In this document: positions 1 to 36,474 of the stretch, in pieces
Numbering within the stretch: position 1 is the first letter of the stretch
Layout of the letters: the number at the start of each line of letters is the position of its first letter
Assembly: GCA_902810715.1 (NCBI GenBank)
Contig: CADDYS010000011.1
Span: 1-36,474 of the forward strand
DNA: 36,474 nucleotides
Source: a bacterium
GTDB taxonomy: Bacteria; Actinomycetota; Aquicultoria; Aquicultorales; Aquicultoraceae
Reading direction: 5' to 3'
Translations under genes and position numbers: made by a program
Notes under the pieces: generated by a model
Told to the model about the DNA's origin: nothing
Databases searched by the model: none
What the model saw: the letters and a program-made list of their open reading frames with translations, nothing else

Positions 1-40
1 CTCCATAAATGGAGCAACTACAATTAGTGGAGCAACTACA
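1..40. repeat. Short palindrome plus 12-bp direct repeat at the window edge
   Basis: Bases 1-14 form a palindrome (CTCCAT-AA-ATGGAG). The 12-mer GGAGCAACTACA occurs at 11-22 and again at 29-40, an 18-bp period. The core CCATAAATGG followed by CAAyTACA recurs at 5471-5489. The element is cut by the window edge, so its full extent is unknown. Possibly a small dispersed intergenic repeat. Confidence 0.4.
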
Positions 41-137
41 CTTAAATAATCAAAGCATGTGTGATGCTGTGGTAGGGTATAAATGAAAAAATATCGGGTT
101 GGGTCTTTCATTGATCAGTTAGCGAGAGTAGCAGAGA

Positions 138-1073
138 ATGGGCAAGCAAGTATCGCGAAAATGGAAGAAAGCAGCAGTTGCCGGACTTGGTCTTATCGTA
201 ATCTTAGTCCTATCCGGTATCCTCTTTTTTAACCTAAGCAAGCTTTTAAATACAAAACCTGCAAGCCATACAGCGGTAAGCACCGCCGGCAAATCAAGCT
301 CGAAAATCGCAGACCGTACGATGCGGGCCCGCAAACGCGACAAGAAAAAATCGTACGGCCGTTCTAAGAAACCATTGAGGTCAAACCAGCTTTTCGTTCC
401 TAAAAGTATCCCCGTTCTTATGTACCATTGCATTAACGACAAGACAAGGTTTGCAAACTCGACTGAGCAATCTTTGACCATACCGACTAAGGTATTTACC
501 GATCAACTTGATTGGCTTGAAACACACGGATACCATGTGGTAAGTCTAAATGACGCCTACGCCGCGATGACTTCTGGCAAACCGCTGCCCAGTAAACCGG
601 TTGTCCTTACCTTTGACGATGGGGCTCCCGATGCCTATACCAACGTTTATCCCATTCTCAGCCAGCGGGAATTAAGCGGGGCATTCTTCATTATCGTCGC
701 ACGTGTGGACAATGACGAAGGTCTTAACTGGGCAAAGCTAACAGAGATGGCAAATGCCGGCATGCAGATAGAATCGCATACAATGACCCATGCAGACCTG
801 CCCACCGGGTCACCCGAAGAGATGGTTTATGAGTTAAAACAATCCAAGGCGCTGATTGAAGAGAGGCTTGGCCGGCCGGCCGATTTTATAGCCTACCCGT
901 TCGGTGAAGTTAACCAGGTGGTTATCGAGGCAACTAAGCAGGCGGGCTATTCCGCGGCTTTTACCATACGCCCCGGGCCCTGGCAGGCGGGCGATAATCT
1001 CTTTACTCTTAAGAGAGTCCGGGTCTCCCGCGGGGAAACCATAGCGACATTTGCAGGCGAACTCGGTCGATGA
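138..1073 (+). CDS. Membrane-anchored polysaccharide deacetylase (NodB/CE4 family)
   Basis: Predicted to remove N- or O-acetyl groups from an envelope polysaccharide or peptidoglycan. The N terminus has a short basic stretch and one hydrophobic segment (about residues 13-36), an uncleaved anchor or signal peptide, then a Lys/Arg-rich linker (about 50-80). The NodB domain begins at VPVLMYH (about 93), has the TFDDG metal/catalytic motif (about 158) and the H-x3-H zinc motif in SHTMTH (about 213). The length of 311 aa is normal for an anchored CE4 enzyme. The ATG start lacks a strong Shine-Dalgarno. The gene is convergent with the P-type ATPase, 14 bases from its stop, with no hairpin between them. 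The exact substrate cannot be read from sequence. Confidence 0.88.
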   Translation: MGKQVSRKWKKAAVAGLGLIVILVLSGILFFNLSKLLNTKPASHTAVSTAGKSSSKIADRTMRARKRDKKKSYGRSKKPLRSNQLFVPKSIPVLMYHCINDKTRFANSTEQSLTIPTKVFTDQLDWLETHGYHVVSLNDAYAAMTSGKPLPSKPVVLTFDDGAPDAYTNVYPILSQRELSGAFFIIVARVDNDEGLNWAKLTEMANAGMQIESHTMTHADLPTGSPEEMVYELKQSKALIEERLGRPADFIAYPFGEVNQVVIEATKQAGYSAAFTIRPGPWQAGDNLFTLKRVRVSRGETIATFAGELGR

Positions 1074-1087
1074 CAATTCCGCCTTAT

Positions 1088-3634
1088 TTAAAACGCGATT
1101 CTCTTATAAAATATCCGCTTTGCAACTTCCGCCCCAATAATATAGAGCGCAAGGATCGCCCCAAGAGCGGCAAGAAACACCGGCGGCACCGTCGTAAATG
1201 AAAATAGTTTAGAGAGAGACGTGTAAGGAAGGATAGTGCTTACAGCCACCACGATTAGGGTTGCCGCCAATAGATATCGACTGGGTCTGCTTCTAAAGAA
1301 GGGCCTTTTGGTGCGGATAATCAAAACGACCAGCGACGCTGAGGTAACCGACTCGATAAACCAGCCGGTCCGAAACTCAGTCGGACCCGCATGCAGTATT
1401 AACAGCAACAACCCGAAAGTAAGAAAGTCAAATACAGAGCTTAAAGCACCGAAGACCAGCATAAACTTGCGGATAAAATTGATGTTCCATCGCCTCGGGT
1501 GGTCGACCAACTCCCGGTCCACACTATCGGTCGAGATTGTGGTCTCCGGAAAATCGGTCAGTAGATTAGTCAGAAGAATCTGAGTCGGCAAAAGCGGCAG
1601 AAACGGCAGAAAAAGAGAGGCCCCCGCCATAGAAAACATGTTCCCAAAATTGGCGCTGGTCGCCATAAACACGTATTTTAGCGTGTTGGCAAACGTAGTT
1701 CTTCCCTCATGCACTCCTTTTGTTAAAACACCAAGGTCTTTTTCAAGGAGCACGATATCCGCCGCTTCTTTAGCTACATCAACTGCTGTATTCACTGATA
1801 TCCCAACATCGGCGGCGTGTAGGGCCGGCCCATCATTTATCCCATCTCCAAGGTATCCAACGGCATTACCGGCCTTTCTTAGTGCTAAAAGAATGCGCTC
1901 TTTTTGGTTGGGTTCGACCTCGGCGAAAATATCCGCATGGTTCACCTGCCGAAGAAGCGCGCCGTCGCTCATTCGCATCAAGTCCGATCCTGTAATAATT
2001 TTTAAGTTCTCTATTCCTACCTGCTTGCCTACGCTTGCAGCAACCAATTTGTTGTCACCGGTTATGACTTTAAGGGAAACGCCCAGGCGGTTCAGGCGAT
2101 CTAGGGTCTCGGCAATCCCCGGCTTGGGCGGGTCGAACAAGAGAAGAAAGCCGATAAAAGTCATGTCTTTTTCGCTATCTTTAGTGATATCCGAGGCAGG
2201 CCCCATGTCCTTATAGGCAACCCCCAGGGTACGAAATCCCTGTGCGCTAAAGTCCCTATACTGCTCTTCGATGCCATCTCTAACATCACCTATATCCACA
2301 ACTTCGCCCTCGGCGGTTTCGGCCCTTGTGCAAACCGCAAGCATGTTTGCTAGAGCGCCTTTGGTTGCCATGATGCGTGAGTTGTCCTTTGAAACTAAAA
2401 CACTAAGTCTCTTGCGGATAAAATCATACGGCACCTCATCCACCTTCTTGTAGTCAGATAAGTCAAGCTTCTTGGATGTGCGAATCGCCTCGTCGATCGG
2501 ATCCATAAAACCTGCTTCAAAAAACGCGTTGATATAGGCGTAAAGAAACACCTTGTCGCTATCATGGCCGCTGATATCTATAGCACCGCGTACACGCACC
2601 ACGCCCTCGGTTATGGTACCGGTTTTGTCGGAGCAAAGGACGTTCATGCTGCCGAAATTCTCAATGGAGGCAAGCCGCTTCACGATTACCTTGTCTTTGG
2701 CCATGCGCTTTGCCCCCTGGGCAAGGTTAATGCTGATGATAGCAGGTAAAAGCTGCGGCGTAAGACCAACGGCAAGCGCAAGCGAGAAAAGAAAAGATTC
2801 AAGAACCGGGCGGTGTAGGTAAACGTTAATTGCGAAAATCGCAATAACCAGCATAAGCGTGACCTCGATGAGAAAGTACCCAAACCGTCTGACGCCGCGC
2901 TCAAACTCGGTCTCCGGTGATCTTAACCCTAACCGCTCGGATATCTTGCCAAACTCAGTTGACTTGCCGGTTCTAACAACAAGTACTCTCCCGCTACCAC
3001 TAACAACATGAGTCCCCATAAAAAGAGCATTAAATCTTTTGGCCAGAGGTGCGTCGGTGGCCGTTAGCGCGGGTATCTTCTCTACCGGGTAGGTCTCGCC
3101 GGTAAGCGTCGCCTCATCGACAAACAAGTCAGTCGATTCCAGAACCACGCAATCCCCGGGGATGGCATCCCCCGCCGCTAGAATTACGACATCGCCCGGC
3201 ACGATATCCTCGATAGGTATATCCTTCTGTCTGCCATCCCGAAACACCGTCGCTTTTACCTCAACAATGGCGAGCAGCTTCTCAACGGCATCGGTCGCCC
3301 CCCGCTCCTGCCAAAAACTTAGAGTACCGCTTATAAAAATAATCGCCATTATGATCGAGGCGGTTGTGCGATCTTGCAAGAAAAAAGATAATATCGCCGC
3401 AAATATGAGGATAAGAATTATCGGGCTTTTAAATTGGGACAAAAAGAGCGAGAGCGATGAGGCTCTTTTTCTAGGCCTTAAGAGATTGGGGCCATACTCT
3501 CTAAGGCGAAGCCTTGCCTTGCTACTAGCCAAGCCATTCGGCGTGGCTTTAAGCTCTTTAAGGAGTGTCTCAACAGGCACACTCCAAAACGCATTTTGAT
3601 AAGGTTGTGTACTTTTAACCATTTCACCATTCAC
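1088..3634 (-). CDS. mgtA: Magnesium-translocating P-type ATPase (type IIIB, MgtA-like)
   Basis: ATP-driven Mg2+ importer of the cytoplasmic membrane. The 848 residues follow the P3B order: N-terminal cation-ATPase domain, two transmembrane hairpins, actuator domain with the TGE motif in LTGETYPVEK, phosphorylation motif CSDKTGT (about 335), TGDN (about 526), GDGINDGPAL (about 598) and a six-segment membrane C terminus. The family usually has CTDKTGT; the Ser here is a conservative change. The start is GTG at 3634; an in-frame ATG at 3622 is an alternative and neither has a convincing ribosome site. It begins 5 bases after the UbiB-like gene ends, so the two are probably cotranscribed. No Mg2+-sensing leader could be recognised because the gene has no separate leader. 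Confidence 0.9.
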   Translation of the reverse strand: MNGEMVKSTQPYQNAFWSVPVETLLKELKATPNGLASSKARLRLREYGPNLLRPRKRASSLSLFLSQFKSPIILILIFAAILSFFLQDRTTASIIMAIIFISGTLSFWQERGATDAVEKLLAIVEVKATVFRDGRQKDIPIEDIVPGDVVILAAGDAIPGDCVVLESTDLFVDEATLTGETYPVEKIPALTATDAPLAKRFNALFMGTHVVSGSGRVLVVRTGKSTEFGKISERLGLRSPETEFERGVRRFGYFLIEVTLMLVIAIFAINVYLHRPVLESFLFSLALAVGLTPQLLPAIISINLAQGAKRMAKDKVIVKRLASIENFGSMNVLCSDKTGTITEGVVRVRGAIDISGHDSDKVFLYAYINAFFEAGFMDPIDEAIRTSKKLDLSDYKKVDEVPYDFIRKRLSVLVSKDNSRIMATKGALANMLAVCTRAETAEGEVVDIGDVRDGIEEQYRDFSAQGFRTLGVAYKDMGPASDITKDSEKDMTFIGFLLLFDPPKPGIAETLDRLNRLGVSLKVITGDNKLVAASVGKQVGIENLKIITGSDLMRMSDGALLRQVNHADIFAEVEPNQKERILLALRKAGNAVGYLGDGINDGPALHAADVGISVNTAVDVAKEAADIVLLEKDLGVLTKGVHEGRTTFANTLKYVFMATSANFGNMFSMAGASLFLPFLPLLPTQILLTNLLTDFPETTISTDSVDRELVDHPRRWNINFIRKFMLVFGALSSVFDFLTFGLLLLILHAGPTEFRTGWFIESVTSASLVVLIIRTKRPFFRSRPSRYLLAATLIVVAVSTILPYTSLSKLFSFTTVPPVFLAALGAILALYIIGAEVAKRIFYKRIAF

Positions 3635-3638
3635 CCAT

Positions 3639-5282
3639 TCACCGGTTTAGCGGTTTACCGGCTCTTGTTCTCCTAAGCCTACTAATCTGATTTACCAAAA
3701 ACGGTAGCAGAAGACTAACCGCTGTGAGGATAGCAGCGGTTAGAATACCAACTATAAGACGATTTACCATTGAGCTAATACGGATGAATTCCTCATCTAA
3801 TCTGGGCTGCTGTGTTACAACAGTTAGCTCACCTCTTGTCAACTGCCCGAGAATTCGGCGGATTTGCCGAGGAGCCTTTGAAGCGACATCGGCATACTCG
3901 GTAAGCGCCATTAAGCCCCGCCTTGCGACGGCGAAAGGCGAACGGGTTTCTTCCCAGACCCTTCTTGCAAAAGGAGCCATAGCTTCAGCGAACTTGAAAT
4001 CCGGGTTGAGCTGAAGAACCAGGCTTTCCTCCATCGAAACCGTCTTGATCAAAAGCGCGAGGTTTGGCGGCATACGAAGATTGTGCCGCCTGACTAAGGA
4101 TGACACATCGTTTAGGACGTTCTTTACGTTTACCTGCCGAAGCGAGAGCCCGTAATACTTCATGATCATGTTGCTTATCTCACTTCTTAAAGCACCGAAG
4201 TGCCCAACGCGCCCGGCCACGCCAAGATCGACGTAGGCATCAATTATTCCATCGGGGTCTTGGGCAAAGATGGAGATGAAGAGCTCGACCAGATTGGCTT
4301 TGGTTTCCTGGTCGATGTATCCCACCATCCCAAAATCAACGATACCGATAACCCCTCCTTCCATGACAAAGAAGTTTGCCGGGTGCGGGTCGGCGTGAAA
4401 AAAGCCGTGCTCAAAAACCTGCTCAAGAAGGATATCCGCACTTCGCTTTGCAACCATCTTGGGGTCGGCTCCCGCCTCTTCAAGGGCAAGGATATCGTTG
4501 ATTCTTAGGCCGGTTACGCGCTCCAGCGTAATTACGCCATCTGTCGCGTAATCCCAATAAACACGCGGGATATAGACCCGCCCATCGCCTTCAAAGTTCT
4601 CACGGAAGTGGTCGGCATTTCGCCCCTCCCGTACATAGTCCAGTTCTGCTAAAAGCGTTTGCGTAAACTCCCTGGCTATACCCTGAAAATCAAAATTGCG
4701 CGCGGCCGGTAATCTACGATTTGCAAGCCGGGCAAGCTCTGTGATGATATCTACATCAACCGTGACCTGCTCTTGGACCCCGGGGCGCTTCACCTTAACC
4801 ACCACGCTCTCGCCGGTTTTAAGCTCTGCAGCATGTACCTGGCCAATAGATGCGCTTGCCAAGGGCTGTGGATCAAAGTATGCAAATATCTCATCAACGC
4901 TCTTATGTAGCTCTATCTCTATCTCCTGACGGATAAGCGAGACACCGACGGGCGGTACTTGATCAAGAAGTTTCTCAAGCTCGCGTATATACTCCGGCGG
5001 GAGCAAATCCACCCGAGTGCTTAGAATCTGTCCCATCTTTATAAAGGTTGTACCAAGCTCCTCAAATACCATGCGCACGTGCTCGGCCTGCGTGTACGGC
5101 TCGGCGCGCCTCGGATGCCCTAAAATCCCAAGGTGAAACGGCACAAACCTGGTTAGACCAAGCTGAGTTACTAAAAACCCAAACCCGTGCCTTAAGAGCG
5201 CGCTTACGATTTGGCGGTAACGCTTTCTGTATCGGCGGGATACAGCCAGGCGAATGCCTATTTGCGGAAGAATGCTTGCCAT
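3639..5282 (-). CDS. ABC1/UbiB-family atypical protein kinase-like ATPase
   Basis: Member of the ABC1/ADCK/UbiB family, whose better-studied members are ATPases supporting isoprenoid-quinone biosynthesis at the membrane. Visible are the family's KxGQ-type segment (FIKMGQILSTR), the Ala-rich nucleotide loop (ASASIGQVHAAEL), a VVKVKRPG lysine, the catalytic loop HADPHPANF (about 297) and DFG (about 318). Two hydrophobic segments at the C terminus (about 505-535) anchor it. The length of 547 aa is typical. The ATG start is preceded by GGGAGA. It lies directly upstream of mgtA. The role in quinone or other lipid metabolism is inferred from the family; no other quinone gene is nearby. Confidence 0.87.
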   Translation of the reverse strand: MASILPQIGIRLAVSRRYRKRYRQIVSALLRHGFGFLVTQLGLTRFVPFHLGILGHPRRAEPYTQAEHVRMVFEELGTTFIKMGQILSTRVDLLPPEYIRELEKLLDQVPPVGVSLIRQEIEIELHKSVDEIFAYFDPQPLASASIGQVHAAELKTGESVVVKVKRPGVQEQVTVDVDIITELARLANRRLPAARNFDFQGIAREFTQTLLAELDYVREGRNADHFRENFEGDGRVYIPRVYWDYATDGVITLERVTGLRINDILALEEAGADPKMVAKRSADILLEQVFEHGFFHADPHPANFFVMEGGVIGIVDFGMVGYIDQETKANLVELFISIFAQDPDGIIDAYVDLGVAGRVGHFGALRSEISNMIMKYYGLSLRQVNVKNVLNDVSSLVRRHNLRMPPNLALLIKTVSMEESLVLQLNPDFKFAEAMAPFARRVWEETRSPFAVARRGLMALTEYADVASKAPRQIRRILGQLTRGELTVVTQQPRLDEEFIRISSMVNRLIVGILTAAILTAVSLLLPFLVNQISRLRRTRAGKPLNR

Positions 5283-5439
5283 TAATGTCTCCCGGTAACT
5301 GTCTTCTTATTCCAATCTTCAGCCTTAATATAGATTGTTCCCAAAATAGGCGTCTGGTCTATGGTTCATGCAAATCGGATCCTTAACGAAAGATATGCAA
5401 AAGGACGAGATCGGCAAAGAAGAGCAGCACTCTGGCACT

Positions 5440-5482
5440 AAACGCAGGGCTGAAGCCCTGCGTTTGCGCCCCATAAATGGGC
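5440..5482. repeat. Double-hairpin intergenic element (REP-like or terminator)
   Basis: Two hairpins follow one another. The first has a perfect 11-bp stem (AAACGCAGGGC, 5440-5450, with 5455-5465) and a TGAA loop. The second is CCCAT-AA-ATGGG (5470-5481). They lie in the 244-bp gap between the end of the radical-SAM gene (5527) and the start of the UbiB-like gene (5282), both on the minus strand. They could end transcription of the radical-SAM operon or be a dispersed REP-type element. The second hairpin's core matches the window start. Confidence 0.55.
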
Positions 5483-5526
5483 AATTACATTTTTATTCCG
5501 CGGACCCAGAACCCCGTCTCTGGACC

Positions 5527-6924
5527 CTATTTCGACACCCACTCCTCATACCAACCGTACTCAGTCTCCCAGGTGTCTTTATACATCTCCTTAACCTTAT
5601 TCGAGTATTCTCTTAGTTCGGGTATAAACTCGTTTAAGATCCTGTCGGCACCATCGTGAGTCGGACGTGCACCGAACTTTTTAACCAGCCCGGCCATCGC
5701 TCCCGGATGGTCTATAATCGGGCACGGACGGATATGGTTGCGCCCGAAGGGCTGTGCTTTCCTGATTCCCTTAAAGAAATCGGAATTAAGTGAGTCTACA
5801 AGAGAGTGGTCCTTTATGTTGTGCGTTGAGAAGTGGCAGAAAATGCACGGTTCAACATCGCCCCTGTTTGTTATGTGCATGAATTGTCTTCCGCCGGCAA
5901 GACATCCGCTGGTCAGCGCCCCGTCTCCCCAGAAATCGATAAGAAGAATCGGCCTGGTAGAGCGCAGATGGCTCACGCGCCTGCGTATAAGGTCCCTTTG
6001 CTCTGGAGTCGGCATAAGCGAGAGATCGGGTTCACGGCCCACCGGCATGTAGTTAAAGTACCAGCCAAATATCGCACCCTTTTCCACCATGAGATCGATA
6101 AACTCGTCAGAGACGACAACTTCGGTGTTTTTCCTGGTCGGTGTTGCCGAGAACATGAACGGGGCTCCCGACTTGCGAAGCATATCGGCCGCGCGCATGA
6201 TTTTCTCAAAAACCCCCTGCCCACGGCGACCATCGGTCTCTTCTTGCATCCCCTCAATGCTTAAGACAAGGATGGCATTTCCAAGCTTGGCAAGCTTTTC
6301 TACAACCCGCTCGTTTACCACGGTCGCGTTTGTAAAGATTTGAAACGAGGCATCCGTGTTCTGTTCAAGAATGTTAAATAAAGGCTTATAGAGAAGAGGC
6401 TCTCCACCAAGAATAGTATAAAAGCTAATACCGATTTCTTTGCCTTCGTCTATTACGCGCTGCATGACATCTGCCGGTAGGTCGTCACGCTCGCTGTACT
6501 CGCCCGCGAAACATCCGTCGCATTTTAAGTTACAACGCATAGTCGGACTTATTAAAATAGTAAAAGGCGGCGTTACACCGTGTTTCTTTTCGTAACGACC
6601 GCGGGTGTGTGCGTCGAAGAACACCGACTGCACGATGAAATTTGCGATACCCTTGCGATAGGTATCGCTCAGTTCCCTCCCCAGCTTCTTTGCAAGTACG
6701 ACTGATGGATGGCCGGTACGGAAGGCTTCACGCACCACCCTAACCGAGTTTGCGTCGGTGTGCGAAGGCGCAAGCCGCTCAAGCAAATAGGTAAGTCTAA
6801 TTAGATTATCGTCCGAAGCTTTGCTGATTAGTTTGATTGCCAGGTTAACAGATTGCTCAAGTGTATATCGCCTGATATGCTTACCGACGCCGGCATGTTT
6901 CTTGACCACTTCCTGCACTCGCAT
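5527..6924 (-). CDS. Radical SAM protein with Cys-rich C-terminal (SPASM-like) region
   Basis: Radical S-adenosylmethionine enzyme, 465 aa. An all-helical N-terminal region of about 110 residues precedes the core. The cluster motif CNLKCDGC (CxxxCxxC, about 131-138) follows SPTMR, and a GGEP-like SAM-binding element is in TILGGEPLLY. The C-terminal part has further cysteines (SGCLAGG, PCIFCHF, CPIIDHPG) consistent with an auxiliary Fe-S cluster. The ATG at 6924 follows a G-rich ribosome site and begins 22 bases after the B12-dependent radical-SAM gene ends, so the two form an operon. The substrate is unknown. The co-encoded B12 enzyme suggests a two-step modification of one product, possibly a lipid or cofactor; that is inference. 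Confidence 0.8.
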   Translation of the reverse strand: MRVQEVVKKHAGVGKHIRRYTLEQSVNLAIKLISKASDDNLIRLTYLLERLAPSHTDANSVRVVREAFRTGHPSVVLAKKLGRELSDTYRKGIANFIVQSVFFDAHTRGRYEKKHGVTPPFTILISPTMRCNLKCDGCFAGEYSERDDLPADVMQRVIDEGKEIGISFYTILGGEPLLYKPLFNILEQNTDASFQIFTNATVVNERVVEKLAKLGNAILVLSIEGMQEETDGRRGQGVFEKIMRAADMLRKSGAPFMFSATPTRKNTEVVVSDEFIDLMVEKGAIFGWYFNYMPVGREPDLSLMPTPEQRDLIRRRVSHLRSTRPILLIDFWGDGALTSGCLAGGRQFMHITNRGDVEPCIFCHFSTHNIKDHSLVDSLNSDFFKGIRKAQPFGRNHIRPCPIIDHPGAMAGLVKKFGARPTHDGADRILNEFIPELREYSNKVKEMYKDTWETEYGWYEEWVSK

Positions 6925-6946
6925 CCTAATCCCCCCAGGTTAATAT

Positions 6947-8329
6947 TTATTTAGGTTCTGCTCGAAAGTGTCCTTTCAGATAACTTTTTGCCCTGAGCAT
7001 GTTATTATATAGTTGTATCCCCTGCACAATGTTGTCGAGGGAAAAATTCGATGGCGATTTGAATGCCATCTTTATGTTTGAAATCAACGAAACGCGCCTG
7101 TAGAGCTTACAAAATTCCCTGTAAAATTGCTTAAGCGGTAACTTAGTAGGAAGCACAGCATGGAAAAAGTCGAATAGTTCGTAATTTTTACTTGTAAGCT
7201 GGTGCAGTTTTTCCGCAAACAGGTCCGTCCCGGGGAGCGGCGTAAGTACCGTAATCTGGCATGATGAAACTTTTAGTTTCCTGATGTATTTTTGCAGCAG
7301 CCGGAAGTCGTTGCGACCAAAATCCGGGTCGACGATAAACGCCGCCCAAATTTCGATGTCGTTATCGTGTAGTACCTTCACCGCTTCCATGTTCGCCTCA
7401 ACATTGTTTTTCTTATTTAACTTATTAAGATGTTCTTCATCGAAACTCTCAAACCCGATAAGCACCCACCGCAAACCGGCATCCCGCAGGCGGCGGATCA
7501 TATCGGGGTGCTTGGCAATTGTATCGGTGCGTGCCTGACAACCGTAACTTTTCTTGATACCCGATTCTTTAATAAGCTGGGCTATGCGCTCGGTTCGCGA
7601 GACATTGCTCATGAAGTTGTCGTCGGAGAAGAGGATATGCTTTGTAGGGGCCAGCTTGATTTCTTCAAGAACCCGCTCAGGGTTTTTCTGGCGGTAACGA
7701 CCCCGGTTAAACTTCCAAACCGAGCAGAAAGTACACCTGTACGGACAGCCGCGCGCGGTTTCTATCATGGTTACGGGCACCATGTCGCGGAAGAAATATC
7801 TCTCCGCATAGGGCTCAGTTATTTTGCGGTTTACCAGCGGCAACTGGTTAAGATCGCTTATCAACGACCGCTCGCCGGTAAACACAGGCTCACCGTCTTT
7901 TAAGAATGTAAGCCCCTTGAGGTCGGAGTAGTCCTCACCCGCTTCAACACGAGCCAGAAGCTCGGGCGCAACCTCCTCTCCCTCACCTGCAACTATCACA
8001 TCACACCTACCAAGAAAATCAGATGGATTAAGTGCGGCATGATGGCCGCCGACAAACGTAAAAGCTTTGGGGAGAACCCGGTGGACCGTCTTGAGCACCG
8101 CTTGCCCTGCGTAAACTGCCGTTGTAAACGGGATTGCTACACCTACCGCATCCGGTTTGTTGGCGGTAAGAAATTTTTCGAGGTTTCGGTCGAGTCGCAT
8201 ATCCAACATGCATAGATCATGCGAAGCAAGTGCACCGGCAACGGCCTCAAGGCCTAGAGGTTCGGTAAGCGCAACATGATGGAACCCTATGTAATGACCT
8301 TGTGAAGGCTGTATCAACGCGACCTTCAT
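6947..8329 (-). CDS. B12-binding-domain radical SAM protein (class B)
   Basis: Cobalamin-dependent radical-SAM enzyme, 460 aa. The N-terminal 140 residues look like a Rossmann-type B12-binding domain (PDAVGVAIPFTT, FVGGHHAALNP, VIVAGEGEE). The radical-SAM motif CPYRCTFC (CxxxCxxC) sits near residue 196, followed by SDDNFMSN and a TIM-barrel core. The family (BchE/HpnP-like architecture) includes methyltransferases and cyclases, and the substrate cannot be assigned. It is the first gene of a two-gene minus-strand operon with the downstream radical-SAM protein. The ATG start at 8329 faces the divergent ABC transporter across a 247-bp gap. Confidence 0.82.
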   Translation of the reverse strand: MKVALIQPSQGHYIGFHHVALTEPLGLEAVAGALASHDLCMLDMRLDRNLEKFLTANKPDAVGVAIPFTTAVYAGQAVLKTVHRVLPKAFTFVGGHHAALNPSDFLGRCDVIVAGEGEEVAPELLARVEAGEDYSDLKGLTFLKDGEPVFTGERSLISDLNQLPLVNRKITEPYAERYFFRDMVPVTMIETARGCPYRCTFCSVWKFNRGRYRQKNPERVLEEIKLAPTKHILFSDDNFMSNVSRTERIAQLIKESGIKKSYGCQARTDTIAKHPDMIRRLRDAGLRWVLIGFESFDEEHLNKLNKKNNVEANMEAVKVLHDNDIEIWAAFIVDPDFGRNDFRLLQKYIRKLKVSSCQITVLTPLPGTDLFAEKLHQLTSKNYELFDFFHAVLPTKLPLKQFYREFCKLYRRVSLISNIKMAFKSPSNFSLDNIVQGIQLYNNMLRAKSYLKGHFRAEPK

Positions 8330-8576
8330 AATCTACCCCCAATAACCAAAGTAGTCTTATCAGGTCTTTTCCCCGCAATTATGCTTGTTTAAACCATAGT
8401 CTGTTGATATAACTGACACTTGTTCGCATATAGCTTGAGAATAAACCAATTACTTGGCAATTGGTAGTGCATATTAAAGATTCGCGTAAATTTATCTTAT
8501 ATAAGAATCTTCCTTATCTAACGAGACACAGAACTTGTTTTTCCATATAGATTATATAGAAAACATTTTTTGCTGC
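8330..8576. promoter_or_regulatory. AT-rich divergent intergenic region with palindromes
   Basis: This gap separates the minus-strand radical-SAM operon from the plus-strand ABC operon, so it should hold both promoters. Visible are CCAATT/AATTGG arms around an ACTTGGC loop near 8447-8465, the perfect palindrome TCTTATATAAGA near 8498-8509, and wider AAGATTC/GAATCTT arms enclosing it. The last two overlap and are a plausible operator. No confident -35/-10 pair was identified. Confidence 0.35.
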
Positions 8577-9556
8577 ATGACTAATACAAACGCGATTGAA
8601 ATTAGAGACCTTACTAAAGCCTACGGCAGCGTTAAGGCCCTCGATGAGCTCAGCCTCGAAGTTGCTAAGGGCACGGTCTTCGGCTTTCTTGGGCCAAACG
8701 GCGCCGGCAAAACCACAACAACAAGGATTCTTGCCGGCCTTGCTTATCCAAGCAGTGGCTCGGTTAAAGTTCTCGGGTATGATGCTGCAAAAGACGGCAT
8801 CCCAGTTAAGCGATCGATGGGATACCTTCCTGATGTCCCAGCCTTTTACGAGTGGATGAAAGCAAAAGAATATCTTATCTTTGCCGGTGAGCTTTTTGGG
8901 CTGCGCGGCACGGAATTAAGGAGGCGTGTGGATTCGCTAATTGAGACAGCAGGACTTAATGGCGTGAATCGGCCTATCGGGGGATTCTCACGCGGGATGA
9001 AACAGCGGCTTGGAATCGCCCAGGCTTTTATCAACGACCCAGATATCCTTTTTTAGATGAGCCAACCTCGGCCCTTGACCCCATCGGGCGCAAGGAGATA
9101 CTTGATATGATCGAGTCGCTATCCGAGAAAAAGACCGTCTTCTTCTCGACTCATATCCTTGCTGATGTTGAGAGGGTTTGCAACTCGGTTGCAATTATTG
9201 ATAAGGGTCGCCTTATAGCACAGGGAAGCCTGGATGAGCTAAAAGATAGATACACCAGGCCGACCTTTACCCTCGAGTTAGATGCAAACGTCGTGCCCCT
9301 GGGTAAAAGGCTTAAGACGGTGCCCTGGGTTACATCGGTAAGCAGCGATAAAAATATCCTCACCGTTGATGTATCGGATGTGAAGGCTGCGCAGGTTGAG
9401 CTTGCGGGTATCATTGCAGAATCTAGCCTGCCGCTTAGAAGACTTGAGCTCAAGGAAACCACACTTGAAGACATCTTCGTCGATCTTGTTCAAGAAAAAA
9501 GCGCAAGGTCGTTTAAGAAGATTAAACCCGGCAGGACGGAGGAGGCGGGCCGATGA
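8577..9556 (+). pseudogene. ABC transporter ATP-binding protein, frameshifted in Walker B
   Basis: This would power an ABC-2-type exporter with the next gene. The first part (ATG at 8577 to TAG at 9054-9056) has Walker A (GPNGAGKTT) and the signature region (GFSRGMKQRLGIAQA). It stops at DPDILF, midway through Walker B. Shifting by one base at 9056 restores LDEPTSALDP and continues through the H-loop (FFSTHIL) to the TGA at 9554-9556. The break is in a run of six T (9049-9054), where seven would keep the frame. Rejoined, the protein would be about 326 aa, normal for the family. The stop overlaps the permease ATG (ATGA). Sequencing error, recent mutation or RNA-polymerase slippage are all possible; the damaged permease next door favours real decay. 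Confidence 0.85.
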
Positions 9557-10195
9557 GCGGATATGTCTTTTTTAAAAAAGAGGTAAAAGCAATCTTTAAA
9601 ACTTACCGCATCTGGCTTATCCCCCTGATATTTATATTCTTTGGAATACTGAGCCCGGTAAGTGCAAAATTCTTGCCCGCCATCCTTAAGGCGGCGATGC
9701 AGGCGGATACCACCCAGAAAGTATTCTTGCAGATAAAGATACCCGAACCAACACAAACCGATGCCTACCTGCAGTGGGTTAAGAACCTCTCCCAGTTCGG
9801 GATGCTCACACTTATCCTTATATCCATGGGGCTGGTGGCCGAGGAGAAAGCACGCGGGACGCTCGCACTTGTAGTTACAAAACCGGTCTCAAATAGCTTT
9901 TGCAGCCTATGGCCTACTCATCCTGGCGGTAACGCTCTTTTTCAGCACGTTGATGAAAAACCAATTGGGGGCTGCGGGTTTGGGGCTTCTCTCATATTTC
10001 GCTTTTTCCATAATAGCCGGCATAGCCCACGGGATGGATAAATACTCGCCAGGTGCATTATCCAGCGTGGCCGCCAAAATCATCTCCGGGAGCCAGGCGT
10101 TATCAGAAGCATATCCCGCAATCGGGATATCAATTGTACTCTCAATTGTAATGGTCGTAGTGGCGGCCTTTGTGCTGGAGCACCAGGAGATATAA
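9553..10195 (+). pseudogene. ABC-2 type permease, internally deleted and frameshifted
   Basis: Integral membrane partner of the preceding ATPase. Frame 1 runs from the ATG at 9553 through a transmembrane segment and the conserved EEKARGTLALVVTKPVS stretch. Homology then moves to frame 2 from about 9896 (FAAYGLLILAVTLFFST and on to the stop at 10193-10195). In relatives known to me roughly 45-55 residues separate the TKPVS motif from the LTLFFST segment; here only about a dozen do. One deletion of about 140-160 bases that is not a multiple of three would explain both the shortening and the frame change. The product is unlikely to work. The deletion size is an estimate from memory of the family. 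Confidence 0.75.
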
Positions 10196-10205
10196 AATAG
10201 TTCTT

Positions 10206-11636
10206 ATGACTCTAGGCGATGTTTTAAACCATTATCCATCGAGTATCGTTACGGCCTTAATGGCATTCGCCTTTTTGTGGCTTGCCCTCTATGTTTACCG
10301 TGTAAATCCCGAAGATAATATATCCAAGCTGGCCTCCGGCGCAATGATTGCCATATTCATTTACCTCTTCGGCAGCTTTATGGTAATTACAGCCACAGAG
10401 AAGTCCGAGGTTATTCTTTACCAACGCATACTCTGGTGGCTGCCGTTCGCCCCGGTTTTATGGCTTCACCTCTCACAAAAAGCAACTCCCCCGCTTGAGT
10501 TCAGAGGCGTTATCAGAAACCGGATAGGAGCGGCAATTAACTCGACGCGCACAAGCGCGGCTATGGGGGCCTTTTACGGTATCGCCATATTATTCTTTCT
10601 ATCCGGCATCTTTACCGACAGCCTTTTTAAATTCAGCTCCTTGCGTAGTGCAAAGCTTCCTTTAGGCAACCATGGCATACCGATAGGCCCGGTCTATAAG
10701 CTGTTTGCCGTCTTTATGTTTCTTATGATTTCGGTCGCATGGATAAATTTCCTCTCCGCATGGTGGAGGGATAGCAAAAAGAATATAGGTGAAGTCACCT
10801 TTTTCTGGCGGGGTATAAAGGAACTAACTCTGACCGCTATTCCATTTTACAAGTCACATTACCGTACGCAGTTCTTATGGCTGAGCTTGGGAACTATACT
10901 CTTATGGGCCGCCTCAGTCGGGCTTTTAGTAAAATGCATAACCGGCATACATGTTAGGCACTCCCCGGGCAACATCGTCTTAGGGGTTGGTATGGTTATC
11001 GTTGCCTTTGCAATCCTAAAGCACAACGCCCTCTTGAAAAAAGAGGCGTTGCAGAAAGACGCAATCTACGCCTCAGTCGGCGCACTCGGTATATCCGCTA
11101 TTTATGCCGCAGCTATATTTGTTGGACAGGGCGATATTATGAGCGTTCCGGTTGTAAGCCTTGTCCTTATAACTGCACTTGCTCTCACAACACATATGCT
11201 TGCCGACCAGATAAAAATCTGGTTCAGCCAGCTTATCGGGACAAGGCTCGGGCTTTTCTCAACCCGCGATGTCGATGAGATGAAACACCTTTACCACGCG
11301 GCTTCAAGGATTAAAAGACGGCAAGAGCCGGTTGTTGAGCTCTTTAACGACGGAAACAAAACCGTAGAGGAACTGCTTAGTCTTCTCACCCCGCGCCAGC
11401 GCGAGATCATAACCCACCGTGCGAAAGGGCTATCGGATAAACAAATCGCGGACGCCCTTGATATCAAGCTGCCAACAGTTAGAAAACATATCGAAGACAT
11501 CAAGAAGAGAATCGGCTCGCGCGACAAAGCCGACTGCGCCATCTACTGCGTTGTAACCGGGCTTCTGAGTAAAGAAGATTTGTTGGATTGGTTCGGCTCA
11601 CTGGACTTAGCAAACCAGAAAACAATCGAAAAATAA
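10206..11636 (+). CDS. Membrane-anchored LuxR-type transcriptional regulator
   Basis: A 476-aa protein with a long hydrophobic N-terminal half (about eight membrane segments, resembling the 7TM-type sensor of some histidine kinases) joined to a soluble C terminus. The last about 75 residues are a LuxR/GerE helix-turn-helix: LTPRQREIITHRAKGLSDKQ, then a recognition helix with LPTVRKHIEDIKKRIG. No kinase or receiver domain is visible, so the protein probably senses in or at the membrane and binds DNA itself. The ATG at 10206 follows the permease stop by 10 bases, so it was likely part of the same operon and may have regulated the exporter. The signal is unknown. Confidence 0.75.
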   Translation: MTLGDVLNHYPSSIVTALMAFAFLWLALYVYRVNPEDNISKLASGAMIAIFIYLFGSFMVITATEKSEVILYQRILWWLPFAPVLWLHLSQKATPPLEFRGVIRNRIGAAINSTRTSAAMGAFYGIAILFFLSGIFTDSLFKFSSLRSAKLPLGNHGIPIGPVYKLFAVFMFLMISVAWINFLSAWWRDSKKNIGEVTFFWRGIKELTLTAIPFYKSHYRTQFLWLSLGTILLWAASVGLLVKCITGIHVRHSPGNIVLGVGMVIVAFAILKHNALLKKEALQKDAIYASVGALGISAIYAAAIFVGQGDIMSVPVVSLVLITALALTTHMLADQIKIWFSQLIGTRLGLFSTRDVDEMKHLYHAASRIKRRQEPVVELFNDGNKTVEELLSLLTPRQREIITHRAKGLSDKQIADALDIKLPTVRKHIEDIKKRIGSRDKADCAIYCVVTGLLSKEDLLDWFGSLDLANQKTIEK

Positions 11637-11768
11637 TATAGTTATTTCTGCGTATGTCCACCCTTTTTACCTGCTATTTTCCTGTGCTTAGCATTTCTAC
11701 CGACAGACGAACCATCCCACCCTTGGGTACGCTTTGCACAAGGCTATGCAAATAAGGAGGCTAATACT

Positions 11769-12086
11769 ATGTCAAGAATAGTTAATACCAAGAGGCTAAC
11801 TAACCAAAAGCAGTACCAATCCGTCCAGATAACAGTCGACCCAAAGTCGCGCAACCTGGATAAAACTATCCGCGATATCTTAAGGATAAGTGAGCTTGTA
11901 ACCGGACAAATTCCTTCGGTAAAAATAAAGTCCATCGCCGTAAACGACTACTTTGCCGTCGTAAGGGCGGATATTCCCAGGCAGGTCGGCACAGAAGAGA
12001 CTACTTTGAGACTATATGAGATAAAAGGCAAATGGAAAATACGAGGGTGCGCGTTTTCTGAGAAAGAGTCCCAAACGGCCATCTAA
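11769..12086 (+). CDS. Hypothetical 105-aa protein
   Basis: No family recognised. The start is well supported by an AAGGAGG site (11753-11759) nine bases before the ATG. The protein is soluble, basic at the N terminus, has no membrane segment, and is predicted mixed alpha/beta (KIKSIAVNDYFAVVRADI then TTLRLYEIKGKWKIRG, a strand-rich pattern resembling a small SnoaL/NTF2-like tail, though this is weak). It lies alone between the LuxR-type regulator and the UPF0182 gene. The only structure after it is a short GGCGA/TCGCC hairpin (12131-12146). Confidence 0.65.
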   Translation: MSRIVNTKRLTNQKQYQSVQITVDPKSRNLDKTIRDILRISELVTGQIPSVKIKSIAVNDYFAVVRADIPRQVGTEETTLRLYEIKGKWKIRGCAFSEKESQTAI

Positions 12087-12179
12087 AAATTTACTTGCAA
12101 AAATGTCTCCCAAGCTGTTGTATTAGATTGACGGCGACAAATCGCCGCCTGCCTTATGTCGACATGCCGGGAGGTTGCC

Positions 12180-14936
12180 TTGAACGTAAATAAAATTAGA
12201 ATTATCGTAGCCAGCATAATCGTAGCATTTTTCCTAGTTATCGCCTTCTCCAAGTCTCTCGTGTTTTTACTTACAGATTGGCTATGGTTTAAGGGAGTAG
12301 GCTATGCATCCATATTTACAAAAATACTTAGCACACAGGTAACTCTCGGTATCGCCGCAGGCGGTGCATTCTTTGTCTTTCTCTACATTAACCTGCTCAT
12401 CGCAAAAAAGCTGGCGCCCTCTTTTACCTACTGGCGCGGAGCTCCGGACGACCCGCTCTACAACATCATCAAGTTTTTCAAGTCGCCCATCTTTATGAGA
12501 TTTTTCAACCTCATTATGTTCGCAATAGCCCTTGTATTTGCGTTCTTTGTGGGACTATCCGCCTCAACTAACTGGGATGTTGTCTTAAGGTATTTGAACC
12601 AGGTCCCGTTTGGGGTCAAAGACCCGGTCTTCGGCCTGGATGTCGCATTTCATATGTTCTCCATCCCCTTCTACGGGGCGGTTCTTAACATCGGGTTCTT
12701 GGCAATCATCCTAACGATAATTCTTACAATGCTGGTTCACTGGATTAACGGCAACATATCGTTTCGCCCCGGCGCAAGAACGTTTGCGCCTCATGCAAAA
12801 GCGCACCTCTCGGTGCTATTCGGCGTGTTTTTCGTACTGCTCGGGCTGGCATTTAAGCTAAACTCTTATGACCTGCTGCTGTCCGATATCGGCGTGGTCT
12901 TTGGCGCAAGCTATACCGACATTCACGCGAAACTTCCGGCGCTTACCGTTCTCTTCTTTTCGTCCCTGGCTGCGGCGGTTCTCTTTTTGGTCAACATCCA
13001 TTTTAAGGGTTGGAAGCTTCCCGCCGCCGGCATCATATTTATTGTCGCGGTGGCTATCCTTGCCTACGGCATCTATCCATCCATCGTCCAGTCCTATGTG
13101 GTTGCGCCGAACGAGATAGAAAAAGAGACCCCATATATCAAAGAGGCGGTAAAGTTAACCAACCATGCCTACGGCTTGGATAAGATCAAAGAAAAGCCGT
13201 TCCCTGCCAAGCAGGAGTTGGATAAAGCAGCGTTAAATAGGAATAAGCAAACGATTGATAACATCAGGCTTTGGGACTGGCAACCGCTGGATAAAACTTT
13301 TAAGCAAATACAGAGCATACGCCTGTACTATGACTTCTCAGACGTTGATATCGACCGCTACCCGATTGACGGCAATTACCGGCAGGTCGCCATCTCGGCC
13401 CGCGAGCTTAACACCGGTAATCTACCCGGCAATGCAAAGACCTGGCTAAACCAGCACCTTGTCTACACCCACGGCTACGGCATTGTCGCTAACAAGGTAA
13501 ACGAGTTTACCGATGAGGGCTTACCTAAGTTAGTTGTAAAAGACATCCCTCCGAAATCAGAGGCCCCTAGCCTAAAGGTCACCCAGCCCGAGATATACTT
13601 CGGTGAGAAAACAGACGACTACATAGTTGTAGGCACCAAAACCCACGAGTTCGATTATCCGATGGGAAACGAGAACAGCTATGCCAAGTATAGGGGGAAA
13701 GACGGGGTATCGCTTGGCAGCCTGCTTACAAAAGCCGCCTTCGCATGGCGATTCGACAGCCTGCAGCTTCTGCTATCCGATTCGCTCACCGAAAACAGCA
13801 GGGTTCTTTTCTACCGCAACATAGTCGAGAGGGCAAGCACGATTGCGCCATTTTTGAAGTACGACGGCGACCCCTACATCGTTGTCGATAACGGCAGGCT
13901 CTGCTGGATCATCGATGCCTACACAACCGACAGCCGCTATCCCTACTCGCAACCTTTTGATAATGAGACCGGGCAGAACTATATTAGAAACTCGGTTAAA
14001 GTGGTTATCGACGCTTATAACGGCAACACGAATTTTTATGTCTTTGATAAGGGCGACCCGATTATTCAAACATATAAAAAAGCGTTTCCGGGGATATTTA
14101 AGGATAGCTCCGAAATACCGGCAGGCTTGCTTGAGCATATAAGATATCCCGAGGATTTGTTTAGAATCCAGAGCCGGATGTTTGCCACGTTCCACATGAC
14201 CGACCCACAGGTCTTCTACAACAAGGAAGATATGTGGACGATCTCCAGTGAAAAGGTCGAGGGTCAGGAATCCGAGATCGAGCCCTATTATATGATTACG
14301 AAACTTCCCGGAGAAAGCAGCGAGGCGTATATGATGATAACGCCGTTTACGCCGAATAAGAAAAACAACATGATCGCCTGGATGGCGGTAAAGTGCGACC
14401 CAAAAGATTACGGGCAGATACTGGTGTATAAGTTCCCAAAGCAGAGGCTCATATACGGGCCGATGCAGATCGAGGCAAGAATTAACCAGACGCCCGATAT
14501 ATCCCAGGAGCTTACGCTTTGGAACCAGCAGGGCTCGCATGTCATCAGGGGAAATCTCTTTGTTATACCGATAGAGGACTCAATCCTTTATGTGCAGCCG
14601 CTTTATCTACAGGCCGAGCAAACAGAGCTGCCCGAGCTTAAGCGGGTTATCGTCTCTTACGGCTCAAAGATAGTAATGCGGGAGGACCTCGGCTCGGCTC
14701 TTGAGTCGATTTTCGGCGGGGGAAGCGGCCAGGTGGTGGCAAAACCTTCCGATAAGGCTTCGACTGTTGAGGCCGCGCCCGCGCCCGCCTCCATCAAAGA
14801 CCTGATCGACCAGGCTCAGCAAGCCTTTAATAACGCCCAGACAAAACAACGACAAGGCGACTGGGCCGGCTACGGCGAAGAGCTTAAAAAATTGCAAAAA
14901 GCATTGGCGGACCTAAAGGACAAAGCCGGCAAGTAG
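12180..14936 (+). CDS. UPF0182 family large membrane protein
   Basis: A 918-residue member of UPF0182, a large uncharacterised family widespread in Actinobacteria and some Cyanobacteria and Firmicutes. The first about 310 residues hold around seven hydrophobic segments (for example LVIAFSKSLVFLLTDWLWF). The long remainder is predicted extracytoplasmic and contains the family signature APNEIEKETPYI and the following HAYGLD. The C terminus ends in a Gln/Lys/Ala-rich helix. A TTG start at 12180 is preferred because GGGAGG lies 5 bases upstream (12169-12174). An in-frame ATG at 12156 is the alternative but has no ribosome site. Function unknown. A strong hairpin follows the stop. Confidence 0.88.
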   Translation: MNVNKIRIIVASIIVAFFLVIAFSKSLVFLLTDWLWFKGVGYASIFTKILSTQVTLGIAAGGAFFVFLYINLLIAKKLAPSFTYWRGAPDDPLYNIIKFFKSPIFMRFFNLIMFAIALVFAFFVGLSASTNWDVVLRYLNQVPFGVKDPVFGLDVAFHMFSIPFYGAVLNIGFLAIILTIILTMLVHWINGNISFRPGARTFAPHAKAHLSVLFGVFFVLLGLAFKLNSYDLLLSDIGVVFGASYTDIHAKLPALTVLFFSSLAAAVLFLVNIHFKGWKLPAAGIIFIVAVAILAYGIYPSIVQSYVVAPNEIEKETPYIKEAVKLTNHAYGLDKIKEKPFPAKQELDKAALNRNKQTIDNIRLWDWQPLDKTFKQIQSIRLYYDFSDVDIDRYPIDGNYRQVAISARELNTGNLPGNAKTWLNQHLVYTHGYGIVANKVNEFTDEGLPKLVVKDIPPKSEAPSLKVTQPEIYFGEKTDDYIVVGTKTHEFDYPMGNENSYAKYRGKDGVSLGSLLTKAAFAWRFDSLQLLLSDSLTENSRVLFYRNIVERASTIAPFLKYDGDPYIVVDNGRLCWIIDAYTTDSRYPYSQPFDNETGQNYIRNSVKVVIDAYNGNTNFYVFDKGDPIIQTYKKAFPGIFKDSSEIPAGLLEHIRYPEDLFRIQSRMFATFHMTDPQVFYNKEDMWTISSEKVEGQESEIEPYYMITKLPGESSEAYMMITPFTPNKKNNMIAWMAVKCDPKDYGQILVYKFPKQRLIYGPMQIEARINQTPDISQELTLWNQQGSHVIRGNLFVIPIEDSILYVQPLYLQAEQTELPELKRVIVSYGSKIVMREDLGSALESIFGGGSGQVVAKPSDKASTVEAAPAPASIKDLIDQAQQAFNNAQTKQRQGDWAGYGEELKKLQKALADLKDKAGK

Positions 14937-14952
14937 AAGCTTCACTCAGATA

Positions 14953-14983
14953 AAAACGGCTCAGTCTATAACTGAGCCGTTTT
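14953..14983. terminator. Bidirectional intrinsic terminator
   Basis: Perfect 13-bp stem (AAAACGGCTCAGT with ACTGAGCCGTTTT) around a 5-nt loop (CTATA). It has U-rich ends in both directions and lies between the convergent UPF0182 and histone-like genes, so it can end both transcripts. Confidence 0.85.
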
Positions 14984-15017
14984 AACTGCATGACCATTGA
15001 CATCGTCAATTAGTCTT

Positions 15018-15515
15018 CTACCTTACGAACTTTCTCTGAGTCCTGCCAAGGTTCTGGATTGTCATTTTGCCTTTAACAATCTCTTTAGCGATCTTCTTGG
15101 CCCTGTCCATGTCGATGCCAGGAACGAGAAGCTCTTTTCTGGGCTTGCCAGAAGCGTTAAGCCTCTTGATCGCTGCCCTTAGCATAGCGGGATTTCCGCT
15201 TTTTTCGATCTCGGTTGCGATGTCTTTTGGCTTCGCAACGGCTTTTGGCTTAGCAGCAGCTTTAACTACTTTAGCTTTAGCCTTAACGACTTTGGCCTTA
15301 GTTGTTTTAGCCTTCATAGCTTTAGCCTTTGCAACTTTAGCCTTTACTGTCTTAGCCTTAGCAGCTGCTTTAGACTTTGGGGCAGTCTTAGCTTTAGTGG
15401 TCTTAGCCTTGCTGGCAGTAGCCTTTGCGGTAGTGGCTTTACCCTTTGCAGCCTTTGATTTGAACTTTGCTAAAACGCCTTTCTTCGGATTTGCTTTTGC
15501 TTTTACTGTTGCCAT
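15018..15515 (-). CDS. Lys/Ala-rich histone-H1-like DNA-binding protein
   Basis: 165 aa. The N-terminal about 100 residues are almost entirely Lys, Ala, Thr and Val in imperfect KAKTTKAKxVKAKA-type repeats, like the tails of histone H1 and of actinobacterial HU/Lsr2-associated nucleoid proteins. The last about 60 residues form a folded domain (NPAMLRAAIKRLNASGKPRK) ending in IQNLGRTQRKFVR. Probably compacts or coats DNA in the nucleoid. The start is clear: TAGGAGGG lies 6 bases before the ATG. A -35 (TTGCGT, 15605-15610) and -10 (TATAAT, 15581-15586) lie upstream with an 18-bp spacer. It converges on UPF0182 and shares its terminator. The repeat region is likely to vary in length between relatives. 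Confidence 0.8.
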   Translation of the reverse strand: MATVKAKANPKKGVLAKFKSKAAKGKATTAKATASKAKTTKAKTAPKSKAAAKAKTVKAKVAKAKAMKAKTTKAKVVKAKAKVVKAAAKPKAVAKPKDIATEIEKSGNPAMLRAAIKRLNASGKPRKELLVPGIDMDRAKKIAKEIVKGKMTIQNLGRTQRKFVR

Positions 15516-15580
15516 TTTCCCTCCTACATATTATCTGCTTCTACTAGTTGGCATATTGGACAAAGGTTGCATTCTCAGCG

Positions 15581-15610
15581 ATTATACTACATAATATTCC
15601 AGAAACGCAA
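15581..15610 (-). promoter_or_regulatory. Predicted promoter of the histone-like gene
   Basis: Read on the minus strand: TTGCGT (15610-15605), an 18-bp spacer, TATAAT (15586-15581). The -10 is perfect and the -35 matches four of six consensus bases. The transcript would start near 15574, about 58 bases before the ATG. Confidence 0.55.
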
Positions 15611-15881
15611 AGTCCATATACCAAAACTATTTACTGTTATATCGGACAACCAACCCACCACTTTAGTATTTAATTAATAAATTTTAAAAATATTTTTTTC
15701 GTGAGAATCAGTCGACTTGAGTCGCTACTCCCGAGATTGCTTCGCTTTGCTTGCAATGACATAAAAATTACATGTCCCAGTACTAAGCCTTGAAAATCCC
15801 CATGAATTGTCAAGTTAGTTTATAATAATAAAGGGAATGATTGGGCTATCTTGTTCCTCTTGCTAGAAAGGATTTTTAATC
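15611..15881. other. Noncoding AT-rich gap upstream of ddl
   Basis: No gene is visible in this stretch between the divergent histone-like and ddl genes. It contains a very AT-rich run near 15670-15700, a dispersed-repeat copy at 15734-15762, a possible -10 (TATAAT) near 15823-15828 without a good -35, and the AAGGA ribosome site for ddl. Confidence 0.6.
15734..15762. repeat. Dispersed intergenic repeat, TTGCTTGCAATGAC type
   Basis: The stretch contains GATTGCTTCGCTTTGCTTGC and then AATGAC. A related copy in inverse orientation is at 22892-22911 (GTCATTGCGAGCAAGACAAA). Both lie outside genes. This kind of element is seen scattered in many environmental bacterial genomes. Confidence 0.5.
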
Positions 15882-16991
15882 ATGCATAAAAGGACTCGGG
15901 TTGGGATACTCTTTGGAGGCAAATCGGCAGAGCATGAGGTATCGCTCCAATCTGCAAAGAGCATAATTGAGGCGATTGATAAGGAAAAATATGAAGTAAT
16001 TCTAATTGGTATCGATAAGAAAGGTCAGTGGCACCTTAATGAAACCTCAAGGCTTCTTCTTGATACAAGTGGTCCTCAGCTAAATAAGCTAAACGGTGTA
16101 AGCAGTAGTGTCGCCCTGGTCCCGGGAAGAGATAAAGGGCAACTTGTAAACTTATCAAACCCCGAGTCGCTTGAGTCAATAGATGTCGTATTTCCTATTC
16201 TTCATGGGCCATTTGGCGAGGATGGAACGGTCCAGGGACTATTAAAATTGGCAGATATACCATTTGTCGGCCCAGGAGTTCTTGGCTCAGCAGTGGGCAT
16301 GGATAAAGATGTTATGAAGCGTCTATTAAGAGATGCCGGCCTTCCCATAGGTAAGTTTCTCACAATTAACCGCTCCTCAAGAAGCGAAATCGATTTCAAC
16401 GAGGTCGTGACAGAGCTTGGCTTGCCGCTTTTTGTAAAGCCCGCAAACCTGGGCTCATCGGTCGGAATAAACAAGGTTAAAAACAAAGATGATTTTGAGT
16501 ACGCGATAGCCGACGCGTTCAAGTATGACAGCAAGATCCTGATCGAAGAATTTATCAAGGGGCGTGAAATCGAGTGCTCAGTACTTGGAAATGAAAATCC
16601 TGTCGCCTCTATGCCCGGCGAGATAATTCCGCAACACGAGTTCTACGCCTATGCAACAAAGTATATCGATAATGAGGGCGCACGCTTGGAAATTCCGGCA
16701 AAACTTCCCGATGACGCTGTAAAGAAGATTCAAGAACTTGCGGTTAAAACGTTTAAAACACTTTGCTGCGAAGGCATGGGCCGTGTCGACTTCTTCCTTA
16801 AAGATGATGGTGAAGCGATAGTAAATGAGATCAATACCATCCCCGGCTTTACCGAGATAAGCATGTACCCAAAACTTTGGGAGGCCAGCGGAATCCCCTA
16901 CACAGAATTAATAGATAGGCTGATTCAACTTGCAATTGAGAGACATGAGAGAGAACGCGGACTAGAGACTTCTTTTGAGCTTGAGGGTTAA
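15882..16991 (+). CDS. ddl: D-alanine--D-alanine ligase
   Basis: Joins two D-alanines with ATP in the cytosol to make the peptidoglycan dipeptide. The 369 residues follow the Ddl order: N-terminal domain with FGGKSAEHEVSLQSAKSI, substrate-domain FGEDGTVQGLL, ATP-grasp glycine loop (KPANLGSSVGINKV), hinge EEFIKGREIECSVLGN, and the metal-binding C terminus with GRVDFFLKDD and EINTIPGFTEISMYPKLW. Tyr in the EFYAYATKYID loop is typical of Ala-specific enzymes, with no sign of D-Ala-D-Lac type change. The ATG follows AAGGA. It is a single gene, not in a mur cluster. Converges on the hydrogenase operon. Confidence 0.93.
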   Translation: MHKRTRVGILFGGKSAEHEVSLQSAKSIIEAIDKEKYEVILIGIDKKGQWHLNETSRLLLDTSGPQLNKLNGVSSSVALVPGRDKGQLVNLSNPESLESIDVVFPILHGPFGEDGTVQGLLKLADIPFVGPGVLGSAVGMDKDVMKRLLRDAGLPIGKFLTINRSSRSEIDFNEVVTELGLPLFVKPANLGSSVGINKVKNKDDFEYAIADAFKYDSKILIEEFIKGREIECSVLGNENPVASMPGEIIPQHEFYAYATKYIDNEGARLEIPAKLPDDAVKKIQELAVKTFKTLCCEGMGRVDFFLKDDGEAIVNEINTIPGFTEISMYPKLWEASGIPYTELIDRLIQLAIERHERERGLETSFELEG

Positions 16992-17037
16992 TAAAAATAG
17001 GTCAACCATAGGTCTGTGCAACTGCGCGCTTGATAAA

Positions 17038-17535
17038 TCAAGCAACTACAGCACTCTGCAGCTCCTCTATTACTAGCTCGCTTACTCGCTCTATTGCCGC
17101 CTTAACCGGCGGGGTCAACACACCATCCCTTGGCCTTACATCACCAACTTGGATAGCGAAAACGATAATTTCCGGGTTGGCTCCAACAAGTCTCGCATTT
17201 GCAACCAGATGCGGCACACCCATCCCATGGATATTATTTGACCGTAAGCGGACAATATCAGCCTCATCGGGAGTAAAGCGAAAAACCGCACCGGGCTCTG
17301 TCCCTGCGTCGATTGCGTCAACTACCAGAACTACATCCGATTCACGGAAATACCTGATAAGACCCATCCCGACGGTCTCACCAACCACGGCATCGACATC
17401 GAGCCCGGTAAAATCAGAGGAAGAAATAATGGGAAGCAAACTCTGCACAACCGCAACACCTATGCCGTCATCGCCCATCAGCGTATTACCAATGCCGATA
17501 ACGGTGACTCTCTGAATATGCTTCCCATTTCTCAT
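17038..17535 (-). CDS. Hydrogenase maturation endopeptidase (HycI/HyaD family)
   Basis: Cleaves the C-terminal peptide from a hydrogenase large subunit after nickel insertion. The 165 residues start with the family motif VIGIGNTLMGDDGIG (metal-binding Asp in GDD), have DVDAVVGETVG near residue 45 and VVLVVDAIDAG near 70. It is the last gene of the group 1 operon, 3 bases after the cytochrome b stop, with an AGAGGT site before the ATG. Its natural target is the upstream large subunit, which has a 15-residue tail after the last motif His. The group 3b large subunit in this window has no tail and would not need it. Confidence 0.9.
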   Translation of the reverse strand: MRNGKHIQRVTVIGIGNTLMGDDGIGVAVVQSLLPIISSSDFTGLDVDAVVGETVGMGLIRYFRESDVVLVVDAIDAGTEPGAVFRFTPDEADIVRLRSNNIHGMGVPHLVANARLVGANPEIIVFAIQVGDVRPRDGVLTPPVKAAIERVSELVIEELQSAVVA

Positions 17536-17538
17536 TTA

Positions 17539-18189
17539 CTACCTCTTTTTGCCTGGCTCGGGGGACGTTTCGCGCCACCAGAACATCAGCGGCAGTTCTT
17601 GAACCACTTCTACAAACACCAAATATATATGAAGCGCCACGGTAACAACAAACAACCACATAATCAGATAATGAATGATGCGCACGATAACCGGTCCGCC
17701 CAAAGCATATGTCAGCGGCTGGAAAAAGCTTGCTGTCGGCGTCCATAGCTCAAAACCGGTAATCGCTTGCAGTACTATTAAGAATCCCCAGAATGCGTAA
17801 GCCCCCTTCTGCAGTGGATTGTACTTTGCAGTCTTTGGGTGGGTTCGGCGCAAGAAGAAATAGTATTGAAGCATTGGCAGGAACTTGCCCCGATTCTCCG
17901 GCTGCGGTGCGAAAAATTTGTAATCACGTATCTCATGACGCGAGCCGGGTGGGGCCGACCTGCCGATAAACGCCCAGTATAGACGAACCATCGCGGTAGA
18001 TAACAGCACCCATGCGAATATAAGGTGAAACGTCCTGTTGTTTGCCATCGAGCCGCTATAAAACGGTGAGTGGATGAAAAAACCCGTCCATATCAGCACA
18101 CCTATAGCAACTAAGTGAACCCAGTGCGTTACCACCGCAGGCAATGGGTGTTCTTCCCGCGTTGTTTTTATATCGCGTTGCTCGCTCAT
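17539..18189 (-). CDS. Hydrogenase b-type cytochrome membrane subunit
   Basis: Di-haem membrane subunit that passes electrons from the hydrogenase to quinone. Four or more hydrophobic segments are visible, with candidate haem His in HPLPAVVTHWVHLV (about 20-30), FHLIFAWVLL (about 70) and HYLIMWLFVVTVALHIYLVF (about 165-185). The length of about 216 aa fits the HyaC/HupC group. The ATG at 18189 is preferred because AGGGG lies 8 bases upstream. ATG at 18195 or GTG at 18198 are alternatives. The large subunit, once read through its TGA, ends at 18201, so the two genes are tightly coupled. Without the readthrough the gap would be an unexplained 68-77 bases. Confidence 0.87.
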   Translation of the reverse strand: MSEQRDIKTTREEHPLPAVVTHWVHLVAIGVLIWTGFFIHSPFYSGSMANNRTFHLIFAWVLLSTAMVRLYWAFIGRSAPPGSRHEIRDYKFFAPQPENRGKFLPMLQYYFFLRRTHPKTAKYNPLQKGAYAFWGFLIVLQAITGFELWTPTASFFQPLTYALGGPVIVRIIHYLIMWLFVVTVALHIYLVFVEVVQELPLMFWWRETSPEPGKKR

Positions 18190-18200
18190 CCCCATCACCC

Positions 18201-19829
18201 CTAGCGTACCTGGAACTTGAGTACCCGGTTATGCTCCGGTTCAATCACGTGAACCGCACAGGCCATTCACGGGTCAAATGTGTGTACAACCCTTAGTATC
18301 TCAAGCGGCTTTGCCGGATCAACTACCGGCATACCGATTAACGCCTCTTCAACCGGGCCACGTACACCCTTGTCGTCGCGGGGAGATAAGTTCCAGTTCG
18401 ACGGCGGAACGGCAGCGTACGTGCCGACAAGCTTGTTTTTAATTCTTATGTAGTGGCTAAGGGCACCTCGGGGTGCATCCCAACCGCTTACTCCGGTGCC
18501 GCTATCCGGTATGGGTTTCTGTATGAAAACGTTGGTTTTCCCACCCTTGATGTTGGCGAGAAGCTCATCGGCCCAGCGCGTGGCATTATCAGCATTTATC
18601 TTTGCCTTAAGGACACGCGCCGCAATCCGCCCCAGATTTGACATAAGAAGATCGACCCGGCCCGGGGCACCGATGGCTGCAAGTGTGCTATCTACAAGAT
18701 TCTTGGCCTCTGTGCGCCCGGACAAATACGCAACCAGCATCTGTGCGAGCGGGCCGACCTCCATCGGCCGGTTCTCATCCCCGTAGCGTGCCGCCTGGGT
18801 CCAATCGTACTTGCCCTTAACCGGGCCCGGATTATCAAGCGGATCCAGGCCGGTAAAGTCCATCGGCTCCTGCCCGACACTAAGCGGGTGCTTGCCTTCA
18901 CCTATTCTATCGGGATAATACGAGTACTTGGTATACATCCTCGCCTTATTTGGATCGACTTTTTCAACCTTGAGCTTGCGATCGAATATCCCTCCTCTTG
19001 GAAAAAGGCGGTCGTAAGGATCCTGGCTCTTCTCATCGAGTACACCCCAGGTAAGGTAGTTGCCGACACCCTTTCCGGTATTGGCAAGGTCGATGTAAAA
19101 TGGAGCGATAGTCAGTAGATCGGGAACCATCACATCGTTGATAAATGTTCGCACCTGATCCATCTGGCTTCGATAGAACGTTATTTCCTCAATTGTCGGC
19201 AACTGAGTCACGCCACTCGGAACCATATTCATAATCATCGGGTACTTACCGCCCAGATATGTTGCGGCATCGTTTGCAGCCTGCTGTGCATCTATTGCCT
19301 GCAGATAGTGGGCCGTAAGCTCAAGGTCAAGATCGGGGGGTAACTTGTAGCCTGGATGGTCCCAGTACATATTCGCAAACGGACCGAGCTGGCCTGAGTT
19401 AACTACAGCCCTTACCTGATCCTGAACGTTTTTAAGCGATGGCGTAGTCGGCTTGGCGTTAAGTGCGTTCGGTACGTTTACGTAATCAAACGCATTGAGG
19501 ATGTAAAACCAAAGGATATGGTCGTAGCCGATCTGCGCAGCCTCCATCATGTTGCGAATAAGTCGCGCATTATCATCGATCTTCTCAATCCCCATCGCGT
19601 GCTCCACCGCTTGAACGGAGTTTATCGCGTGAGGTGTCGGGCAAACACCGCATATCCTCTGGGCGAAATGCCAGATACCAAACGGGTCGCGGTTTTTCAT
19701 AAATATCTCAAAACCGCGAAATAAGGTGCAGGTATTCCACGCATCGGTAACCCTGCCATTCTCGACGATGCAGGTGATGCGAAGATGGCCTTCAATACGC
19801 GTTATGGGATCAATAACTACTTTTGCCAT
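18201..19829 (-). CDS. [NiFeSe] hydrogenase large subunit with in-frame TGA (selenocysteine)
   Basis: Catalytic subunit of a group 1 membrane-bound uptake hydrogenase. The N-terminal metal motif is RICGVCPTPH (about residue 60). The C-terminal motif normally reads DPCxxCxxH; here it is D-P-TGA-M-A-C-A-V-H, the TGA (18269-18267) replacing the first Cys codon. Read through as Sec, the frame continues V-I-E-P-E-H-N-R and on to a TAG at 18203-18201, giving 542 residues. The 15-residue tail after His matches the peptide removed by maturation proteases such as the one downstream. A predicted SECIS hairpin follows the TGA. The 1-base overlap with the small-subunit stop (TAATG) shows coupling. A normal caller would truncate it at 18267. 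No sel genes lie in the window. A plain nonsense mutation is the alternative, but the tail, hairpin and small-subunit Cys argue against it. Confidence 0.88.
18237..18256 (-). promoter_or_regulatory. Predicted bacterial SECIS hairpin
   Basis: On the minus strand, 10 nt after the TGA, CGGTTCA (18256-18250) pairs perfectly with TGAACCG (18243-18237) around the loop CGTGAT (18249-18244). The loop lies about 17-22 nt past the TGA and has a G in its second position and a GU step, both usual for bacterial SECIS elements, which bind SelB within the coding sequence. Folding energy was not computed. Confidence 0.72.
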
Positions 19830-20953
19830 TAGGAACTACCCCCTTTAGAGCCTTTTGAACTTTCTTCTTGCTCAGGAGGCCCGCCTTTTCCCAGCCTACC
19901 CGTCGCAACCTGACCAATGAAATGAGCCCCAAGGCCAACGGCCGTCGCAATACCGATCGCTTCACCGATTTGAGTCGGCGTTGCACCGCCAAGACCCGGG
20001 GGTGTTACGTTTGCTACGGGCTGGTAAAATGGGGTGAGCTTGTCCCAGAACTTGGGCTCAGCGCAACCGATACATGGACCATTGCGGACGCACCAGCCCA
20101 GGTGACCATTCCACTTGCGCGTTGGGCACGGGGCATTTGTGACCGGTCCCTTGCATCCCACTTTGAATAGACAGAAGCGGTTCTGCGAGGCCTCATCTCC
20201 AAATACTTCCACGAATTCACCGGCATCGAAGTGACCTCGTCGCTCGCAGTTGTCATGTATTAATTGTCCATAGAGAAATACAGGGCGACCGATCGCATCC
20301 AGCTCGGGAACTTTGTTATTTATGAGGATGTAGCTAAGTATGGCAAGCGTATCTTCGGCGTTGCCGGGACACCTCGGGCTATTAACAACCACCGGATTGG
20401 CAATACCGGCATCTTCTCTTAAAAATGCGGCAAGTCCTTTTGCGCCAGTCGGGTTCGGTGCTGCTGCCTGGATATTTCCATCGCTTGCACAGCTTCCTAT
20501 GGCAATAGTGGCCTTGGCTTTTTTGTAAGTCTGCCTAGCTATGTCCATTGATGTCTCGCCGTGAACAGTCATTGCACCGGGAACCTTGGTTGCAATTGCA
20601 CCCTCGACAATATAATAGAAATCTCCTCTATCCACCGTATCGCGAAAACTCTTCTCCGCCTGATCACCGGCCGCCGCCATGACCGTCTCGTGGTAATCAA
20701 GTGAAATCTGTCTTAAAATTAAATTGGCTACGCTCGGCGTCCTGCTTTGCAAAAGATTGACGCTGCACCCGAGGCATTCCTGGAAAAGCGACCACACAAC
20801 TGCAGGCCGCTTAGCCAACTTCTCAATAGCGGACGCTATGTCTGGGGCTGCCGTCTCCCCTAACCCGATGATAGCCCCCAGCACGCCGCAGTATTTGAGA
20901 AACTCCCGCCGCGTGATTCGAGGGAAAAACGCTAGTTCCTCGTCGTCTCGCAT
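19829..20953 (-). CDS. [NiFe(Se)] hydrogenase small subunit, Tat-exported
   Basis: Electron-transfer subunit with three Fe-S clusters, 374 aa. A twin-arginine signal (TRREFLKYCG followed by a hydrophobic stretch) carries the folded heterodimer across the membrane. The proximal cluster motif is ECLGCSVNLL and the distal one has HDNCERRGHF with RFCLFKVGC. At the medial cluster GWCVRNGPCIGC has Cys (codon 20092-20090) where standard [NiFe] enzymes have Pro, giving four Cys and a likely [4Fe-4S], as in [NiFeSe] enzymes. A C-terminal hydrophobic segment (about 325-348) anchors it. The ATG at 20953 is chosen for its GGAGGTGGAGT site; the frame is open to 21085. Its stop overlaps the large-subunit ATG. 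Confidence 0.92.
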   Translation of the reverse strand: MRDDEELAFFPRITRREFLKYCGVLGAIIGLGETAAPDIASAIEKLAKRPAVVWSLFQECLGCSVNLLQSRTPSVANLILRQISLDYHETVMAAAGDQAEKSFRDTVDRGDFYYIVEGAIATKVPGAMTVHGETSMDIARQTYKKAKATIAIGSCASDGNIQAAAPNPTGAKGLAAFLREDAGIANPVVVNSPRCPGNAEDTLAILSYILINNKVPELDAIGRPVFLYGQLIHDNCERRGHFDAGEFVEVFGDEASQNRFCLFKVGCKGPVTNAPCPTRKWNGHLGWCVRNGPCIGCAEPKFWDKLTPFYQPVANVTPPGLGGATPTQIGEAIGIATAVGLGAHFIGQVATGRLGKGGPPEQEESSKGSKGGSS

Positions 20954-21010
20954 ACTCCACCTCCACTCCCTATACCCATCGGCAATCTGCCACCGTACAT
21001 TTTTGAAGCT

Positions 21011-21040
21011 TATATACCCACTACTGAACTTACTTAACAA
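21011..21040 (-). promoter_or_regulatory. Predicted promoter of the group 1 hydrogenase operon
   Basis: Read on the minus strand: TTGTTA (21040-21035), an 18-bp spacer, TATATA (21016-21011). It lies about 58 bases before the small-subunit ATG and would start a 50-base leader. No clear operator beside it. Confidence 0.5.
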
Positions 21041-21186
21041 TTGCTTACCGCTTTTTAGAAAAAACCAAGATAATAGAGCAAGCAAAATTTTTACCCGTAT
21101 TGATACGAGCGGGATCTCATGGGTAATAAAATGTTATGAGCAAAAGAGATGGCTGGGGTGGGCTTATAGCCGGAATCATCCATTAA

Positions 21187-22830
21187 TTAATCAAACGCCG
21201 GCTCGTTTTCAGGTAATATTTGTGTCTGCTCAGCCAACAATTCAAGCCCAGCTTCTTCCCCGGGAAGGCGCTCCGAGTGGCTTTTGCGAAGAGCGATCTC
21301 CTTCATGAAGAACATGAGGATAACCCCAACAGCTATCATAAACGTGGCGATATAAAATATTCCGGTGATACTATCGGATAATGCTAGACGTAGATCGCCC
21401 ATCATGACAAAGAACGATTTTTGGGCGACCGGCGGCATCTTTGCTACAATGCCCTTTATCTCACCCAGCTTCATGAGCGACTCTGGGTTTTTCGTGCTCT
21501 CAAGTAGTTGCTTGGGCAATATCTGCAGCGTCTGCGCGTGTTTTACAAATAAATTCCCCAGCTCGTCCTTAAGATTGTTGTTCATGAGGCTCCCCATGAT
21601 CGCAACTCCAACCGTGCCCCCAATTGAGCGGAAGAACTGGGTTGCTGCCGTAACGACCCCGAGCTTGCTATGCGAAAATGCGTTCTGCACCGCAATAGTA
21701 AAGATCGGCATGGTCGTCCCGAGACCTCCGCCCAAAAGAATCATATCCCGCACAACTTCAGAGTTTTGTGTATGAACCGTCATGATAGACAGTAGATACA
21801 TGCCGAATGTTGCCGCTATTAGACCTACAATACCTAGAATCTTATATTTGCCAACTCTTGACATTACCTGCCCCGTAATCGTACTTGTAACCACCATTGA
21901 TATCATCATCGGGAAAAGAAGCAATCCTGAGTTTGTTGCGGTCTTTCCTACAACCCCCTGTATAAAAACCGGGATGTAGGCGATCGTCCCAAACATGCCC
22001 ACTCCGGTTATGAGCAAAATCGCAACGGACACTGTAAAGATACTGTTTTTAAACAGGCTCAGATCGATGATAGGCTCTTCCGCCCTGCTCTCAGCAAAGA
22101 TAAATGCAAGAAGCATCACCCCGGAGCCTGTGAAAAGACCTATGATCTCGTTTGAGCCCCATGGGTACGTTGAGCCACCCCAAACCAAAGCAAGTAGAAG
22201 CGGCACAACACATGCAAGAAGGGCCGCGGAACCCCACCAATCGATCCTGCGCCCCTTATGTCTGGCGATAGCCGGCAACACCTTTGCCAGAACGAAAATC
22301 GCCATGATACCAAACGGGATATTTATGTAAAAGTTCCACCGCCAACTCAAATTATCCGTTATGTAACCGCCTGCAAGCGGCCCAAGTATGCTCGCCAAAC
22401 CAAATACAGCGCCCATGACCCCGCCCCACTTGCCTCGCTCAGCAGGCGGGAAAATATCGCCGATTATCGCAAATGCATTGGCCATCATCGCACCGCCGCC
22501 GATACCTTGCAGGCCGCGGAAAATAATTAGCTGGGTCATGGATTGAGATGCTCCTGAAAGTATCGAGCCAACAACAAAAATTATGATTCCGCCGATGTAA
22601 AACCACTTACGTCCATAGATGTCTGAGAGCTTGCCGTAAATAGGAACCGAGGCCGTCGAGCCGAGCATGTACGCGGTAAAGACCCATGAGAGCATATCAA
22701 GACCGCCGAGTTCGCTGACAATCTTCGGCATAGCCGTCCCCACTATAGTTTGGTCAAGCGCCCCAAGCAGCATCCCGAAAAACACACCAACCATGATCAA
22801 TATCTTCTGTCTCTGCGGAAGTGTATCCAA
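21187..22830 (-). CDS. MFS drug exporter, DHA2 (EmrB/QacA) family
   Basis: Proton-driven exporter of the 14-segment DHA2 family, 547 aa. The N-terminal [15 protein letters not shown] matches the family's LDxTIVNVALP motif, motif A is [11 protein letters not shown], and motif C is in [15 protein letters not shown] Glu/Pro-rich cytosolic tail follows the last segment. The start is TTG at 22830, with GAGGTGA six or so bases upstream. Substrate unknown, probably hydrophobic drugs or metabolites. The AbrB-like gene lies 103 bases upstream on the same strand and may control it. Confidence 0.88.
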
Positions 22831-22891
22831 TCACATCACCTCACAACTTAATTTTTACGTATTAGTAGGTACCGCATACCTTAATTTTTGC

Positions 22892-22911
22892 GTCATTGCG
22901 AGCAAGACAAA
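22892..22911. repeat. Dispersed intergenic repeat, inverse copy
   Basis: GTCATTGCGAGCAAGACAAA, whose reverse complement matches the element at 15734-15762 in its TTGCTyGCAATGAC core. It lies between the AbrB-like and MFS genes and might affect read-through between them. Confidence 0.45.
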
Positions 22912-22933
22912 TCATAGCGCATGTGATGGTGCA

Positions 22934-23173
22934 CTAGCCTTCAACAACACGATTTAGAATCTGCTCCATGCTTTGCGCTTTGTTTGTCAGATGCTCTACT
23001 AAACGGCTTAACTGCTCGGCCTTTACCATGAGAAGCCCGCTGTTGTGCGGTGCCGTAAAAAAGAGCATTTTACTGCCGGGTTCAATACCGAGAGTTCGCC
23101 TGGCCTCCGCCGGTATTGAAATCTGACCCCGCTCCCCAACCGTGGCTGTACCTAGGAACGATGTATCATGCAT
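22934..23173 (-). CDS. AbrB/MazE/SpoVT-type DNA-binding protein
   Basis: A 79-aa swapped-hairpin AbrB-family protein. The motif VGERGQISIPAEARRTLGIEPGSKM is split here as GERGQISIPAEARRTLGI and EPGSKMLFF; it is the usual DNA-binding beta-alpha-beta unit. The C terminus (LSRLVEHLTNKAQSMEQIL) is a helix that could mediate dimers or effector contact. An AAAGGAGG site lies 13 bases before the ATG. The upstream 23195-23225 stretch has repeated, partly palindromic TACAT/ATGTA sequences, possible autoregulation sites. No toxin partner follows, so a transcription regulator of the MFS gene is more likely than an antitoxin. Confidence 0.82.
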   Translation of the reverse strand: MHDTSFLGTATVGERGQISIPAEARRTLGIEPGSKMLFFTAPHNSGLLMVKAEQLSRLVEHLTNKAQSMEQILNRVVEG

Positions 23174-23417
23174 AAGTTAGAAGCAACCTCCTTTACATGA
23201 TAATGCATGTAATGTATGAGGATACCACGGGCAGCTATCTTGGTCAACAGAAAAAGGAAGGGGCCAGACATAAGGTCATAAGAAATAAGCTGGTGCAAAA
23301 AATTATCCGTGGCCGTGTTTTTATTAAGGGCCACCTTAAAAGATAAGTTTTTCGCATATCCCGTTTGGGTAACGAATGGTTGTACTGCGAAAAGTTGAAT
23401 CAGGATAAGGTGGCGAT

Positions 23418-24965
23418 ATGAACGGTAATATTAATAACCCTGATGAAGGGCACGTATCTCGTGGTTGGCCCCATTCGCTCTGGATAGATACCACCCTAGA
23501 TACCAACTACCCTGTGCTTGAACAAAATATCGAGGTAGACACAGTAATTTTAGGTGGGGGCATTGTCGGTATTACAACGGCAATACTCTTAAAAGATGCG
23601 GGACAAACTGTAGCCGTCGTCGAGATGCACAAGATAGTAAAAAGCGTAACAGGCCATACCACCGCCAAAGTTTCTGCCCTTCATGGGCTAAAATACCACA
23701 AGCTTTTGAGAAACTTCACAGAGAAAAAGGCGCGTGTCTACGCAGAGGCAAACATGACAGCAATTGAGAAAGTTGCCTCCCTGGTTCAGCAAAGAAGCAT
23801 CGACTGTGATTTCAAGCGCACCTCCGCCTACACCTACACCGAATTAGACAACAATCTGGGTGAGATTAAGAGAGAATTGGAGGCAACGCAAAAGCTGGGG
23901 CTTCCAACATCCTTTGTCGTGGATACACCCTTGCCATTTGAAATTAAAGGTGCGGTTTGCCTTGATAACCAGGCCCAATTTCATCCACGCAAATATCTAC
24001 TTGCTTTGGCCAATAGTATTCCAGGCGACGGCAGCCATGTCTTTGAAAACACTCGGGCATTTAGTACAGAAGAGGGTGAGCCCTGTGTGGTTTCTACTAA
24101 TCAGGGTGATATCCGAGCCAAAAACGTAGTCCTTGCGACCGCCTTTCCTTTTCACGACACAGGGCATTTCTACGCTAAGCTTTACCCCTACTGCTTCTAC
24201 TTAACCGGCATGCACATCAAGAATGACGTGCCCGAGGGCATGTATTACAGTGACGATGGAGGCTCTCACTCGATTCGTAACCAGCCCACCGACGATGGAC
24301 TCCTTCTTATAGTTGGCGGTGGCCATCACAAAACCGGGCAAGGCGGCGATACGTTTAAGCGGTACCAGGAAGTCGAGGACTATGCCAGGGAGCGATTTGA
24401 TACCAAATCGGTAAATTATTACTGGTCGACAGAGGATTACAGCACCCCCGACATGGTGCCTTATATCGGCAAGGCTCCGAAAACCAACCACATATATATG
24501 GCCACCGGATTTGCCGGCTGGGGTATGACCAACAGCACGGTCTCGGCCATGCTTATCTCCGACTTGATTTTGGGGCGGGATAACCCCTGGGCGTCCTTCT
24601 TTGACCCATCGCGCCACGACATCGCCCAGTACGGCGGAACGTTTATGGCCGAGGGCATAAACATTGTCGAACAATACGGCAAGGAATACCTCACAAGTTT
24701 CGAAAAGATGGACCCGGCCGATTTAGCCGAGGGTGAAGGTAAGCTCATAAGAGCCGATGATAAGAAAATCGCCGCCTTTAAAGACGATGAGGGCAAAATC
24801 TACACCCTCTCGCCTTCCTGTGTCCATATGGGATGCCTAGTTAGCTGGAATGCCGCCGAGAGAACCTGGGACTGCACATGTCACGGCTCTCGTTATAACT
24901 TCAACGGTGAGGTCATACATGGCCCGGCGACCGGAGACCTGCCCGAAGAGGAATTAGGACAGTAA
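23418..24965 (+). CDS. FAD-dependent oxidoreductase with C-terminal Rieske domain
   Basis: A 515-aa DAO-type flavoprotein fused to a Rieske [2Fe-2S] domain. The dinucleotide-binding motif VILGGGIVGITTAILLKDAG is near residue 43, and ATGFAGWGMTNSTVSAMLI is the C-terminal FAD-contact segment (about 360). The Rieske cluster ligands are CVHMGC (about 472) and CTCH (about 493), giving C-x-H and C-x-x-H. Such fusions are widespread but their substrate is uncertain. It is probably cytosolic, since no signal peptide is seen. A GGTGG site precedes the ATG. It stands alone on the plus strand and converges on the SHOCT gene. Confidence 0.87.
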   Translation: MNGNINNPDEGHVSRGWPHSLWIDTTLDTNYPVLEQNIEVDTVILGGGIVGITTAILLKDAGQTVAVVEMHKIVKSVTGHTTAKVSALHGLKYHKLLRNFTEKKARVYAEANMTAIEKVASLVQQRSIDCDFKRTSAYTYTELDNNLGEIKRELEATQKLGLPTSFVVDTPLPFEIKGAVCLDNQAQFHPRKYLLALANSIPGDGSHVFENTRAFSTEEGEPCVVSTNQGDIRAKNVVLATAFPFHDTGHFYAKLYPYCFYLTGMHIKNDVPEGMYYSDDGGSHSIRNQPTDDGLLLIVGGGHHKTGQGGDTFKRYQEVEDYARERFDTKSVNYYWSTEDYSTPDMVPYIGKAPKTNHIYMATGFAGWGMTNSTVSAMLISDLILGRDNPWASFFDPSRHDIAQYGGTFMAEGINIVEQYGKEYLTSFEKMDPADLAEGEGKLIRADDKKIAAFKDDEGKIYTLSPSCVHMGCLVSWNAAERTWDCTCHGSRYNFNGEVIHGPATGDLPEEELGQ

Positions 24966-24974
24966 TCCGAGCGA

Positions 24975-25226
24975 TTAGCTAGTAAGATCGTGTTTTTTGC
25001 TCTGATACTCTTCGGCGTCAATTTCACCCTTTGCATAGCGCTCTTCAAGTATATCTATAGCCTTTGACCTGCCTTGGGTGGGTACCGCAGTTCTGCCACT
25101 TGCACCAAGCACACGAACCGCATAAGCTATACCACCGATAATAAGGGCCCAGAACAAAAGCATCGAGATAATCATAAAAATCCCCCAAAATCCAAACGGG
25201 TGACCGAAACCCCAACCATACATCAT
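24975..25226 (-). CDS. Small membrane protein with SHOCT domain
   Basis: 83 aa with an aromatic/Gly-rich N terminus (MMYGWGFGHPFGFWG), one transmembrane segment (about 15-36) and a C-terminal SHOCT motif (DILEERYAKGEIDAEEYQS), a short two-helix module thought to mediate oligomer contacts. A strong GAAGGAG site precedes the ATG at 25226. Function unknown. Confidence 0.85.
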   Translation of the reverse strand: MMYGWGFGHPFGFWGIFMIISMLLFWALIIGGIAYAVRVLGASGRTAVPTQGRSKAIDILEERYAKGEIDAEEYQSKKHDLTS

Positions 25227-25305
25227 GGTTAACTCACTCCTTCCTATTCATAATATACCGAATAGATATGAATAAGTTATGAAGAAGAATTTTAGAAGTT
25301 ATGAA

Positions 25306-26520
25306 TTATTTGCGCTTTAGAACCAGGATGGCCACGTCGTCTGTGAGGTTACCATCAGCAAAGCGAATCGCCTCATCCCTAAGATGCTCGACGATGGCGT
25401 TTGCCGGTGCATTGCGCACCTGTTGAACCGCTTCAAGAACCCGGTCCTCGCCATAGAAGCCTTTTGCACTACGCGCCTCGGTCAATCCATCCGTATATGC
25501 AACGAAAATATCCCCGGACCCAAGCTCAACTTCGCTAACCGAATAAGTCGCATCCTCATCAACGGCAAGCGCAATTCCACCTGGCTTCAGCAGGCGGCAA
25601 CTCTTGCTGCAAAGAATAGGTATGGGGTTCCCGGCACTTACCAGCTCCAGGCGACCCGCCCCCATATATGCGCCTGCCAAAGCGGTCGCAAAATGCCCGG
25701 CCTCAAGCTCCTCCTTAAGCACCCGGTTCAACCTAGCCATGGTAGCAGTTAAGTCTTGGTTCTCACGCATAAAACCCCTGAACTGGTAGCGAAGCATCGC
25801 GGCATCGGTTGCCGCCCCAAGTCCGTGACCCGAGAGGTCGCCTATTATAAAAGCGGCCTCCAAAGGATTTAGCATAAAAAGATCGACAAGGTCGCCACCT
25901 ACCCGCGCCCGCTCGGTGGAAGATAGATAGATGTAGGCCACTTCGAGATCGATTACTTTTTTCGGGACCTTGGCAAATAGTCCTTCTTGAATCAATCGCC
26001 CAAGTTCGGCTTCTTCTAAGAGCTCTTCACGGTAGTTCCGGAAATATGATGTAGCGATGGCGGCAAGCGCCGCATGAAGAAACTCATCCATCTCAACCAG
26101 CCACTCCATCGTCTTCTCCAACGGCTTCCGAGGTAGTAATGGCATATAGCTTGCTTCAAGAAAATGCAGGCTGATTATCAACGCCTCGTAGGGAAAGTCC
26201 CTGGCAGCCAGAACGGCGCCCGTTTTTTCAAGGTCCTCAATACACCTCTCAAGTTGGCGTGTCTGCATACAACCCAGCATATTATGGAAAACCCCACCGA
26301 AAACATCCTTTAACTCATCGCGGGTAAATGCCGGCGGGCTCCAGGCCATAAATTGGGTCCTAACCCATCTATCGACAATCTCTGCCTCATGGGGGATCAA
26401 AATCTCGGCGAGTTCCCTTAGAGCATCCTCGCTTACCTTGGCGAACTTTATGATCCGGTAGCCCACGAAACTGGGTGTCTCTCCGCTACCTTCATGTTCA
26501 AAATTTTGGTTGGCATCCAT
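25306..26520 (-). CDS. SpoIIE/RsbU-type PP2C protein phosphatase
   Basis: Serine phosphatase of the PPM/SpoIIE class, 404 aa. An all-helical N-terminal region (about 25-195) resembles RsbU-type sensor domains but is not assigned. The catalytic domain shows GGDLVDLF, the metal motif GDLSGHGLGAATDAAMLR, VAYTDGLTEAR and TDDVAILVLKR, with the acidic metal ligands in place. These enzymes normally dephosphorylate anti-sigma-factor antagonists. An ATG at 26520 is preferred; the frame extends to a TTG at 26556. It is divergent from the tandem-GAF gene across 164 bases. A partner antagonist or anti-sigma kinase is not in the window. Confidence 0.87.
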   Translation of the reverse strand: MDANQNFEHEGSGETPSFVGYRIIKFAKVSEDALRELAEILIPHEAEIVDRWVRTQFMAWSPPAFTRDELKDVFGGVFHNMLGCMQTRQLERCIEDLEKTGAVLAARDFPYEALIISLHFLEASYMPLLPRKPLEKTMEWLVEMDEFLHAALAAIATSYFRNYREELLEEAELGRLIQEGLFAKVPKKVIDLEVAYIYLSSTERARVGGDLVDLFMLNPLEAAFIIGDLSGHGLGAATDAAMLRYQFRGFMRENQDLTATMARLNRVLKEELEAGHFATALAGAYMGAGRLELVSAGNPIPILCSKSCRLLKPGGIALAVDEDATYSVSEVELGSGDIFVAYTDGLTEARSAKGFYGEDRVLEAVQQVRNAPANAIVEHLRDEAIRFADGNLTDDVAILVLKRK

Positions 26521-26684
26521 AACACCTATTGTATAAGCAAAGCCATAGTGAGGCAATCGGACTGCCCCGCCGCAAAAAGAACTGCATGCTTAACCAAACA
26601 TAATGGATCTAGATTGGTTACAGCAATTTCAATGGGGGTAATTAGGTAGAAACGTGATGCCTTATTGTATACGAGGAGTAAAAG

Positions 26685-27776
26685 ATGGTTTTAGAGAAGG
26701 AACACTGTTTAGCACTGTTTGAGATAAGCAAATCGTTAGCTTCAGCTCGTAACCTTCCGGCCATTTTACAGGTCATTGTTAAAGACGCGACAGAAGCTAC
26801 CGGTGCAAAAGCAAGCTCGATCCGCCTCCTCGATGAAATAGGAAAATCCTTAAAACGTGTAGCCGCCTATGGCCTAAGCAATGCCTACTTGAAAAAAGAC
26901 CCGATTGAGGTTGAAAAAAGCCCGGTGGATCAGGAAGCGTTGCGGGGAAAGGTCGTGGTCATAACCGATGTTACCGCAGACCCCAGGTGGCTGTACTCGG
27001 AAGAGTCTAAACATGAGAAAATAGGCTCGGTTCTTACTTTAAGCCTTCCCATGCACGACACAGCATTAGGCACAATCCGGCTTTATTTTTCGCAGCCGCA
27101 TAAATTTTCAGAAACTGAAATCGAATTTATGACGGCTTTAGCCGGTCTTGGCGCTATTGCCATCGACAACGCACGTGCCTATGAAAGAACCGAAAAGCGT
27201 TGCGCCGACCTCGCGGTTCTCAATAGGGTTGCAGAAGAAATAAACCGCACCTTGAATCTCTCAGATGTGATAAATCTTGCTGCTAAAAACGTGGCGCAGC
27301 TAATAGGCGTAAAGGCAAGCTCGATCAGGCTTCTCGATGAAAAGACAGGGACGTTAAAGCTTGCCGCAGCCTATGGCCTTAGCGATGCATATATTAAAAA
27401 AGGTCCCGTTGAGGTTAAAAAAAGTCCGATAGATCAACGAGCCCTGCAGGGAGAGATAGTGGCAATAACTGATGCAGCTACCGATCCCCTCTGGGAGTAT
27501 CCAGAGGAAGCAAAGCGCGAAGGAATAGTCTCGGCTATGGCGGCTCCGATGTTTATTAAAAACAAAGCGATCGGGGTGCTTAGAATATATACGGGGCAGC
27601 CGCATATCTTCTTCGACGAGGAAAAAGAGCTGCTGGAAGCAATCGCCAGGCATACAGCAATTGCGATAGAAAATGCCAGATTATACGAATTTACGGTTAA
27701 GAGTCATGACGAGCTCATTCAAGAAGTTTTACGAGGCTTGCCTGATGTTTGGTCTACCGTAACAGGGGCAGCCTAG
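26685..27776 (+). CDS. Tandem GAF domain protein
   Basis: 363 aa made of two GAF domains (about 15-165 and 180-340) that look like an internal duplication: ASSIRLLDE occurs in both, followed by AAYGLSxAYxKK, then EVxKSPxDQ and IxDxxxDP. No kinase, cyclase, phosphodiesterase or DNA-binding domain is present, and a short acidic helix ends the protein. It could be a redox or ligand sensor working through partner proteins. A GAGGAG site precedes the ATG. The next hydrogenase gene starts only about 16 bases later, so it is probably the first gene of that operon. Regulation of or by the hydrogenase is inference. Confidence 0.85.
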   Translation: MVLEKEHCLALFEISKSLASARNLPAILQVIVKDATEATGAKASSIRLLDEIGKSLKRVAAYGLSNAYLKKDPIEVEKSPVDQEALRGKVVVITDVTADPRWLYSEESKHEKIGSVLTLSLPMHDTALGTIRLYFSQPHKFSETEIEFMTALAGLGAIAIDNARAYERTEKRCADLAVLNRVAEEINRTLNLSDVINLAAKNVAQLIGVKASSIRLLDEKTGTLKLAAAYGLSDAYIKKGPVEVKKSPIDQRALQGEIVAITDAATDPLWEYPEEAKREGIVSAMAAPMFIKNKAIGVLRIYTGQPHIFFDEEKELLEAIARHTAIAIENARLYEFTVKSHDELIQEVLRGLPDVWSTVTGAA

Positions 27777-27792
27777 AAGAAATCGATTGGTT

Positions 27793-28896
27793 ATGAAATC
27801 AAAAATAAAGGCATTAAAATTAGAAAACCTAAATATTTTAATTGAGGCAGTATCGCAAAAGTACCGCGCGTATGGCCCGGTTGCTAAAGATGGAGAGCAT
27901 GCTTTTAAAGTAATTGATCCTGAAAGCAAGCTGTATTTAGGTTGTGCCGCCACCATGCTCCCGGCAAAATACATACTTCAACCGGTTTGGCAGGACCTTT
28001 ACTCCTTTAAGCTTGGCAACGGCTTTCAGATAGAAGAACCGCGCCTTGATGAAAAACTTGCCGTCTTTGGTATCAGTCCCTGCGATGTAAATGCATTACT
28101 CGCGCTTGACCGGGTCTTTGGGGGCAAGTTTGCCGATCCCTACTATTGGAAAAGGCGTGAAAATACGCTTATCGTTGCGGCCAATTGCACCGAAGTCTCA
28201 AAAGAAAGTTTTTGTACATCCTGGGATACAGGGCCCGAGCTTTACTCAAATTATGATCTGCTGATAACAGAACTTTCCGACGGCTACATCCTCGAAGTTG
28301 GAAGTGCAAAAGGTGAAAACGTTGTCGCTCAGTTAAGCCTTGCCGAAGCAACACAAGATGATCTAAATGAGAAAACGGCAAGGCTTGACAGCGCACGTGC
28401 CAATACGGAGAAGAAGCTACCCGTCGCCCCAGATAACCTGCACCAGTTTTTTAGAGAACGTTTTAATCATCCGGCATGGGTACCGAACTCAGATGCCTGC
28501 TTCTCGTGTGGTAATTGTACTATTGTTTGCCCGACCTGCTACTGCTTTGATATAAGAGACGAGATCATGCCAAGCCGGAATGCCGGTGTTCGCCGTTCAG
28601 AATGGGACTCATGCCAGCTATTGGAATTTGCCGAAGTCGGCTTTCGGGCTAATTTCAGGCGCCCCCGGATCGACCGTTTCAAACATAGAACAATACATAA
28701 ACTCTCCTGGATGAAACAGCAGTACGGTTTGACGGGTTGCGTCGGTTGCGGCCGCTGTGTTCGCTGGTGCCCATCCTGGCCTGAAAGACGGGGGCGCGTA
28801 ACATCACTTGCCGACCCCGTCGAAATCATCGCAGACTTGATGGAGCCGCTCGAAAAGTACAAGGGCGTTGAAATACCCGTGAGAGAAGCAGCATGA
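27793..28896 (+). CDS. Group 3b hydrogenase beta subunit (Fe-S protein)
   Basis: Electron-transfer subunit of a cytosolic bidirectional (sulf)hydrogenase, about 367 aa. The N-terminal half resembles the HydB/anaerobic sulfite-reductase A family (KLGNGFQIEEPRLDEKLAVF, GISPCDVNALLALDRVF). Two 4Fe-4S motifs follow: CFSCGNCTIVCPTC (about 235) and CVGCGRCVRWCPS (about 315). After the second, the tail (WPERRGRVTSL) is unlike the GIDIT-type sequence I would expect. Start choice: ATG at 27793 is preferred; TTG at 27787 is also in frame. The ribosome site is weak, consistent with coupling to the GAF gene. Symbol hydB or hyhB depends on the naming used. Confidence 0.85.
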   Translation: MKSKIKALKLENLNILIEAVSQKYRAYGPVAKDGEHAFKVIDPESKLYLGCAATMLPAKYILQPVWQDLYSFKLGNGFQIEEPRLDEKLAVFGISPCDVNALLALDRVFGGKFADPYYWKRRENTLIVAANCTEVSKESFCTSWDTGPELYSNYDLLITELSDGYILEVGSAKGENVVAQLSLAEATQDDLNEKTARLDSARANTEKKLPVAPDNLHQFFRERFNHPAWVPNSDACFSCGNCTIVCPTCYCFDIRDEIMPSRNAGVRRSEWDSCQLLEFAEVGFRANFRRPRIDRFKHRTIHKLSWMKQQYGLTGCVGCGRCVRWCPSWPERRGRVTSLADPVEIIADLMEPLEKYKGVEIPVREAA

Positions 28897-28925
28897 GGGC
28901 GCAAGCTAATGGAGGGCAAAACTAG

Positions 28926-29768
28926 ATGAAAAATCCCTATATTGCCCATCCGGCAATAATTACTAATATCCGCCAAGAGACAGCCGAAACAAAAACGTAT
29001 ACCCTTGAGTTTACCAAACAGAAGCGCGGTTTAGTGTTCATCCCGGGACAGTTTAATATGATTTCCTTGCTTGGCTTTGGAGAAGGGCCTTTCTCGATAA
29101 CCTCATCGCCTCTGCGGAAAGAGATTTTTGAGCATACAATTCGTCTTGTAGGCAGCCTTACAGGACAGATCAATCGGTTAAATGTAGGAGATATTGTAGG
29201 AATACGGGGGCCTTACGGCAGCGGTTGGCCGGTAGGTTTAGCAAAGAACAAAGACCTTCTAATCATCGCCGGCGGCGTCGGCCTTGCCCCGCTTCGCGGC
29301 CTAATCGATATGGCCATAGAACAAAGAAATGGCTTTGGAGAAGTTGAAATCATGTACGGCTCCCGTAAACCAGAAAATCTTATCTTTACAAGCGATTATG
29401 ATAACTGGCGCTCGGCCCCAAACATAAGGCTTTTTTTAACCGTCGATGAGGTACCTAAAGGGATTGAATGGCCATACGGGCAAGGCGTCGTGACCAACCT
29501 GCTTAAGTTTTCAAAAATTAACCCGGCAAACGCTCTTGCCTTTATATGCGGCCCTGAAATTATGATGCGCTTTATCGTCCGCTCGCTCCTTATAAGAGAA
29601 TTTGCTGAGAAGAATATATTTGTCTCGATGGAGAGGCGTATGGAGTGCGGCATGGCAAAATGCGGGCGTTGCATGATCGGGCCCAAGTATGTGTGCACAG
29701 ATGGACCGGTTTTTTCTTACCCGGAAGTAAAGGCCCTGCCGCACAATCTTTTGGCAGCAAGTTTGTAG
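28926..29768 (+). CDS. Group 3b hydrogenase gamma subunit (FAD/NAD(P) and [2Fe-2S])
   Basis: Diaphorase-like subunit of 280 aa, connecting the Fe-S chain to NAD(P)H. A ferredoxin-reductase fold is visible: FIPGQFNMISLLGFGEGPFS with the FAD-binding ITSSP, then GPYGSGWP, and IIAGGVGLAPLRGLI for the pyridine nucleotide. The C-terminal cysteines ECGMAKCGRCMIG and YVC bind [2Fe-2S]. A GGAGG site lies 10 bases before the ATG. It sits between the beta and delta subunit genes in the expected order. Whether NAD or NADP is used is not evident. Confidence 0.87.
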   Translation: MKNPYIAHPAIITNIRQETAETKTYTLEFTKQKRGLVFIPGQFNMISLLGFGEGPFSITSSPLRKEIFEHTIRLVGSLTGQINRLNVGDIVGIRGPYGSGWPVGLAKNKDLLIIAGGVGLAPLRGLIDMAIEQRNGFGEVEIMYGSRKPENLIFTSDYDNWRSAPNIRLFLTVDEVPKGIEWPYGQGVVTNLLKFSKINPANALAFICGPEIMMRFIVRSLLIREFAEKNIFVSMERRMECGMAKCGRCMIGPKYVCTDGPVFSYPEVKALPHNLLAASL

Positions 29769-29778
29769 GAGGCATAAA

Positions 29779-30615
29779 TTGACAGCAAGTGCCAATAGTA
29801 ACAACGGTAAAGTAAAAACTGCGGTTTTTAAATTCACATGCTGCGCGGGGTGCCAGTTTGCCCTGCTTTATTTCTTTGACCAACTTCCAGAAACCCTCGA
29901 GCTTCTTGATTTTGTCTATTTTAAAATGGCCAGGCGAAAAGAACTGGATGAGCCTTATGACCTTGCTCTTATCGAAGGCGGCGTGAGCACACCGGAGCAT
30001 ATCGAGCAACTAAAGGCGATCCGCAAGCAAGCTAAGACATTGGTTGCCTTTGGAGCTTGTGCGGCTCACGGGGGCGTCCCGTCCATCAAGGATTGGCAAA
30101 GAGAGTTGGCCGTTGAAGAGCGAGTCTATCCTGATCCTCTTCTAATAAATTCGATAAAGGTAAGCCCTGTTGACGAATTTGTAAAGGTTGATCATTACTT
30201 GCGGGGATGCCCGATTGATGAAGTTGAGTTTATGGAATTGATAAGATCGATTGCATCTGATAAAAGCCCATATATTAGAGAGCATCCGGTCTGTGTTGAG
30301 TGCAAACTTAGAAATAATATCTGCATACTTCTCATGCGTGAAGGCGTACAAGAGAGTATGTGCTTGGGGCCTGTAACGAGAGCCGGTTGCCGTGCCATCT
30401 GCACATCCAACATGCGGGCTTGCTTTGGGTGCCGGGGACCGATGAGTAATCCCAACATACCGGAGATGGTTCGCACCTTTAAGGCAAAAGGATTTAGCGC
30501 AAAAGATATCGAGATGCGCTTTACAGAGTATGCCGGGATGAGCACCGAGTTTAGTGAAGGAGCTAGAGCTTACTATGGCAGAAAAGCACCGTATTACCAC
30601 CGGAAAGCCGCTTGA
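29779..30615 (+). CDS. Group 3b hydrogenase delta (small) subunit
   Basis: Small subunit with the proximal and further 4Fe-4S clusters, 278 aa. Motifs: CCAGCQFALLYFF (about 23), GACAAHGGVPSI (about 98), RGCPIDEVEF (about 140), then CVECKLRNNICILL and CLGP..AGCRAIC with FGCRGP. No Tat signal, so the complex stays in the cytosol. The start is TTG at 29779, supported by a TAGGAGG site (29766-29772). The gene overlaps the alpha-subunit gene by 41 bases. Confidence 0.88.
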   Translation: MTASANSNNGKVKTAVFKFTCCAGCQFALLYFFDQLPETLELLDFVYFKMARRKELDEPYDLALIEGGVSTPEHIEQLKAIRKQAKTLVAFGACAAHGGVPSIKDWQRELAVEERVYPDPLLINSIKVSPVDEFVKVDHYLRGCPIDEVEFMELIRSIASDKSPYIREHPVCVECKLRNNICILLMREGVQESMCLGPVTRAGCRAICTSNMRACFGCRGPMSNPNIPEMVRTFKAKGFSAKDIEMRFTEYAGMSTEFSEGARAYYGRKAPYYHRKAA

Positions 30616-31867
30616 GAAACAAGTAAAAGTTGATTATCTGGCAAGGACTGAGGGAGAAGCCGGGATACACGCACTCGTCTCAGATAGCGAGGTAAAGGAG
30701 CTTAAGTTTAATATCTGGGAGCCGGCAAGGTTTTTCGAAGGCTTCCTTGTCGGCAGGATGTATTACGAAGTGCACGACCTCGTATCAAGGATATGCGGTA
30801 TATGCCCCGTATCGCACTCAACAACAGCGCTAAGGGCTCTAGAGAAGGCTACCGGCGTTGAGGTAAGCGAGCAAACAAAAATATTACGCCGTATTTTATC
30901 GCGCAGTCAAATTGCAGCAAGCCATATAATCCATCTTTACATGCTCGCCGCCCCCGACTATTTGGGCCATGACAGCATAATCCCTGTCGTGCAAGAAAAT
31001 CCCGATATTTTCAAGCGTTTTTATAGAATGAAGACGGCGGTTAATAATCTAACCACGGTAATTGGCGGCCGTGCCCTCCATACAATGACTGCAATTTTCG
31101 GCGGCTTTACCCGCATACCTTCGCGGAAAAACCTCTTAAAAGCGGCAGATAATCTAAAAGAAATAAAAGATGATGCCCTGGAAACCGTAAGATTTATAGA
31201 TAGCCTGCCAATCCCGGAGTTTTACAGTGAAAACATTTATGTTTCTTTGAAGGGAGAGAATGCTTATCCCGTAAACGAAGGGCGTCTGGCATCAACCTCG
31301 GGCATTGATGTCTCTGAGGGTGAATATCGTAACCATTTTACTGAGCGGCAACTTCCCTACACCAACTCCAAATACTCAAGCCTAGACGGTAAAGATTCTT
31401 TTATGGTCGGCGCCCTGGCGAGAATAAACCAAAACTTTGATTTGCTTTCAAGCGATGCTAAAGCAATTGCGGCTGAAACTGGTTTTATGGTTCCAAGCCG
31501 CAATCCATATTTGAATAATCTTGCCCAGGCAATTGAAATAGTAGACGGCATAGAAGATTGCATCGGCTTAATTGACGGTCTTCACCCGAAGGAAGAAAAA
31601 CCATCTTACACCATAAAAGAAGGAGAAGCCGGTGCAATAACCGAGGCGCCGCGCGGTCTTCTTTATCATTTTTACCGCGTCTCAAAAAATGGAGTGATCG
31701 AGAAGGCGGATATCGTCACCCCAACAGCGCACAACGCTTTCAATATTGAAAAAGACCTTAATCTTCTTCTTCCAACAATCGGCCATTTGGATGAAGAGAC
31801 AATAACCATGCGCTGTGAAGAGCTAATCCGCGCATACGACCCCTGTTTTTCGTGCTCCGTTCATTAA
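30575..31867 (+). CDS. Group 3b hydrogenase alpha (large) subunit lacking a C-terminal extension
   Basis: Catalytic [NiFe] subunit of 430 aa. The N-terminal motif is RICGICPVSHS and the C-terminal one is DPCFSCSVH. All four nickel Cys are coded as Cys. The reading frame ends exactly after the last His (TAA at 31865-31867), so there is no peptide for a maturation endopeptidase to remove, whereas most members of the wider family, including characterised group 3b enzymes, carry one. The ATG at 30575 is chosen over the open frame from 30554 because GAAGGAG lies 11 bases upstream. It overlaps the delta gene. Likely function is reversible H2 exchange with NAD(P)H. Confidence 0.9.
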   Translation: MAEKHRITTGKPLEKQVKVDYLARTEGEAGIHALVSDSEVKELKFNIWEPARFFEGFLVGRMYYEVHDLVSRICGICPVSHSTTALRALEKATGVEVSEQTKILRRILSRSQIAASHIIHLYMLAAPDYLGHDSIIPVVQENPDIFKRFYRMKTAVNNLTTVIGGRALHTMTAIFGGFTRIPSRKNLLKAADNLKEIKDDALETVRFIDSLPIPEFYSENIYVSLKGENAYPVNEGRLASTSGIDVSEGEYRNHFTERQLPYTNSKYSSLDGKDSFMVGALARINQNFDLLSSDAKAIAAETGFMVPSRNPYLNNLAQAIEIVDGIEDCIGLIDGLHPKEEKPSYTIKEGEAGAITEAPRGLLYHFYRVSKNGVIEKADIVTPTAHNAFNIEKDLNLLLPTIGHLDEETITMRCEELIRAYDPCFSCSVH

Positions 31868-31952
31868 CTGGGAAATAATAAACGCATGGGGTATAATGCA
31901 AAGGTACTTTTTGAAAAAATTCCTACCGTTATATTGATTTATAAGGAGCCGA

Positions 31953-32513
31953 ATGCAATCAATCGATTTTAAAGCGTTTACACTAATTAACCAATTTGCA
32001 GGTAAATGGCATCTTCTTGATGCTTTAATGATTGCGATGGCAAAATACGGACCGCTGCTCTTCGTTATCCTGCTTCTTTATCTGTGGTTTAAGAAGAGTG
32101 AGGACGGAAAACAAGCAGCAATTTTAACGGTTATAAGCCTTGCGGCTGCACTTTTAGTAAACCAGATAATCGGTCACATATACTTTAGACCACGTCCTTT
32201 TGTTTTTCACAATGTGAATCTTCTGCTTCCCAAATCACCGGATCCATCATTTCCTTCGGATCATGCAACGCTTTCCTTCGCTGTTGCGACCCTTGTATTG
32301 TTTTGGAACAAAAAGATTGGAGTTTACACGGGTGCTTTAGGTATTCTGATTGCGTTTGCGCGAGTTTTTGTTGGGACACATTACCCCTTTGATGTTTTGG
32401 GCGGTGCCGTTATTGGGTCAACCACCGGTTACTTCGTTTGGAATTTAAAGCCAAAGCTAGAATTCTTGACTCGCTATGTTATCGATATTGCCAAGAAAGT
32501 TAGGCTGGCCTGA
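31953..32513 (+). CDS. PAP2-family membrane phosphatase
   Basis: Type 2 phosphatidic-acid/undecaprenyl-pyrophosphate phosphatase, 186 aa with about five hydrophobic segments. Catalytic motifs are all present: FRPRPF (C1, about 75), PSDHATLS (C2, about 98) and R..V.THYPFDVLGG (C3, about 145). Most similar in layout to BcrC-type undecaprenyl-diphosphate phosphatases that recycle the peptidoglycan carrier, but the substrate is uncertain. ATAAGGAG lies 6 bases before the ATG. A TATAAT box (about 31893-31898) is nearby but lacks a clear -35. It follows the hydrogenase operon by 85 bases. Confidence 0.85.
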   Translation: MQSIDFKAFTLINQFAGKWHLLDALMIAMAKYGPLLFVILLLYLWFKKSEDGKQAAILTVISLAAALLVNQIIGHIYFRPRPFVFHNVNLLLPKSPDPSFPSDHATLSFAVATLVLFWNKKIGVYTGALGILIAFARVFVGTHYPFDVLGGAVIGSTTGYFVWNLKPKLEFLTRYVIDIAKKVRLA

Positions 32514-32598
32514 GATCTGGGACGGTCCTACAAAAATCCAAATTGTCGGATAGTATCTGGTTGTAATGTCACCGAAAATGGAGCTAGAAACAAAAAGG

Positions 32599-32625
32599 GA
32601 TTTTTGGCTTTGTTAAGCCAAAATC
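32599..32625 (+). terminator. Possible terminator hairpin after the PAP2 gene
   Basis: GATTTTTGGCTT (32599-32610) pairs with AAGCCAAAATC (32615-32625), with one bulged T and a TGTT loop. The stem is long but no T-run follows on the plus strand, so termination is uncertain. Confidence 0.35.
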
Positions 32626-32692
32626 TTCCGTGCTCCCCAAATCGGTAGCTATTCGAACCATTAGAGAAGCTATGCACTCTTGCTATCTACGG

Positions 32693-33004
32693 ATCCTGAT
32701 TCTGTGAGCCTCTACTAAGAATAGCTTTCCATTAAAATGGCTCATGCTTTGGTGGGCTGATAGGTAATCTTTCAACCTTTCGATCAGTTGTGACATTGCT
32801 TCTGGGTGATTTCTTATTTGAAGGTACCAAAATGTGATAACTGGCGAAGTTAATATAACTGACTATTTTACAAGTCTCTTGGCCGTTTCCAAAAACTCCT
32901 TAGCGTTCTCGATCATTTCGGAAGCTGCCTCCTTAGACTAACCAAAGCAAGAGCTGAAATAAGGACATTAGTATCTAGAACTACTTTTGGCCTTAGGGGT
33001 CTTC
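32693..33004 (-). pseudogene. Chimeric toxin pseudogene: PIN start fused to a DUF5615-like tail
   Basis: Read from 33004 on the minus strand, the first codons give MRRPLRPKVVLDTNVLISAL, a typical PIN-domain beginning with its first catalytic Asp. It starts at an ATGA overlap with the RHH antitoxin stop, as in VapBC operons. A frame change follows near 32940, then KEAASEMIENAKEFLETA..LVK up to a TAG. The same frame then resumes with SVILTSPVI and ends as a different protein tail, HFNGKLFLVEAHRIRIRR, ending in TAG (32695-32693). The tail resembles the C terminus of DUF5615 PIN-like toxins. The whole cannot yield a working toxin. Domain calls are from pattern memory; the DUF5615 part is the less certain. 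Confidence 0.6.
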
Positions 33005-33253
33005 TCATGAGGTCTGCTCACGTAACTCCCCAATAATGCGCTCAACATCGGCATCTGAAGTAATACCTAGGCTTCTAGCTCTTTCGGCGGTTTCTCTTTG
33101 AAGTTTGCGCCATTTTCTGGTATCAACATATTGCCTTAAGGCTTCTCTAAAGAGCTCGCTTCTGGTTCTTCCTTCTTCTCTGGCAAGCTCCTGGGCCTGT
33201 TCATAAATTTCTTCTGGCATGGATAACGTTACGACTTTGTATTTGCCCAACAT
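33005..33253 (-). CDS. RHH (ribbon-helix-helix) antitoxin, copy A
   Basis: 82-aa ribbon-helix-helix protein: VVTLSMPEEIYEQAQELARE is the strand and first helix, then RTRSELFREALRQYV the second. A Lys/Arg-rich C-terminal helix follows, ending in a conserved DVERIIGELREQTS. It is the antitoxin of a type II module whose PIN toxin, downstream in an ATGA overlap, is broken. The ATG at 33253 has an ideal AGGAGG site (33264-33259). A promoter lies just upstream. It is nearly identical to copy B at 34604-34852 in opposite orientation. Codon use does not visibly differ from the surroundings. Confidence 0.87.
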   Translation of the reverse strand: MLGKYKVVTLSMPEEIYEQAQELAREEGRTRSELFREALRQYVDTRKWRKLQRETAERARSLGITSDADVERIIGELREQTS

Positions 33254-33280
33254 AATCACCTCCTGTTAATATTAATTATT

Positions 33281-33309
33281 ATTAAATATTAATATTTATT
33301 ATCGGTCAA
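33281..33309 (-). promoter_or_regulatory. Promoter of RHH copy A
   Basis: Minus strand: TTGACC (33309-33304), a 17-bp spacer and TTTAAT (33286-33281). The spacer and -10 are made of AATATT/TAATAA repeats, a likely operator for autorepression by the RHH protein. Confidence 0.6.
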
Positions 33310-33397
33310 GTAGATTTTTTAACAACTTTTTGGCAAAACCAGGGGATCGGATTCAAACCTTTTCCAAAAACAAAAAATGGCTCGTCAAAGCCATTAT
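33302..33397. repeat. Direct repeat, copy 1 (about 95 bp)
   Basis: Matches 34263-34355 in the same orientation with scattered mismatches. It includes a segment resembling the 3' end of a tRNA (33335-33358) and a hairpin ATGGCT/AGCCAT (33377-33394). In copy 1 it lies just upstream of the RHH promoter. Confidence 0.75.
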
Positions 33398-33619
33398 CTT
33401 GTGGTTTGAATAATGTCTAACCCGGGGTTAATGAATTATTCCAACCATTATTTTGGCTCTACAGAGCCTATGTTTCCAGTTTGAATCCTTTTGGCTCCCT
33501 GGATTCGCATTTATTCAAACTTTATACAGAAATTGCCAGTTTGATAGCTTAGATAAATAGTGGCATCTGGTTTTTGTGTCGAAAGGTATCAAAAGAGGGC
33601 AATAAGCGAAGTAAATATA
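33398..33619. other. Noncoding stretch between the RHH and nucleotidyltransferase genes
   Basis: No coding sequence recognised. It has a hairpin GGCTCT-AC-AGAGCC (near 33464-33477) and repeated GTTTGAAT/ATTCAAAC words. The hairpin could end transcription of the nucleotidyltransferase gene, but no T-run is obvious. Confidence 0.5.
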
Positions 33620-34183
33620 TCATTGTTTTTTCTCCCAAAGAGTAAGACCGTGAGATACTTCCTCATAAAATACTGGGTCTTTTTTCTTAAGTGTTATGTA
33701 ATCAATTGGTTTTTTGGCCACAAGCTGGATTTTTTCGGCAAGCTCGAACTCCCTTACTTTGGCCAAGGTTTCTTTAGGGTCATTCGTTAACACGAAAAGG
33801 TCAATATCGCTCTCTTCAATATTGGTACCAGTAGCACTACTGCCAAAAAGAACGATCTTATCCGAGATTTCCTTGAGAGCCAAGATTAGGGGTTCAATCT
33901 TCATGAGATTTATTAAAACTTTAATCTGACGGATAAGAGGATTATCTAAGCTCACTGAATAAAAAGCCATCCTCCCTCTTCTTTGGGAAATGATTAGACC
34001 ATCCTCAACTAGTTCCTTAAGAGCAAAATTTGCCCCTGCTCTGCTCACCCCAGTTGCTTCTTTAACTTCTCTTTCGGTATATTCACCGCTTGGGTGGTCA
34101 GCCAAAAAGCCAAGGATTTTGTTGTAGTTAGTGAAGAAAAATCGGGTCTTAAAATGTGATTTATGTTCTAATATATTAGACAT
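33620..34183 (-). CDS. HTH-MNT protein: winged-helix fused to a nucleotidyltransferase
   Basis: 187 aa. The N-terminal half is a winged-helix domain (TEREVKEATGVSRAGANFAL, then DGLIISQRRGRMAFYSV). The C-terminal half is a minimal nucleotidyltransferase: LFGSSATGTNIEESDIDLFV holds the GSx and DxD motif. MNT proteins usually act as antitoxins of HEPN RNases by nucleotidylating them, and fused HTH forms probably autoregulate. No HEPN gene is next to it. Palindromes at 34167-34180 and 34186-34201 flank the start codon. The promoter places the transcript start at or next to the ATG, and there is no Shine-Dalgarno, so the mRNA is probably leaderless. Orphan, mobile-region gene. Confidence 0.82.
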   Translation of the reverse strand: MSNILEHKSHFKTRFFFTNYNKILGFLADHPSGEYTEREVKEATGVSRAGANFALKELVEDGLIISQRRGRMAFYSVSLDNPLIRQIKVLINLMKIEPLILALKEISDKIVLFGSSATGTNIEESDIDLFVLTNDPKETLAKVREFELAEKIQLVAKKPIDYITLKKKDPVFYEEVSHGLTLWEKKQ

Positions 34184-34217
34184 AATTCTATTATATTAGA
34201 ACATGGGAGACGGTCAA
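34167..34217 (-). promoter_or_regulatory. Leaderless promoter and paired operators of the HTH-MNT gene
   Basis: Minus strand: TTGACC (34217-34212), a 16-bp spacer, TATAAT (34195-34190), then 6 bases to the ATG at 34183. The perfect palindrome TCTAATATATTAGA (34167-34180) covers codons 2-6, and a near-palindrome (34186-34201) covers the -10. The first, with its flanks, is close to a 21-bp palindrome. Both fit dimer binding by the protein's own HTH. Confidence 0.68.
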
Positions 34218-34230
34218 GAGTTTTATTGCT

Positions 34231-34266
34231 ACCTACGAACTTCGACAATAATGCGTTCAATATCGG
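34231..34266 (-). pseudogene. Third RHH antitoxin copy, C-terminal remnant
   Basis: Minus strand encodes L-T-D-I-E-R-I-I-V-E-V-R-R-stop, matching the DVERIIGELRE end of copies A and B. It then joins directly the upstream-region repeat (34263-34355). The junction is the pentamer ATCGG (34262-34266), which in copy A occurs both in the gene end (33047-33051) and before the promoter (33301-33305). The body of the gene, 254 bp, is missing between them. Confidence 0.72.
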
Positions 34267-34355
34267 TTAGGTAGATTTTTTATAATCCTTAGACAAAACC
34301 GGGGGTCGGATTCGAACTTCTCTAAAAAACAAAAATGGCTCGTTAAAGCCATTAT
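34263..34355. repeat. Direct repeat, copy 2 (about 93 bp)
   Basis: Matches 33302-33397. It contains the better preserved tRNA-3'-end-like segment (34295-34317, complement GTTCGAATCCGACCCCCGG) and a hairpin ATGGCT/AGCCAT near 34334-34351. Confidence 0.75.
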
Positions 34356-34393
34356 TTCCAGCAAGAGGGACGCTGTTGCCTACGAGTCCCAAC

Positions 34394-34516
34394 TCACTTC
34401 ACCTGTATGATTTCTCTCAGTCGCTCGCCTTTTCTTGTCAGTTTAGGACGCAGAGGAAACAACGTCCCCCTGGCCTTGTCATATACGGTATGGCTTGATC
34501 TTCTATAGTGCTCCAT
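34394..34516 (-). pseudogene. IS200/IS605 TnpA remnant
   Basis: A 40-codon frame opens with MEHYRRSSHTVYD, the usual N terminus of IS200-type Y1 transposases, and ends with LTRKGERLREII, resembling their next helix. The beta-strand segment between them is scrambled (probably two frame changes), and the catalytic His and Tyr are absent. The element's end hairpin lies upstream at 34538-34551. Non-functional. Confidence 0.65.
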
Positions 34517-34537
34517 GCCGCAAGCATACTAAAGTCT

Positions 34538-34551
34538 TCGCCTAAAGGCGA
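34538..34551. mobile_element. IS200/IS605-type subterminal hairpin
   Basis: TCGCCT-AA-AGGCGA followed by GGGATTTTCTCCC. IS200/IS605 ends carry short imperfect hairpins like this instead of inverted repeats. It lies 22 bases from the TnpA remnant's ATG and 28 bases before the sequence shared by RHH copies A and B. Confidence 0.55.
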
Positions 34552-34603
34552 GGGATTTTCTCCCAATCCCCGAAATGGACATTAATATTAACAGGAGGTG
34601 ATT

Positions 34604-34852
34604 ATGTTGGGCAAATACAAAGTTGTAACGTTATCCATGCCGGAAGAAATCTATGAGCAAGCTGATGAGATTGCCAAAGAAGAGGGCAGAACTAGAAGCG
34701 AGCTCTTCAGGGAAGCCTTGAGACAATATGTTGATACCAGAAAATGGCGTAAGATTCAAAGGGAAACTGCAGAAAGAGCTAGAAGCTTAGGTGTAACTTC
34801 AGATGCCGACGTTGAGCGCATCATTGGGGAGCTACGTGAGCAGACCTCATGA
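34604..34852 (+). CDS. RHH antitoxin, copy B
   Basis: 82 aa, differing from copy A by only a few conservative residues (EQADEIAKEE versus EQAQELAREE, and K-I-Q, V-T). The AGGAGG site (34593-34598) and ATG are the same. The upstream identity stops at ATTAATATTAAC (34581-34592), so the TTGACC/TTTAAT promoter of copy A is missing. The stop overlaps an ATG of a PIN toxin that breaks off after about 11 matching codons. Expression would depend on an outside promoter. Confidence 0.85.
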   Translation: MLGKYKVVTLSMPEEIYEQADEIAKEEGRTRSELFREALRQYVDTRKWRKIQRETAERARSLGVTSDADVERIIGELREQTS

Positions 34853-34905
34853 GAAAAGCCCTCAGACCAAAAGTAGTCTTCCTGACTTCCGCACTACGTA
34901 AATAG
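34849..34905 (+). pseudogene. Truncated PIN toxin, copy B
   Basis: Reads MRKALRPKVVFLTSALRK then TAG. The first 11 codons match the PIN start of copy A (MRRPLRPKVV); the DTN metal site is replaced by unrelated residues. The match breaks near 34880, about 100 bases before the IS1634-like transposase, suggesting that element or a deletion truncated it. Confidence 0.6.
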
Positions 34906-34951
34906 CAGAGAAACCACACCCCGATCTAGCTGGGATAAAGCAAAATAGGAA

Positions 34952-34976
34952 TAGCAAAATGGGTGTCCCATTGCTA
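34952..34976. repeat. Hairpin upstream of the transposase
   Basis: TAGCAAAATGGG and CCCATTGCTA pair around TGT, with one bulged A. It lies about 10 bases before the transposase start and might limit transcription from outside the element, as in other insertion sequences. Confidence 0.5.
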
Positions 34977-34985
34977 AAATAAAGC

Positions 34986-36366
34986 ATGTTTGTGCGAAAG
35001 AAGAAGAACAAAAGCGGCTCGACAAGCGTCCAAATTATCGATAAGACGGGTGGATCGTATCGAGTTATCAAAACGCTTGGGTCAAGTCGAGATATTGATG
35101 AAATAGATCGCTTGTTTCAGCTGGGCGCATCGATTATTAATAAAGGCGATGACAATCAGCTCCGTCTTTTTACGGTTAAGACTGAAGCTTAAGCAAGCGG
35201 TGAAGAACTTCTGCCAAAGCCTTAGCAATAATAATATTCGAACGATCGGCCCCGAGCTTATCTTCGGCACTCTTTTTGACCGCATTGGTTTTAATGCAGT
35301 AGAGGCAGAACTTTTCCGTCACATCGTTATTGCGAGGCTTGTCTATCCAACGAGCAAACTTAAAACAGTCGATTACCTTATGCGCTATCAGGGAAAAACG
35401 ATAGCGGTTGATGCGATATATCGCTTCTTGGATAAACTCTCTGATACTTACAAAGAAACGGTAGAGAAAATAGCTTTCGACTATACCAAAGGGCGATTGA
35501 AGAATATCTCGGTTGTCTTTTACGACATGACCACCCTGTATTTCGAAGCCGAAGACGAGGATGATTTAAGGAGAATAGGCTTTTCAAAAGATGGCAAGTT
35601 TCAAAACCCCCAGATTATGCTGGGGCTTCTTGTGGGAGAAGAGGGTTGCCCAATTGGCTACGATATTTTTGAAGGCAACACGTTTGAAGGGCACACCCTT
35701 TTGCCGGTGCTTAAGGGCATCCAAGAAAAGTACGGTTTAAAAAAGCCGATTCTGATTGCTGATGCCGCTCTGCTATCTAAAAATAACCTTAACAACCTAT
35801 CCGCTTTAGGATATGAATTTATCATCGGCGCTCGGATAAAAAACGAATCTTTAGAGATTAGAGAGGAGATACTTGAAAAAACCAGGGGTTTAAAAGATGG
35901 CCAGGGCATTGCAATTAAAAAAGCGGGTGGCACTCGCCTCATCGTCACCTATTCGGATAAGCGGCAAAAAAAAGATGCCAACAATCGCAAGCGGGGCTTA
36001 GAAAAACTTAAAGTACGCATTAAATCGGGTAGATTAACAAAGGAAAACATCAATAACCGGGGTTACAATAAATTCTTAGCACTACAGGGAAGCATAGCCG
36101 TTGAGATAGATGAGGATAAGATAAAAGAAGACGAGGCCTTCGACGGTTTAAAAGGCTATATTACCAACACAAGATTAAAACCGGACAAAATCGTAGAAAA
36201 CTATTCCCATCTCTGGCAGATCGAAAAAGCGTTTAGAATATCGAAGACCGATCTTAAAATCCGGCCTATCTATCATTACCGTAAAAAGCGCATTGAAGCC
36301 CATATCTTAATAGCTTTTGTGGCGTATACGATTTACAAAGAGCTAGAAACCGGTTTTCGACAGTAA
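34986..36366 (+). mobile_element. IS1634-like transposase, frameshifted
   Basis: The first part (34986-35192, 68 aa) is the usual IS1634 N terminus: MFVRKKKNKSGSTSVQIIDK. The remainder in frame +1 (to 36366) starts to match near VKNFCQSLSNNNIRTIGPEL, about 35191. Catalytic DDE residues lie in VFYDMTTLYFE, LIADAALLSKNNL and HLWQIEKAFRISKTDLKIRP. Joined, it would be about 460 aa, normal for the family. The frame must shift forward by one between about 35180 and 35192; this is not the usual -1 shift of insertion sequences, so damage or sequencing error is likely. No terminal inverted repeats or target duplication could be established. A GGCA/TGCC hairpin follows the stop. Confidence 0.8.
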
Positions 36367-36474
36367 ATAGGCATTTTTGCCTCTCTAAAAATGTAATGTC
36401 GCAGGCCAGGAGAGTAAGCACCTGCTAAATACCGAAAATGCGTAGGCACACGTTTACCAGTAATTACCTGTACT
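36367..36474. other. Window end, no gene recognised
   Basis: Contains a GGCA-TTTT-TGCC hairpin (about 36371-36382) just after the transposase stop, and no further support for a gene. The right end of the insertion sequence is probably within this stretch. Confidence 0.5.

Follow-up and report, generated by a model that had tools for sequence, protein, structure and literature searches.

In crystallised [NiFeSe] hydrogenases, a selenocysteine (Sec) in the large subunit and a medial iron-sulfur site with four cysteines in the small subunit come together. Can the medial cysteine be taken, in turn, as evidence that an enzyme contains Sec? The question is raised by a hydrogenase operon in the window, by which we mean the whole 36,474-nucleotide stretch of DNA analyzed here. 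Judged from its genes, the operon encodes a group-1 hydrogenase with a predicted Sec, and its host belongs to the Candidatus Aquicultor family (Actinomycetota). Here, we examine where the medial cysteine of this enzyme lies, what argues for Sec in its large subunit, and how the two characters are distributed among related enzymes.

A hydrogenase operon with an in-frame TGA

The small-subunit gene (19829..20953, minus strand) encodes 374 residues counted from the ATG at 20953 and ends with a stop codon at 19829, where the large-subunit gene adjoins. It is identified by TIGR00391 (hydrogenase small subunit, subfamily hydA; 323.9 bits, cut-off 179.5), by alignments and by a structure model. The protein has a twin-arginine signal (TIGR01409, 21 bits, cut-off 16.7), a predicted C-terminal helix and 12 of the 12 expected Fe-S ligands: four Cys for the proximal cluster, four Cys for the medial cluster, and a His and three Cys for the distal cluster. 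The large subunit (18201..19829, minus strand; PF00374, 491 bits) has 542 residues when read through the TGA, with the motif DP-U-MACAVH followed by a 15-residue tail. Two further genes on the same strand encode a Ni/Fe-hydrogenase b-type cytochrome subunit (17539..18198; TIGR02125, 125.9 bits, cut-off 121.5) and a hydrogenase maturation endopeptidase (17038..17535; TIGR00072, 107.7 bits, cut-off 47.45, and PF01750).

An AlphaFold model of the small subunit, which represents the chain without its clusters, reached a pLDDT of 88.6 when built from a 73-row alignment (A4). In a Foldseek search with this model, the best 50 matches listed included [NiFe] small subunits with TM-scores, by target length, of 0.82-0.94; [NiFe] structures ranked first, and no [NiFeSe] entry appeared among those 50. 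A model from a 9-row alignment (A3) was set aside as useless in its C-terminal part, with pLDDT mostly below 40 from about residue 230.

The window holds several other features. A second hydrogenase operon (27787-31867, plus strand) encodes a 4Fe-4S protein, an FAD/NAD-binding subunit, and small and large subunits; these resemble NAD(P)-linked sulfhydrogenases and have an ordinary TGT codon in the motif DPCFSCSVH. A 165-residue protein (15018-15515, minus strand) consists mostly of Lys/Ala repeats and is similar in character to histone-H1-type DNA-binding proteins, with no match in Pfam. Near the right end lies a gene for a DDE-domain transposase (PF01609; 35149-36366, plus strand).

Evidence for selenocysteine in the large subunit

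The TGA (18267..18269, minus strand) takes the place of the first Cys codon in the C-terminal DPCxxC motif, and we read it as selenocysteine, U521. The frame that follows it, MACAVHVIEPEHNRVLKFQVR, is conserved across homologues, and selA, selB and a tRNA-Sec(UCA) gene lie side by side on contig C119 of the window's genome. The locus thus combines the two features that define a [NiFeSe] enzyme in the broad sense, a TGA at this codon and Sec machinery in the same genome. Ten nucleotides downstream of the TGA is a SECIS-like hairpin, CGGTTCA-CGTGAT-TGAACCG (18237..18256, minus strand). A hairpin in the same register, with at least 6 of 7 pairs, follows 21 of 26 distinct TGA segments compared to 1 of 126 segments with TGC or TGT, although the TGA rows are related and the counts do not represent independent trials. 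Codon choice within the hairpin appears frozen in the TGA genes: isoleucine is ATT in 22/22 (6/30 with TGC or TGT), and glutamate is GAA in 21/21 (6/16 with TGC or TGT). The helix is shifted and has a different sequence in three loci (L063, L067 and L131), and another variant is found in L064. In one TGA gene (L075, G002:C6:58500-65000), the region tested contains no SECIS-like hairpin, its best helix having 4 bp, and in this the gene stands apart from the other 25 TGA segments. We also compared mean folding energies downstream of the codon as a possible SECIS test, but TGA genes (-13.08 kcal/mol) did not differ from TGC/TGT genes (-13.15 kcal/mol), and a search of window positions 15000-23500 returned no Rfam family.

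Sec in the large subunit is very likely, given the recoding machinery, the hairpin and the conservation of the frame past the TGA. Were the TGA a genuine stop or a sequencing error, the operon would encode an ordinary DPC [NiFe] enzyme with a four-Cys medial cluster, and many DPC enzymes of the phylum do have this same medial motif. Yet many genomes that were assembled independently have a TGA at this same codon, the frame MACAVHVIEP is conserved past it, and the hairpin with its frozen codons is accompanied by a full set of Sec machinery, so that we consider a stop or an error highly improbable and retain the reading of the TGA as Sec. In one TGA-containing locus from the same genus (L053, G002:C1:4000-10500), the orthologous operon looks broken, through decay or assembly error: its small subunit is interrupted, and its large subunit is split over two frames.

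Cys288 occupies the medial-cluster position

The cysteine at issue, Cys288, is encoded by the TGC at 20090..20092 (minus strand; residue 288 from the ATG at 20953), within positions 20098-20063, which translate as GWCVRNGPCIGC. It is the fourth ligand of the medial cluster. The other three, identified from alignments and all on the minus strand, are Cys276 in the sequence CPTRKW (20126..20128), which is invariant in alignment A3, and the two cysteines of CIGC, Cys294 (20072..20074) and Cys297 (20063..20065). First-pass annotation of this DNA, in a range (20081-20100) that spans part of the medial motif only, had placed Cys288 where [NiFe] enzymes have a proline. This placement is correct: phmmer against the PDB sets Cys288 over the proline found in the small subunits of the [NiFe] enzymes 1h2a, 1e3d and 1h2r (W-C-V over W-P-V), with a one-residue gap that falls later, before PCIGC, and the two MAFFT alignments displayed, one of 15 small subunits and the other of 9, agree in assigning it to this Cys/Pro column.

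The further claim that [NiFeSe] enzymes have a cysteine here is equally supported by the crystallised small subunits 2wpn (WNGGVNWCVQNAVCIGC) and 1cc1 (WNNGINWCVENAVCIGC), which have in common with the window (WNGHLGWCVRNGPCIGC) the spacing C-x11-C-x5-C-x2-C. The PDB alignment to these two chains was made with L075, from the window's genus, and the window was compared by the shared motif. The annotation had also noted that the local spacing is one residue shorter, as a possible difficulty for the alignment; the spacing is indeed shorter than in [NiFe] enzymes, but it poses no obstacle, because the flanking spacings match those of the real [NiFeSe] enzymes 2wpn and 1cc1. The sequence comparisons thus confirm Cys288 at the medial-cluster position, aligned with the Cys of the [NiFeSe] crystal structures. 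The residue is kept in 6/6 orthologous loci of the same family besides the window (L049-L054), and also in L169, which is apparently the same contig as L051.

Given four Cys at the site, a medial [4Fe-4S] cluster is likely in the window's enzyme, although a fourth Cys is no guarantee of such a cluster. In excerpts from the literature, the [NiFeSe] medial cluster is a [4Fe-4S] (PMC10779653), Cys in place of Pro is a [NiFeSe] feature (PMC4070099), and a Pro-to-Cys mutant of the Desulfovibrio fructosovorans enzyme has a medial [4Fe-4S] (PMC3701524, PMC4070099). Also according to an excerpt, H2-sensing regulatory hydrogenases share the medial Cys with [NiFeSe] enzymes (PMC3701524).

The medial cysteine is a poor guide to selenocysteine

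We paired two characters in each genome, namely the medial residue of the small subunit and, in the C-terminal motif of the large subunit, the codon in the place of the first Cys (Sec for TGA, DPC for a Cys codon). A first set comprised 31 stretches from a 60-genome search and 60 more, chosen at roughly one per genus among the phylum-search genomes with a match (156 of 396), most of that search's low-scoring tail being left out. It gave 92 small-subunit rows including the window, 81 of them with a readable large-subunit motif: 18 Sec+Cys, 4 Sec+Pro, 48 DPC+Cys, 4 DPC+Pro and 7 DPC+Val/Ala. A second set of 80 loci nearest the window's group (82 rows once the window is added, 77 of them paired) yielded 65 DPC+Pro, 5 Sec+Pro, 4 Sec+Cys, 2 DPC+Cys and 1 DPC+Lys (a second row of L246), in proportions that are not those of nature, as these loci were picked for likeness to the window. 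The sets overlap (for example, L174 and L166 are in both). Dereplication removed partnerless rows, fragments, gap and Lys rows, and rows at least 92% identical to a kept row, leaving 128 of 155: 14 Sec+Cys, 8 Sec+Pro, 46 DPC+Cys, 54 DPC+Pro, 4 DPC+Val and 2 DPC+Ala.

Among these 128 pairs, a medial Cys is present in 14/22 Sec and 46/106 DPC enzymes (Fisher p 0.10), far from what a marker found with Sec and missing otherwise would show. In Actinomycetota alone, the difference runs in the opposite direction (14/22 Sec versus 44/54 DPC, Fisher p 0.14). The window's genome itself encodes a second group-1 hydrogenase (L072, G000:C18:24000-30300) that combines a medial Cys with TGC at the Sec position. 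Since the medial Cys accompanies 46 of 106 DPC enzymes, L072 included, it is not sufficient for [NiFeSe], and since 8 of the 22 TGA enzymes have Pro, it is not necessary either; by these predicted protein pairs, it is neither a sufficient nor a necessary feature of a Sec enzyme.

The first-pass annotation had argued that the medial Cys, being encoded in a different gene from the TGA, lends separate support to a [NiFeSe] assignment, and our survey does not bear this out. Viewing the residue as a [NiFeSe] hallmark, and hence as independent support for a selenocysteine enzyme, agrees with its presence, at identical spacing, in both [NiFeSe] crystal sequences and with its description in print as a [NiFeSe] feature (excerpts of PMC4070099 and PMC10779653). 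The many DPC enzymes that have the Cys, among them one from the same genome, and the TGA enzymes that lack it make this view unlikely, as does the small number of independent pairs in the tree: three were usable, so few that significance is out of reach, and none was significant. The hairpin and the recoding machinery are far stronger support for Sec than the medial Cys, and the lesson for annotation is that this residue should not serve as evidence for Sec.

A contracted loop next to the fourth ligand

Between the fourth ligand and CxxC, the loop is five residues long (x5) rather than six (x6) in 10/22 Sec rows and in the two [NiFeSe] crystal sequences, compared to 0/98 DPC rows with a W-anchored motif; 8 further DPC rows are off-pattern and x6 by eye. 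The raw Fisher value for 10/22 Sec versus 0/106 DPC is 3e-9, a figure that ignores the kinship of the rows. A single clade of all x5 rows is rejected (p-AU 0.0003), in line with a narrower small-subunit marker in which the contracted loop, and not the Cys, goes with Sec. Against such a marker, the idea is post hoc, 12/22 Sec rows are x6, x5 is found with Pro as well as with Cys, and most x5 rows form one clade with the window, and a joint clade of these with the [NiFeSe] crystals survives the topology test (p-AU 0.17), so that independent origins are few. We consider a loop marker possible but rather doubtful, and treat the association, which is post hoc and confounded with clade, as a lead and not as a finding.

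A sister clade with proline and a predicted selenocysteine

In the small-subunit tree, the window is one of 13 rows, 5 of them Sec+Cys and 8 Sec+Pro, that group together with full support; within this group, the Sec+Pro rows form one clade surrounded by Sec+Cys rows. The large-subunit tree, built separately, agrees, with a 12-row set at support 100, a next larger set of 15 rows at 99, and then one of 26 rows, including 10 DPC+Cys, at 99. These are quick trees, and the topology tests were named after the tree was seen. Given that the Sec+Pro clade lies among Sec+Cys rows, the simplest reading is a Cys-to-Pro change inside a Sec lineage; on these gene trees, the medial ligand switched in one orthologous group while the predicted Sec stayed.

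The Sec+Pro enzymes, the sister clade most closely related to the window's enzyme, come from other Actinomycetota (L110, L111, L112, L166 and L170-L173), and their small subunits are 64-68% identical to the window's. Like the window, they have the TGA, the downstream hairpin (8/8 genes) and a large-subunit gene adjoining that of the small subunit; unlike the window, they have a medial Pro and, in 5/8, an x6 loop. In all four Sec+Pro genomes searched (G254, G359, G062 and G293), selB scores above its cut-off and tRNA-Sec is found at 68-72 bits; selB alone is not diagnostic, as it is found also in DPC genomes (for example G049, G085 and G060). Within genus g78, one species has a Sec+Pro enzyme (L111, G359), and another has a different, Sec+Cys enzyme (L121, G319). 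No Sec+Pro enzyme is described in the titles and abstract openings of the papers that a literature search listed on [NiFeSe] enzymes, medial clusters, Actinobacteria selenoproteins and Aquicultor hydrogenases.

A single clade of all Sec rows is rejected (p-AU 7e-7), in a sample where Desulfovibrio [NiFeSe] enzymes are represented by the two crystal sequences. We also considered independent origins of Sec in the window's clade and in the Desulfovibrio enzymes, and make no such claim: the two are separate in the tree, yet their joint clade, as given above, is not rejected at p-AU 0.17.

A proposed mode of action

We propose that the operon most probably encodes an exported, cytochrome-b-linked Sec group-1 hydrogenase, in which Cys288 is a trait that tunes the electron wire and is evolutionarily separable from Sec; Cys288 would be compatible with [NiFeSe] but no test of it. 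In our model, H2 would be split at a Ni-Fe center with Sec521 as a ligand, and electrons would pass from the proximal [4Fe-4S] cluster (four Cys) to a medial [4Fe-4S] cluster (four Cys including Cys288) and a distal [4Fe-4S] cluster (His and three Cys), and then through the b cytochrome to a quinone, probably menaquinone. Here we infer the types of the clusters, the way the electrons run and the partner in the membrane, whereas the sequence, the set of ligands, the homology and the match of Cys288 to the [NiFeSe] crystal Cys are direct observations.

For the wider group, we give about even odds to a scenario in which Sec and the fourth medial Cys evolve separately, the Sec+Pro clade has a predicted medial [3Fe-4S] cluster, and the x5 loop is an accommodation to Sec with more than one origin. 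Sec enzymes with such a [3Fe-4S] cluster would depart from the usual account of [NiFeSe] enzymes, in which the medial cluster is a [4Fe-4S]. The new element, Sec uncoupled from the medial ligand, is seen in relatives of the window's enzyme and not in the window itself. The high H2-evolution activity and oxygen tolerance of [NiFeSe] enzymes are under discussion, and the sister clades with Cys+Sec and Pro+Sec provide a natural experiment for separating the contributions of the two features.

Comparison with known hydrogenases

The [NiFeSe] enzymes of Desulfovibrio vulgaris Hildenborough (2wpn, 3ze6) and Desulfomicrobium baculatum (1cc1) share with the window both the C-x11-C-x5-C-x2-C medial motif and Sec in place of the first Cys in their C-terminal DPCxxC. 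They differ in that the window's operon includes a b cytochrome gene, and the small-subunit tree places them apart from the window, although one clade is not rejected. By PDB search score, the window's small subunit resembles [NiFe] crystal structures more than [NiFeSe] ones (265 versus 196 bits). All three curated [NiFeSe] HysAB models score far below their cut-offs (NF045520, small subunit, 237 bits of 470; NF045518, large subunit, 337.2 of 780; NF045519, protease, 62.3 of 190), as does NF033181, NiFeSe_hydrog (452 of 600). HydDB, in an excerpt, places [NiFeSe] variants within group 1a (PMC5037454).

Among the periplasmic [NiFe] enzymes of D. vulgaris Miyazaki (1h2a), D. gigas, D. fructosovorans and Allochromatium vinosum (3myr) are the window's best matches by sequence (1h2a) and by fold (3myr). 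The [NiFe] chains examined (1h2a, 4upe) have a medial Pro and an x6 loop, unlike the window, and the large subunit of periplasmic [NiFe] enzymes has Cys where the window has Sec. Engineered parallels to Cys288 exist as well: Ralstonia MBH-P242C, for which solved structures titled with that name exist (7odg/7odh), and D. fructosovorans P238C both have a Cys at the Cys288 position. These are laboratory mutants of Pro-type DPC enzymes, neither natural nor Sec-containing, whereas the window's operon pairs the same medial Cys with a predicted Sec.
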